Part shown: piece by piece, positions 1 through 64,000 of the stretch
Layout: each line of letters begins with the position of its first letter
Position numbering within the stretch: the first letter of the stretch is position 1
Origin: Nitzschia sp. pyKryTriq1
Lineage: Eukaryota > Bacillariophyta > Bacillariophyceae > Bacillariales > Bacillariaceae
Direction: 5' to 3'
NCBI GenBank assembly: GCA_956465555.1
Contig: OY101116.1
Span: 1,240,001 to 1,304,000 of the forward strand
Length of the DNA stretch: 64,000 bases
The notes under the pieces: model-generated
Seen by the model: the letters and a program-made list of their open reading frames with translations, nothing else
The model's database searches: none
Told to the model about the DNA's origin: nothing
Translations under genes and position numbers: made by a program

Positions 1-731
1 AGGTAGGACCTATAGCATTGGCATTGGTGATTTTTATTCAAAACGCGCCTCTATTCATTCTTCTTTGGCTTTTCAAGATATTTGTCCATGTCTTCGCTCG
101 GAGTGGCGTCACTTTTTTTTTGCTCTCATCTCTCATCTTTTCTTTCATCGTCGTGCGCTGCATGCGTTGTGCCGTGTTGTGTCGTCTCGCTCTCATCATC
201 CGTCATCATTATTTATTTTCGCATCATGATCACGGAACTCGACGCGCGAACGAATTTCAAATTCTGAAGAATCATCGCGCATGCAGCATCACGCGATTTT
301 CGAACTCCGTCTGACGGCCAGACAAAAGAACGCAATCCTCGGCCGACCGGCGCGCTTGCCGTTGGGCAGCAACATTTTTTAACCCAACGTAGAAAAGTCC
401 ACGAGCTTCACGGCCGGTGGGCTTGATTTACTGTACTCGTACCAGCAGGTACAGTAGACTACCAGTATGCTATTTAAAGAATACTGGTACTGTGTGCAAC
501 GCTGGTACTCGTTACGGCACAGTACTATTGTACAGTACAAGTACCGGTGACCGGTGAAAGACACAAGACAAAAGATATCCGAAGACGCGTGACAATCAGT
601 GACTTCTGCTTTCTGTTGTTATTATCATCAACCGGTTCAATAAAATCCTCTCCATCTACACGCACAGTATTCGATTGTAGTATTCATAGCACACCGGGGT
701 GTGGGAAGAAAGACCAGAATCATCATCAATC
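1..731. other. Intergenic, upstream of sugar transporter
   Basis: I see no credible gene here. The short open frames on both strands are low-complexity (Phe/Ser/His-rich from T-rich tracts) and show no family motif. From about 428 to 555 the DNA is dense in GTAC-type words (CAGGTACAG, CTGGTAC, CAGTACAAGTACCGG) and has a small inverted repeat (CCAGTAT ... ATACTGG) near 461-488. The last 150 bases are presumably promoter and 5' leader of the transporter that starts at 732. Confidence 0.6.
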
Positions 732-2587
732 ATGCCTAGCACGAACTTATCGAGGGGTGGTGGGCTCAGCCCTCCCCCCGAATCGGAAACGATCTACAAG
801 ACCCACGAGGGAGAACACAGTGGAGACTTTAGCGACCAGAACCTCAAGCTTACTCGCCAGACGTTCATCTTTGCCATGTGCGCTGCCGTGAACTCGTGTA
901 ATTTGGGTTACGATGTCGGTGTCAGTACACATGCCAGTGCTCTGATTCAGACTGATATGGGGCTGACCGATGTGCAACGAGAACTCTTTATTGGAAGCTT
1001 GAATTTCTGGTCGATATTCGGATCCTTGTTTGCACATTGGATCTGCGATCGATATGGACGTCGCCATTCCTTCAAGGTTGCGGCTGTTGGATTTATTATC
1101 GGACTTGTCATTATGGCTGCTGCTGGGAATTACACCGTACTTATGGTGGGCAGAGTATTTGTCGGCTTTGGCGTAGGTTAGTACTTTGGTCCAACAAGTG
1201 TTATGCTTGTGACAAGAGAGCAATCTCATTTTTATGAAATGAACTCTTCGGTTTTGGCGTACCTAGGTTTCGGACTGGCAATTGATCCGCTTTATATTTC
1301 AGAGATTTCTCCAGCTGCTCACCGTGGTCGGTTGGTAACCTGGTCTGAAATCGCCTTGAATGTCGGAATTGTTCTGGGATTCTTCTCGGGTATTCTCTTT
1401 TACAACTTGGACGATAACGTGGAATGGCGAGTCATGTTCGCCATGGGATGCATCCTACCCATTATCATGATCATATTGGTCCAGACAGTAATGCCAGAAT
1501 CGCCGCGTTTCCTTGTCGACAAGGGTCAAATTGCAGAAGCCAAGGAAATCTTGATAAAGTTGTATCCCGAAGGTAAGAAGAAACAAAACGAGGAAATGGC
1601 GTTGTACCATCTGAAGACCAATGGAAAGACTTACTGTTATTCAATTTTCTACTAGGATTCAATGTGGATCCTATTGTGCGGGACATCCAGGAAGCGATAG
1701 AACGTGAACGCATTGCGGAACAAGCGGTTGGTTGGCACGTGATCATGTTCCCGACCCCTGCGATCCGTCGAATGTTGATTGTCGGTGTAGTCACAGCTAT
1801 TTCACAGCAAGCTGTGGGTATTGACGCGATTCAGTATTATCTTAATGATGTCTTGGCGGAGTCTGGAATCGAAAGCGAAAAGGCGAGACTTGGTATCCTC
1901 ATGATGCTTGCCATCATCAAGTTAGTATTCATTGTCGTGGGTGGTTACTTCTTTGATATCCGTGGAAGAAAGCCACTTTTCTTCATTTCGTTGGTTGGTA
2001 GGTCGCATGCAGTGTGCTGAAGTCGTGCATATGTGTGCCGTTGCCGTGTTAGGGCGTCAATCTCAATGTGTCCATGTGTTTCTCTCTCAGGTATGATCGG
2101 GGCATTGGTCCTAACTGCTTTCAGCTTTAACAGCGACGGGGCCAAAAGTGTGGATTGGGCCATCACTGGGCTTGCACTGTACCTAGCATTCTTCAGTCTT
2201 GGAGTGGGACCTGGAGCGTGGCTGATTCCCTCGGAAATTTTCGCTACCAGTATTCGTGCGAAAGCCATGTCCATAGCAACCTTTTTTAATCGAATCACCG
2301 CAACAGTCATGGCGTCCACATTCTTGTCCACTGTCAACGCGATTGGTTGGGGTAGCTTCTTTTTCTTGCTCGCTGGAATTTGTGGCGTATTCATTATCTT
2401 TTTCTTCTTCATGCTTCCTGAAACGAAGGGACGCTCACTGGAAGATATGTCGGTCTACTTTGCAGAACTTACCAACGACACCTCGCTCCTGGAGGCAGAA
2501 CAGAAGATTATTCAGCAACGAACTTCGCCTGCAGTAGAAATGACACCAACGCCTGGGGGGCGTAAGAAAGATGGTCAAATGGCTTAG
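732..2587 (+). CDS. MFS sugar porter (GLUT/inositol-transporter type), four exons
   Basis: Exons by splice-site reading: 732-1176, 1267-1572, 1656-1997 and 2091-2587. Introns are 83-93 bases, all GT-AG, and the spliced frame is exactly 530 codons (529 aa). Sugar-porter signatures are all present: DRYGRR after TM2, RGRLVTWSEIALNVG in TM4-5, MPESPRFL before the central loop, QQAVGIDAIQYY in TM7 (family QQxxGxNxxxYY with Asn changed to Asp), and PETKGRSLEDM after TM12. This predicts a 12-TM H+-coupled or facilitative transporter for a hexose, inositol or similar polyol. The substrate cannot be read from sequence. The ATG at 732 is preferred because the upstream frame is not conserved-looking and starts without ATG. 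Confidence 0.9.
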
Positions 2588-3132
2588 ATGGATCGACAAG
2601 CCATGCGTACGAGTACGAGTACGATACCGGTAAATCGATGATGATTCACTAGCAATGTTATTTTAACGACGATTCTTCACCTGCAGGTATGTAAATAGGT
2701 GTACAAGTAAAGGGGAGTGTAGGATCTTTATTTTATTTTACTAGGAGCTCTGCTTTACTCTAGAGCTACTGTAGTACAGTAGAGGAGTAGTCTAGAGACC
2801 CTATCAATTGACGTGTAAAAGAGATCATTGCATGTTGGGACGAAGATTTGATGACGTGGCAACACAGCGGACAGGCGCCGGATAAGGCCACCAGAGAGTA
2901 CCTGGTAGACTATTACTGTACCTGAAACCGGTAGTACGATGTAGAATTACCCAAGCCGATCTATTTCCAGCAATTTCCCGCGCTTTCCGCCGGCATTTTT
3001 TCATCGACACGGCGGCAGCGCAGTACTTCTTGTAGCCGTAAGTCAAACGCCGGAAGCATCGTCGTCGAGAGGAGTCGAGAGTCGAAAGGCTTTAAAAAAA
3101 GAGCAACCAAAGCCCCCCTCATTATTTCAGAT
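2588..3132. other. Intergenic spacer with GTAC/CTAG-rich words
   Basis: No gene is seen. Right after the transporter stop there is a run of GTACGAGTACGAGTACGATACCGG (about 2606-2629, described as GTACGA repeats). At 2750-2800 there is a cluster of CTCTAGAGCTAC, TGTAGTACAGTAG and AGTCTAGAGAC words that can pair with each other. A T-rich stretch at about 2725-2745 may hold the transporter's polyadenylation region. The rest is presumably promoter of the MAPR gene. Confidence 0.5.
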
Positions 3133-4083
3133 ATGATCCACGGACTTGTCCAGAAGCTGACTGCTTCCATCGACGATCTCACAGGTATACGAGGAAGCTC
3201 AGGAGTAAGTGCTCGTCGATCTTTCTTTAGTTGTCGTCTGCTCGAGATGTCGTGTTGACTCGCCCGCCTCAACTTTCATCAGTACATCATCATTATTACA
3301 ATTGTTTTACTTGGACATCGCTGGATGAACGCCCACCCACCTATGGTTGCTTCCGACAAGCACGAAGAGAAAGAGGAAGCAGATCCTCCTAGAAACTTCA
3401 CTTCCGAACAACTTGCCTACTTTGACGGAAAGAAAGATGAAAAGACCGGCGACGACAAACCAGTTTATTTGTCTGTTAACGGCACAGTGTTTGATGTTTC
3501 AGACGGCCGAAACTTCTATGGTCCAGACGGACCCTATGAAGCGTTTGCGGGGCATGAGTGCGGAGTGGCCCTGGCGAAAATGTCATTCGATACTGCACAC
3601 CTTGACGACTTGCCGGGTTGCGAAAATTTAAATTTCGGCGAGAAGACAGAACTAGAGGGATGGATTGAAAAGTTCACTTATTACAGAAATTACCCAGTGA
3701 AAGGCCGTCTAGTTCCAGACGAGAAATTGAAGCCTTTGTCGACGCGCATTTTGACCAAGGAAGATTTGGCAAAGCACACTGGGGAAAGCAGCCAAGAACG
3801 ACCGGAAGGCTACGCCACAGCCCCCATTTATGTTGGAGCTGGCGATAAAGTGTTTGATTGTTCCTTTGGTGGCGTAGAGTTCTATGGAGTAGGAGGTGGA
3901 TACAACAAGTTTGCAGGAAACGACGTGTCACGGGCCCTCGCCAAAATGAGCTTCGACCCCGCGGATATTGAAAATACAAATGTTGATGATCTCGAGGAGA
4001 AGCAGAAGAAAGTCCTACAGGATTGGATTAAAACCTTCGAGGAGAGGAAACGGTACCCGATTGTTGGAAGGCTGAAGAAATAA
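3133..4083 (+). CDS. Membrane-anchored protein with two cytochrome-b5-like (MAPR) domains
   Basis: Exon 1 is 3133-3204 and exon 2 is 3283-4083 (intron 78 bases, phase 0), giving 290 aa. A hydrophobic segment YIIIITIVLLG at residues 25-35 is the likely anchor. It is followed by two MAPR (PGRMC/Dap1-like) heme/steroid-binding domains, at about 55-165 and 170-288. Each has FDVSDGRNFYGPDGPY..FAG or its counterpart (VFDCSFGGVEFYG..GGYNKFAG), ALAKMSFD, a W at the end of a helix and VGRL. Known MAPR proteins usually have one such domain, so this is an internal duplication. The Tyr in GPYxxFAG that binds heme in PGRMC1 is kept in both copies (GPYEAFAG, GGYNKFAG). Expected role: ER-membrane partner of cytochrome P450s or sterol enzymes, by analogy only. 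Confidence 0.85.
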
Positions 4084-4664
4084 TTTGGACCCGATTTCGA
4101 CCCACGCAGGTCCATTTGCTATCTTTTGCACGTTTCCTGGATGAAGTATCAGTTGAAGACAGAATGCCAGTGCATCGATATCGAACTCAAATGGGACGCA
4201 CAAAGGTAAATTGTGGCCGTAGACTGTTTTTGCTGAAAAATGAATAGGCGCGACGACGAAAATATAATCATCTATACCGTGCTCTACACTCTTCATTTTA
4301 CTAGAAAGTCTTGTTTAGTCTACCGTGAAAGGAGAATATTTGCGCGGAGCATTTTGATTTTACATTTTTTTTATTCTATTAGTCGAGAACTACAATGTCT
4401 AGTACTTTCTTCAGATTATTGATGTGCTGTAGGAGTACGATGCAATGGGTAGTCATAGTTGTTCCATGCCAATAGCACACGGACGTTTCACCAAGGTTCA
4501 CTTCACCACAGTCGATAGCAACTTTTGGGCTCCAGTCCGCGCGTGCTGCGCAGCAGTCATTTACAGCGGCAAAAGGCGAAGAAAGTTCTTGGCGAAAGGC
4601 GAAATGCAACACCACCACAAAGATACAACAAAACACCGAACTCAAAGCAGAAGGCTCGGTGACA
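4084..4664. other. Intergenic / 5' leader of phosphatase gene
   Basis: I find no supported gene. Short overlapping frames in all directions lack motifs. AT-rich patches lie at 4345-4380. The segment probably contains the MAPR 3' UTR and the promoter and leader of the phosphatase. Confidence 0.5.
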
Positions 4665-5243
4665 ATGGAACCCAGAGAAGGCGATCGGATTCTTGAAGAC
4701 CACGGGGAAAAGACAATAGTCACTCCTTACAATGGGGCTCCTCATAATTTTGGACCGGCGTCGTCACGTCGTGACTGTCTGGTGAACACTTCCGAGCGTC
4801 CTGGTGGTGACACGAAAGGAGAAAAGATATCGACGCGGCAGAAGGTGGACGAATGGGTCAAATTCATGACCTCTCCACATCGGAATATCAAACATGTTTT
4901 CATTTTACTTGGAGATGATGAGTTAGAGGCCTACAAAGAACCAGGATTGATCCAAGCCTACACAGATTGTGGAATTACCCCTCACCATATTCCTTACGCT
5001 AGCGAGAATTCCTTTGCGCGGATTATGACCGAGCTGGACAAGATTGAAAGCCTGAAGGAAAATTCGGTAGTCCATTGCACTCATGGTATGGGACGTAGTG
5101 GTCGAGTAGCCGCTGGCTGGCTAGTCCATCACTATGGGCTACCACTGCCTGAAGCAGTCGAAGAAACGTTGGTGGCGGCGAGGGATCATGGAGTGGAACG
5201 GATGGGTTCACCTCTTCAGCTAGAAAAGTGGATAGGAAGTTAA
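4665..5243 (+). CDS. Small dual-specificity / tyrosine phosphatase
   Basis: A single exon encodes 192 aa from the first ATG at 4665. The active-site loop HCTHGMGRSGR gives a CX5R motif with Cys138 as nucleophile and Arg144 binding phosphate. The preceding residues (KHVFILLGDDELEAY; LKENSVVHC) fit the central beta-strand pattern of cysteine phosphatases, and a general-acid Asp could lie upstream (DDELE). The protein is small and has no other domain, like CDKN3- or KAP-type and bacterial DSP-like phosphatases. No signal peptide or TM is seen, so it is probably cytosolic. The substrate is unknown. Confidence 0.8.
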   Translation: MEPREGDRILEDHGEKTIVTPYNGAPHNFGPASSRRDCLVNTSERPGGDTKGEKISTRQKVDEWVKFMTSPHRNIKHVFILLGDDELEAYKEPGLIQAYTDCGITPHHIPYASENSFARIMTELDKIESLKENSVVHCTHGMGRSGRVAAGWLVHHYGLPLPEAVEETLVAARDHGVERMGSPLQLEKWIGS

Positions 5244-5805
5244 ATGTAGTAGTAGCTCTACCAGTACGAGTAGAGTAGAATAGGAGTATTTGTACTGCTC
5301 ATAGAAGACCTCTCTAACTCCTGGTTAGCTATCTCAATCGGACCTCTACTAATTTCGAACTTGAAAGGCGAGAGATAAGATGATCATTCTTCGACGATTC
5401 AGAGATTCGGTTCTCTATCTCAATCGGACCTCTACTAATTTCGAACTTGAAAGAGAGGAGATTAGATAGATGATGATTCTTCTTCGAAGATTCAGAGATT
5501 CGGTTCTTCTTCACGGGAGATTCATTCATTCGTCTGTCTATCCGACCAGCCACGTCGACTAGCACGAATGGAATTTCAGACCTCTCAAACTCCGACGCCA
5601 ACACACGCCCGCTTGAATCACGACGAGACGCGCGACAAGAAAGCTCGCATGCATCGCTGATTGTAGTGTGCGGTCGTCGTCGTCAGTTGTGCATTTTCTC
5701 CGCTTCGAGGCGCGCCTCAACGCTCGCATCCAACGAGCGACAACTTTTCTTCCTCTTTCCAGTGTCATAACTCATAATACGTGGTCTATTGGTGTCAAGT
5801 TGTTA
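5244..5805. other. Spacer containing an 86-base tandem duplication
   Basis: No gene is seen. GTAG/CTCTACC words follow the phosphatase stop. A tandem duplication occupies 5330-5507 (listed separately). After it comes an ordinary-looking leader of the 2H phosphodiesterase gene. An in-frame upstream ATG at 5668 could extend that protein by 46 residues, but the extension is not hydrophobic or motif-bearing. Confidence 0.5.
5330..5507. repeat. Tandem direct repeat, two copies of about 86-92 bases
   Basis: Copy 1 (5330-5415) and copy 2 (5416-5507) both start TATCTCAATCGGACCTCTAC, continue through AATTTCGAACTTGAAAG and end GATTCAGAGATTCGGTTCT. They differ by a few substitutions and short indels in the middle, so this is a fairly recent tandem duplication in a promoter-proximal spacer. 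Confidence 0.85.
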
Positions 5806-6573
5806 ATGGCAACCTCGAGAGGAAAGAGAAATACAAAGAGAAATACAAAGTATAAGGCAACGTCGGTGAAAAAGTTACAATACACCATTAATTCTACACC
5901 GAGGCGCTTTTCGCGTAGAATGTTTCTTTTGACATGTGGACTTCTCGCCTTCCTGTGCCTTTGGTTGGTGCGCTATCACCAAGCATCGGCGATGTTGATG
6001 ACCAAGGCCAAAAATTTACGGTCAGAAAAGGCGTCAGATGGGATGGCTTTATCGCTTTGGTTGATCCCTCCTAAGAAGACCTACGATCAAGTGAAAAAAC
6101 AGATGGATGAGTTTACTCACCACGGAAAAACAGGACCAGCTTTTGCTCCTCATATTACAATTATCGGTGGAATTCATTGCCAGTCGGAGGCTCATGCACT
6201 GGAGATCGCAAGAACGCTAGAAGAAGGTCTCAGTGGTTTCGGGGAAATTCCATGCGAACCAAACTCCGTAGGCTCCGAGGGGGTTTGGAATCAGGCACTC
6301 TACATGACCGTGAAACAATCGGAACGGCTGATGAACTTGTGTGAAGAAGTTCGCGAGTTGCTGGGTATGGACACGGAAAACTGGGCCTTTCCCGCCCCAG
6401 CGACACATCCACATATGTCTCTTTACTACGGAGTAGACGGTGTCCCCGACAAGAAAGATGTCCAAATGGTAGCTCCGTTTGATGCCTACAGAATAGCTCT
6501 ATGGCGCACTGACCCTGCATCAGTTGAGGGAGTACCATATTGGAGAGAGATCAGTTCCTTCAGCATCAGATGA
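5806..6573 (+). CDS. Membrane-anchored 2H-superfamily cyclic phosphodiesterase
   Basis: 255 aa from ATG 5806. The N-terminus is basic (about 40 residues rich in Lys/Arg), followed by one TM segment MFLLTCGLLAFLCLWLV at about 39-55. The rest is a 2H phosphoesterase fold. Both signature dyads are present: APHITIIGG (H116-x-T118) and HPHMSLYYG (H203-x-S205), about 85 residues apart as in plant/yeast cyclic nucleotide phosphodiesterases that open ADP-ribose 1'',2''-cyclic phosphate, a tRNA-splicing by-product. The basic tail plus TM suggests a type II protein with the catalytic domain in a lumen. This is unlike the soluble plant and yeast enzymes, so the substrate may differ. Confidence 0.75.
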   Translation: MATSRGKRNTKRNTKYKATSVKKLQYTINSTPRRFSRRMFLLTCGLLAFLCLWLVRYHQASAMLMTKAKNLRSEKASDGMALSLWLIPPKKTYDQVKKQMDEFTHHGKTGPAFAPHITIIGGIHCQSEAHALEIARTLEEGLSGFGEIPCEPNSVGSEGVWNQALYMTVKQSERLMNLCEEVRELLGMDTENWAFPAPATHPHMSLYYGVDGVPDKKDVQMVAPFDAYRIALWRTDPASVEGVPYWREISSFSIR

Positions 6574-6821
6574 CGAAAGGGTAGGGGACAGAACTGATCA
6601 TCATTTTCGCAAGTTTATTCTCTTGTCCTCGTGATTTTCTTGGAGGCCTTGGGGCAAGGGTCTATCTTGATCTATACTATAGAAGTCCGTGAGGCTTGAT
6701 CTGATAGGATGTTTTCTAGATACATAAGTCGGTTTCTAATTTTTGAATGAAAGGCATGCTCCCTCATACTTTTATAGATGAAGAGTTAGCATATCCCTGT
6801 CGCATTCTAAGTAGCGCATGC

Positions 6822-7589
6822 TTAATTTTCTTCAATAATAGGCTTTCGGCAGTATGGGCAACAGTCTTTCGACATGAGCCATTGATCAACGCACTCACTG
6901 TGGAAGCAGTGTCCACAAGGAAGTCGTCGCAAACACTCCTTCTCTTCGTATGCGAACTGACAAACCAAACATTTGACCTCACAATCATTCTCATCTTTGT
7001 CCTTGACAGATTGTGGGACGAATGTGAAAGTGGGGAGTTGGTTGATTTTCTCGCGAGCAACACGTGACCATCTCTCAGATTTGACGTCACCAATTCTCTC
7101 CCCTAGTCGAAGCATTAGTTCGTAGGACATTCCACCGTCGTCCTCTGCCTCCTCCACTTCTTCTTGTTGATCATCTTCCTCCATCGCAGCTTGGAGGGCC
7201 GCGAGATCCTCTTCCGAAAATTGATCACGATTGTTCCGCAGATAGTCGACCGACATATGGTAGGACACTGCCATGGCTTCTTCTGCCATGAGAGCACGAG
7301 CAAGCGCGACCGACTCCTCTTCTTCTCTACGCCGGCGCTCCTCCTGGTCGTCTTGGGCACCGTCGGTCCCGTCATTTTCCCGGGCAGTAGTCACATCATT
7401 TTCTGGCTCCGGTGTAGATAGTCCTGCATCACGTGAAGAGGCGACATCTCGTGATTCATCCAGGCTTTGCATTGCGATCGGTGACTCAGCACAATATTCT
7501 AGTAGTGCGGCTCCGATCTCCGAGTTCTTGACGGGGGCCAGGATAGGGCGGGTTTCTATACCGTCATCGTTGAGAGGGGTGGAAGACAT
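6822..7589 (-). CDS. RING-H2 E3 ubiquitin ligase
   Basis: A single exon encodes 255 aa. The C-terminal RING-H2 (C3H2C3) finger is complete: CLVC, then PCGHCFHSEC, then CCPYC, in the last 50 residues. The N-terminal 200 residues are acidic and low-complexity (EERRRREEEES, EEDDQQEEVEEAEDD) with one hydrophobic-helical patch, a typical layout for substrate-recruiting ligases. No TM is seen. The RING sits next to a UBE2K-type E2 and a second RING gene within 4 kb, but they are separately transcribed, so a functional link is only suggestive. Confidence 0.85.
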   Translation of the reverse strand: MSSTPLNDDGIETRPILAPVKNSEIGAALLEYCAESPIAMQSLDESRDVASSRDAGLSTPEPENDVTTARENDGTDGAQDDQEERRRREEEESVALARALMAEEAMAVSYHMSVDYLRNNRDQFSEEDLAALQAAMEEDDQQEEVEEAEDDGGMSYELMLRLGERIGDVKSERWSRVAREKINQLPTFTFVPQSVKDKDENDCEVKCLVCQFAYEEKECLRRLPCGHCFHSECVDQWLMSKDCCPYCRKPIIEEN

Positions 7590-8436
7590 GGCGGTAGCAC
7601 TAGGTCGTAGTGGGATTATACGTTTACGATTAATGAATCAAAGAAGCCTCCTTTGGGGACTATAACAAAGTATATTTGAAAAATGTTGGTGGTGATAGGA
7701 TGGATTGGTCAGTCCGCTCCGAGCTTCTCCGCTTTCTATTGTGAATTTGATAACACTCCGCCGTTTGACGATGCATGGGGAGATGATTCTTCTCGTCGTT
7801 TGATCTTGTTGGATGCGATCGCTCAAAAAGTGATCGTTGGGGGAACCTATGCCGGCGTGCTCCCATTTCCGCGCGCGCCAAGCCTTTCGAGAAAGTACGT
7901 ATGTATGTACCTGTATTCGGTACCGGTACACCTGTACTGTACGTACAGTCTACCCTGGTACCCCCACAGTAGACACAAGAGGGTACAGTACTGGTGCTCG
8001 CGTACCTGGTACAAGTCTACAGTACAGGTCTACCGTAGTCTGCCTGGCCTTGGTCTGGCTGGCTACTCTCGCTCGCCCTCTACCGGCGGGTATGGTACCG
8101 GTACCAGGTACCAATACGGTATGGTACAGGTACCGGTAGAGAGTAGGTGGCGGGGAATGAAGTCATCCCCCAGCAATGAAGAACTCCCGCGAATTTTCTG
8201 CGGCCGTGCCAAAACCGCAAAACCGCGGGACAAAAGCGGCCGCCGACGACTTGCCGAGTTCCGACGCTTCCACCCCGCTCTTTCATGCTCCCTCGTCGCT
8301 CGTTTGTTGTTGTCGCCCACACGACGGAGGGAACTAACGATGACCCGCCCACATGCCCACATGCCCACGACAAAATCTCTCTCAAATATCTACTTCCCTC
8401 GAAAATTGTCTAGTAGACAATCATAATCAATTAATC
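7590..8436. other. Divergent promoter region with palindromic GTACC block
   Basis: This spacer separates the leftward RING-H2 gene and the rightward E2 gene. The middle, about 7915-8145, is packed with GGTACC/ACCGGTACC/TACAGTAC words. Many are self-complementary, for example GGTACCGGTACC near 8095. A 247-codon open frame crosses this block on the plus strand, but it has no family similarity I can recognise and its composition simply reflects the repeats. Confidence 0.6.
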
Positions 8437-9234
8437 ATGGCCTCTGCAAACGGTAGACTGACGAAGGAACTGTCGGAGGTTGGAAAAGATGACAAGACGT
8501 CTGGAGTCAAGGCGGTTCCTGTGAGCGAAGGCAATCTGAAACACTTGAAAGGAACAATACAAGGACCATCTGGGACGTGTTACGAAGGTGGGGTCTTTGA
8601 AATCGACATTCAAATCCCAAAGCAATATCCTTTTGAGCCGCCGAAGATGAAGTTCCTCACAAAAATCTGGCATCCAAACATCTCGTCACAAACGGGAGCC
8701 ATTTGCTTGGTAAGATCGCAGGATCGCGTTTTTGGAATCTCCCAATCTTCGGCTTTCTTCTTGTTGGGTTCTTGATTCTCATGCTTCTTCTTGAATACAG
8801 GATATCTTGAAAGATCAATGGAGTCCAGCGTTGACCATCAAAACAGCTCTTCTGTCGCTTCAAGCTCTGATGTGCTCCCCTGAACCTGGAGACCCGCAAG
8901 ATGCGGAAGTGGCCAAAATGTACACGTACGTCTTTACGGCACCCAGTCGTTTGATTGATCGGCATTTCGACGTGCTGGTGTTGCTTTGTTTGTTTGTTTG
9001 TTTGTTTGTTTGTTTCCTTACAATGTGGTCTGCAATTCTCGTAGTACGGACCGGAAGAAATTCGACAAAACTGCGAAATTCTGGACAGACACCTATGCTA
9101 AGCCAATGAATCAGGAGGATGCCATCACCAGAGTGTGCGAGATGGGGTTCGATCGGGCAAGCGCGAAAAAGGCTCTAGAGAAACACAACTGGGATGAGAG
9201 TGCGGCAGTCGGCGAGCTTCTAGGAGGAATATGA
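8437..9234 (+). CDS. UBE2K: Ubiquitin-conjugating enzyme E2 K-type with UBA domain
   Basis: Exons are 8437-8709, 8801-8925 and 9045-9234 (introns 91 and 119 bases), giving 195 aa. The UBC fold occupies about residues 5-150 with the HPN motif (WHPNIS) and catalytic Cys in [14 protein letters not shown]. The C-terminal 40 residues form a UBA domain ([33 protein letters not shown]). Length and UBC+UBA layout match human UBE2K and yeast Ubc1, which build K48-linked ubiquitin chains. Intron 1 falls one codon after the catalytic Cys. Intron 2 carries a (TTTG)n run at about 8985-9015. The gene is convergent with the next RING gene; the stops are 68 bases apart. Confidence 0.93.
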
Positions 9235-9302
9235 AATATACCACTATACCGTCGAACTCTATTGTGGACTTGGCATAGACGGGTCGCATAAAAGGACAAA
9301 CG

Positions 9303-10402
9303 TTAGTAGTTATCATGTTTCTCCACCATCAGCATACCTTCCTTTTCTTGAACGTCAATGACACGCCTCAACTGTTCATATGCGACTAAAAGCTCCTCGC
9401 TGGTCGACGAGAAATCCATCGCATTCCAGGCCTCCTCAAGCTTGCCTTCCAAACCCACAATATCCCCAATGACCTCTCTTGGTCGCCACTCCAGCATTTC
9501 CCATTGATTTTGAAGGAGCGATCGTGGTGAAAAGTACTGGCGGCAAAAAGGGCAATTCAGCCGACGAGAGACCCATCTCGCGTGACACTTCGTGCAGAGG
9601 CCGTGGGAACACGCTAGAACAACCATCTTGGCATCGTCGTTCAAGCAAATAGAGCAAAGATGTTTTGATTCACCGGGCAACGACTCAGCTTTCATGGTTT
9701 TTAACAGTTCTAGATATCGGACAAGTATGACGTGTAGATTGATAAATGACTGGAGAGTAAGGATTGCGGGTGACCGATCTGATGAAAACAACACGACAAT
9801 CACCTACATCGGCGTTGACGGATAGTATTAGTTTTGTGAGTATGCATAAAGGCGTCATACCCAATGCCGTTCTGACTTACATTCTCGGCAAGAAATCGCA
9901 TCCGATTCAATAAACTCATCGAAGGCAAATCTTGAACACTTTTAATTGAAGACTTGAGAACAAAAGGGATAAATGTCACGCATGTAGGTTTGCCTGGATC
10001 TACTTCGTCGGCCTTGTTGGCGCCTCTTCTAGAGACCCCCTTGCGGAGATACAGCTCAAACATTTCAGAGGCTTCAAACGCCCAATCAAGAAGTTCGTCC
10101 GAACAGGATGGAAAGCGGGAATCAAAGCTCCTTTGAGCTGGTCCCATCCAAAAATTCAAACTACCTTGGAAGTGACGCCCAAACGAAAAATGATTCCCCA
10201 TGCTTCCGGAATCCAATTTGAAATTCGATGTCTTCGAAACTCGTTTACACCAGAGATGCCAGGAACAAGCGATAGTGGGAAATGCTGCTGAATGCTTTAT
10301 CAAGATGAGTCCAAAGCAAACACTTCTGTACTCGGGCGCATAGTCGATAATGTAATGTTGACGACTCGTGATCCTCTTCTTCGTTTCATCTCTCGTCAAC
10401 AT
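9303..10402 (-). CDS. RING-finger protein, AIRP2-like E3 ligase
   Basis: Exon 1 is 10402-9881 and exon 2 is 9803-9303 (77-base GT-AG intron, phase 0), giving 340 aa. The C3HC4 RING is CSIC..DD..VLACSHGLCTKCHARW..RLNCPFCRQYF in the second exon. A hydrophobic helical segment before it (AILTLQSFINLHVILVRYLELL) and an all-helical N-terminal half resemble the plant AIRP2 family, where a helical domain precedes a C-terminal RING. About 75 residues follow the RING, longer than in AIRP2. The family assignment is moderate; E3 activity from the RING is likely. Confidence 0.7.
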
Positions 10403-10739
10403 CAACGCAACGACACCATTTTTACAGCGGCATCATCATCACGCAGGGCACAAAGGAAATGTCAAGCGACCACTTCGACCGTTTATTTGAGTCGTGTTTA
10501 TTAGTGTTACGTAATTCGTATGTACAAAAATATCCATGACTGAAGCAAACGCAGTCCTCGGATGTTCATTCGAGATGCCGTCTGCTCGTACTGGAGCGGT
10601 AGGAGCTCTGCTGTAGGGTAGCTACTCTAGAGAGAGACTATTCTTTGGGGGGAAAGGTATGATACTTGCACACATGTGGGCCCATTTTCACTAAAATATC
10701 TTTTCTTCACTAGTAGTTCAGGTCGCCGGCTCTTTAACT
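10403..10739. other. Short intergenic spacer
   Basis: This holds the promoter of the RING gene (leftward) and the 3' end of the first PAP2 gene. A CTGTAGGGTAGCTACTCTAGAGAGAG block lies at about 10611-10636. No gene or further signal is seen. Confidence 0.5.
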
Positions 10740-11779
10740 TTACTCGTACCAGATACCATGGACCCAGCTTGCGACAGCAGCTCCTAATATCGAACCACCG
10801 ACAACATCTGCAGGGAAATGCTTATTGTCAACTATTCGACTTACCGCAATGAATCCAGCGAGTAGAATCGGAGAGTAGCAGAATATGGACTTTATTCTTT
10901 CCAGTCTCACAGCCCTCGTCTGAGTCATCACAAGTTCCCCACTGACGGAATCTTGACGCCACGCTCGCAGACTCGACACTCCAAATCTCCGCTCCAAGTA
11001 GAAGGAGAGTAGTCCTAGTCCACAAAACGACAGGCTTGAGTGACCCGACGGAAATGATTTCCTTGCCCCGTTGTCATCCCCACTAGAGCAGTACTCGTAG
11101 TTGTCATCAGGCACACAAACCTCGTAAAACAACGGCCGTAAGTAGCCAGCATAAAGTTTTGCTGAGTTGGTGAGCAAAATGGTCAATCCAATTGCCGTGC
11201 AGTAAACGCATGCCGTCTTGTGAATATCACTTCTTCCCAAGGAAAAACTTAACAGCCTGAAGTTACATTACAGGTCAGCTCTCATCTCTAACGATTGATA
11301 GATATATCATCCGAAAGATCGACTTACATCTGCAGTGCAAAGGGAAATATGGCACCATACAAAAAGAGCTCGCCGGCTACGAAAAAGAAGGATGAGATTA
11401 ATTTTCGTTTTCGCAATACCAGTACGAGTATTGTATCAATCTCCTTCTGTCAAACTTAAAACGTACGCGAGATAGTTTCACCTTCAAATGATTCATTGTA
11501 AACTTGGTTCAAAATATAATCACCAGTAGATTCAAGTTGTTGGTAGGGAATGGGTCTTTGTCTTGGATCCAGGTCGATGCACTCTACAGTAAAAGCAGAG
11601 GCAAGGATGATTGAAGAGAAAATCAACTCCAAGCCCTCGTGGGAGTAGCAGTAGGATTTCCATGTTCCCAATTGGTCGATCTGATGTGTCCGGTCATCAG
11701 CGCCGCCGTTGTTGGGATCCTCCATCAAAAGTCCATCTCGGTTGTTGTTCGTGGTTTCGTAACCTTCGAGCTCCGACAT
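10740..11779 (-). CDS. PAP2-type lipid phosphate phosphatase, copy A
   Basis: Exons are 11779-11467, 11376-11328 (49 bases) and 11256-10740, all GT-AG, giving 292 aa. All three PAP2 motifs are present: KLYAGYLRP, PSGHSS and SRIVDNKHFPAD (catalytic Arg, His, His-Asp). Hydrophobic segments give a five- or six-TM LPP/phosphatidate phosphatase. The N-terminal tail is hydrophilic (MSELEGYETTNNN). Likely reaction: dephosphorylation of phosphatidic acid, LPA or similar lipids at the ER or plasma membrane. It is the downstream member of a tandem pair; intron phases (1, 2) and the 49-base middle exon are the same in copy B. Confidence 0.9.
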
Positions 11780-12351
11780 TTCATAACGGGCGGGAGATGA
11801 GCAAAGGCAAAGGTGCAACGAGACTACGAATAAAACAGTACCGTAGTAGACTAGTGGCGAGAAGGAGTCGCAAACAATGATCAATGATTATTCAAAAGGA
11901 CATGATGTGCTGTGACACATCATCGCGATGATGTACGAGTACCTCTCCGTCGTTCTTCGCCATTCGCCATCTACCGGTATTCCCGTCATTTCTCGGCGGT
12001 CAAAAAGTGCACGCAGCCACGCGGCGATGTTTACCACATGACTCACCCGACCTCAAAGTTGAGATTGGCCTATTACATACGGTACCGGTAGCTTCCCGCC
12101 ATAGCTTTTCAATTCCTCTCTCTCTCTCTACTGTACTCTACCCGAGAGAGAATCTACGAGTAGTAGTACTGTAGTATGGAGTAGAGACCAGGGATTGGTC
12201 CCTGGTAGAGACAGCCCCCTCGCCACCACACTTGAATACCGCAAAATAATCAATACATTCCCACCGAATAATTCACAAGACGCAAAGAGTGTCTATGAGT
12301 TCTTGACCGTGTAAACTACAGGGACCCGTCTCATAAGTAGACTACTTGTCT
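11780..12351. other. Spacer between the tandem PAP2 genes
   Basis: No gene is seen. It contains a CTCTCTCTCT run at about 12118-12129, a hairpin with arms ACCAGGGA/TCCCTGGT at 12187-12206, and GTAGTAGTACTGTAG words. This must hold the promoter of copy A and the polyadenylation region of copy B. Confidence 0.5.
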
Positions 12352-13551
12352 TCATTCCACACTCCAGATATTATGGATCCACAAGGCAATGGAGAATCCC
12401 AAAACGGCCCCGCCCACCACGTCCGCAGGAAAATGATGGTTGTCTACAATGCGGCTCGTTGCAATAAACCCTGCTAGTAGCAATGGTGCTTTCGATAAAA
12501 TTGAGTAGATCCTTGATAGCCTGATAGGGTGATGATGATCCGATCGGTTGTGGTGGTGGTCTGTTTCAGAACTTGGCACTATCGAATGTTGTCCTCCTCG
12601 TGCTTGTTGTTCGCGAAATTTGGATACCCCGAAGCGTTGTTCTAGGTAGGAAGAAAAAAGTCCAAGACCGCAAAAGGCAAGACTTGAGTGGCCAGAGGGA
12701 AATGATAACCGTGCCTCATCGTTTTCATCGTCTCCACTGGTACATGTCTGATATTCGTCATCGGGGACACAAAGGTCGTAGAATATCGGTCGTAGATACC
12801 CAACATACACTTTGATCACATCTGTCAATATCAAAGTCAGTCCAATCCCCGCCAAATAGACGCAGAACGTTCGATGCGGATTGAAACTGTCCGAGAAATA
12901 ACCCAGCATTCTGCACGTAAAGCCAAGAAGATGAACGTTGTTAGATACCCTAGCATATCCATCAGTCGAATGAATCAGGATCATTGAGTGTCATAATATG
13001 TTGTGATCCGAGTATGTACTTGCATTTGACACAGAAACGGAAGTATTGCACCATAAAGAACCACTTCTCCGTCTGAATGATCGAATCATTATCATCATCA
13101 TCATCATCATCATGAATGAGATTTATCTGGTGGATGAAAGGAAGAATTGAGGGTACCGAAAGAAAATAACGCGTGACGTACCTGACACTATTTCTCTTTC
13201 GAGTAATTCGCCGTACATTTGGTTGATCACATAATATGCTTGTGTGGACGATGATGATGGTTCTTCCAACAACTGGAAAGGTATTGGACGTTGTCGAGGC
13301 TTGATTGCAATAAAGTCAAGTAGAAGACCGGTGATCAAGAGAAGTAGACAAAAACTCAGCTCCATAGCCTCAAAAGAGGAACAATATATTCGGCATGCCT
13401 CCAATTGGTTCCGGTCATCATCATCATTATTATTTGTTGATGCCTCTCTCCTCTCGTCACCAATGCTCGCATCGTCCTCGAGCGAGTCTTCGTCGTGATG
13501 ATTCGGTTCGGTATCCTCTACCTCACCCGTAAACTCCATTGGGTGCACCAT
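12352..13551 (-). CDS. PAP2-type lipid phosphate phosphatase, copy B (GC-AG intron)
   Basis: Exons are 13551-13182, 13072-13024 (49 bases) and 12910-12352, giving 325 aa. PAP2 motifs are KVYVGYLRP, PSGHSS and SRIVDNHHFPAD. It parallels copy A along its length (RQRPIP, YGAI.PF, AGIGLTL, YLRP.FYDLCVPDD). A longer acidic N-terminal tail and a His-rich insert (HHHNRSDHHH) distinguish it. The second intron (12911-13023) starts with GC (AT|GCAAGT) where copy A has AT|GTAAGT in the same place and phase. No GT in the neighbourhood keeps the frame, so a GC-AG intron is the best reading. Met at 13539 is an alternative start. Confidence 0.88.
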
Positions 13552-13994
13552 CGGGGTGATATCTCAAGACTAATTATATAGTGGTGACGATGACGGTGAC
13601 TACCTTCGATCGTTGCGATGTCATTTTGTAGTCTATTCGTAAGGTTCGCATCATCGTTGCGTTTGTTGATCGTGTTGTTGTTGTGGCCAATTTCGAAAAT
13701 TCAAATTGGGGGGATTTCCAAAATATCGTTAAGTCCAATCAGTCGATTGATCAGGATTCTGCCGCGCGTGAGCGCGTGATGCATCATCTGGCCGGGCGAA
13801 CACCCGCGCCAGAAAATGATGGAATCTTCACGCCGAGCGATCGAGAGCAAAAGCGAGAGCGAAAGATACGATCGATGCGAGCATCATCGCATTGAAAATG
13901 ATGGCACCTTGCTCCTTGCGGTGTGTTGCCAACAGACGGCATTTCTATTTTGTTTATTTGGACAAGCAAGGAAACCTTTCAGCCAGTCAGCATC
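13552..13994. other. Divergent promoter between PAP2 copy B and topoisomerase VI B-like gene
   Basis: No convincing gene is seen. A 70-codon plus-strand frame from 13683 and a 135-codon frame from 13816 overlap the topoisomerase start in other frames and lack motifs. GCGCGTGAGCGCGTGATG near 13763 is a local CG-rich patch. Confidence 0.5.
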
Positions 13995-14267
13995 ATGGCC
14001 CTCCAAGCCTTTCATGCAAACCCAAACATTGGAGGCTTCGGTAACGAGAATTCGGCAGCATGGTTCCTTCTCGGCGAACCCGACAAGAACAACAACAAGT
14101 CGGCCAGAAAGAGCCACAACCACGACAGGAATGCTGCTTCTACCACGACTCATCCGTATCCTCCCCGAGCGGGAACCACCAATCCTGCAGACGAGAGTGG
14201 CGACGCCCTTTGTCAGATCGTAAAGGAGCTAGTGGACAACGCGGTAGATGCGTGTGAGGCAGCTCGG

Positions 14268-14300
<33 letters not shown>

Positions 14301-16507
14301 TCGGATGCTGGTGACGATGGTAAAGTCTATCGCGTGAAGGTTGAAATCCTTCCCTATAACCAGAATGACAGCGAAGAAGATGACAATGAAGACAATGAAG
14401 ATAATGACGAGATTCTGCAAGTGACAGTGTCCGACAATGGCACTGGAATGAAAGATATTCAGGCCTGCGTCAACGCATTTCAAAGCAGTAAAGGAGGAAG
14501 GGATGCAGCAGCAAACAGCACCACTGTTGGTCGGTATGGAATTGGTCTGACTCTCTGTCTCTTGCACGCGCAGCGACTGGTGCCAGGCACCTATTCGTGC
14601 ATCACATCGGCGACGAAAGAGGCCCGGGGTTTCAAACGCGCTCTATATTTCGTCGATACTGCGGGGGATAGTGTGGAGTGCCACCGAGAAGAGGAGGTCG
14701 CAAAGGGCACCGCCGAAGAGAGTGGGACCTGCGTGAGCCTCTTGGTACCGGTAAGTACTGTAGCGTGCGCATGACTTGATGCTGGCGTCCGATCGATCTG
14801 CCGCTTGCTCGGCAACGCTGACGCTGCATTCATTATCCGTATGCCGTGTCGTGATGCACTGGGCTTGGCTGTACCTGGTACTGTTCTGTACAATAGGGAG
14901 GAAGAGCCGCACAGGCCGCATGGAAACGGCTGGAGATCTATTTGAGAAGATTCCAGCTCAGTTCAGTGCAATGTAGTATTGAAGTGTTGGCCCCAACGTT
15001 GTGCAAAGTTCCACTTCACATAGTCCGCACCACACCCAGAAGTCTTGAGGGGGGCGCTATACACACTTTATCCCAGGATACATCCTCCGCCAAGGAGCAG
15101 CTGAATGAAGCCCTGGACATGGAAGATAAAGATGAGGATGATTCAGATGAAGATCGCAAAGCTCGAAAGACGAGGAACCAAGAATCCTTTAGTGTCGAAC
15201 GAAAAGTTGTACAGGGCATGGCTCAAAAGTATGGCTACTTCAAAAGCCCCCTCAAAGTTCAAAATATCGCACATTCGGAGCATCCAATTCGTATTGCAGG
15301 TAGTGCAACCGTGCAGCGCAGTGGCCCAAACCCTCCAGCCCCCACGCTAACGGTAGATATTCTCGTGAGTCCCCATGAAGAGACCCCAGCACGACGTGAT
15401 GATTCTTCCCATGAGTCGACAGCCTGCCTTGAACTCGTCCGCATGGTCAACTCGGTGCCTCTGCTCGACGGAGCCGAAAGCGTTGTTTGCGGGCTTGTGA
15501 AAGCATTACAAAGCTCAGTGATATGGGCTTCGTTCGGTTTGTCCTTTCTTGGGACTGCTGGCAATGAGCAGGACAACTCTTGGACCAATACCTTTGCTAT
15601 TCGAGATAGCGACCAGGTCGCTCCCTTTTTCCAAAGCCACAATCATCAACTGTGGGAGGACAAGCAAGAACCAAAAAATGATCGAGATGGTGACGAAGAC
15701 CAAGAGACGGGTCGGAAGAGAAGGACACGAGAAATGGGCAGAGTGATGATGCCAGCGAAGGTCCGACTTGGCAAGATCTTGATTCTGGTCGACATTGTCG
15801 CTATCCCGTCCATGCTCCCACTGCCCACGCTCTCGAAAGGGCGACTGCCTATAAATCATTTGCCAATCACGCAGGCATTTCATCTTGGCCTTCGTGATTG
15901 CCTACGAAGCCTTCAGCTCACCAGTCCTGGTCTCTTATTGACGGCGATGCAACTTCGCACTGTTGAACGAGATGTGCGATACATTCCACTCATGGCGAGC
16001 GCTGCGGCAGGCATCCTTAGTCGAATGCAAGACCAAGCAAAGCGGCAGCAACTTTTGAGAAAAGTGAAACGGATGAATGATGAAGATGAAGATGGAGTAG
16101 GGCTCGGCGTCTTGGGAGATCGCGAAGCAGCTTTGCATGGCGATGAAATCGTCCGTATTGTCGAGAGGAGGACAGCCGCTGCTATACTAACCATGGAAAG
16201 TGCAAAGAAGCAGAGCAGAAAAAGGGTCAAATCTACAAAGAAAACTGAACTTGACAACACTCATGAATACAGTGATCTTGAGAACTCTGATGAGGATGGA
16301 GGTCGTAGCATCAGGACCGATGAAGGATCGCCCCCTCGAAATCGTGTTCATACTGTAACAATGGAGAGTCAGTCCCTGGATGATGTCTCGTTCCATTCGG
16401 TGTCTCCGTTGAAAGAAACCCATGCACAAAATAACAAGCTTGATGCTGGGCCACTGGTTGGCGTTCCACTGGAGTGTGACGATGACGACGATGATGAATG
16501 GTGGTAA
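13995..16507 (+). CDS. TOP6B: DNA topoisomerase VI subunit B-like GHKL ATPase
   Basis: Exon 1 is 13995-14750 and exon 2 is 14897-16507 (146-base intron, phase 0), giving 788 aa. GHKL ATPase motifs appear in order: N-box VKELVDNAVDACEA (Glu78, Asn82), SDNGTGM (Asp147) and GRYGIGLT (179-186). Downstream text such as WKRLEIYLRRFQ and the TAMQLRTVERDVRYIP region fits the transducer and C-terminal part of TOP6B, which with a Spo11/TOP6A subunit decatenates DNA during endoreduplication. Oddities are ten consecutive Gln codons (14271-14300) inserted just after the N-box, acidic inserts (NDSEEDDNEDNEDND) and an acidic tail ending WW. Other GHKL families (MutL, Hsp90) fit less well. Confidence 0.72.
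14271..14300 (+). repeat. CAG trinucleotide run encoding ten Gln
   Basis: Nine CAG codons and one CAA form a polyglutamine tract inside the ATPase domain of the topoisomerase VI B-like gene, between the N-box helix and the next strand. It is likely length-polymorphic. Confidence 0.9.
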
Positions 16508-16558
16508 ACAAAGAGCTTTTTATGGGAATGAATACAAGGAGTCGTCAGGACCCTTTCC

Positions 16559-17917
16559 CTAAATAAGCCCTCGTTCTATATCCCACACGTCTCCAAGAGG
16601 ACCTTTTCGTTTAGCAACCACTTTCTCTATGGCTTCAATCTCGTCTTGTTTCAACTGAAACGAGTGGCTTTGAACATTCTCCTCGATGTGATCTTTATTG
16701 CGCACTCCAATTAGGACGGAAGCTACAGATGGGGTCTGCAAAACAAAACGCTGCGCAACGTTCGCAATGGTCGCCTCGGTGCACCGTCCGTCTCGCCGAA
16801 CCTCCTTCGCAACAGCATCCATCGTTTGTAGAAGGCTTTGAACAAGGTTCCAATCCCCAAAACGATCCGCCGTTTTGCTGTACATCCTCATACTTGCAGT
16901 AGTCAGTTGATCCTGTGATGGCGGACCTTTTCCGAGGAAATTGTTGCTAAGGATGCCACTGCCAACCGTGCCAAATGCAATGGTACTGATATCATTTCCA
17001 GTACACCATTCAGTCATGCCGCTCTGGACGGGTCGACGATCCAAAGCCGAGAGCTGTACTTGATGAGATACCAAAGGGACGCCAGCTGCTTTCAATTCTT
17101 TCAATCGTTTCAAGTCAAAGTTGGTTGCTCCAATTTCTTGGATCAGGCCCTCTTCCCTCAGTTCCGATAACCATAGGGCAACAGTAGTATATCGTTTTAC
17201 ACTATAATCACCCCAGAAAAACGCAACCAGAGGCAATCGATCGACTTGAAGCCGCTCACATGCTCGTAGGATTCTTTGTTTGACTTCAGCTCGGTTGATT
17301 TCCTGCATCGGGGAGTCATAAATTGAGAAAGGTTGAAGTACGAGATGAATCATAATTACTGAGCACAGGACACTTACCTCAAGGTATCGAAAGCAACAGA
17401 ACTTTGTGCATGGAATAGCCCCTGGCTGAGATTTGACGAATTTTCCCACAATCAACTCGCTGGGGCCATAAATGTCAGCGGTGTCGAGTGTCGTGATTCC
17501 AGCATCATAATGTGCTTGCATATTTTGAATAGCATCAACTTCACGGTAGATTCCGTGTCCTCCAGCAAGTTGCCAGTACCCTTGAATTGTCCGCGATATT
17601 CGTAAACTGCTTTTTCCTCCTGCCAGCGCGACTGTCGGAATTGTAACTTTCGAACTGCTCAGAGCAGTCCTTTCGTCTGCCATGGATGTCTTTGGGAGAA
17701 GAAGACCTGAAGCCGCAGCAGCAAACGAAGTTTCAAGGATCTGCCTGCGGGATATTTGATTATTGTTTTCGAATGGTCTTTCATCGGAGGGAAGCATCTT
17801 CATCTGCACACTACTTTGGCATACACTATCCATACTTTCTAGGAAGGCCTCAACCTGCATGATGTGCATTGCACAAAAAGCGACGATCGCCACTGTTTTT
17901 AAGCTCCCAGACACCAT
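16559..17917 (-). CDS. Plastid/thylakoid-targeted aldo/keto reductase family protein
   Basis: Exon 1 is 17917-17378 and exon 2 is 17302-16559; the 75-base intron has no stop and is a multiple of three. The product is 427 aa. Residues 1-24 are a signal peptide ending VEA|F, the plastid-import signature. A second targeting element, SRRQIL then an Ala-rich hydrophobic run and SMA|DE (57-80), looks like a twin-arginine thylakoid-lumen signal. The AKR barrel follows: TLDTADIYG, LREEGLIQEIGATNFD, VASVLIGVRNKDHIEENV. In the strand that normally carries the catalytic His (family FHWWDY) the sequence is AFFWGDYSVKRY, so His is replaced by Phe, and classical carbonyl reduction may be impaired. Convergent with the topoisomerase gene (51 bases apart). 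Confidence 0.82.
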   Translation of the reverse strand: MVSGSLKTVAIVAFCAMHIMQVEAFLESMDSVCQSSVQMKMLPSDERPFENNNQISRRQILETSFAAAASGLLLPKTSMADERTALSSSKVTIPTVALAGGKSSLRISRTIQGYWQLAGGHGIYREVDAIQNMQAHYDAGITTLDTADIYGPSELIVGKFVKSQPGAIPCTKFCCFRYLEVSVLCSVIMIHLVLQPFSIYDSPMQEINRAEVKQRILRACERLQVDRLPLVAFFWGDYSVKRYTTVALWLSELREEGLIQEIGATNFDLKRLKELKAAGVPLVSHQVQLSALDRRPVQSGMTEWCTGNDISTIAFGTVGSGILSNNFLGKGPPSQDQLTTASMRMYSKTADRFGDWNLVQSLLQTMDAVAKEVRRDGRCTEATIANVAQRFVLQTPSVASVLIGVRNKDHIEENVQSHSFQLKQDEIEAIEKVVAKRKGPLGDVWDIERGLI

Positions 17918-18226
17918 GTTTGAGCGTTTCGACTTAGCAAAAAAGTAGTCTACGCGCGACAAAATGAACTCCAACAGTGGCTTGGTGCGTGTGATGATGA
18001 TTGATGACAGATCAAATTTTTGTCTCATCACTCATCACTCTCATATCATGATGCCTCTTCTCGCTTGCATCCCGATCCACGATCTACCATACTACTCGTA
18101 CTTGTACCGGGCGGTACGAGAGTACGGTACCAGGTACCATAGGTATCGGCTTTTTCGGCAAAAGTGCGTCATCGTCGCGAGGAGTGATGGGGTGAGTGCG
18201 TGTCGTCGCAGTCTTCTCTATCATCG

Positions 18227-18251
18227 GCATGGACCAATTATTGGTCCATGC
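18227..18251. promoter_or_regulatory. 25-base palindrome with inverted CCAAT boxes
   Basis: Arms GCATGGACCAAT and ATTGGTCCATGC flank a single central T: 12 perfect base pairs. Each arm contains a CCAAT/ATTGG element. It sits 310 bases from one start codon and 376 from the other, in a divergent promoter. Regulatory function is inference. Confidence 0.5.
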
Positions 18252-18400
18252 TCATCGGCTACTACTATCGGGTCGAGTCGGTCAGTCGAGGAGGGCATTG
18301 GTAAGCTCGGATTAGTCGTACATTTGTGGTCCAGGCAGTCGAAGATTCATACGTCATTTTCACCCCGCCCAAATAATGAAAGATGCAACAAAATAAGCAA

Positions 18401-18435
18401 CAATTTCTAATGGCCAAAATGGCCATTGGAAATTG
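18401..18435. repeat. Hairpin-forming inverted repeat
   Basis: CAATTTCTAATGGCCA (18401-18416), loop AAA, then TGGCCATTGGAAATTG (18420-18435). Fifteen of sixteen positions pair and the odd one is a G-T. More TGGC/GCCA words follow to about 18460. No mobile-element ends or target duplications were recognised. Confidence 0.7.
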
Positions 18436-18627
18436 GCATTCCACATGCCAAACAAGGCATCAACGATCAACGTTGTGAAACTGTTGAATACTCAAAGGCC
18501 CGGCTCATTGTCGTCCTTCCTTTGCATTGGTGGGCGAAGGAGTTTATAAAGTGCTTGCGTCGAGGAGACAGAACCGCTCCAACGTAACTTCGAGACGTAG
18601 ATTTCCAAACAAATTCCGGGGAGTCGT

Positions 18628-19920
18628 ATGATGGTGGCTATTCCGTCCTTTCTCTGTGGCATTATTGCTCTGGCTTGTTGCCAATCGCTGGTATCTAGTT
18701 TCGAATTCAAGGCCTTTCAACATATCCACCCCCGAGATCCAACACACGGTGATGCAGAAACTGAAGCTGGTTTGTTTTCGAGGAAAAGTTTTCTCGCCAA
18801 GTCTGCGCAAATCGCACTGATGCCTACTTCATTTGTGGTTTCCCCGGAACACGCCAACGCTGCTGCACCAATAACGGAGAAAGAGACAGATAGCTTGGGC
18901 GTCTTAGCGAAAAGAGCTCTGCGACCAAAACCTCCAAAGCTGCTTCGACGAAAGCTTTCCCAAGACTTTGCAGTCTTATTGATGAGATCTTCCTATGATG
19001 CTTTGGATCAACTCGACTGTGTCGCTATGGTACGTACAGTACGTTATCGTTTGGACCACGTGCTTCAGGGTCCAAGCTGTCAGTGCAGGCGTCCATGAGA
19101 CTAAACTCATTCATGAACAACGAAATTTGATTGTGAGCAGGATCAGTTCCAACGAGATTTCTTCTTGATACGCCGCTCGGAATACGAGCCTTACATCAAA
19201 GCGTTGGGTCCTGGTTTGGTTCAGCAAGGTGACTTGACAGATCCGTACTACTTTGACTTCATTTCTCTGGCACAATATGAAACAATCAATCGAGAAATTT
19301 CGCAGAATCCCCCACTCGTATTTGAGGAACAAAAGCCAATCGACCAGGGCGAGGACAGGCCCCAAAAATTTGTTCCTGTGGTCATCAAACGGGATCCATC
19401 TTTGACCAATGATAGGCTTGCGCCAGAGCATAGCAAAATGGTGGGAAGGGCAATCTTGGATCGCCTTGAAGAGATATTTAGCGACACGAAATCGGCGATT
19501 CCAAAAATTGAGCCAGGAAGTCGTCCAGATGGAGGTAAGGGTGGATCTCGATGTTGTGGCTTTCACTGTTTGCGCTTTGCTGTCATCTGACTGTGATTGA
19601 TTGATTTATTCTGTAATGTTTGTATGAAAGAAATTATTCTGGCAACAGTGCGACAGCTTGTTAATGTTTTCCTTATCAATGGCTATGCTATGGGGGGATC
19701 TGTTTCGATGTCCAAAGAGAATGGGACCAAAATTGTCATATCTTTGAATTCACCAGCAACATTGTGGGGTGGAAAGATTCTGCAGAGTGAGAGAGCAAAG
19801 CTGAACAATAACTTTCTACTCAAAGCTGCGATGGAACTAGTGAATAGGGCTGGATACTACTCGGCATCCTCATCCATCAAATATGACGGTACGAGCGAGG
19901 AAATCACAATAACGATATGA
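18628..19920 (+). CDS. Plastid-targeted protein of unknown function
   Basis: Exons are 18628-19029, 19141-19534 and 19649-19920 (introns 111 and 114 bases), giving 355 aa. A signal peptide (about 1-24, LVSS|FEF) is followed by Phe, the plastid-import mark. A second element, FSRKSFLAKSAQIALMPTSF..EHANA, looks like a thylakoid-lumen signal with Arg-Lys instead of Arg-Arg. The mature part is mixed alpha/beta (LDRLEEIFSDTKSAIPKI; ATLWGGKILQSERAKLNNNFLLKAAMELVNRAGYY) without a family I recognise. It shares a divergent promoter with the lumenal aldo/keto reductase, so co-expression is plausible. Confidence 0.75.
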
Positions 19921-20327
19921 TAATATGATAATATTGGATACAGATCTATCCATTGGCGATGACTAAGCACGAAGTAGGATTGCATAGAAGATGCCGGTAC
20001 AGTACGGAATAGGAGTAGGAAGTACCGAACAGTGGTAGTAGAGAAAGTTGGGTCCCGAATTGGGGTCCCCGAAGATACGGTCGTATCGGTCGACTCAAAA
20101 AATTTCAAACCAGCGGAAAAGGCGAAACGCGACGAAACAAGAAACAATGCGACGAGACGGGAAACGAGAGACGATGGCATTCGTTCAAGTGGAACCATCA
20201 TTGCAGCAACCCCGCCATCCATAATCTCCAAGCAAAAGTGTTGAAGCCAAATTGCCAAAGCGTCGAATTGGTTCCTACAAGTACCGTGGTGGCCCTCATC
20301 GAGTAGCAAACTTTTGAACCGCTTACA
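19921..20327. other. Intergenic spacer
   Basis: GATAATATGATAATATTGG follows the stop and may be part of the 3' end. At 20100-20175 the strand is purine-rich (AAGGCGAAACGCGACGAAACAAGAAAC), close to the next start. A 70-codon frame here is mostly Arg/Glu/Asp/Thr from the purine run and is not supported as a gene. Confidence 0.5.
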
Positions 20328-21986
20328 ATGGTGGTGAACAGCGAGAGGCTCCATGGCCTCACGGACGGCTTATCGAGCAGAATTATGCGGAATCGAACTG
20401 CCCTGGTACCTTCGTTGATGATGATGCATGAAAATAACGCCGACAACACTGATGTACTTCACGGGCGCCTTGAGGAGCTGTTGGTGTTTGAAATCCTCAA
20501 AGACGGGTACGTCGACATTTCTATTTGCCGTCTGGCGAAATACTTGCACAGTACTGTTCGTACAGCTCACAAGCTCTTAACTTCCTTTGCCGCTCTTTGC
20601 TGACTACCTAGGGGAACATCCTACCAACGAAAGAATGTAAGGACCCTGTACAAGTATGTGATGAAAGCAATTCGACTCGAATCGGTAAAGAGTGGAAGAG
20701 AAAGTACCAGACAATTGATGGATCAGCTACCGTTGGGTCGAGTCATGATAGGTGGGCCTGCGGCTCCATTGGGTACAGGTATGCGACCTATTGATGAGCA
20801 AGAACCGGTGCTTGAGCCTCTAAGCAAAGGTCCAGGAGATAATGGACCGAAAGATGGCTCCCCCGACGTCACTTGGCGAGAGCGTCTTGGTGGTTTTCTT
20901 CACCCAAGAGACATGAGAAAGCTTGTCACCCCCTTTTCAGCTTCGAATGAACCGGAACTGATCGTGCGACGTCATGCGATGCTTCTGAATTTCGATCCCT
21001 TGAGAGCTATTATTCTTCGAGATCGCACGATTGTGCTCGTTCCCGACGGTGCAGATTCACTATTGGTGCAGCTCGAGAAACGAATACGTGGAGAGGCGCA
21101 TACTGAAGAAGGGCAGTCGAGTGGGATGGTTGAGAGTGATAGCACCCTATCGTTGAACAAATTGGACAGGGGGAACGGCTTCTCGGACTCGATACAGGAA
21201 ACTATCGACTCGGACGAAGATGACGACGAGATACGAGGTACTCTTATCGACAAAGAATGGGCCGAGATCGATGCGAAAGAGTGGATCGATTTGCCTTTTG
21301 AACTCCAAAGTGTCGATGCGATCCTGTCGAGCGTTTCCTCTATTTTGGCAGATGACGTCCTTGACTTACAGCTTGGGGCCAATAGCATTATTTCTGACTT
21401 GATACAACCGGATTCAGACGTCGGAGATCACGCACAAGAGACCTTACGAACAATGAAAAACTCTGTCCAGGAAATGACATCCCGAGTAAAAGGTTTCAAT
21501 CGCGCACTGGATGCAGTGCTGGAAGACTATGAGGACATGGCGCTTATGAATTTATCTCGTCTCCTAACGCACCCAGAGCGATTCGTGCAACCAGTCTCTC
21601 AAGCTGTTCTCGAAGAGGAGTCCGACGAACCGGAGCTTATCTTGGAGGCGCACATGCAACGAGGACACACGCTGGTGAATGCCCTGACATTGGTGGAATG
21701 CCAAATTAACTCCACCGAGGATTTTGCTGTTCGGAAATCCGACGCAATCCGGAACCGCCTTCTGTACATCAATATGGTGATCAGTATTCTGTCGCTTGCT
21801 GTAACTATTGGGTCGTTCGTAGGGTCTATGTTCGGCATGAACGTCGTTAACTACTACGAGGACAGTTCCAGTGCGTTTCGGGTCATCGCATGGTCGACCG
21901 TGGTAGGCATATTATTGTTTGCGACGACGATCCTGTTCGTTCTCCGAAAACTGGGAGCCTTACCGAATGTGTTCAAAAAGACATAA
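20328..21986 (+). CDS. CorA/MRS2-ALR-family magnesium transporter
   Basis: Exon 1 is 20328-20506 and exon 2 is 20612-21986 (105-base intron, phase 2), giving 517 aa. The C-terminus has two TM segments. The first (ISILSLAVTIGSFVGSMF) ends in the family signature GMN (GSMFGMNVVNYYE), which forms the selectivity loop at the pore mouth. Upstream is the long helical region with LRAIILRDRTIVLVPDGADSLL and DYEDMALMNLSRLLTHPERF, as in yeast Mrs2/Lpe10 and Alr. The N-terminal extension before the CorA core is hydrophilic with no clear mitochondrial presequence, so the membrane (mitochondrial, vacuolar or plasma) is undecided. Pentameric Mg2+ channel expected. Confidence 0.9.
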
Positions 21987-22203
21987 GAATTACTCCTGCT
22001 ACTGTAAAGAAGGGCTTACACTCTGTCAAGAGTCTCGTGTACTTGTAATCTATTGTATGAGAAATATGAGTCTATTCGGAGAGAGCATCCTGCGATCTTC
22101 GATGTAGTTGTTGAATGTACCCTGACATAGTATAAGCAAGGTGCCTCTTAAGGTCAAAAATGTTTGGAACAAGCCCGCGCTGAATGGTCAGAAGAAGGCC
22201 CCT

Positions 22204-23673
22204 TTATACCTTTCGTACATTGCTGAAGAAGTCTTCTAGCCCCATCATGCCGATTCGAAAGGCGAGGAATTGTGGTACCATGGAAGAGCTAACTTGGCTC
22301 ACGCTCATCAAGTCGGTCAATTCCGGGTGTCCAGGCACTGGTCTCATGATGTTGACGCCGAGGAGAATTTCGTTTTTGTTATCCTTCCCGATATGCTTGG
22401 ATGACCCCACATGGCAGCCTGCCATGCCAGAACTGAGCGAACGGCTGACGATAACATAGCCATCCTCTGGTCCTTCTTTTAGTTTCTTTCCATACATCAA
22501 AGCAGAAAAGCTAACTGTGATTCCAGCAAAGGGAACTCGAGTGTCACTCTTGATGACCTTGGCCCCAGAGTCGCCTTTGGAACTGATGCTATCGTCGACA
22601 ACCAACATGTCGGTCCGCCCTAGCGAAAAGTTGTTGTATTCACCGGTTCGATCGCTATCCCACAACATCTCGAAAAAGTCGCGGGGACTCCTTCGAACGA
22701 TACCACGAGCCAGGAACAGAGGGTTATCAGATCCATAGTACTTGGGACCATTATACTTCCCGCTCCACACCAACACGTGGCTCGTTAGCTTCTGGTAGAG
22801 TTCTTCTCGATCGATCTGAGCCATCTTTCGGAGGGTACGGGCCGTATGGCCTTCTGCTTTCCACTGGATACTGATAGGAGAGTTCGTTTGGTGACCAGAG
22901 AGACCCAGATGGGCACTTGTATTGGTGGCCGCAATGTCGATACCACGCTGCCAGAGCTTAGCCAACGCATCTCGAGTAGTAGAATCGTCCGCAAATTCGG
23001 AGCCGATATCTACGAAGTGAGCCTTTCGAGGTCTTATCTTTGTCATTGTCGGGTCTGGAGAGACCATCACGATAATATCATCCACACGAAGAAGGAATTT
23101 GCTGATGTCGGAAGGAGACGCTCGGGAGAAGACGTGATCGGAAGACTCTTTCTTCGGCGTAAAGTCCAACCGCAGCCGTTCCAAAATATGCTCTCGTTCG
23201 ACACTACTCTCCCCAGACGGTGTGGCGCATCCCCTTCCTGGTGACGACTGCCGGCTAGACGCCTGATTTCCCTGACTGCTCTGATGTTCAAGTCCCAGCA
23301 CGTGTCCTGCAGCAGAACCAACCTCCTTCATAACAAATGGAATAATGTTGAAGACGTTGTGAATGAAACTATCGATCGGAGATGCATTGTCGCTCTCTTC
23401 CTCTCTGCTGGGATCCTCCCTCCCAATGACTTTGTTCACGACGCTTCCTGCTACACCGGCCACGAGGGCAGTAGCTGTGGATGCCACATGGAGAGGTAAC
23501 GTAACAGGTAAAAGCGCGACATCCACCGCAATCCCCCCAGCTGTAAAGACAACATTCCGACCAGCAACCACTGTAGACATCATCAAATCACAGCTTGAAC
23601 CAATGACGTTCCGCATCTCTTTGGAGCGGACGAGCGCATCAGCAGCATATACTATGTATCGTGCGAGTAAGGA

Positions 23674-23704
<31 letters not shown>

Positions 23705-24286
23705 ACGATGAGGAAAACCAATCGAAAATGTCCGTTCTTCTTTTCGAACAATAAACTTACACCACGTTGTTATGGAATCGGGTAGAGAGCGAGGCGACCT
23801 TGGCGGGTGACCGTAGACTACCATCGTCACCTTGTTACTGTTGGCAGTTCTTCTGCTCCAGTTCGTGGGTGAGTCGTCCTCGAAATCCTCTAGATGAGTC
23901 GGCAACGAAGACGACTCGGTGACTGTGTCGTCGACAGACGCAGTATCGCTACACAAATAGAGTGGGTTTGCGCTTCCCGAAAGGCTACTTTCGTTCCCCC
24001 ACGAACTATCAGACGAACCTTCCGATGGATAATAATTGGGACCTGAAAGGAGCAACTTAGCTTCTTGGGATGCCGTGGAGGATCGTTTTCTTCCAGATCT
24101 AAGTTTGCGAAATACTCGCATTGTTCTATTGTGACTTTGTTTATCTTCCGCAATCGAGTTCTTCACTAATAGACTCCCGAGAGGCGTAGGAAAAGAGAAA
24201 GACTTCCTTTTTGTGGTAGGTGGCAGATGATCCATGATCGCTGATGATGATGACGATGAGGCCAAGTGTTCGTTTGTCTCCTGCAT
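22204..24286 (-). CDS. START-like lipid-binding domain protein
   Basis: Exon 1 is 24286-23761 and exon 2 is 23651-22204 (109-base intron containing a GAAA repeat), giving 657 aa. The N-terminal 175 residues are Ser-rich and disordered. A long weakly hydrophobic Ala/Val-rich stretch (VVFTAGGIAVDVALLPVTLPLHVASTATALVAGVAG) suggests membrane association. The C-terminal 300 residues match the START pattern: SPRDFFEMLWDSDRTGEYN, VVSFSALM-like strand, YVIVSRSLSSGM, EILLGVNIMRP, and a final amphipathic helix (MVPQFLAFRIGMMGLEDFF). This predicts lipid or sterol transfer or sensing at membranes. The ligand is unknown. Confidence 0.68.
23676..23704. repeat. GAAA microsatellite in an intron
   Basis: About seven GAAA units lie inside the intron of the START-like gene, read as a TTTC pyrimidine tract on the coding strand upstream of the acceptor. 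Confidence 0.85.
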
Positions 24287-25019
24287 GCCCTCGGCTCTTG
24301 TTTACGAATAGTGGAGGATTGGCCCGCCGCCGAAAAGAACTGTACATAGTTGAGAATGAGCGGAGTTGCCGATCGGGCATGCTTCTTCTGTCATCGCCTA
24401 TCAAAATAAGCAACGTCGCCGTCGTGCGAAGCGACAAATTTAACCCTGATTGGACCAACGGTTTCCCGTAGACCGCAGTACATTTCTTACAAAGAGAGCA
24501 CATGCCGAATAGCGTTCTGTTCGGCAGGCGCGTCGTCGCGTCGTCATGCATGACGACGCATGACGCGCCACGTTCCAATCGGTTTTGGAAAACCAATAAC
24601 AATTGGGGGGGGGTTATGAATTTCGATGTGTGATCCCCCTTTTGTAAATGTGCTTCCCTGTTCTTCCCTTCAATACAATACCAATACAGTGCGTGTAATA
24701 ATACTGCGTACACCGGTACTGTACATAGAATGAATTGTCGAACTGAACCGGTACGTCGGTAGACTACAGCGTACAGGTACCAGTTGATACTGTACTTCAA
24801 ACTCCGCCGCATAAACGGCCAGACGCTGACAGACGAATAGCCAGTCAATCCAAGGTCAATCATCGCGACAAGAAAAAGAAAAAAGATCCTATCAAGAACA
24901 ACATCACCATGATGAACGACGATGGCACAGAATCGAAGAGAGGTAGCGAGCAGCAGTATGCCTGGAGAGACAACAGGCCAATACTACTAGCCCTCTAGAA
25001 TACTTATCTTTTTGTGAGC
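24287..25019. other. Divergent spacer with 22-base palindrome
   Basis: Between the leftward START-like gene and the rightward propeller gene. It contains a perfect palindrome at 24538-24559, a G-run at 24605-24612, and GTAC/CCGGTAC words at 24700-24790. A 240-codon minus-strand frame across 24141-24863 shows no family features and overlaps the coding exon in another frame; I reject it. Confidence 0.55.
24538..24559. promoter_or_regulatory. Perfect 22-base palindrome rich in TGACG/CGTCA
   Basis: Arms GCGTCGTCATG and CATGACGACGC meet without spacer. Each arm has a TGACG core, and a third ATGACGCG follows immediately (to 24567). TGACG is the half-site of bZIP/CREB-type factors, and TGACGT elements are known in diatom CO2-responsive promoters. 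The spacing here is not the classic 8-base CRE, so function is inference. Confidence 0.45.
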
Positions 25020-26642
25020 ATGCCAGTGGGTGAAACTCTCCCTGGTCTCTTTTTCGTCTTCATATTATTTTCAGTTCCGACGTCCTCGTCCTTCCTTCTT
25101 CGACCAAATAATTTTCTACCACAGAACTCCAAATTAAAGAAAGGCAGAACGTCGCGTTTTAGCAGTACCATTACAAATAACATGGGAGTTGTAACTTCAT
25201 TGTTTCAAGATGAAAATACGGGGGCGGGTCCCACCAAACATGACCCGATCGACCCAGAAAACAAGGGAAAATGGGGCCGAGTGTCCGAAGAGTTTACGAG
25301 AGCCATCGTGGATCCCAGTTACCTGCATTACCCCATTCGAGGATCCACTGTGAATGCTTCATTGCTATACCAAAGTTCCTTCCCCGACCGTCCAGGCTTG
25401 ATGCCTGGAACCCACAAGCACTTAGGAGGAGCCTACGACTCGTCTGATGGATGCATATATGGAGTTCCCGCCAATTCTAGATCGATCATGTGCATATATC
25501 CAAACAAAGAAAAGGGTGGAGAATATCACCTCAAAGCCATACCATTACCCGAACGAATTCAAAAGCGGCAAATGAAATGGCTTAGAGGTATCATCGCACA
25601 TGGATATTTATGGGCCATTCCTGCGTGGGCTGATTCTGTCTTATGCGTGGATTTGGATGCGTATTGGGGACGTAGAGAATTGCCAGAAGGCCAAACGGAT
25701 GTCGTGCAACTGCTCCCGTTACCCGAAGGCCACCCCAAGAGCATGAGATGGCAATGGCATGGTGCTGGTATCAACAAGGAGCAAACTGCAATCTACTGTA
25801 TTCCATCGAATGCAAAGAGTGTCCTGAAGGTCGACATTGCCACGAAAACTACTTCATTTATCGAGATTGAATATGATCAAGAAAAATATCCAGAGTTCTC
25901 GTTGGATGTCACCAACAAATGGTATGGTGGGATTGTTGGAGACGATAATGCTGTCTATGGGATTCCCTACAAAGCGTGCGCCGTTTTGAGAATAGACTCG
26001 ACAGATGACACCGCCAAACTCATTGGTCCCAACTATGGTATCGGAAAATATTTTTGGCACGGTGGAATCAAGCAAAAAGGAAAGATATACGCGCATCCTA
26101 GCCATGCAGACACAGTTCTGGTGATTGATACCAAGATGGAAAGCAAAGGAGTGATATCCGAGCTTCCCATTCACCGAGCGGAATACGATAAAGACACTCG
26201 ACAAAACTACAAGTGGCTTGGTGGAAACATCGGAGCTGATGGAAACATCTACTGCCCAGCATGCGATATTTCCTCCATCTTGAAAATCAATGTTACCACA
26301 GACCACTGCGAAACCATTGGGTTCGCAGGAACGGACAAAAATAAATGGCAGGGCGGAGTACTTGGTCGTGATAACTGTATCTACTGCATTCCTGCCAACG
26401 GAAATCAAGTGTGTCGAATTGCGACGGACCCAGGGATCGAAGGCGTGACCCCAGTGCAGCTCGTGGGTAACTTGCCAACACATGCTGACAAATGGCAAGG
26501 TGCAGCCACCGGGAAAGATGGATCTTTGTATTTCATCCCAGAAAACGGCTATCGTGTGATGCGGGTGACGCCCCCGGAAAAGCCACCTGTTATTGTCGAT
26601 GGGAAGCTCCCGGTAGACGACGTAAAAATCGAGCTCATGTAA
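25020..26642 (+). CDS. Plastid-targeted beta-propeller-like repeat protein
   Basis: A single exon encodes 540 aa from the ATG at 25020. A signal peptide (1-24, TSSS|FLLRP) with Phe at +1 predicts plastid import. The body is built from about seven repeats of roughly 55 residues with the pattern KWxGGxxGxDGxIYxIPxxAxxVLxID (for example NKWYGGIVGDDNAVYGIPYKACAVLRID; KWQGGVLGRDNCIYCIPANGNQVCRI), as expected for propeller blades. No catalytic motif is obvious. I know of related uncharacterised repeat proteins in algae but cannot name a function. A short upstream frame starts at 24909. Confidence 0.75.
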   Translation: MPVGETLPGLFFVFILFSVPTSSSFLLRPNNFLPQNSKLKKGRTSRFSSTITNNMGVVTSLFQDENTGAGPTKHDPIDPENKGKWGRVSEEFTRAIVDPSYLHYPIRGSTVNASLLYQSSFPDRPGLMPGTHKHLGGAYDSSDGCIYGVPANSRSIMCIYPNKEKGGEYHLKAIPLPERIQKRQMKWLRGIIAHGYLWAIPAWADSVLCVDLDAYWGRRELPEGQTDVVQLLPLPEGHPKSMRWQWHGAGINKEQTAIYCIPSNAKSVLKVDIATKTTSFIEIEYDQEKYPEFSLDVTNKWYGGIVGDDNAVYGIPYKACAVLRIDSTDDTAKLIGPNYGIGKYFWHGGIKQKGKIYAHPSHADTVLVIDTKMESKGVISELPIHRAEYDKDTRQNYKWLGGNIGADGNIYCPACDISSILKINVTTDHCETIGFAGTDKNKWQGGVLGRDNCIYCIPANGNQVCRIATDPGIEGVTPVQLVGNLPTHADKWQGAATGKDGSLYFIPENGYRVMRVTPPEKPPVIVDGKLPVDDVKIELM

Positions 26643-26727
26643 TCAGTCTACTCTATAGTTTCGGTTTAAAACATCAGCAAGGAGATATTTTTTAAACTCT
26701 TAATCCTATCATCTCGGTACTATTTAT

Positions 26728-29293
26728 CTAGGCTGAAGCAGGCGCAAATGTGGCAGCGAGCCCCTTGAGACATTCTTGAACGTGTAGTGCCAGTTTTTCA
26801 TCGGTGCATTCCACTGTGATCTCGGCATTTGAACCCGTTTCGTCTGAAAATGCCACCTTCGCTGTGCACGTCAGCTCCCCATCTTCATTCACCACGCTAG
26901 TAGCCTCTAAACCGCTATCGGTCAAAATTTCAAATGTTCCAGTGTTTCCTTCGTACACAGCTTCTACTTTTTCAAACTGGTCTTTCAGAGTATCCTTGAT
27001 GAGAACCAGCCTGCTGTGCGTTACGCCCTCGGCACGAGATTTCTTCGAAGAGGGCACAGAATCCTCGTCGGATGATCTGGGGTGCCGACAAGGTTTGCTC
27101 GTCAGACGAATCGAGGCCGCACTGCTTTGTGCATGCATTAACAATGCAATCACTGCGTCCGCAATGACGTCGCCGGCTGGACTGGCTTCCCACTCTACCA
27201 CTGCCACACCACTGGCCTTCCCGAGAACGATAGATACCTGTTGGATAGACAAACACACAGTGAGTAATCAAGCGGACATGACCTGAGAGATACTCAATCA
27301 AATTTCGGATGCAAAACCTACCATGTTCTTGTGAAGGCTAAAAGTCGTGCAAGTCTTCCCATCCTCCTCGCTGGATGATTCGAAAACCCCAGCGAACATT
27401 TCCGAGAGGAACAGCCTCAGCGTTTCAATGGACCCAGTGAACGGCACATGCAGTTTGGAAAAGATCGAACCCACTCGCAACGGAGTGTATGTAGCCAAAT
27501 CTTCTGGTTTCACAATCTTGGAGTGGAAATTGTGTGTGACAAGGATCCCTTGAACTTGCTCTCCCTCAGCAGGCTCTGAATCACGAGTCGCCAAAGAACC
27601 CATTACCTTGGCCGACCTTCGACGAGCGAATTTCAGTGATACCGTTTGTAGATTTGGTGGCATTGTGATAGTAGCCCTCTTGTTCTGCGCAAGGAAATCC
27701 GAGAAAGACAAACGAATTATGATTGAGTATTTGATAATTATGGTCCAATTTTTGGAAAAAGGCACTTTTACTTACTTCTGGCATCTGCCTTTGTTGCAAA
27801 AGCAGGGCACTCTTTAGACGGCCCATCTCGTCCTTTTGACCATGCACCAAAATGATATGCTTTGGTTCCACTCGAGTTATGAAGCCTCGATTTTGCACAA
27901 AGTCCACGTGCGCAGAAAAGCTCACGTAGTCTACCAAGCAGTTGAGAGGCTGACGTCTCCCTTCTAGTGTCATCACTTCCTTGGGCTGCAACATGATCTC
28001 TTTCGCTAGTGTATGCTCAACAGCATAACCTGCAATCATCACCCCATTCTTCGGGTCTGGGGCCCATCTATCAAAAAGTTGCCGCGAAACTCCGCTTTGC
28101 AGCATACCTGGCGACGCGAAGACAACCGAAGGCCCCGAGTCGTCAAAATTATTCACATCAATAGATTTCAAGTTCTGAATGTATTTGAAGCTAAACGGAT
28201 TGCTAACATCCATCTGTGCCCGTATTCTTGCGTTCATCATGTTGGCATACGTCTGGTAGACTCGGAGCGCCCGTGAAGCAAGTTTACTGGCGTACCAAAT
28301 GGGAATGTTGTGTAGGTGGGGATTTGCCTGCCAATACTCGTCTAGAATCAATAGCAGTTCCTGAAACAAATCCAATCCGGTATATAAGAGGGGTATCGGT
28401 TTCGAATCTCACAAACCCGAGGGAGAAGCACCCAAATCTTTCCACGAATAACTTACCTGGGCTCGTCCAAGAGCAAACACCGGAATCAGACATCGGCCAC
28501 CCCGAGTGACTACTCGCTCTATCGTACCGGTAAAACGAGCTTCTCGTTCGGCTCGACTCGCATGCACTTGAACACCATAGGTAGATTCCACCATGAGCAC
28601 ATCCGGTTTCCTTGCGGGTATTTCGGCTGCCATTAAGTGCCGATCATCCTCCATACTATAATCCCCGGTGTAGAGTAAAGTTCTTCCTCCGATATCCAAG
28701 AAAAACATACAAGCCCCCAGAACATGACCAGCATTCAAAGCATGAAAGGAGAGGCCACCAACAGTGACAGTTGTGTGATAGTCGATGAGCTCCACCTTGT
28801 CCATACAAGATTGAAGTTCGGCTTCTGTGTACAGTACGTCCTCCGCCTTGGCATTTTTCATTTGCAGTAACCGAAGATAGTCGCCAAGGAGCAAACGAAC
28901 AACGGCTTTGGTACTATTGGAGTTGATAATAGAGAGACAAAGAAATTGTTAGATCCTCCTTGCAGACAGTGATACTGACACTGGTACATTACTAATTCGG
29001 CTTTCTTCATTCTTCACTTACGGATGTGTCATGAAGATGCGTCCGCGAAAAGTGGTGCGTTCTGTGAGATACGGCAACGAAGCCGCATGATCCAAGTGGA
29101 AATGCGTGATCAAGAGAACATCGATCTTATCAGGCTCGACGGGGTCAAAGAAAGGCAGACCATTCATTCCGTCGTATCCAGGATGGATCCCACAATCCAA
29201 CATGATTGTCATCCCGCGAAACTCGAGCAAGTGACATGATCTTCCGACTTCTTGGCCGGAGCCCAGTGGGGTGATGGCCATGACATCCTCCAT
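26728..29293 (-). CDS. CPSF3: CPSF subunit 3 (CPSF73) pre-mRNA 3'-end endonuclease
   Basis: Five exons: 29293-29022, 28913-28457, 28360-27776, 27684-27322 and 27237-26728. All introns are GT-AG (84-108 bases) and the spliced frame is 729 codons (728 aa; human 684). The metallo-beta-lactamase motif THFHLDH (His64, His66, Asp68, His69), GHVLGACMF and [13 protein letters not shown] are all present. The beta-CASP part has [61 protein letters not shown] and [14 protein letters not shown]. The C-terminal domain carries a basic insert ([10 protein letters not shown]). It cleaves mRNA precursors before polyadenylation and histone mRNAs in animals. It ends 85 bases from the propeller gene (convergent). 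Confidence 0.96.
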
Positions 29294-31121
29294 CGTTCAC
29301 CAATTGCTTTCCGCTGTCTCGAGCGATCACCTGGTTCGGTTGAATTGGCAATTGGGTAGGAAGAATACTATGCGAAGTATGTGGGGTAGGAGAAGACTAC
29401 ACACACCTCACGACTGGTCCTGCCGCACGTGTATTTACTGCGTCCTTCATCATGCATGCCATATGCCATTGTCGCGCGTTTTTTTTTTTGTTTGGTGATG
29501 AAGTGAAAAGCGGGTGCGTGAAGCGTGAAATGCGTTCGTCCGTCGGTCGTACGTCCGCGATGTCCGCGATGTATACCCATGTCCAGTTGTGTCCGTCATC
29601 GTTCGTCATGGCTTGAGATGATTCTCCTCGTCACTAGAGTACTACTACTCGTACTTGTACTGTATCGGTACCGGTACGTGGTACTCTCTACTAGCTATTC
29701 ATTCATTCTATGATCCACGATACGACTCCTTGCGTATCATAGCAAAATCAAATTCTTCAAACTCAGCCTTTTTGTTGTTTTTTCTTGTTGTTGTGCTGAT
29801 AGTAGAGCCACAGTAGTCTTGCACCCAGCAAAGGCCAATACCAAGTGCACATGTTTTTCGGTCGATTTATTCCAACCGGCCTTTACAACGTCGGCTTCTG
29901 CCTTTAGTCGCTTGCATTGATCGGCACACGCACCCGAGTCATTACAGGCCGACCACGTCATCGACTGGTCGTGGCTAGGGTGTCTGCGCATGCACGGCGT
30001 GCACTAGCGTGGAAAATCCTTCAGGACATTATCTACCAACAACGGGCAGACTATGGTCGTACGAGTCGCGTAGACCGTGTGTATTGCAGTGCGGAGGGGC
30101 GACAGAATAAATCTTCCATGGTGGTCTGGTCCCCTACAAATCTTACTGTAGAAGAATATAAAGAATTCGTCGTGTCTATGATTTATCCTTGTTACCCTAG
30201 TCATCAGTCATCACGAGGAGGGACTAGATATGCGGTGGTACTGGTACTCATACTCGTAGAATAGAGAGTGGTACTTGTATGGATACTGTATGAGTAGTCT
30301 AGTAGAGGTGCTTCTGTTTTTTGATTGTTTGTAGAGGTGCTTCTGTTTTTCGATTGTCTGCTCTGTTTTGGTTGAAGGCAATCTTTTGCGCTACGGTATT
30401 GAAAGCCGGCCCACGGAGGAGAGGTTAAATCAAATTACGAGTACTTGTAGCGAGTACGAGTACGAATCTGTCGTCTTTGAGGGGCTTTTTTCCATCACGT
30501 TTCGTGGAAAAAAAAAGTTCTTGTGACTCTACAAGTATACGTTATGTAAAGCAGAATATTCGGCATATATTCCAATATGGCAGAAAGAAGGCATCCGAGT
30601 GTTTCGCAAACAACATTATTTAAAACGAGAAGAAACATATACAGCAATTCTCAAGATAGAAACCCTAAATAATTGAACGTCTCCATAAATAAAATACGAT
30701 GATATTTCACCGAGAAGAAAATCGAGAAGAAATCGGCACCTTCGAATGATACGTGGCCACATTTTTCCGATGCCACGCACGGTATGTCATCCTCTGAGGA
30801 ACAATATCATAGGACGACAGAAGAATACGGTAGATCTTTTGTCCGTATCTTGTACTCGTACAGTAGGTCCGAAACCAGAAAATAGATACTGTACCGGTAG
30901 ATCAGTACCAGTACTCTACGTACCGAAACTGCGAACCAAGCGATGAGAGAAAAATGATAGTCTACTACAGCAGTCTACTACTTGGTATGGCATACCGGTA
31001 CTACATGGATGAATGCCGCAAACGTTCACAAGAAGCCTGCGGTACTTGTAGCCATACAGTAGCTCACAAAACCAAAGTTCAAAGCTAAAATAATAGTTTT
31101 TGTAAAAGCGAATCCAACAAA
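29294..31121. other. Longest gene-poor spacer (1.8 kb)
   Basis: I see no supported gene. A minus-strand frame at 29737-29991 (84 aa, Cys-containing) and a plus frame at 29917-30264 overlap and lack motifs. Features are GTACCGGTACGTGG words at 29640-29690, a 29-base tandem repeat at 30302-30359, GAGTACTTGTAGCGAGTACGAG words at 30438-30465, a poly-A run with CGTTTCGTGGAAAAAAAA at 30495-30517, and further GTAC words at 30845-30925. The right end is the promoter of the gene at 31122. Confidence 0.5.
30302..30359. repeat. 29-base tandem repeat, two copies
   Basis: GTAGAGGTGCTTCTGTTTTT is followed by GATTGTTT or GATTGTCT in two adjacent 29-base units (30302-30330, 30331-30359), differing at about two positions. 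Confidence 0.85.
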
Positions 31122-31856
31122 ATGCCACCATTGATTCAGACCGACGAAAGAAGGGGTATCTACTACCGCCCAATACCCGCTGTCCCTCAACCTCGTCGGA
31201 AAGGGGACCCGGGCATCCTTCCTCTTGCCAAGAGAGAGCTACTCTACAAGAGGAAAACTTTACTCGATGAGCTCGAAGTGAGACGAAAAGTCAAATTCTC
31301 GTCCATAAAGACTGCACTACTAGAAGATGTTCCCCCTGCGTCACAAATGCTTGGCGGGGAGAAGGATATCTTGTGGTGGAGCCAGGAAGAACTGGAGGAA
31401 TCTGTCGAATCCATCCGAATGATAATGAAGTCCATGTCCAAGAGACCACGAAGCAAGACCGGTAGTGAGCCTCACCACACACTGCTGTATCGAATTGACG
31501 AGACATGCAGGCGGTCGGCCCATGATCAGCTCGAATCTGACAACTCTCAAGATATCAAGCTGCTCGCCAGCTGGCACCGAAACACTTCTTCAAAGCGGGG
31601 CTTGGAGAAGCTTGTGCTGAACTCGGGAGGGCGAAACCAAAAGATCGTTGAGACGATCGTCCACGCAGCTTCTGTGTTTGGCAACAACGCAAACATTGGT
31701 GAGAAGATCAAGGCCGAAAACATCAGGGTATGCTCAGAAAGGCTGACAAAACCATCCCGACTTTTTGCAAGGTTGCTTGGAGAGGCCGACGCTTCCTGCG
31801 TGGTCCCAGTCCTTACGAAACGACAGGTCAGAAGGGCAACCGAGTTGCTACAATAG
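31122..31856 (+). CDS. Uncharacterised protein of a diatom-type WWS/RGLE family
   Basis: A single exon encodes 244 aa. It has no signal peptide or TM. The recognisable pattern is KDILWWSQEELEESVESIRMI, then WHRNTSSKRGLEKLV, then a C-terminal basic helix with NIRVCSERLTKPSRLFARLLGEADA. WWS-plus-(R)GLE spacing recurs in many uncharacterised proteins of diatoms and relatives, from memory of the family style rather than a search. No catalytic residues can be proposed. It is convergent with the next gene (175 bases). Confidence 0.7.
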   Translation: MPPLIQTDERRGIYYRPIPAVPQPRRKGDPGILPLAKRELLYKRKTLLDELEVRRKVKFSSIKTALLEDVPPASQMLGGEKDILWWSQEELEESVESIRMIMKSMSKRPRSKTGSEPHHTLLYRIDETCRRSAHDQLESDNSQDIKLLASWHRNTSSKRGLEKLVLNSGGRNQKIVETIVHAASVFGNNANIGEKIKAENIRVCSERLTKPSRLFARLLGEADASCVVPVLTKRQVRRATELLQ

Positions 31857-32031
31857 TGAGATTTAATCTTCTTAGATGACAATACAGTTTTGACATCTTT
31901 CTGGACTTTGTGCAAGTGTTCTAGGAGAGGTATATAGCTAGTAGTGCTTTGAATTCCCATGCATTAAACGGGTTGTGATTATGCGTTGCATTGGCGTACT
32001 ATTCCGTGTCTCAGACTATCTCTCATTCTTT

Positions 32032-33132
32032 CTAGAATGCGTCCATATCCAGTACATCCAAGTCCTCAGCATCTGCAGCAGGCGGAGGGGATTTTTTGGC
32101 CGCCGCCTTTTTGGGATCGGTTGTTTTCTTTTTCTTCTTCTTCTTCGGCTTGGGCGATTCTTCTTCTTTCACTTCTAGTTTTGGTAGGGTTTCTGTCGGC
32201 TTTCCATTTTCCAACTCTGTCGTTTCCGCACTTTTCTCTTTCGATTCAACTTCCACATCAACAACTTCCTCCGCACTGACATCTGGGCTGTCCCCTTTCA
32301 CTTCTTGCTCGTTAGTTGGAGGAGCTACTGTATCTTGTTCTGATGTTGACCGATTCATCAAGAGCTCGTTGGCCTTCTCTTCGTCACCGCCGGCCTCTTT
32401 CAGGAGCGCCCTGCGTTCTGCTCGTGAAACAAAGTCCAATGGTCGCTCATACTCGAAGTAATCATCCTCGTCAGCTACATCCTCTACGATTCTGTCTCGA
32501 TCCATGACGAAATTGTCCTTTCCCTTGGCGCCACAAGCAAAGCAGCCCAGCCCACCAATACCAGTGTCACCCTCAAAGAAGAATTCTCGGGTTTTGGCGA
32601 TGAAGATTGTGGATCCACAGTTGAGGCACGTAAATGCCTTGAGATCCTTTTCTTGTTCCTTACTGGTAATGATATTGTTCCAGTTTGGCTGACGGTCCCA
32701 AACTGGAATCTTGAATACATACCGCGCGCGATACCACTTGATACAAAATGCGACAGCGAACCAGTAGTAAGGATTGCGAAAGCACCACTGCCATCGCAAC
32801 CCTGCCATCAGCGACAACGCCAAATACGTCTTGGGGTTGTGGAGCTTCTTGATTCGGTCAATAATGCCCGAAAGCTTGACATCTTCGAGGCCGGCTGCTT
32901 CGACCGTATCAAATCTAGCCACTACCCGTTTCAACGTCGAACGCTTCGTGGACCTTTGGTTTCCATCACCGTCCAACTTGGAGCCAAAGAGCGGCGAAAA
33001 CTCCAGAGGCCGAGAAGAGGGGACCAGGCGGGCCACTGAAACGCTCCTGGAGTGCCTCTTGTGAGGCACGGGCGTCTGGAAGCAGTGAGCATACCCCAGC
33101 GCTAATGCAAGAGCAATCGGTTGGAATTTCAT
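32032..33132 (-). CDS. Plastid-targeted zinc-ribbon membrane protein, function unknown
   Basis: A single exon encodes 366 aa from the ATG at 33132. The signal peptide MKFQPIALALALGYAHC is followed by FQTPVP (Phe at +1), predicting plastid import. A hydrophobic aromatic pair of segments (YLALSLMAGLRWQWCFRNPYYWFAVAFCIKWY) suggests a membrane hairpin. Next comes a zinc ribbon CLNCGSTIF...GCFACGAKG, an acidic linker, and a Lys-rich tail (PKPKKKKKKKTTDPKKAAAKK). Layout of TM hairpin plus C-terminal CxxC pairs is loosely like PGRL1-type thylakoid proteins, but I cannot claim homology. Confidence 0.7.
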   Translation of the reverse strand: MKFQPIALALALGYAHCFQTPVPHKRHSRSVSVARLVPSSRPLEFSPLFGSKLDGDGNQRSTKRSTLKRVVARFDTVEAAGLEDVKLSGIIDRIKKLHNPKTYLALSLMAGLRWQWCFRNPYYWFAVAFCIKWYRARYVFKIPVWDRQPNWNNIITSKEQEKDLKAFTCLNCGSTIFIAKTREFFFEGDTGIGGLGCFACGAKGKDNFVMDRDRIVEDVADEDDYFEYERPLDFVSRAERRALLKEAGGDEEKANELLMNRSTSEQDTVAPPTNEQEVKGDSPDVSAEEVVDVEVESKEKSAETTELENGKPTETLPKLEVKEEESPKPKKKKKKKTTDPKKAAAKKSPPPAADAEDLDVLDMDAF

Positions 33133-33697
33133 TTCACAGACTAGCAACTGTTTCTCTTTTTACTTGTAGATAATACGATTGAGGTGGTTTCGATAACGGG
33201 TATAATGCCATTCATCAAATCATCCGATCCCATAATATCTACTCCCATCATCAATCATCATCGTCATCGTCGTCAAGCGTCGCATGATGGGGCTTCGTCA
33301 TGCCAGGTGGAAGGCCGCGAAAGGAAGAGAAGGATCGAATCGGATTAGTCCAATTCGTGACCCGACTCGAAGATGAGAAGCAATAAGAACCGCCCAGCGG
33401 TCGGTGCGCATGACGTGACATCTTTTCAAAAAATTCGTCCCTTCGCTTTTCGTTCTTTCTTTTCTTGATTGTGTGTCTACCGGTACCTGTACTGTACTAC
33501 TACGGTAGCTCTACCTAGCTACTACTAGCTAGTAGAGAGTAGTTCTGTAGGGCCGATGGCAATGACCCGTCCACATGACATTATTTGTGGCATCGACAGT
33601 ACTTGTACCTGGTAGCCTAGTAGTAGAGTCTAGTTTGCTTCCAGAGCCATCCATTGAAAGTCGATCTGGCTATTACAGTTGAAAGTGATTGATAACA
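33133..33697. other. Divergent spacer
   Basis: It lies between the leftward zinc-ribbon gene and the rightward prolyl-hydroxylase gene. ATCATCATCGTCATCGTCGTC runs at about 33250-33273. CTACTACTAGCTAGTAGAGAGTAG-type inverted words are at about 33519-33543, and GTACCTGTACTGTAC is at 33483-33497. No gene is seen. Confidence 0.5.
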
Positions 33698-35737
33698 ATG
33701 ATGATCCTTCCCGTGTTCGTGATGCTCAGTAGCTTCTTCTCCGCCGTCAGTGGCGAAACAAACTACACTTATGGTGTCGATGTGGTATGCATGTTTTTGT
33801 TAAAATTCGGCATGATACTCGGCCGCCTCGACCAAGTAGTGTCTACCGCCACCATCGACCACTCACATTCTTTCTTGCTGTTTAGTCATATCCAATGCAT
33901 CATCGTAAGGTGTCGAAAAACTATGACTGGTTACCGCACAACGTAGACCCATCCATTCCTACACCGGAGGAGTACAAGGATATGCCGGTGCAGCGGATGG
34001 GGGACAAACAAGCCTTTTATGATAATATGATCCAAGGGTGTGTAGGACATTATGCGAAAAAGGGATCCAGATGCCTTATGAATGAAGAAGATCGCATTGC
34101 CATGTCGTTGAGGCAACCCAAAGGCATGGTGAACTACACAAAGTACGGATTTACAAAAATTCGTGCACCGGACGCTGTGTTCAACTTGATCAAGGAATTT
34201 TGGGAGCAAAATAAGGACAGGCAGTCTATCGAATCATGGCCACCGGGAAATTCATATGTCAATCATTGGGAAGCTCCGACGTACTTTACTAGCGTAGATG
34301 ATGCCAGTTTGAAGGGTGGAGGCTATGTTTTGAAGCAAAAGATTTGGAACGCAGCACGAGACACTATTTCGGAATGGACGGGGCAACAGCTGGCGGAATG
34401 CAGTCTCTACGGGATTCGTATTTACAAAGAAAATGCGGTCTTGGCTCCTCATGTGGATCGTTTACCGTTGGTTTCTTCTGCAATCATCAATGTGGATCAG
34501 GATGTCGACGAACCGTGGCCTTTGGAAGTGATCGGGCATGACGGAATTGCGCATAATATTACAGTGAGTGGCAAAAATGGAACAAGCTAGGATGCAAAGG
34601 TTTCCATGCAAGTGGGATGATTCGAGGGGTGTGTTTACTTGTTCTTTTCGCTCATTTCTGTTGTCTCTATCTTAGATGGTACCTGGCGATCTTGTTCTAT
34701 GTGAGTTCAGATCGGCGGCGTCGAGACCTTTACTCCATTATATTATGACTATTTTTCATTCTCACAATCTCTTTAATGACAGACGAGTCGCACTCTATCT
34801 TGCACGGCCGCCCATTTCCTCTAAAGGGACGTTTCATGGCGAATATCTTCGTGCATTTTGAACCAGTAAGTACGGACGGAAGGCTCGAGAGTGGTATGGA
34901 TTGGCTGTGGTGCCGGTACATGCTAGTAATGCATCCACGTTTTCCTAACAAGCTTGGTCGATGATTCAATCGTTCGTTCCTATTCCACTGATTTTTCCTT
35001 CAGATCGGTAAGTTTTGTTACATTGTGATACTGCTGGAAGTGGGCCATCATCTCCTTACCCCATGCCCTCGGATAAACTGAAATCCATTTTGTAGGCCCG
35101 GTTGGTGAAGAAATTGCACTCGATGCCGACCTTCCACGATATGTGTTGAGAGGATCAGAGCAGGAGAAGGTTTGGATGCGAGAGCACCCAGAAGGATATA
35201 AGCTGCACCACTCGGCAGAAATTGCAACGGGATCGACCCTCTTGCACAAGGCAGCAATGTCGGGCAACACGGAAGAAGTAAAGAGGTTGTTAAAGGAGAA
35301 AGTTCACATGGTCAATGTACGCGACAGTAATGGTTGGACGCCTCTTCATGTAAGTGATTGGAAACTTGGACTTGTAGATACGGTGCACCATATCTACTAG
35401 TGTGTGTGTGTTTGTGTGTGTCCCTTTCTACATCATCTGAAGAGATGACTCACTGCGCTTTTTGTCACCACGCTCGTTCTTCTTGGTCGGAATTTTCCAG
35501 GAGGCCGCCCGTTTGGGTGATGCGGAGATTGTGCAGCACTTGTTAGACAACGGCGCCGACATTAATTCGCGCACAAAGGAAAATGAAGCTGGTGCTTCGG
35601 GTGGCACAGTGCTTTGGTGGGCCCTGGAATTCCATGACAAAGACACGGAGGTTGTGAAGCTTTTGAAAAGCGCTGGAGCGAAGAACATTTCACCGCACGC
35701 ACAAGTGGAAGGTGAAGAAGTATGGTACGAAGAATAG
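33698..35737 (+). CDS. Secreted/ER prolyl 4-hydroxylase-like oxygenase with ankyrin repeats, copy A
   Basis: Seven exons: 33698-33784, 33886-34563, 34676-34700 (25 bases), 34783-34865, 35004-35007 (4 bases), 35096-35349 and 35501-35737, giving 455 aa. Residues 1-19 are a signal peptide. The 2OG-Fe(II) oxygenase core has HVDRLPLVSSAIINV (HxD iron ligands), PGDLVLYESHSILHGRPFPLKG (distal His, 2OG-binding basic residue) and MANIFVHFEP. The C-terminus has two to three ankyrin repeats (GSTLLHKAAMSGNTEEVKRLL; NGWTPLHEAARLGDAEIVQHLLDNGADIN). The 4-base exon ATCG restores frame between FEP and PVGEE. A donor at AGT G|GTATGG in the preceding exon is a less likely alternative. Protein hydroxylation in the secretory path is inferred. 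Confidence 0.85.
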
Positions 35738-36443
35738 GTCCTCTCTCTAGCTAGACTTCGTATATCTGTAACTCTAGCAGATAATGTATCCAGCGTTCTC
35801 TGCGACTCTAGCTAGTCTACTGGTAAATTTAATAGTAGGCTTCCTTCTTTCGAGCCTTCCTCTCTCGATACTAATATATCTACTACGAGCACTACCTCTC
35901 TCTACTACTAGATGGTATCGTTCCGGCGGGAGAGCGATTAATTGCTCTCAACCGTCAAGGTAGCAACTAAAATAGACAGTGCACTTTTTCGCTGCTTTAC
36001 GATATACTAGACTACTAGAGAGAGCTATCCTACTTTCACATTTCCGTCTGGCCATCGTCAGGTTCATAGACGACCGTTGGGAATGTCGCTGTGCGCCAAA
36101 CACCAGAAGAGCGATTTCACGCTAAATACCACTCCTTGATAACAATATGTCAGAGAAAGGAAGCGGTACCGATGTTCCGCCTCTGATTATTCGGTATCCC
36201 GAGTCGAACATTTCGAAGACATATTACTATCCGATCCAAGATAAGACTGCTCTGAGAGTCATGGCATTGCGGTTTCCCGGCGCGACGTCGTTATTTTTCG
36301 CTTTCAATCACGAAACTTCGAACCTCTCCGTCAACAGCAACAAGCAACAATAACCGCATAAATGCACAACAAAGCAAGAGAACTGTCTCTTCATTCCTTG
36401 TCGACCTATTGCAGCAACCACTATCAGCGATCACCGATCAACA
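35738..36443. other. Spacer between tandem oxygenase-ankyrin genes
   Basis: CTAGCTAGACT, CTACTACTAGATGG and CTAGACTACTAGAGAGAGC words fill 35750-36030. A small frame at 36147-36353 (68 aa, MSEKGSGTDVPPL...) begins with ATG but has no motif and lies in the leader region of copy B. I treat it as doubtful. Confidence 0.5.
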
Positions 36444-38350
36444 ATGAAGATGAGTCAACGAGCGCTTTCCGCTGTATGCTTATTATTGGCGAGTCTCTCC
36501 GCGACAGAAGCTGGATTTTGGAGCAAAAACGATGAGAGGAAAGCAGCCGAAACAATCATCGATGAAGACGCCGTCTTCCACGAAGACGAGGGCCCTAAAG
36601 CGGAGTATGGCGTCGACGTTTCCTTTCCCATTCATTACGCCCAGGTCTCCACCAATTATGCGTGGCTGCCTCACAATCAATATCCGAATGTTGCGGCTCC
36701 TCCGGAGTACAAGGACATGGTAGTTCAGCCGCTGGGCAATCGCCAACAGTTTTACAAGGACTTTTTGCAGTCATGCCGGGACCACTTTGGCGCCAAGGGA
36801 ATTCGTTGCACACAAAATGAGCTGGATCGTGTGGCCATGAGCTTGCGTCAGCCTCAGAGCATGACGAATTATACAGATATTGGCTTCAAGAGTAAGTGTT
36901 CGTAAAGTACATTTCTTTGTAGTGAAGAACGCTGTGGTTGCCTGATATTATGTCTAGGTGTGTACCTTTTCGAAACATGGTGCTCTGACATACAATTGTT
37001 CTTGCGAAACGCTTGATATAGAAATTAAGGCCCCGGCGCACGTGTGGTCTCTCATCAAAGATTTCTGGGAGAAGAATAAGGACAAACAAACGTTAGAGAA
37101 CTGGGGTATTGGTAACACGTATACAAATAACTGGGAGTCGCCAACCTACATGATCAGTGTCGAGGATCAAGGCTTACGAGGAGGTGGTCGAGCGCTGAAG
37201 AAGGCAATCTGGGATGCCGCACGAGACACTATTTCGGAGTGGACTGGGCAAGAGTTGACTGAGTGCAGTTTGTATGGAATTCGTGTTTACAAAGAAAATG
37301 CCGTTCTGGCGACTCATGTGGACCGTCTCCCGCTCGTATCGTCGGCCATCATTAACGTAGCCCAAGATGGTAAGTTTCTTATGGTTGCATGAGCTCTGAT
37401 AAAGCTGTGACCAAAATGGATGAAGTCTCATTTTTTGTGTTCGTGCTACTCCATTCATTCAGTGGATGAGCCATGGCCCCTTGAAGTGTATACGCACGAC
37501 GGTAGAGCCGTGAATGTCACAATGGAGCCCGGAGACATGGTCTTGGTACGTTCCTTTATGCCTCAATCTTCAGCGCACCATCACATTTTGATCACTGTTC
37601 TCATGTTGTTTGTTTGTTTGTTTGTTTTTTGTGTTGTCCCCTAGTACGAATCACATAGTGTTTTGCACGGTCGTCCTTTCCCCCTCAAAGGTCGCTACAT
37701 GGCCAACATTTTCATCCACGTAAGTCTGGTTTTTGTTTCCTCTCTTTGGCCTTCTCCGGTGTGACTGACTTCGACCAACTTTATGCCTTGAAATGTTCTA
37801 CTCCTGTTTATAGTTTGAACCAAATGGACATTCATTGCGGCACAATGCGGAACAAGCTCGTGGACTAGAGGATGCGCACGGCAAATACCGGGATTCCCTT
37901 GCCCGAGGATTTGGTGGGCATGAAAATGATGCTGATGGACTTCCGTCATACATTGTGCGTGGAACGCCCGAAGAAGCCCATTGGAGACAGATGCACCCAG
38001 GTGGCGCGAGATCAAAGCGAAACTCGGCTACGACAGGGTCCCAACAAACCATTGCTCACTTGGCTGCCCAAAGCGGAAATGTAGAACAGCTGAAATGGGA
38101 ACTGAAAACGAACAAGGATGTGGTCAAAGCTAAAGATGAAAATGGGTGGACTCCGCTACATGAAGGTGCAAGAGCGGGGCACGTGGACGTGGTGAAGTAC
38201 CTGGTTGAGAATGGTGCCGACGTTAATGATACGACAGGTGAAGGTGGAGGAACGGCCTTGTACTGGGCCAAGAAGAAGCTGGAACCTGAGCATCCTGTGA
38301 TCGAATACCTGGAAAGTTTGGGTGCCTTGGATGCCGGACCAGACTTGTAA
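36444..38350 (+). CDS. Secreted/ER prolyl 4-hydroxylase-like oxygenase with ankyrin repeats, copy B
   Basis: Five exons: 36444-36891, 37022-37369, 37463-37545, 37645-37719 and 37814-38350, giving 496 aa. It begins with a signal peptide (LLLASLSATEAG). The oxygenase core is nearly that of copy A: HVDRLPLVSSAIINVAQDVDEPWPLEV, PGDMVLYESHSVLHGRPFPLKG, MANIFIHFEP. A linker (GLEDAHGKYRDSLARGFGG) then leads to ankyrin repeats (IAHLAAQSGNVEQLKWEL; NGWTPLHEGARAGHVDVVKYLVENGADVN). It is in tandem with copy A, yet none of its four introns is in the same position. The closest is at LVL|Y, one base away from copy A's. A (TTTG)n run lies in intron 3. Confidence 0.9.
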
Positions 38351-38442
38351 ATGCATCGTGACCTGACAGTAAGTTATTTGGCAGCAGCATAGACTTTATT
38401 ATAAACAATGTTATCGTAAACCTACTCTACATAGGGCAAATT

Positions 38443-39255
38443 TTAATTTGCTGATTGCTTGCGGTCGCTTCGGTTCGCAATGAGGGAGAGATAGACCGTC
38501 CAAACAAGGGAACACATGTTGATGAAGAGGGGGATCCACTTAACTGGAATGACCGAGTAGCTGATTAGATCCACCAGTGGCCAGAATCCAGCCCCCGCCA
38601 ACCAAGCCCCCGGGAGATCGGACTTGATCTTTTGCCACCAGGACCCAAACGAGAATTGCCCAGACTGAAGTAAACTTGTCGCAAAGAAGACGCATGTAAA
38701 GGACGGCCCAAAGATGACTTGCCCCCAAAAGGCTTTTTGAATCGTCGACCACAGAGAACTTCCTGGCAGCAAGGTAAAAATCATTTCATACCAATAGTGT
38801 GCAGCAGGTCCAAAGTAGAGAAGTCCCACTAATGTCGACGCGAGAAGACGTGTTTTATCCATCTTTTGTTTCCCGTCATCCCCTTTGGGTTTTTCGATCT
38901 TTTGTGCGATATAATCACTCAATCCAAAAATAATCCCCGCAGTATAACTCTTGGTAAAGATAGGAAACTTGTCAATTTGCTGCGTGTAAATGCGTCCAGC
39001 GGAAGCCAAAAAGCTTCCCATGGCAGCCAGGCTCGGCACTGCAGCCGATGTTTCGAGGGAAGGAGTTTTCACGGGCGGTTGCTCTTGTTGTTCAGCTGAC
39101 TGATCGCCACCCCGAACCATAAATGTCCTCTTGGCGATAAAACTTGTGGGCACGGTGGTAGGTTTTGCACTTCTCGAAAACAGGGGAGAAAAAGCAGACG
39201 CGTTGGAAAATGAGAGTGACAACCACCACACGACGAAATATCGCAGAGAATTCAT
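38443..39255 (-). CDS. Mpv17/PMP22-family membrane protein, plastid-directed
   Basis: A single exon encodes 270 aa from the ATG at 39255. The N-terminus MNSLRYFVVWWLSLSFSNASA|FSPLF carries a textbook diatom ASAF plastid-import motif. The Mpv17 domain fills the C-terminal 180 residues: YTAGIIFGLSDYIAQ, RLLASTLVGLLYFGPAAHYWYEMI, WGQVIFGPSF, LPGAWLAGAGFWPLVDLISYSVIP, WTVYLSLIAN. Family members form small channels in peroxisomal, mitochondrial or chloroplast membranes. Here the chloroplast is indicated. It is convergent with oxygenase copy B (92 bases). Confidence 0.88.
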   Translation of the reverse strand: MNSLRYFVVWWLSLSFSNASAFSPLFSRSAKPTTVPTSFIAKRTFMVRGGDQSAEQQEQPPVKTPSLETSAAVPSLAAMGSFLASAGRIYTQQIDKFPIFTKSYTAGIIFGLSDYIAQKIEKPKGDDGKQKMDKTRLLASTLVGLLYFGPAAHYWYEMIFTLLPGSSLWSTIQKAFWGQVIFGPSFTCVFFATSLLQSGQFSFGSWWQKIKSDLPGAWLAGAGFWPLVDLISYSVIPVKWIPLFINMCSLVWTVYLSLIANRSDRKQSAN

Positions 39256-39805
39256 TTGCTGGAGTACACGTAGTATCCAGCTGTCGGGATCTACTAAACA
39301 AAGACTTTGTCGGTAGATACTTCCTCTTGGAAATGTACTCTTGATTATCAATCAGACCTCTGGTGTCATGACCACCATGGTGTCATGAGTCATGATCCCA
39401 TCATCCATCATCATCAATCGACATCATCGATCGGGTCAGCATGTTACATGCATCTCTCGCATCGCTCATCATCGGTTTATCGCGCTTCACTCATCTATCC
39501 GAAGTATTCGTATCCGTATGAGTACAAGTACGCACGTACGAGCCAAATCGACACCTTTGACCTCAAGACGAACGGTAAAACTAAGAAAGTACCTCGATTT
39601 TGTTGTCAACGCTCGGAACTCGGAAAAAGCAACTGTTGTGTTCCCAAGCGTCAGTTCTCTCTTGAAGTGGAGTACTAGTCTACTAGAGTAGTAGTAGTAG
39701 CAAGAGACTACTACTAGCTAGTAGAGTAGAGAGTATCAGAGCTACTACTCTTGAGATGAGAGAGTAACATCGGGTCTGAAAAGCAATTTCCTTTAAAAAG
39801 GAATC
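39256..39805. other. Divergent spacer
   Basis: It lies between the Mpv17-family gene and the rightward multi-pass protein. TCATGACCACCATGGTGTCATGAGTCATGA-type words at about 39366-39395 include the palindrome CACCATGGTG. CTACTAGAGTAGTAGTAG and CTAGCTAGTAGAGTAGAGAG are at 39680-39735. No gene is seen. Confidence 0.5.
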
Positions 39806-41470
39806 ATGTCGACACCAAGGAGTAAAAATGGAGAAAGTCTCCAACCCTTGTTGAGCGAAGTCCAAGAAAGTGCAGGACCGCTGCTCGGTGGTGCATCGGA
39901 AATTGAGCAGTCACCGTTGGAGCGGTTGATTCAACAGTCAACATCGGAACAAGCTGCGGCAGCTTCCGCCTCGCCTTTCTTCATCGAGGATCCAGATTCA
40001 TCGATCCCCCACCCAAGCACGGACGCTGCTGCTGCTGAACCTCCAGCAGCATCTTCGATTTTTCACACAACAGTCATAACGCTGGGTGCTGGAACTTTAT
40101 GCCTGTTGCAGATATGTCTTGTATGGGCATCATTCCTGTCGAACGTCTGGTTTGAGACTCACTTGACGATCACCGTTGGTAGCTCAGGCGAAAGGCAGCC
40201 ACATATGCAGAATTTTGAATTTTCAACTGATCAAACGTTGCAAAAGACCACTCTGGCTAACTTGCTTTCCATGCTTCTCGGGGCGGATCAAGAGTGGCCG
40301 GCCATGACCCTGGTGATGACGTGCTTAATATGTCCATGTCTTTGTATGGTTCTTTGTCCGTCCTGGACTGTCGGGGATTATCAAGAAGCCATACGACCAA
40401 GTCCTAGTAGAAGACGGGTTGCACCTCATGCCGAGTTGCTGGGGTTCGATCCTCGCGTCTTTGCCGAACATTTCTTGGTCCGAATTTGCTTCTTGGCATT
40501 CTTTCTTTTGGCAATCTTGGACGTGGGAACCTCATCGCTCGCATTGGAAAACAATCACAGCGAGTTTTTAGTTACCAACAAAACCAGAGGAGGTGTCATC
40601 TGCTACACAGTGGGGATGGCGTGCGCGCTGGGGGTCGTCGTGTTGTTGCGGGTGTCATCTCAATCACCGTTCCAGCCTCCTACAACAACGCTCATCGCAG
40701 CCACACCCAGTTCCACTAGCCAGTATGCCCGCCAAGACCGCCCACGGGCTCCACCTGATCAAGCCTTTCGGGAGCTCCAACGTCCGCTTCTCACGGATGA
40801 GGACGACACCGAATTGGTTGAAGGAGGAGTTTCACAGACACAAACCTCTGGAGCTCAGACTGGCGATGGCGTCTTTACCATGACGTACTGGAAACGAATT
40901 GTCATCTACGAGTTCGGTATTTTGGCATCGGTGCTTTGGATTCCAGCGCTCTTCTTGCCACTTTTTCAAATTACTTTTCGTGGGTTTGCTTCGTCGTTCA
41001 TTGACGAAGTCTCCTTCGAGGTGCCGTTTTATCAACTTCCCACCGTCTTGTTGCTGCGTGGAAAAGCTGCAGGCACTGATCAATGGGCGCTGCTGTCTCT
41101 TGGAGTTGTATTACTCCTACTTGTCTACATCTTGCCGCTCGTAGCCACGGCGTCTGCGATCGCAGCCTGGAGATCACCCGATTATTCCAAAGCCGCTTGG
41201 TTTTTGAAAGCAGTCCTGCGATGTTTCCAACCCTGTCTGTGTGGATTTATTTTCTCCCTATCCCTCCTGATGGCAGTTCCTACATTTGAACCTCTCGGTG
41301 ACTATCTATTGGACACGCGGACGTCCGGCTTTTGTGAACGATTTGAGAACATTACCGACACTTCATGCCTTCAGATCCAAGGGGAGCACCGAATAGGGCA
41401 GTGGTTTCTTCTGGCCCAATCTATCGCGTTGGAGGTTTTCGTGATCCTGACAGTTGTGTGGAAAAGATAA
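39806..41470 (+). CDS. Multi-pass membrane protein of unknown function
   Basis: A single exon encodes 554 aa. The first 85 residues are soluble and Ala/Ser-rich. About eight hydrophobic segments follow in two clusters: HTTVITLGAGTLCLLQICLVWASFL, TLVMTCLICPCLCMVLCP, FLAFFLLAILDV and VICYTVGMACALGVVVLL, then after a soluble loop (about 290-355) VLWIPALFLPLF, ALLSLGVVLLLLVYILPLVATASAIAAW, LCGFIFSLSLLMAV and a final LLAQSIALEVFVILTVVW. The two-cluster layout is vaguely like bacterial PqiA but I see no conserved motif to support it. No targeting peptide is apparent. Confidence 0.7.
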   Translation: MSTPRSKNGESLQPLLSEVQESAGPLLGGASEIEQSPLERLIQQSTSEQAAAASASPFFIEDPDSSIPHPSTDAAAAEPPAASSIFHTTVITLGAGTLCLLQICLVWASFLSNVWFETHLTITVGSSGERQPHMQNFEFSTDQTLQKTTLANLLSMLLGADQEWPAMTLVMTCLICPCLCMVLCPSWTVGDYQEAIRPSPSRRRVAPHAELLGFDPRVFAEHFLVRICFLAFFLLAILDVGTSSLALENNHSEFLVTNKTRGGVICYTVGMACALGVVVLLRVSSQSPFQPPTTTLIAATPSSTSQYARQDRPRAPPDQAFRELQRPLLTDEDDTELVEGGVSQTQTSGAQTGDGVFTMTYWKRIVIYEFGILASVLWIPALFLPLFQITFRGFASSFIDEVSFEVPFYQLPTVLLLRGKAAGTDQWALLSLGVVLLLLVYILPLVATASAIAAWRSPDYSKAAWFLKAVLRCFQPCLCGFIFSLSLLMAVPTFEPLGDYLLDTRTSGFCERFENITDTSCLQIQGEHRIGQWFLLAQSIALEVFVILTVVWKR

Positions 41471-41632
41471 AGGTTACTACGGGTAGATGAGTACGAGTAG
41501 TCTACAAGTAGATTGATACCGTACTGTAGCATGCAGGCTGGGTTATTTCTAATTTAAAAAGTCACTTTCACTTCGTGATATGAAGTAGAATACCAATTAT
41601 GAGTGGGCTAAGGGCGCGAGAGCGATGGGCGT

Positions 41633-44600
41633 TTAGACTTCAGTCAAGTCTTCTTGATCGGTGATTTGATTCATCATGTCAGCAACACTGTATTTGATGT
41701 TGCTAAACATACGACGGAAGTGAACTTCCAGCTGGTCGTACTGGCCGTGGGGCTGCTGCAAGTTATTGTGAGCGATCTGGCAAATGTGACCTAGGGTGAC
41801 AATGCGGTTTTTCAATTCGTTGCGACGTTCGGTGCTCTGATCGTCGCGGAAACCCTTCTGCTTGGAGACAAGCATCTCGTAAACACCCTTGTCCAATGGC
41901 GGACCGTACCCGCCTTCTTCGGAGGAAGGTGGCATTGCAAGTTGCATCAAGGCTTTTTGCTCCTCGGGGATATCGAGAGCATCGATGGCTTCTTTCTGCT
42001 TACGGAGTATCGCTTCCGTCTCCACCCACAAAGACACGGCGTCTTCGTTCTGCTTTCCATCTTCGGCGGACTGGATTCGGAGCAATTGCTGGAGGCTCTC
42101 TTCGCCTTCGAGCGGTGCACGACGATCAATAACGTGGATCAAAACTGAGAGGAACTCGTTTTGAGTCGAATCGCTTTCCTTGAACTGCTTGCTCTTTTGG
42201 TAGCAGAAACGCAAGTACAGTTGTTCGAGGAGAGCACAAAGGTTGATGGCAATGGGCATGTACTCGTGCATTTCCCACACCATAGTCAACACGTTGTGGT
42301 CCATGGCGAGTGTCAAGTCGTCGTGAACATATCCGAGGCTCTTGATGACTTTCTGCGACATCTCCAGATAATCATCCGATGTCTTGCCTTGGCAGAAATC
42401 ACCCAAGGACGTGTTGGACATCCACTCCATTTGCTCTTCTGTCACAGTGGGAAAACAATTTTGCGAGCGTTGGATCTTTCGAATTGCATTTGCAAAAGCA
42501 GGGTTCTCGTTGTTGTCATGAACGAATTTCCTTGTGTCATCGGGGTCATTGGAAGCGGCGAGAGCCTGTTGAAGTGCCATGATGGGGTAGCGGGGTTCTT
42601 TTCCATCTACGTGGCTAATTTGACCAAGCATAAGGTTTTCAATGTAAGGCCACTCCATTCCCAAGTAGATGATGTTTCCTTGCACATCCATACCACGTCG
42701 ACCAGCACGGCCCTGCATCTGCTGGGCAATGAGAGGAGTGAGATCATCTCCCATATCACCGCAGAAGATGCACGAACGGAAAGGCATGTTGACTCCATAA
42801 GCCAGGGCAGAGTCGGAAAATACAACCGCAAGGCGTCCCTGTTGAGCCAACATCTGCACCTGACGACGGTAGCATGAAAATCCGACCTCGTTTGTGTAGA
42901 TGGCAATACCACGACGGAGGCCGCGGATGAGGGCATGGTTGATATCAACTTTTTCTCCGGACTTCTTCATATCCGCGATGATATCTTCAACTTCACTAAA
43001 GTTCAACCGCTTTCCGGCCGCGGACAGGACAAACTTGTCATGGGGACGGGTCGTGTCCTCATTGACCATGGACTCGTCCACAAATCCAGACTTGGCGTCC
43101 TCCTCGGCTTCGGCTTGGTTCTCGCGGCTAGCTTTTCCGGCAGCAACCTTTCTCATTTGGGCCTTCTCGCGGGCGACCTTAATCAACTCCTTCCTGTACT
43201 CCGGGAACTCGGCTACTTGTTCGCTCTCAAGACGTTCAAGGACCTTCTTGAACATATCAAAAGCTCCGTAAGTATTGAGCTGGAAGGCAACAGCAGGCAA
43301 GAGGTCGCCTTCCTTGAGTTGCATGACAACATCAAAGAGTTCATCGCTGACGTCCGTCTTCTTTTCGAGAGGAGGTGGCTCCTGGGCCACACGAAGTTTT
43401 TCGTAGAGGTCGGGGTGAGACTTGCTGAGCACTGCCAAGCGAGCCTTCAGGCGGGTTTCATATTCCTTCGTTTGATTTAGCGTAATGCGCTTGCTTTCGT
43501 CCACATACTGATTAAAGAAATTGTCCGGATCGTCTAGTTCTTCCAGTGCAGTGCCTGGGAACATAGCCTTCAAACGTTTCCATAACGTCATCATATCGGA
43601 AGGGGTCATTGAAAGCGCATTCACCAACTCGGGTTGTTTTTCGAGACGTTCCGATGTCATCGCAGCAACCGGGTGCAGCTTGACAAGTTTGGCCTTCTTC
43701 TTTCCTTCCTTTCCTTCCGCGTGGGTGACAACGTAACGCTGAAGATTGATGAAACGGGCATAGTGTTCCTTGAGAATAACATCTTCATCTTCCTCCGGTT
43801 CGTCTACCACGGTAGCTTTGAGGTGCATGTTTAACACCTGCGCAAACCAATCCTTCAACTGAACAGCGTTTCCGATGGTGGCACTCAACGCAAGGACGGG
43901 ACAGTTGCAACATTTGATCAATCGTTGAAGAGCGTCTCCCTCAGGCCCATTCAACGTGTGGACTTCGTCCAGCACAAGATAGTCAAACATTTGGAATCCA
44001 CCATCAAGGATCATGAACTCGCGTTCTCCTTTGGTCATTTCGTCACCTGCGATACCACGAACCTTACTGAGACTACGCTCCAAAGCAAGGGGGGTTCCGA
44101 TGTACACCTGAGCATCGCCGGTGACTTCCTGGAAAGTAATCTGTTCAGTGCAAACAGTCACGTTGCCCTTGAAGAACTGGTAGTAGGTGGATGCAACTTG
44201 CCACACCAACACCTCACTTGGTAAAACGAAAAGAACTGTGCCCTTAGCATTCTTACAAGTGTAAGTACTGAGAAGAGTCTTTCCAGAGGAAGTAGGAGCG
44301 CAAACAACAGCAGACTCGCGATTGTCAATCGCTTGGAGAATGTCGCACTGCCAATCTTCCAATTTAAACTTGCGATTGTATCGACTTAGGGGAGGAAGAC
44401 GATCAGCCATTTCAGTCAGCTGGAACGAAATCAAGTTGTCCTTTCCTGCCATGAGTTTACGGGCATACTTGAGGGAGTCCTTGTAGGAGCCGCGGCTGTC
44501 GCCTCCTTCCTTGTAAAGGCTCTTCAGGGTCTGTGCCTCGGGGGAGAGAACGACTTTCTCGCCCTTAGGTTCTTCCTTTTCGTCCTTCTTCTTGTCTTTC

Positions 44601-45729
44601 TTATCCTTCTTTGAATCCTTTGAATCCTTCTTCTTGTCTTTCTTATCTTTCTTGTCGTCCTTCTTATCTTCTTTTTTGGCGGCTTTTTCCAGAGCCACCT
44701 CAGCATCTGCCCTCTTGAAAGAGGACATTTCCTCCAACGCCCAAAGGATATCCATAACTTCGGCCTCAGTCGCATGCACAGCGCCTTGTCTAAGATCGCA
44801 AGCGCATAGGTGAAGCATCTTGATCATACGATGGATTTTACCGCTGTTGGTGTCGCATGAAGTATCCTGAAGAGACTTGAGCGTACGAAGATTGGAGAGC
44901 TTTTCCAAGTCACGAGTGAGGTCTTTCTTGAGCTTCTCGACGGCATTTGATTCTTTGATGGAATCAGCAGCCGACTTCTTCTTGTCACCACCCTTCTTTC
45001 CACCTCCACTTTTGCCTTTCTTGGCCCCCTTGTTGGCAGCAGCTTCTTCGTTGTCTTCCCTCTCCGAAAGAAGTCGGCGGCGCTCCTTTTCCTCTTCCCA
45101 TTTGGCACCAGGGTCAAAAATAGAACCACTAGGAGGTGCCATGTCGCGGAGGATGAGAGGAATGGAAGAGCGCTGCTTGATGGTGATGATCTTCTTTCTG
45201 GATTCTCGGTCAAAAGTCTAAAGCAGCAGCAAGTGGCGGAATCGGAAATTCGATGAGAAATGATACAGATGTAGCATGGTAGGAATTCCTCGTGGAATCC
45301 TACGTGACATCTTGGTGGCCACATTTCCAAGATTGGGTCCAGTGACTCGTTCGCATCCACAGGATGGAGTAGGCTCCTGTTTTATCATCTAACGAAGTTT
45401 TTACATACCTTGTCGATACCATCTCTGTACATCAACGCAGACTTGTCTACCCAGTAAACATCGAAGGTACGGAGCTTGAACACGAGATCCATGTCCGACT
45501 CCGGAGCGGCCGCAGCCGCGGTGGAGGTGGTCACTGGGGTGTTGCTTGGGGGAGCATTGTTAGCACCGGCGGCGTTCGCCTGCTGAGGGGCAGGAACGAA
45601 AGACATGCACTTGAGAGAGCTACTGTTTTCTTTCTTGTCGCTAAAGAGGCGAGCAACACAAACACAAGCAAAGTGTTGGTTTTGTGGATTTGTGGCGGTG
45701 ATGCAACGGCGGCAGCTGGGCTTCACCAT
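41633..45729 (-). CDS. DDX60/SKI2-like DExH-box RNA helicase
   Basis: Exon 1 is 45729-45409 and exon 2 is 45217-41633 (191-base intron, phase 0), giving 1301 aa. A reading frame starting at 45142 alone would miss the first 132 residues, including FKLRTFDVYWVDKSALMYRDGIDK across the junction. Helicase motifs are APTSSGKT (I), LDEVHTLNG (II, DEVH), LALSATIGN (III), and GVNMPFRSCIF and QMQGRAGRRG (V-VI). The region between (LHPVAAMTSERLEKQPELVNALSMTPSDMMTLWKRL) and the C-terminal helices resemble human DDX60 and kin rather than Mtr4. A Lys/Asp-rich tract (KKEDKKDDKKDKKDKK) lies before the core. The N-terminus has a Cys/His cluster (CRRC..HFACVCV). RNA surveillance role inferred. Confidence 0.82.
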
Positions 45730-45923
45730 GGCCGCGGGCGCGTGGAGTGAAAAGCGTGAGAGAGAACAGCACGGGCACCGGGCACAACATGAGGCAGAGA
45801 GAGCGCTTGAGCCGATTGCTGATGCCGACCGGGCGATGTACAGACTAGATACCACTACTGACAGTACAGTACCGTAACGGTATACCTACGGTAGTACAAT
45901 TATAGTACAGTACAGTACGGTGC

Positions 45924-45945
45924 AGTACAGTACAAGTACTGTACT
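45924..45945. repeat. GTAC-rich hairpin
   Basis: AGTACAGTAC (45924-45933), loop AA, GTACTGTACT (45936-45945): ten perfect base pairs, embedded in a longer GTAC array (45896-45975). Confidence 0.8.
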
Positions 45946-46050
45946 CTACTGTACTGTACTCTACGAGTACCAGATGCTTGGTACGGTACACTACAGTACA
46001 GGTATGACACAGTTACAGGAGCATCTGTTTCGAGACAGAACTAGTTTCTT

Positions 46051-46076
46051 GTCAGTCAGGCCTCCGCCTGACTGAC
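46051..46076. repeat. Perfect 11-base-arm hairpin
   Basis: GTCAGTCAGGC (46051-46061), loop CTCC, GCCTGACTGAC (46066-46076). It lies 99 bases before the PPR open frame. A T run does not follow on either side, so a terminator is not indicated. It could act as a protein site or leader-RNA structure. Confidence 0.75.
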
Positions 46077-46174
46077 GGATGGCAAGACGATGACTTGGCC
46101 CGGTGAAGAATGATTCGGCAGTTTTAAAATACCTCGTACGTCGGTGACGTACATATGTATTCGTAGAGATAGTA

Positions 46175-48877
46175 ATGTCATTACATCTAAAAGCGTTGAT
46201 AAAGTCAGGTAAAATCGAACTGAATGGAACCGATTGTATAATTTTCTGGCGCTCGGGTTTTGTAGAAGCGGTTCGAAGGACTAGACGCTTGACGTCAGAC
46301 GTCCCAGATGCCATGCCCCTGAACCTTTCGCTACTTTTTCGACGCCTACGTGTATTACCTCGTCGGAATGTTCGAGGCTTTGGATCGTCCTCGCATGCGG
46401 TTGCTCGTCGCAACGTCAGTCCGAACGTCCATTATGCAGATAACCTCTCGCCCTCATCAGGTGGCCGTCCTAGCCTGTTTTTAAAATCCCACTTCTCGAC
46501 TGGGACGGATATAAAGGATCTTATCCTGCAGGCGCCTGTTGGTTGGCTTGATGATAATGTTGGGTGGACGAATGTGATTCCTGTTGTTCGCGACTGCTTC
46601 GTCCGTCATGACGTTCGAGACCCAACTTATATGTTTGAGTTGCTGGGCCGTCTTGTAGAAGAGTTGGATCATACACCTGAAGAAGCCAAAGCTGGCCTGT
46701 CACAACACGATCTTCACTCTCTACTGAATGCTGCTACGTATCATTGGCGCAATAGCTATGTCGAGTCACTGGAAAAGTCAGCACATCCCATCCAACCTTC
46801 GAATTTGGTCCAGAAAATTAGAGCTTGGAATAGCCGGTACGATTTGCAAGTTGACACGGCTATCTACACCATGGTACTCGAGGCTGCTGCGAGCAACGCC
46901 GTGGATCCCCAGGAGGGTGTGCAATTCGCTGAGTCGCTGTTGGAATGGATGGTTCAGGAGGCTCAGGAAAATCAGCACTTCCTAGTACAGCCTTCGAACA
47001 TTTCTATTGCGGTTGTCATGAACGCTTGGGTAGCCAGCGGGCGTGACGAAGCGTGTGAACGAGTCGAGGCTTGGCTGGATCGCCTCCATTCCCTTCACGA
47101 GGAAGGATGGCTCCATCTTAAACCAAACGTGGTGGTTTACAACATCTTTCTCCATGCCTTAGCGCTGGAAAAGAATGTCAAGCGTGCAGAACAGGTTCTC
47201 CAATCCATGCTGCAAGGGAGCATCCCTGTCGATCCGGATCACATATCATTTTCAACGGTGCTCCTAGCCTATACCAATCAGGAAACGTTGGAGGCAATGA
47301 TTCCTGCGGAGACACTACTGAATCAAATGCTAGAGCTCTTTGAGTCAGGTATGGACTCGGCCAAGCCAAATGTGGTTTCATTTACCACGGTGATGAATGG
47401 CTTTGCACAACTGGGGCAAGCTCAGGCAGCAGAAAGGCTGCTTCATAAGTTGAGTCGACTGCACGAAGAGACGTTTGATCCCGATTGGGAGCCAGATGCT
47501 GCAGCTTTCAACACCGTCATGACTGCGTGGTCGGTGGCGGGTCAACCCGACCGTGCCAATGATATGCTACAGCAGGTCATAGAACATGCCACCGTGAAAG
47601 CCAACGATCGATCTTTTCACGCCGTCCTCTCAGGTTGGGCCAAAGCTGGAAATCCCGAGCAAGCGGAAGCATTACTTCACCAAATGCATCAATTGTATGC
47701 TACTGGTGTGCACGAAAGTCCTCCGACAGTAGTGACTTATAACATTGTTCTAGATAGTTGGGCAAAATCACGGAGACGGGACGCTTGGCAACGAGCCTGT
47801 GATATCCTTCGTCATATGGAAGAGCTGCACGCCGTTGGGCACGAGGATATCAAACCCAACGTTCGCACGTGGAACACAATTTTTAATTGTTTCAGGTACT
47901 CTGGACCTGGCGAATTTCATCACGCATTCAAACTCTTGGATGAATTCTTCGTGGCTGCCAACGAAGGCAGAGTGGAGGGCGGTCCAAACTTGCGTACTTG
48001 GAATACAATATTGGCAGGGTGTGTCGGTAACACTAAAGACGACTACCGAGTAGGTCAAATCTGGAAATCAATGGAGAAGTACAATTGCAAGCCAAACATT
48101 ATCACGTACAACACGACTTTTTCCTGCTATGCTAAATATGGTGCGGTTCGCAGCAAGAAGTTCCTTGATGGCTTTGAGGAGTTTTTGGCCGCTATGCAGA
48201 AAGATGAGAAGCTGGTACCGACGAGGGCGACATATCTTGCACTTATTGATGCTTGGACGGCCTTTGGTCTCGTTGAAAACGCCGAAAGCGTGCTCAGTAA
48301 GCTCTGTGAGGCATGCTCTACTTCTGATAACTTGCGCGCAGACCTTGAGCCTTTCCATCGCGTTCTTTTGGCTTGGTCAGAATGTAGAAAACCTCGTCGC
48401 GTCGAATCCCTTGTACTTCTGATGGAAGAGTTGCATGTGCGCGATAGGTTTGAAGAACTGAAGCCGGGGGTTGAAACATACAACATACTTCTTCACGCGT
48501 GGGCTCGTTCAAACGAAAGACAAGCAGGCGAGCGAGCAAATCTTATCCTTCGCGAGATGGGTGCGAGGGGCGTAGCTGCCAATCTGGTGTCATACAATTG
48601 CGCTTTGAATGCCTGGGCAAATAGCGGTGACGTCATGGCTTGCTCAAACATCGAAAGCTTGATTCTTGAGATGATTCTAATAGGGAAACCGGAACTCGCT
48701 CCGAATGACGTCTCGTACAATACATGGATGAAAGCAATCCTACGTGGCGATGAAGCAAGCAAAGCGCGCAGAATCAAAGAGTTACTCAAGACCATGAAAA
48801 TTCACAACTTCGAACCTAGCGATTATATCCTCAACGCAGTGCAGAATCCGACTGGGGGGAGCAAGGGCTCCACATGA
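46175..48877 (+). CDS. Pentatricopeptide-repeat (PPR) protein, organelle-directed
   Basis: A single exon encodes 900 aa from 46175, or 854 aa from the ATG at 46313. The later start gives a better organelle presequence (MPLNLSLLFRRLRVLPRRNVRGF) and is preferred. At least ten PPR motifs follow, such as PNVVVYNIFLHALALEKNVKRAEQVL, PNVVSFTTVMNGFAQLGQAQAAERLL, PTVVTYNIVLDSWAKS, PNIITYNTTFSCYAKYG and GVETYNILLHAWARS. Two are TWNTI-type (PNVRTWNTIFNCF, PNLRTWNTILAGC). No E, DYW or SMR domain is visible at the C-terminus. PPR proteins bind organelle RNA and direct processing, stability or translation. The stop lies 16 bases from the convergent neighbour's stop. Confidence 0.92.
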   Translation: MSLHLKALIKSGKIELNGTDCIIFWRSGFVEAVRRTRRLTSDVPDAMPLNLSLLFRRLRVLPRRNVRGFGSSSHAVARRNVSPNVHYADNLSPSSGGRPSLFLKSHFSTGTDIKDLILQAPVGWLDDNVGWTNVIPVVRDCFVRHDVRDPTYMFELLGRLVEELDHTPEEAKAGLSQHDLHSLLNAATYHWRNSYVESLEKSAHPIQPSNLVQKIRAWNSRYDLQVDTAIYTMVLEAAASNAVDPQEGVQFAESLLEWMVQEAQENQHFLVQPSNISIAVVMNAWVASGRDEACERVEAWLDRLHSLHEEGWLHLKPNVVVYNIFLHALALEKNVKRAEQVLQSMLQGSIPVDPDHISFSTVLLAYTNQETLEAMIPAETLLNQMLELFESGMDSAKPNVVSFTTVMNGFAQLGQAQAAERLLHKLSRLHEETFDPDWEPDAAAFNTVMTAWSVAGQPDRANDMLQQVIEHATVKANDRSFHAVLSGWAKAGNPEQAEALLHQMHQLYATGVHESPPTVVTYNIVLDSWAKSRRRDAWQRACDILRHMEELHAVGHEDIKPNVRTWNTIFNCFRYSGPGEFHHAFKLLDEFFVAANEGRVEGGPNLRTWNTILAGCVGNTKDDYRVGQIWKSMEKYNCKPNIITYNTTFSCYAKYGAVRSKKFLDGFEEFLAAMQKDEKLVPTRATYLALIDAWTAFGLVENAESVLSKLCEACSTSDNLRADLEPFHRVLLAWSECRKPRRVESLVLLMEELHVRDRFEELKPGVETYNILLHAWARSNERQAGERANLILREMGARGVAANLVSYNCALNAWANSGDVMACSNIESLILEMILIGKPELAPNDVSYNTWMKAILRGDEASKARRIKELLKTMKIHNFEPSDYILNAVQNPTGGSKGST

Positions 48878-48893
48878 CTTCAGCCATATATCG

Positions 48894-49442
48894 CTAGTCA
48901 TTCAAGTAATGATACTTTGCAGCCGAGGAATTCTCCATCCAGGAAAATGAACCTTCTTTGGGCTCGTCGTTTTCGTCAGTCCAATCGCTTTCGTTGAGCA
49001 GCGATGATCCTACCACCGGGTCGTTTCTCAATGAAGCGCCCGCCCTCCCACCGACCACACTTTGCAGCTCGATGTCTTCTTTTTCTGTGCAACCCCCTTT
49101 CTGTGTCACGTTGCTTTCGAGGATGATTTCAGATGGAATGGTTTCATCATTTACGGTATCTTGACTGCAGCAGAGCTGTTTGTTTCGGTGAAGGGCCCAC
49201 ATGACGGCACTCGCTGATATGAGGGGTAGTAGAAAACCGAACAGAAAGGGTGGGACATCGTCACTGCCAGTGTCAGGAGCTAATGTGCTCGTGTAAAGAA
49301 CGGTTGGATGTTCTGTTTCAGACGACCGATATTTCATTTGACGTATTACCAATCTGGAGGCCTCTAATGAAGACACTGGAACCACGATGGCGCCCAACAA
49401 GAGCAAGGTGGGCATCCTTGAGATAGCCGCTGCTGTGATCAT
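48894..49442 (-). CDS. Small single-pass membrane protein of unknown function
   Basis: 182 aa from ATG 49442; ATG 49415 is the alternative. A signal peptide (MPTLLLLGAIVVPVSSLEA) is followed by a short lumenal part, one TM (FLFGFLLPLISASAVMWAL, about 88-106) and an acidic, Ser-rich cytosolic tail (ENDEPKEGSFSWMENSS). It has a type I topology and no domain I recognise. Evidence is the clean signal/TM layout and tight convergence with the PPR gene. Confidence 0.6.
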   Translation of the reverse strand: MITAAAISRMPTLLLLGAIVVPVSSLEASRLVIRQMKYRSSETEHPTVLYTSTLAPDTGSDDVPPFLFGFLLPLISASAVMWALHRNKQLCCSQDTVNDETIPSEIILESNVTQKGGCTEKEDIELQSVVGGRAGASLRNDPVVGSSLLNESDWTDENDEPKEGSFSWMENSSAAKYHYLND

Positions 49443-50399
49443 CGTGGAAGGTTGAATTTCTTGATCAAGTGTATTCCTTGAACGATGATTACTTTAGCAA
49501 GAGGTGGAGGTGAGAGATGGATATTATGTGTGGTCTCTCATCGACCGATACTCGTAAAGATGAACCGACCGTTCGGCAATACTTTAGGTGAAGTATCGCG
49601 ATCTCATCAAATTTCAGGAATTCGACCTACATGTATTGTCTGTACGGCGAAAAAGAACTACAGAGAAGGCATCTCGATCATCCGTTTCTCGTTTCATAGA
49701 GGTTTTTTAGACAACGAAACTATCACCCTCTTGAGCTAAGGAAAATGACGAACTTGTGAGTCAGTCAGTTGGTAGATACTGGTACCGGATCCCTGAGACA
49801 ACCACCGTCACGAGTAGTCTGTTGCTCTTTTTGTCTCTATTCTGTCGTGCTAGCTATCCGGGTCTAGCTTTGTAGAGTACTCAACTCCTTCTAGACCTAC
49901 TAGAGAGAGAGAAGGACGAGATCCTTCTACAAGTACCTGCAATTAAAGGTGCCATTATTTGTTCTCTTTAGCTTTACAGCACTCGTAGTCGTCACTGTCC
50001 TGTACGAGTATATTGAAATATGCAGCCTGTCGAGCATCTTGAATCTTGAATCATCATCATCGCGCGCTTCACTCTTCACACACTCGTGCAACAGACAGAC
50101 GGACGGACGGACAGTAGTACCTTCTACGAGTACAGTACCTGTACCTGGTACTCTACCGGTACCGACGAGCACAGTACCAGGTACCAGTACAGTACACGTA
50201 CCTGGTACCTTGCGAGTACTGGTGCGAATGACCGTTTCTCGAGTTTCTCGATGACTTGAAAAAGCAACGAACACAAACAATAACCTTTTTCTTCCGCAGA
50301 CTTTTGGTGGACCATTACTACCTGTACTCCCGGTATTTAGTAGCAGTAACCGCGTCTTCAATATCATATTATATTCTCATGATGACCTGCTGACTATCG
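49443..50399. other. Divergent spacer with GTAC palindrome block
   Basis: It lies between the small membrane protein and the nucleotide-sugar transporter. GTACCGG and CTAGACCTACTAGAGAGAG are at 49780-49910. A dense self-complementary array (GTACCTGTACCTGGTAC, CCGGTACCG, CAGTACCAGGTACCAG) occupies 50117-50221, preceded by a (GGAC) run (ACGGACGGACGGAC). No gene is seen. Confidence 0.55.
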
Positions 50400-51788
50400 A
50401 TGAAGAGCCGTAACTTGATGTTTTGTGTCCTTATAGGACTCAGCATTTTTGTTTCCCTGAAACAATCAAGCCTACACTTCTCGTTGAAATCTTTCGTGGC
50501 GGTGACATCGACAAATGATGAACGCGACACAGTTGGTTTAGCCTCAGGTTCAACAATTTCCTCCAATGAAGCAGCTACATTTTTGAAGATACGACCCTCC
50601 TTCAAGCTTCAAGAGTACATATTTTTCATTCTCTTAGTCTTACAGACAGGTTGCCAGCCACTTCTGATCAAACTATGCATGCCGACTACCATTGTTCGGA
50701 CAACGGCCATCCTGGGCCAGGAAGGCATCAAATTTATGGTTAGCATCCTGTTCTTAGCATCGAGTGGAACTTGGCGAGAATTACTCGGTGACTGGAGTAT
50801 TTCGGATTCTATTTTAGCCGCGGGTATCCCTTCAGGCCTTTTTGTGATTCAGAACTACTGCAACCTAATGGCAAATCAAGTGCTACCACCTGTGACGTTT
50901 GTGGTGCTGAATCAAACGAAGACGCTCTCGACTGCATGGTGCTGTTTCGTAATCATGGGCCAAAAACAGTCACTGGCTCAAGTAGCGGCTTTAGTCTTGC
51001 TTGTGGTTTCGATCTTGATTGTTCAAAAGATAATACCATTGGGTCGACCGCGAGATAAGACGTCAGCAACCACCGATTCTGATCACGATCGGCGATGGGA
51101 ACACATAAAGAATGAATCTGATTCCAAGTTGCGAAAAGAAGGAGAAATTGAAAGTGCAAGACTCATTGACGGCATGGAAGAAAGTTCACAGGTTTTGGAG
51201 AGAACCATTCAACAGCAAGCTGACTATGAAGAAGCTGGGAGACAATTGACCATGGGTGTGATACCAGCTCTTTGTGCGAGCTTTCTCAGCGGCCTCGGTA
51301 AGTGAGCAGGATATTTTTACCGGTTGCATTTTCGATCCCAAACAAGTGCTCAAAATAGTTTTCAATCTTGTACAATAAATACGACAGCCGGGACCTTCTC
51401 GCAAAGAACGCTTCAGACTCACCAGAGGAACCCTCACGTTTTCAATATGGAATTGGCGTCTTTCTCGGCGACTTTTCTCTTCGCAAGCTTGGCAGCTGGT
51501 TCACCTGATTGCCAGAAGATCAAACACGATGGATTGCAACAGGGGTGGACATTGAAGACATGGGTTCCGATAGTTTCAAACGGGTTTGGGGGAATATTGG
51601 TTGGCCTGGTAACCAAGTACCAGGGTGCTGTGGTCAAAAGCTTCGCTATGATTTTTGGTATGGTGATTTCTGGCGTTCTCCAGCAGATGATATTGAGCAA
51701 GGAAGGAGGAGGTGTAACGAGGGAACAGCAGGCCGGTGCTATATTTGGCGCAATTAGTCTTTATCTGCACGCCAGCTATCCTCCTTAG
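50400..51788 (+). CDS. Nucleotide-sugar transporter (SLC35A-like)
   Basis: Exon 1 is 50400-51297 and exon 2 is 51388-51788 (90-base intron, phase 1), giving 432 aa. About ten TM segments are predicted. Family marks are LQTGCQPLLIKLC in TM1, PSGLFVIQNYCNLMANQVLPPVTFVVLNQTKTLSTAWCC (the YxxxN..L.Y and Q.K motifs typical of UDP-galactose/CMP-sialic-acid transporters), GLAGTFSQRTLQ after the splice, and GFGGILVGLVTKYQGAVVKSFA near the end (GGLxxxxVxKYxxxxxKxF motif). The central loop (about 215-285) is acidic and longer than usual. The protein moves UDP- or CMP-sugars into the Golgi/ER in exchange for nucleoside monophosphate. Confidence 0.88.
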
Positions 51789-51853
51789 AGCACACACACA
51801 ACAACATCATTCGAAAAAGCGACCAAGGGTGAACGAAACTAACGCTCGGTCGC

Positions 51854-53236
51854 TTAGTTACTGGGCTTCACCTTTTTCTTTTTCTTCTTGTCTTTCTTTT
51901 TCTTCAGCGTTTTCGCTTGTTCAACAAGTGTTCTAGCCTTCTTGATTGCCGCATCGTCCATCGCCATATCATCATCCATGGCAACCTTTCGTTTCAAATG
52001 TTTCGGCTCCTTGTCCTCCTTCTTTGTTTCTTCCTTTTTAGCTGTCTTTTCAACTGAAGTCTTGGTTTCGTTTTGTTTTTCTTCTTGTGTCTCTTCGTCC
52101 ATGCACCACGCAACCAAACACGTGATTCGCGCTCCTGTACCAAGTCTCGTGCTTTCTAGAATATCAACAGCCAAGTCGAGGTCGTCGTCGCTTTGCTTGG
52201 AGCTATTTTCATCTTCGTCGGATTCGTCATTTTCGTCGTCGTCGTCAGAGTTCTCCTCGTTATCGTCGGACATCATCCGCACGGCGCCTTCCAGATTCAT
52301 GAGGCTTACAACACCTGCACTATTTGATGTAACAACAAAATAGCCACGCACGGAGCAGATGCATTTAAATCGTTCTTCCCTTGCCAGATGCGAGTCAACA
52401 GGCTCAATGGCCATAATCGCCCGGCGAGCCTCATCAAGACTGTCCTCCACTGCCAAAACTGGTAGAGAGCCATCGTTACATGCTGCAGCCGCAAATAAGC
52501 CTTCGGGTCCCGACATCAAAGTCACTTGATTAACTCGGCTAGGAAGGTCCACATCCAATAGGTCCTTTCCGGTTGCGACCTCCCGCACAGTAATGTGAGA
52601 ACCATAGGCCATAGCATAGAACTCTCCATCAGTCGACCAAGCTAAACTTTCAACAGGATCATATCGCGCAGCCCCACCCAACTGCGTAGAAGGCTTGATT
52701 TTGTTGACAAAAGCCAATCGCCCTTTCGTAAGATCCCATAGCTTGAGTTTCCCGTCCGAGATCCCAGCACTCAAAGCGAGCTTCCCTGTCGGATGGACAG
52801 CCAAACTTCCCACGCCACCTTCGTGCCCAGCCAAAACGTGCTGAACAGACCAGTCACGTTTTTTGTATATGCATATTTTTCCACTTGCGAATCCAATTAC
52901 ACAATGTGTCGATTGTTTAGTGGGGGGTGCAAAGGCACTGCACAGGGGTGTTCCAAAGTCAGAAGGAGTCCGAACTTCACCCGAAGAAGTCATACGTTTA
53001 TGCCAGTCATGAGTACGCAATGTCTCATCATAACCACAGGAGAGAAGTGGACCCGGTTCATCGCCTTTGGGGCTGGACGCAATGCTTAGGCTTCGAATAC
53101 TGCCGGCATGAACAGATGTGGCAAACGTCAGCTCTAGGCCCGTCTTCTCCTTGGTATTTTGGAGCTCCCAACCAGCGAGGACTCCATCGTATGTCCCTGC
53201 CGCGATGACAAGACCAGAAGATCTTATCGAGGTCAT
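51854..53236 (-). CDS. MAK11: MAK11/PAK1IP1 WD40 ribosome-biogenesis factor
   Basis: 460 aa from ATG 53236. WD40-type blades run through residues 1-330. Diagnostic stretches are VIAAGTYDGVLAGWEL at the start, LLSCGYDETLRTHDW, LAGHEGGVGSLAVHPTGKLALSAGISDGKLKLWDL and KGRLAFVNKIK. The HP(T/S)GKLALS segment and the weakly conserved WD ends match yeast Mak11 and human PAK1IP1, which recruit factors to the pre-60S particle in the nucleolus. The C-terminal third is acidic then basic (SDDDDENDESDEDEN; KKKKDKKKKKKVK), usual for nucleolar proteins. An unrelated 18-codon frame begins at about 53400 upstream. It is convergent with the transporter (65 bases). Confidence 0.88.
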   Translation of the reverse strand: MTSIRSSGLVIAAGTYDGVLAGWELQNTKEKTGLELTFATSVHAGSIRSLSIASSPKGDEPGPLLSCGYDETLRTHDWHKRMTSSGEVRTPSDFGTPLCSAFAPPTKQSTHCVIGFASGKICIYKKRDWSVQHVLAGHEGGVGSLAVHPTGKLALSAGISDGKLKLWDLTKGRLAFVNKIKPSTQLGGAARYDPVESLAWSTDGEFYAMAYGSHITVREVATGKDLLDVDLPSRVNQVTLMSGPEGLFAAAACNDGSLPVLAVEDSLDEARRAIMAIEPVDSHLAREERFKCICSVRGYFVVTSNSAGVVSLMNLEGAVRMMSDDNEENSDDDDENDESDEDENSSKQSDDDLDLAVDILESTRLGTGARITCLVAWCMDEETQEEKQNETKTSVEKTAKKEETKKEDKEPKHLKRKVAMDDDMAMDDAAIKKARTLVEQAKTLKKKKDKKKKKKVKPSN

Positions 53237-53599
53237 GATTAAATATTTCAATACAAGTTGTCGCAAACGTGGGTGGTCCACGGTGTGGATATTGCCTTCC
53301 GTTGTGATAATTCCTGTTGCTCCTACTCGTACGAAGACGAATCAATCATCATCATCATCCATCGTTCTTTGCTTTTTTGATGTTTTGGCGGGTGACATGG
53401 TGGTATGATTGGTTGGTGGGTAATCGATTTAGTCGACGGAACAACCTTCATTCTGCAGTATGCTTACGGAACTGCCACGTCATCAATGTGGATACACAGA
53501 CATGATCGTTTGGGGCATATCATATCCGGATGGTACATAAATATAGAGAGCCGGCATGGCTCCCGTTGGCGAGCCCTGCCGGCCTTCAGGATAATCGAT
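53237..53599. other. Spacer upstream of MAK11
   Basis: It holds the MAK11 promoter (leftward). A short leader-like frame starting at about 53400 on the minus strand (MSPAKTSKKQRTMDDDDD, then stop) could be an upstream ORF. Nothing else is seen. Confidence 0.45.
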
Positions 53600-54213
53600 T
53601 GATGGTCACAATGATAGAATCACTTTGGTTGCCGGGTAATGAACCCGAGTTCGACGAAGACACCACCAAGAAAGCGCTGTTCGAATCATTCCCTGAGAAA
53701 TGGCAGCGCGACTACTTGAAGAGCGGTCGGCGCTACACCAACGATTCCGTTGAAGAAATCGTCCCCTATATGAATCTAGTCAAGGGTACTGCGGACGAAG
53801 ATGATGAGAAAGGAGGTTCGAAAAGGAAGGGCGAGGACAGAAATAACAACCCAAGGTGCATCCGAGGCGGAGGAGCTCCTGGTGGACGCAATGGAAATGG
53901 AGGACGATCCCAAGGACGTGGAGACTTCATGATGCCCGATGGACCATGCAAGGTCGCAAACCATCATGGCCACAAGTGGAGTGAATGCAGTTTGAATCCA
54001 AGATCCAACAACTTTAGAATGTATCGCGGAGGACATGGCGGATCCGGCGGTGGTCGTGGTGGAGATCGATTCGGTGGTGGAAGATTTGGAGGACGAGGAA
54101 ACAATGATGGACGTAGAGGGTTTGTGACTAGAAATCTGGACAATTCGTCCAAAACAGTGCATCAAACAATAATTCCAATATTCCCACAGTATCTAATGAT
54201 AATAAAGAGATAA
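53600..54213 (+). mobile_element. Relic of a Ty1/copia-type LTR retrotransposon, gag-like part
   Basis: The conceptual protein has the gag-like pattern of diatom copia (CoDi) elements: LPGNEPEFDEDTTKKALFESF, a PEKWQRDYLKSGRR helix, SVEEIVPYMN, a basic linker, a zinc-knuckle-like PCKVANHHGHKWSECSLNP, then a Gly/Arg-rich stretch. No protease, integrase or reverse-transcriptase part and no terminal repeats are seen nearby, so it is a broken fossil. It looks moderately old. Confidence 0.6.
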
Positions 54214-54291
54214 CTTTGTAGCAGTAATTTTGTTTGGCTTTAGTTTATTGTCTATTGCAGTGCATCCGGAGGACGGCCATGCATTTCTGCC

Positions 54292-54888
54292 ATGAAGCAT
54301 CAAACAAGCCATCGGGGGTTAGAATTTCCCATTCGTAAAACATACCGTGTCCTGTTCCGGAGGTCTATTGAAAGACCACAATATCTTCCTTTCCCTAAGC
54401 ATAGGATAGTAGGTCGGTTTGGAAGAGATCTCACGCCAGGCAACTCCTTTAACGGTTGCAATTCCAAGAGTCAACACAAATCAACAGAAGTTGTTCTTAC
54501 CAAGTTCATGGTCATGGAGCGAGATACGTGCGGTGCCTTTTTCGAATATGCACATCTGATATGGAATGATGTGGTTCTTCATGAAGGGGAAGGTCCTCTC
54601 TGGAATGGAGAGGACATTTTCATGTCCTTGGTAGCCAACCACATTTATGGAGAACCAGACGATGGCCGCAAGTTCAATAACTATGCTATGGATTGGCTGA
54701 ATGTATGGCAAGCCGATGATTCTCTCAAGGATTATTCCAACGGGAAGCTTGATATCTCTGGCGGGATGAAGGGCTACTCGATCTGGGATTGGAGATGGTG
54801 GCAGACCGTACTAAGACGAAATCGGCATTATTCTTACAGGGGAATGCTGTGGCAGACAGCGCGCAAGCGCCTCCGGGAGTTGCAGTAA
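54292..54888 (+). pseudogene. Exostosin/GT64-like glycosyltransferase fragment
   Basis: 198 codons are open from ATG 54292. The segment EVVLTKFMVMERDTCGAFF, then GPLWNGEDIFMSLVANHIYG, resembles the conserved C-terminal core of GT64 exostosin-like transferases (family (G/C)EDIAMNFLVAN with an acidic catalytic residue). A complete GT64 domain is about 250 residues and is usually preceded by targeting sequence with a DDD-type metal motif, which I do not see. It therefore seems truncated at the 5' side, next to the retroelement relic. It might still be a short expressed gene. Confidence 0.45.
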
Positions 54889-55105
54889 TTCGGTGGCTAT
54901 TCTTCATCTTTATGTTGGTCGATGTCACTGTCAACCTTGCGATATCAGCATCAATTAATGTTGTTTGTGCGTAATCAGGACGTCTTTTTGTTGTCTCTTC
55001 CTGCATTTTTCTGGCTACTAGACTCTTACTTGGGTAGCATTCAGTACGTTAAAACTACCTAGAACCTGCCTCACCACACGTCCACGTCGTATAGTTTCCT
55101 CCGAA

Positions 55106-55684
55106 CTATCTCAGTGTCGGCTTTTGTCTACAATACACTCGTCCATCGTCGTCTTGTGTAATAATAAAGGCTTGGACGTCCTTCGGCTTCTCTCCTTGCG
55201 TGGCCGTCTTGGCTAGGTTCCCAACGAATCCTGCAAGCCCAGTTCGTTTCAGTGGAGGCCCGTACCGACCCGTCGCCATTGAGTAGGTTGTCGCGCACGT
55301 CGGGCAAGCCACCCGGGGTAGCTCCTTCCAAGCTGGATCGTCAGCAATCAAATCTCCCTTCCATAAATCGAATGCACATCTTGGACAGTCGCCTTGTACC
55401 GCGTAGAATCGTCCATCGACATTAGCGCAGGCGATGGTGACTTTCTCCCCAAACTCCCAACCTTTGATCATTCCCGGTGCAGGCAGGGTGACTCCGGTAA
55501 TTTCTTGACCTTTTCCTTGATTCAACGAATTGATTGAGTTTCCCTTTTTCTTAGAGACTGAGTTTTCGCCACTTAGAGTCTTTTTCAGACTTCCCTTTCC
55601 TCGCTTCACCATCATCAGCAACGAAAACGAATTCACTGTGGTTGCGATCAACATAAGGCAAATCGTTGCAGTCAAAACTCTCAT
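55106..55684 (-). CDS. Plastid-targeted Rieske-fold protein lacking His ligands (PSB33/TEF5-like)
   Basis: A single exon encodes 192 aa. The signal peptide ends TTVNS|FSLL (Phe at +1), predicting plastid import. The Rieske-like fold has GRFYAVQGDCPRCAFDLWKG and RVACPTCATTYSMATGRYGPPL. True Rieske clusters need CxH and CxxH, whereas here both pairs are Cys (Cys100, Cys103, Cys127, Cys130), so a [2Fe-2S] Rieske center is not expected; zinc or no metal is possible. Plant PSB33 (TEF5), a thylakoid protein that stabilises photosystem II-LHCII supercomplexes, has a Rieske-like fold with changed ligands and a CPRC motif, making it the best match from memory. Confidence 0.68.
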   Translation of the reverse strand: MRVLTATICLMLIATTVNSFSLLMMVKRGKGSLKKTLSGENSVSKKKGNSINSLNQGKGQEITGVTLPAPGMIKGWEFGEKVTIACANVDGRFYAVQGDCPRCAFDLWKGDLIADDPAWKELPRVACPTCATTYSMATGRYGPPLKRTGLAGFVGNLAKTATQGEKPKDVQAFIITQDDDGRVYCRQKPTLR

Positions 55685-56120
55685 TTTTCTCGCTTGCGTT
55701 TTGATATAGGTGGGAATTGGTGGGTGTAATGGCTTTCAAAGTGGACCAACCGCTGTTCAATAGCACCCATATGTATCCCCATCGTCCAAGAGCAAACCAC
55801 TCTCCTGTGGACTCCTCCTCCTACTCTGTCCTCTGAAACGATGTCCCACCAACCACACACGTCATACATAGTACATCGTCCGATGAGCGCGGCAAACACG
55901 TGGTTGACTACTTCGACCGATGAGTCAGCAGCCGCATTCTGGCCGCATTTTTACTTTTGTGGTCTTGTGTTTGCTGTTTGCACCATCGTGCCTCGTGCTT
56001 CGATGATAAAAGACGAAGCATTTTCAGTTCTCAACAGTTGATTTGAATCTCTGCATTTAGATTCTTCAAGCTACGTACCACTACAAGTAGAGGATAGGTC
56101 GTCTATCTAACAACGATAAA
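55685..56120. other. Divergent promoter
   Basis: It lies between the PSB33-like gene and COQ5. No gene is seen; short frames lack motifs. A possible CCAAT-like box and GATAAAA (about 56002-56008) occur, without strong support for use. Confidence 0.45.
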
Positions 56121-57104
56121 ATGACGACTCCATATTGTGCGAGCAGGATTTGTGGGTTGTCGCGATCCGCATTGAGAAAGTCTGTCCATTGCTTCAAGAA
56201 AAACGCCCAAGCGCGGCTATTCAGCACTCAAGATGGTTCCGCCTCTACGAGTCGTCGTCCCCGCCCTTACATCCAGGGAGAGGAGACCCACTTTGGCTTT
56301 GAATCGGTTGGAATCAATGAAAAAGAGGGACGAGTTCGAGAAGTATTTGAGAGCGTGGCAGATTCTTATGACGTCATGAACGATCTCATGAGCGGAGGTA
56401 TTCACCGCTACTGGAAAGACTATCTATTGGATGTATCCGCAGTGGCATCCATGGCGCAAGCAGTGCGAAAATTTCCGGGAAATGAGCTTCGGATTTTGGA
56501 TGTTGCCGGAGGAACAGGCGACGTGGCATTTCGTTTCATCGATGCAGCTGGGTGCCCCGAGCGTTCGAAATCTTCTGGCGAGGATTGCATTTCTGTGACA
56601 GTCTGCGATATCAACCCTGAAATGCTTCGAGTTGGTGAGAAACGGGCCCGGGAAAGATTTGGTTCTTCGCTGCTCGATGAGACAAAGGCCCTCTCCTTTG
56701 TCGAGGGCAATGCTCAAAGCCTGCAATTTCCCGACAATTCGTTCGATTTGTACACGATCGCCTTTGGACTTCGGAATGTCACCGATGTCGATATGGCGCT
56801 ACGCGAGGCCTACAGGGTTCTAAAACCAGGTGGAAGATTTATGTGCTTGGAATTTTCACAAATCCCTGATCCGATCCTTCGTCAAATATACGACACCTAT
56901 TCCTTTAATGTCATTCCGGGCCTGGGAGAACTGGTAGCCAATGATCGAGCGTCTTATCAATACTTGGTGGAAAGCATCAGGAAGTTTTCGAATCAGGAGG
57001 AATTGGTTTCGAGAATGAATGATGCCGGACTCCAAGTATCCAAGTACACAAATTTGACGGGTGGGATCGTTGCTCTCCACGAAGGATGGAAGCCTCTTTC
57101 TTAG
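56121..57104 (+). CDS. COQ5: COQ5-type 2-hexaprenyl-benzoquinol C-methyltransferase
   Basis: A single exon encodes 327 aa. A basic, Ser/Ala-rich presequence (about 1-45, KSVHCFKKNAQARLFST) suggests mitochondrial import. UbiE/COQ5 signatures are VFESVADSYDVMNDLMSGGIHRYWKD, the SAM-binding RILDVAGGTGDVAFR, NAQSLQFPDNSFDLYTIAFGLRNVTD, RVLKPGGRFMCLEFS and NDRASYQYLVESIRKF. It performs the C-methylation step of ubiquinone synthesis. The mitochondrial presequence argues against a plastid MenG role. Convergent with the small gene at 57333-57888. Confidence 0.95.
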   Translation: MTTPYCASRICGLSRSALRKSVHCFKKNAQARLFSTQDGSASTSRRPRPYIQGEETHFGFESVGINEKEGRVREVFESVADSYDVMNDLMSGGIHRYWKDYLLDVSAVASMAQAVRKFPGNELRILDVAGGTGDVAFRFIDAAGCPERSKSSGEDCISVTVCDINPEMLRVGEKRARERFGSSLLDETKALSFVEGNAQSLQFPDNSFDLYTIAFGLRNVTDVDMALREAYRVLKPGGRFMCLEFSQIPDPILRQIYDTYSFNVIPGLGELVANDRASYQYLVESIRKFSNQEELVSRMNDAGLQVSKYTNLTGGIVALHEGWKPLS

Positions 57105-57332
57105 CGCGTCGTCTCAGCCGCGTCCTGGGACAGCTTATTCCTTGCATGCTGCTCCACTTTTCTTAGGTGCTACACTAAAGCTAGACATGCAAATAAACAT
57201 AGATTAACATTTTGTTTTCTGCTATTGATGGCTTCCCACTGGAGACCCACGTCGATCTCAGTCTTGGAACACGACACAAAAAGCGCACAGGTGTCTGTTG
57301 CGAACTGATTTCCGCCTCTCAAAGTCGACTCT

Positions 57333-57888
57333 TTACGCTTCGTCCTTGGTTGCAAACTCAAAAGGCATCTCGAGGCCACAGCACATCATGCCGTTGGATT
57401 GTTCAGGCTGCTCGGTCTCTTCGCGTTCCTCGCCCTCAAGCTCGTGGTCAGAGGCGAAGTCCTCAATGGGGGCATCGACGATCTGGATTGAAAAAGATTG
57501 TGAGTGAAAGTTGGAATCATTCCAGAGGACAAAGAATTATCCCTTGTGCAAACTTACATCAGCGCTAGGTGCCGAAGGATCGGGGTGGGCAATCTCCTCC
57601 GGCTCTTGGACAGCCTTTGGGGATCGGGTGGATTTGCAGCCTCCGAATACGTTTCTCAACTTCCTTAGAACCCTGTAAATATCGAAAGAAAGTGTTTAGT
57701 CTTTTGTTAGTTTCTCGGTCGGTTCATCGTGCTATTGTGATTATGGTTCGCTGCTGTCTTGGTCCTTACATCTTGTATCTTGTCGTAAAATTTTGTTTGT
57801 CGTGATACTTTATTCTGAAAATTTGGAATTGTGAGGAGTCGAATGAATGGAGTGAGATGAGACGACGACTTGTAACCGTTGCGTTCAT
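57333..57888 (-). CDS. Small acidic protein of unknown function, three exons
   Basis: Exons are 57888-57770, 57672-57558 and 57482-57333 (introns 97 and 75 bases, both GT-AG), giving 127 aa with an exactly continuous frame. The N-terminal half is basic (LRKLRNVFGGCKSTRSPK). The C-terminal half is strongly acidic (IEDFASDHELEGEEREETEQPEQ) and ends with a Cys pair (NGMMCCGLEMPFEF). The ATG of VLRKL can also be formed across the first splice junction (AT|G), so translation might begin there and give about 87 residues. No known domain. The evidence is splice-site quality and frame, not homology. Confidence 0.5.
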
Positions 57889-59353
57889 GCTCAACTGTCA
57901 ACAAGGTTTTAGGCGGAGTGAAAATTATAAAAATAGCCCAAGGCCAAAAGGATCCCTTAAGTGTCGAAAGATGTGATCCTTTAAGTAAATTCCAAAGGGC
58001 ATATCCACATTCTCGCTATTTTCGATTACTTAGACATATTCATCGAAAACCACCGCCATCACTTAGACAATCGAAAATGGGCATCTCCGTTGAAACGGTT
58101 ACCCATTATACAGCGCTTTAGAGTGCATTGCGTTTTGCGAGGATACCTCGCTCCGGCCCCCCGGCCGCCGGGCGGCGCTACCGGTAGCTACAGACAGTAC
58201 ACGGTACGTGTACTGGTACAGTACGTACACTCTACGAGTACTAGTAGAGCATCGTAGAAATTTCCGACTCTTGACTGAAACTGGACTGGATTTTCAATTA
58301 ATCATACCAGTCAATTCCAAACATTTCCCTATTTTAAATACTTGTCCCGCATCCCATTTGCTTTCTACCGGTACGTAAAATAATTGCATAAACCTAAGAT
58401 TCATTCAACTCCAAGCTTTTTTGAGTTGGGTGGGGTTTCCTCCTGCTTTGGATATCTGATAGCCTATGTAGTAACCCAAACTGAACAGTTATGTTTTATA
58501 CGTTCACGGAGCACTAGATAATAAGTGGTCCAGTGTTTGGTCAAGGAACAAAGATCTGAAAGAACCTTCTTGAGATAATGGGTCTACAAAGATGCACCAC
58601 CCTACAAAATCTGTTCAAAAACTTTAAGGAACTGGTCAGGACTTGGCCAGCTCTCCATTGAGTCGAGGATGTAGTACCCAACTGGCCTTGAACTGGACTC
58701 ACCTATGTACCTGACTGGCACGCTTTCCATTTTCCCTATTTCGTAGACGACTGCGGGCCTTGCCTCTACGAGTATAGTGCTCGTGCCAGTACTTCCGCAG
58801 TACAACAGCTACGTACACATCCGTTGCACCACAGTGTTCCGTCGCTACCAGTCGTTTGCCACAATCGTCATTCACGCTCGGGAACCACATCAACGATGCA
58901 CGCGACACCCGCGCGAGGCTCGAAAAAATCCATCCCAGCGAGCAAAGAAAGTCGAAAGATTTGTCCAGCGTCGTCAGTCGTCAGTCATGATGTCTCGCGT
59001 TTCATCGCCTGTCTACAAGAAGTACTGTACCGACTATCTACTATTTCTTGTCCTGTGAACGTCTTTCGCCAATGCCTTCTCAAACTGTGACTGGTTGCTT
59101 GTACTGCCAAGCAATCATCACTCCTTGAGCTCCTTTCCGCACTTTGGAACATAATACGTCCGATAAAGCACTCTAGCTGTTTGCATGAAAGAAAAAGAGC
59201 TGGATCGCCCATTTTCTCACTGCGTTGAGCGTCGGACGCAAGTCTTGGCGACTTTGGAGCAAAAGCAATCACTGAGTGAGGAGTCGCCGTCTCTTCCTCC
59301 AGACTTCCCACAAGTAGTCTACACGGTTGGCTGTGGTTGTAACTGGGACTGAA
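57889..59353. other. Divergent 1.5-kb spacer
   Basis: No supported gene. GCCCCCCGGCCGCCGGGCGG at 58158-58177 is a strong CG island-like patch. CTACCGGTAGC is a palindrome at 58179-58189, and GTACACGGTACGTGTACTGGTAC-type words follow to 58235. A minus-strand 67-codon frame at 58602-58805 and plus-strand frames near 58777-59090 have no motifs. The right end is the promoter of the giant gene at 59354. Confidence 0.5.
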
Positions 59354-62300
59354 ATGGGCACTCCTACCTATGATAACATTCGCAGACTGGCGAGTGAACT
59401 AAGGCAGGAAACTAGAGTGAAAGCAAGGCGCGAACTCGGAACGACTCTCCGCGAACGACTGAAGGACGAGAACGTGTTGAGAAGATTGGCGGTAGAAGCA
59501 ACCCCAGAAAAGTCCAACTGGCCCGAAGAAGACTCAATAGCTGCAAAGCGATGTCGAGCGCTGTCGGTTGTCTGGGCTCAAGTCATTCAAGGTGCTATCA
59601 ATGTTGCCCAGACAATTGTTGAGGGCAGAAAGGTCAAGCTCACGGAACACGACGTCGAGCTGCCGTACTTGTTGTTGCTAGATTGTGATAGAAGCAGTGA
59701 GGTTTTGGGAGATTCTTCGGTTGCAATTCCCATGCTTTCCAAGAAGGTAGTTCGGAGCCTGCTGAAATATTGTCTCGAATTCCTAGACGAATCGGTCAAC
59801 GTTGCTCGCTTAAAGCTTGTCGAGATGTTGAGCTATCTGTGCTCGAAAGCGGATTACGTCGGCGTCTTCAAATACCCCAGCGATTTTACTAGCATCATGG
59901 GTGAGCTTTCTTTTTACCTGACTCCCGAGGTACAGGGAAAAGATGTCATGCTCTTCAATGAAGCTGCCAAGGGACTGGACAATCTCTTTGCGACAACCAG
60001 ACGTTTGGGAATCGAAATGCACATTTTTGTCAGCGATACGCTCAAACTCATCTACGCTTTCTGCAAATCCCATTTGGAGGATCAAACAAGGACGATACGC
60101 CCGCAGGCCCCCGCACTCTCCCATGTCTTCAATACCGTCACGTCCATCCTCCGAGCCCATCCCGATTATTCCATCGGACCGATGAAGCGTTTTGGGCGCA
60201 TGATACTAAGATTCGCGAGAAAATGCTACCCCACTGCTAGATCTCCAGTGAAGGAAGCCTTGAATTCCTATTTACTGTCGCACTTGTGAGTTATGAGTAG
60301 TGCCACAATGGCCTTTCTTCTCTTCAGTTTCGTTTTCATACCGATCGTCTTCTCACTAGCAATAACCATCGTTTCAGATTTCTTGGTCAGTTTGCAGGAT
60401 CCGTCCAGGGTAGAGTTGCGGGGCATATGGGTGACCTTGGCAAGGCCTCGCTGATTCCTTCGATTCTAGACCAGTTGCTAGAGCTGGTGATGAAAGACAT
60501 GATGTATTTCTTTGGGGATAAACAACAAACTACACAAGGTGCAAGGCAAAGGGCCATTACCTGGGACATTCTAGACCAAAGACAACGACAGCATCTCGAA
60601 TTGGCGGCACGTCTACTGGCCTGTGCACAGCAAGAATTTTTATGCAAAGCTCAGTGGGATACAGTAGATGATCCAAAAGAAGCTTTGTTGTCATCACTAC
60701 AGATACGTGGCCCTGGAGAGGATGAATGGATCGAACAGGAGACCATCGGTCCGAAAGATTGTCCGACCGCAACATTTTCCGACAGCCCTTGGATGAAATA
60801 TGTTTTGTTGTGTCTGGCGAGCGAAGTAGACTGGCAAGGCTTTGTCGATAGGCAGCCAGGTATGAACGAAGGTCCAGATTCTGCACCGGGACTGTCGCCG
60901 CCGGGGAGAGACCTGCATGCGAAGTTTCCGTTCTTGCAACGAATAATGGGTACCGCACGGGGTTCATCGGCTCAGACACTGTCGTATTTGCCTGTCATTG
61001 GAGCATGTGCAGAATTATTTCCCGCAGGACAGTGCTGGACATCGAACATCTTTGAAGGCTGGAAGAGCCTAGTACCGAAGGACCCGATCTCACACGATGT
61101 GATGATCTGTCAATGCTGCACAGTTGATGATCTGTCTCTTCTCGTTTTGCTCCTGGCTTCTTTTCTCGAAGAGCAGGGTGGCCCCTTGGGTGATCTGAAA
61201 ATCCAGCTGTGGATCATCGTCGCGCTGATCAAGCTAACAGAGCCGACGGCTCTCTTCTATCGCCATGCCCGCGCAACCATGACACACCTCCATCTGTCGC
61301 CACTGGCGGTCTCGTGGAAGTTGGTGTGGCAGGTATTATTTCGACTGGACCTCAGGTATCACGATTCAACAAAAAGTACGGCTACTTTGACGCTGGGCGA
61401 ACTAGTGTTGGTTCTGGTCCGCAACATAGTGCAGCACAAATGCACGGATCCTGCTCTATGGAAGCTCGATTCCTTCAAGGACAAGCAGTCGTCCTTTCTT
61501 TATCAGCAGCAGAGTCTCCTGTGGAACCTACATGTTTTCCGGAACGCATCCTCAATATCATCAACCGTGCCTTTTGAACTGGTTAGCTGGGTATGTCAAA
61601 ATGTTGGGCTGTCAGAAACTGGAGCCGATCAAATTGATCCAGCTCCCATGCGCTTGCTGGTCGAAGGTGGCAAGGCATCCACTTGTCAGGGGCGATTCCA
61701 GGGTCGTCGGCAGCGGTTGATAAGCGTTGCCCTGGCCACTATGGAGTGCTACCTCAGGAATGAACAGTCTACAAGCCACCAAATGGTGCAAACAACGACC
61801 ACAACAGTCATCACTCTGATGCGAGGAAGAATGCCGTCGCCAATGATCATCCACGGCCTTCGAGGATCACACCAGAAACACAACGACGGTAAATATGTCT
61901 ACGGATCGAATGATCCCCTACGGTGTACCGACACACTGCCTTCTCTCTTGAAGTTGGATGAGAATCTGGACTGGCGTGAATTGTGCACAGAGATTCTTTG
62001 GAGGGATGACGACTGCCTAACTCCGCCGACAAGCGAAACATTTGTCGCCGGATTCGACGTCGTCTCCCAGGTTGCATCATTATACCGCAGCTCTGCTGAA
62101 AATGGGGAGACGTTGAAGTCAGTAGACTTTGTATCAGATGCTGAACTTTCAGAGCTTGCTCATTTCGTTCGGCTGTCGATAGAAAATAGGCTGTTTCCTC
62201 GGAGCGACGAGTTTTCACAAACCGGTGATGTGGAAATGCAAGATAGCCACTTGTCTGACTCGGAACGAAATCTATCACTTGCACCACGAAGCTTGGCGCT

Positions 62301-64000
62301 GAAGGTATATTTCAGCTTTAATCTTGTGACTTTGCAACAGGACGATCCTGGTATTTTGTGCGAGATTGCAGATCAACTGTCAAAGTGCTTTCACAGCCTC
62401 CAATTGGAAAGTCCAACGCAGTTTAGACGAAGCATGTCAAATCTTTGTCAGATATCGGGGTCTTTGCTGGAGCTTCTTTCCGTTTTTCCCAAGCAGATTC
62501 ATCTGCCGGCCGTTCAAAGCTTGCCTGAGGCCTGCAGGTCGATGCTTCGCATATACATGAAGAGGCTTTCGGATGGTAGGGAATTCATTGCTGGAGCGAA
62601 AGGAAAGTTGGATAGCAGGAAACGAGTTGGCGACGTGGATGGTTTCATGGAGGAGGATGAAGAAATTGTTCACAAATTGCCTGTTTCGAACCAAGCGAAA
62701 CCCCGAACCTCAGCGAGACGGTCGATGTCCGAAAGTTCGAGTGACGATGAGTCCCAAGAGAGAAACAGAAGAAAACGGAAACGCAGTTTGTCTCTTGGTC
62801 CAAATGGACCCAACACATCGACACGGAATGATGCGCGAGCCCCAAAGATTCCAGACATCAAGACTGCAGAGGCAGTTTGCCGATTCTTGTTGACACTGGA
62901 GCCCTCCTTCGAAAATTGCGAACTTGTGTGTCGAGCTCTTCTTGGCGCTGATCACGACCTCGACCCTTTCGATTTGAATGGTGACGTGGATCTACGAGGA
63001 GCTGTGGCTTGTATTGAGTTTCTAACAGCCCCGAAAGTGTTGCTTCACAGACTTGCCAGGTCCAGAGTATCAAGAGACGAAGACTCTGCAATGGCAACCG
63101 CAAACGAACCCGTGATTTCATTGCTGCACAAAGTACTCGACTTGATTAGGGTGAACGCTAGCCCGTTGTCTTTGCCATCCAATAATGGATACGAAGATGT
63201 CGCTTCTGTTCAATGTGCGAAAGTCGACCGATCTGGGCCACCGCTTTTGGAGGGTGACTTGGATATATTAGTGAACTTATTGCTTTTCAAAGACGGGATT
63301 GGTAATCGACCATTCTTGAGGGCTACGCGAATGAGTGCCGGTGCATCGGCCTTTCATGAGGCAGGAGGCGATTTTCACAAGGTTTTCGATAAACACTTCA
63401 CCGGACTGGTCAAACTTGCGATGACTGACTCTAATATTTTTGTGCGTCGATTGGGGTACGGTGGCGTGTATGCAGCTGTTGCTCATCTTGACGAGCAAAG
63501 AGTGCTTACAGCAGTGAGAAAACTTATTGCCCCAATATCGCAGTCCCCTGATCCTGCAGAAAGACTCAAGCAATTCGAAGAATGGTTTCGACAAGTCGGA
63601 TGTTCCAATAGGGTTGACGAAGAATTAATGGACTGGTGTGAAGTCATGGAAGCAGATTCGATTTGCTGTAAGGCTGTCATTGCTGCGGCTGTGCCGAGTT
63701 CAAGCTCGTTTCTTGATTCCATATTTGAAATTTCAATGATTCCTCTTGGGAGACCCGACCTCGAATTTGTGTGCCTCCAAGGTCTTGAAAAGGTCGCTCG
63801 ATTGAGAAATTACGGAACGGTTGAATGTATGATGGCCTCGGAAAGTGCAGCTATATTGCATAGGTGGGTCGAAAGCCAGCACGATTCGCTTCCGTTGCTG
63901 CTGACTTCACCTGCAATTGTTCGTCGGAAGGCTCAATCTACTGGAGCAAGATGCTGGTATGGGAATGAGGACATTGACTTTGAGAGCCTGAAAGTTGAGT
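59354..64000 (+). CDS. Giant helical-repeat protein, 5' part (ATM/Tel1-like PIKK candidate), runs off the window
   Basis: Exon 1 is 59354-60285 and exon 2 starts at 60378 (92-base intron, phase 2). It stays open without a stop to the last base, giving 1518 residues so far. This is the longest coding stretch in the window. It is almost all alpha-helical HEAT-like repeats. The N-terminus (LASELRQETRVKARRELGTTLRERL) has an R-rich helix reminiscent of the TAN motif of Tel1/ATM, and the following helices (VVWAQVIQGAINV..LPYLLLLDCD..VVRSLLKYC) fit the ATM N-terminal solenoid. A basic, Ser-rich NLS-like linker (SARRSMSESSSDDES, RRKRKRS) lies at about 62718-62796. The kinase domain would be beyond the window, so the assignment is tentative; another large HEAT protein is possible. 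Confidence 0.6.

Follow-up and report, generated by a model that had tools for sequence, protein, structure and literature searches.

A predicted four-nucleotide exon in an oxygenase-like/ankyrin gene of the diatom Nitzschia sp. pyKryTriq1

Human MPC1 exon 2 is reported as a constitutive microexon of 4 bp, which was shown experimentally (PMC9929638), and the plant genes APC11 and VPS55 are described to carry 1-nt microexons that are supported by RNA-seq and RT-PCR (PMC8831610). In a study on worms and mouse neuroblastoma cells, exon definition across microexons is held to be sterically infeasible; recognition is proposed to act across the intron instead, aided by the U1 component PRP-40, a need that a short flanking intron relieved (PMC8378409). 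Phaeodactylum introns are reported to average 142 bp, and exon skipping as well as abundant intron retention are described for this diatom (PMC5859163). Our literature search for microexons or very short exons in diatoms or stramenopiles, outside of which most subscription papers fall, gave no paper on such exons in diatoms among the matches listed, judged by title and opening of the abstract, and the one diatom paper listed for splicing terms does not use the word microexons; for protists, the microexon literature includes Creolimax, a relative of animals, among the matches listed.

The window analysed here is a 64-kb stretch of DNA (C2:1240001-1304000) from a diatom genome of 40.65 Mb in 20 contigs, which was searched along with it. 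The four bases ATCG at positions 35004 to 35007 of the window are, as predicted from sequence, very probably an internal coding exon of an oxygenase-like/ankyrin gene. The locus reads GAACCA(34865)/GTAAGT ... CTTCAG/ATCG(35004-35007)/GTAAGT ... TGTAG/GCCCGG(35096), which agrees to the letter and position with what an initial annotation of this DNA had given for ATCG and for both exon ends. Exon 4 ends with CATTTTGAACCA at 34865, followed by GTAAGT, and exon 6 begins with GCCCGGTTGG at 35096, preceded by TTTTGTAG. Joining 34865 directly to 35096 gives FEPARLVKKLHSMPTFHDMC, where the frame is indeed off by one base, as had been claimed, and meets a stop 17 residues on, leaving a product of 308 residues. 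With ATCG included, the junction reads FEPIGPVGEEIALDADLPRYVLRGS and the frame stays open into the ankyrin repeats, giving a protein of 455 residues. Microexons are internal exons of about 1 to 30 nt with GT-AG introns on both sides, a size class into which ATCG falls with its 4 nt. The splice sites at ATCG, how strong they are, the reading frame, and how unusually good the arrangement is are shown by the present analysis; other joins that keep the coding frame exist as well, with lower scores.

Ratchet points leave no bases in the mature product. Those described in Drosophila resemble the locus in that an acceptor and a donor almost touch and the interval is removed in two steps, but they are juxtaposed sites within long introns (PMC8605326), whereas here 4 bases stay between the sites and the interval measures 230 nt; a recursive-splicing ratchet point, with its zero-length exon in a long intron, was rejected on these grounds. 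MPC1 exon 2 is likewise of 4 bases, not a multiple of three, and required for the frame. Unlike it, where the flanking introns are described as long and a 67-bp upstream region as needed (PMC9929638), the diatom exon is predicted from DNA, lies between introns of 138 and 88 nt, and belongs to an unrelated gene and lineage. The exons of APC11 and VPS55 are similar in being ultra-small, overlooked by annotation, absent from some relatives and present in others, and followed by a good donor (GTRAGT), but they are reported to be conserved across land plants and proven by RNA (PMC8831610), whereas the diatom exon is a single copy in one genome. The initial annotation had placed four bases near the limit of known splicing, a view that the 1-nt plant exons and the experimentally shown human 4-bp exon contradict (PMC8831610, PMC9929638).

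The gene occupies 33698 to 35737 on the plus strand. Exon 1 with the start codon (33698 to 33784) is taken from our gene model, exon 2 with the bulk of the oxygenase-like half (33886 to 34563) from homology to the sister gene, and exon 3 (34676 to 34700, 25 nt, ATGGTACC...CTAT) from its splice sites and the same homology. Exon 4 (34783 to 34865) has a 3' end that codes for ...VHFEP, and ATCG would then supply the codon ATC and the first base of GGC, for Ile-Gly. Exon 6 (35096 to 35349), with the linker and the first ankyrin repeats, and exon 7 (35501 to 35737), with ankyrin repeats through to the stop codon, are both given by the gene model and a Pfam ankyrin match. The gene model errs in splitting the gene, where the first part runs beyond exon 2 to 34590, the second starts with an ATG at 34776 instead of at 34783, and exon 3 is missed. 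The sister gene (36444 to 38350, plus strand; gene model and homology) follows with five exons and reads FEPNG without interruption, and further family members were found on C2, C3, C8, C9, and C10 by a protein search of the genome.

Of the label prolyl-hydroxylase-ankyrin, which the gene had been given initially, the second part stands, with ankyrin repeats over the Pfam cut-off (PF12796, E = 8.1e-19; PF00023, E = 4.9e-19). The first part was not confirmed, as three family members gave no Pfam oxygenase match at E values up to 10, with program filters that drop most weak matches. A PDB profile search of the oxygenase-like half returned no match at E up to 5, and a single-sequence PDB search returned only CmnC, which we take to be a 2OG oxygenase, at the chance level of E = 1.9. 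The metal-binding motif of 2OG-Fe(II) oxygenases is HxD...H. In the family alignment, H190 and D192 are nearly invariant and H243 is invariant, and because HxD and the downstream H are conserved, it is plausible that this half is a divergent 2OG oxygenase.

The 25-nt exon 3 is a second small exon of the same gene, clear from homology to the sister. A paralog at C3:1479078-1487770 has a predicted internal exon of 26 nt (locus positions 1666 to 1691, minus strand) coding for YESGSLLHG, which falls in the corresponding region of the protein. Before YES[HG]S, the microexon gene (34700/34783) and a paralog on C3 have their intron in phase 1; the sister (37545/37645) and another C3 paralog have it in phase 0, as if it had slid by one base or been mis-modelled. 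In the paralog at C8:1943547-1947938, the sequence SLYGIRSLYGIRIY doubles SLYGIR in frame within the conserved core, which is either real or a model artefact. Elsewhere in the genome, the silicon-transporter family (PF03842) has eight matches, seven with E < 1e-260 and one with 2.4e-134, four of which lie within about 42 kb (C1:275839-317295) and a fifth at C1:79892. As this family is linked to diatoms, these matches make a diatom source almost certain. Rfam and tRNA scans of the 64-kb window gave no matches.

Our gene finder combines a codon-phase Markov coding score, donor and acceptor weight matrices, and an intron length table, and was trained iteratively on 148 kb, made up of the window, the paralog loci, and 40 kb of flanks. 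The seed was eight introns, split equally between this gene and the sister and excluding those being tested. Neither the matrices nor the length table saw introns touching 34840 to 35100; the gene did contribute to the coding and background tables. Training resulted in 43 introns, all of them predicted, with a median of 99 nt and a range of 81 to 164 nt. Measured against these 43, the acceptor before ATCG (CTTCAG, 9.7 bits, 72nd percentile) and the donor after it (GTAAGT, 10.1 bits, 74th percentile), which the initial annotation had called strong, are good sites. The upstream intron (34866 to 35003, 138 nt, GTAAGT...CTTCAG) opens with a donor of 9.5 bits, and the downstream intron (35008 to 35095, 88 nt, GTAAGT...TTGTAG) closes with the weak element of the arrangement, an acceptor of 3.6 bits (9th percentile), which is common to the three single-intron rivals. 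With the microexon intervals withheld from the splice and length tables, the gene model calls exons at 34776-34865, 35004-35007, 35096-35349, and 35501-35737. The model makes the same calls on the separate locus L001, and the 4-nt exon is still called with a flat length prior.

To compare splice forms, we enumerated the in-frame, stop-free joins between exon 4 and exon 6 that use one intron, or two introns enclosing an exon no longer than 120 nt (donors 34840 to 35109, acceptors 34920 to 35159, introns of 45 to 500 nt). The microexon form scores best overall at -2.5 bits, followed by the same microexon with another second acceptor at -8.0 bits. On frame, splice-site strength, and intron length, the 4-base microexon that had been put forward initially is the best reading of the interval. 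The 13-nt microexon that donor 35016 would give trails by 15 bits and was rejected. Single introns from donors 34956 (-16.9 bits, the best of them), 34893 (-19.0 bits), and 34869 (-20.7 bits) are in frame, yet were likewise set aside at 14 to 18 bits behind, the lead over the best being 14 bits. When intron length is weighted flat, the microexon form scores -5.0 bits against -12.2 (34893), -13.9 (34869), and -16.5 (34956), a lead of 7 bits. The flat-length run predicts 52 introns, of which 10 are longer than 164 nt (up to 386), so that a long single intron is possible and the range of 81 to 164 nt is in part a product of the length table. When the 43 introns were bootstrapped 1,000 times, the margin over donor 34893 had a 95% range of 9.8 to 20.1 bits, and of 1.4 to 10.9 bits with flat length, where it is zero or less in 7 of the 1,000. 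The branch-point motif was too weak in 42 introns to discriminate.

The predicted peptide FEP-IG-PVGEE, which the initial annotation had compared with the sister alone, fits the wider family, as a paralog at C2:408666-408866 reads FEPIGP and 8 of the 10 aligned close paralogs have G as the second residue after FEP (counted without the C10 gene and the weaker hits L021-L024). The exceptions are FEPAA and FEVLPS, and the eight include one FQPTG and one YEPVG. A profile of nine paralogs, built without the C8:1943547 paralog (YEPVG) and the distant C10 gene, gives 210.4 bits for donor 34893, 209.2 for the microexon form, 207.3 for donor 34869, 206.4 for donor 34956, and 175.5 for skipping, which thus costs 34 bits. 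Protein homology thus argues against skipping but hardly separates the in-frame forms, which leaves the decision to the splice sites. Compared with the sister by the NG86 method, dN is 0.30 before the junction and 0.60 after it, with no usable dS and hence no ratio.

A single intron of 202 nt from the weak donor at 34893 (GTG/GTATGG), with ATCG intronic and the protein reading FEPVSTDGRLESGPVGEE, is quite improbable. This donor, which the initial annotation had named as a rival at about 34892, does exist, keeps the frame without a stop, and has the top profile score of the tested forms, while the linker beyond FEPxG varies in length within the family, so the protein side is compatible with it. 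It is disfavoured by the long intron and by a donor of only 3.1 bits (2nd percentile of the 43); it would also put S, not G, after FEPx and make a coincidence of the two good sites that flank ATCG. Extremely unlikely is a single intron of 226 nt from a donor 4 bases downstream of the exon 4 end (34869, TAA/GTACGG), a simple in-frame form that was absent from the initial annotation. It adds exactly four bases and reads FEPVSPVGEE, again with S in place of G, but its donor has 1.4 bits (2nd percentile) and would need to outcompete the overlapping CCA/GTAAGT of 9.5 bits.

The microexon arrangement is hard to obtain by chance. Within the interior of the 230-nt interval, we counted frame-fixing, stop-free exons of 1 to 30 nt with at least 75 nt on each side and a sum of acceptor and donor as good as the observed 19.8 bits. 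An equally good exon appeared in 1 of 20,000 dinucleotide shuffles and in none of 3,198 noncoding and 7,282 all-sequence stretches, which overlap and are non-independent. The pattern YYYYYCAGNNNNGTRAGT occurs seven times on both strands of the 40.65-Mb genome, compared to 19 times for its reversed control, and at that density the chance of meeting one among about 77 usable positions is roughly 7 in a million. For TTTTNCAGN{1,12}GTAAGT, there are 8 genome matches against 39 for the reversed control. Close acceptor and donor sites are rare and not enriched in this genome, and a genome-wide excess of tiny exons was rejected, as both patterns lie below their controls, perhaps by avoidance or only through base composition. 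The gene model calls a tiny exon at none of the 8 TTTTNCAGN{1,12}GTAAGT places and a 4-nt exon at none of the 6 other YYYYYCAGNNNNGTRAGT places, indicating that the YYYYYCAGNNNNGTRAGT pattern by itself is insufficient for an exon; at this locus, the frame demands one. The frame break might instead be an assembly error or a recent inactivating change, with the interval as one 230-nt intron. A single base would suffice to restore the frame, but both halves of the protein remain close to the family and the well-spaced good sites would be left to chance, at the rate of the shuffles, making this very unlikely.

For the microexon form, we propose that introns of 138 and 88 nt, both GT-AG and 4 bases apart, are both removed to give HFEP-I-G-PVGEE. 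Their short length would permit recognition across the intron (intron definition), which would agree with the proposal for worm and mouse microexons (PMC8378409), and the two introns would leave sequentially. After the loss of either, the four bases would lie in a normal-sized exon, so that the two sites would never need to be bound simultaneously. As ATCG contains the last three exon bases of the donor and the first exon base of the acceptor, the site that remains would keep its sequence. An open frame of 580 residues in the genome has two FF-domain matches over the cut-off, which would fit a PRP40-like protein. Since skipping breaks the frame and costs the protein its ankyrin repeats, ATCG would be included mostly constitutively.

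The microexon may also be real but optional, a regulated switch that is compatible with the splicing proposed above, though this is unlikely. Inclusion would then give the ankyrin form and skipping or retention a short oxygenase-like form. The stop after skipping, at 308 residues, does fall behind the oxygenase-like half, and exon skipping and intron retention are both reported in Phaeodactylum (PMC5859163); the good sites, however, argue for steady use, and skipping requires an intron of 230 nt, longer than all 43.

None of the 10 close paralogs (eight models, the sister model, and one partial open frame) has an intron just after FEP, and none has the microexon in its model or open frame. The nearest family intron is that of the sister, three codons upstream (H/FEP). 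With both introns missing from every close paralog model, the simplest account is that this copy probably gained the two of them, 4 bases apart, after gene duplication. A genome search that skips simple repeats and very common words found no second copy of either intron, so that no introner-like source is visible and such an origin was rejected. Viral and prokaryote contigs contained no relatives. There is a slight possibility that this young, copy-specific, frame-deciding 4-nt exon, arisen from two gains, could switch an oxygenase-like protein between forms with and without ankyrin repeats.

Exons of this size are rare but already known in plants and people, and the locus very probably adds a neat further case without adding a new mechanism; its likely splicing is ordinary, its size and lineage are unusual. 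This gene is one that automatic annotation will probably cut or mis-join. Confirmation by RNA would establish an ultra-small exon in a diatom, and would indicate how two short introns gained side by side can create one without exon definition.
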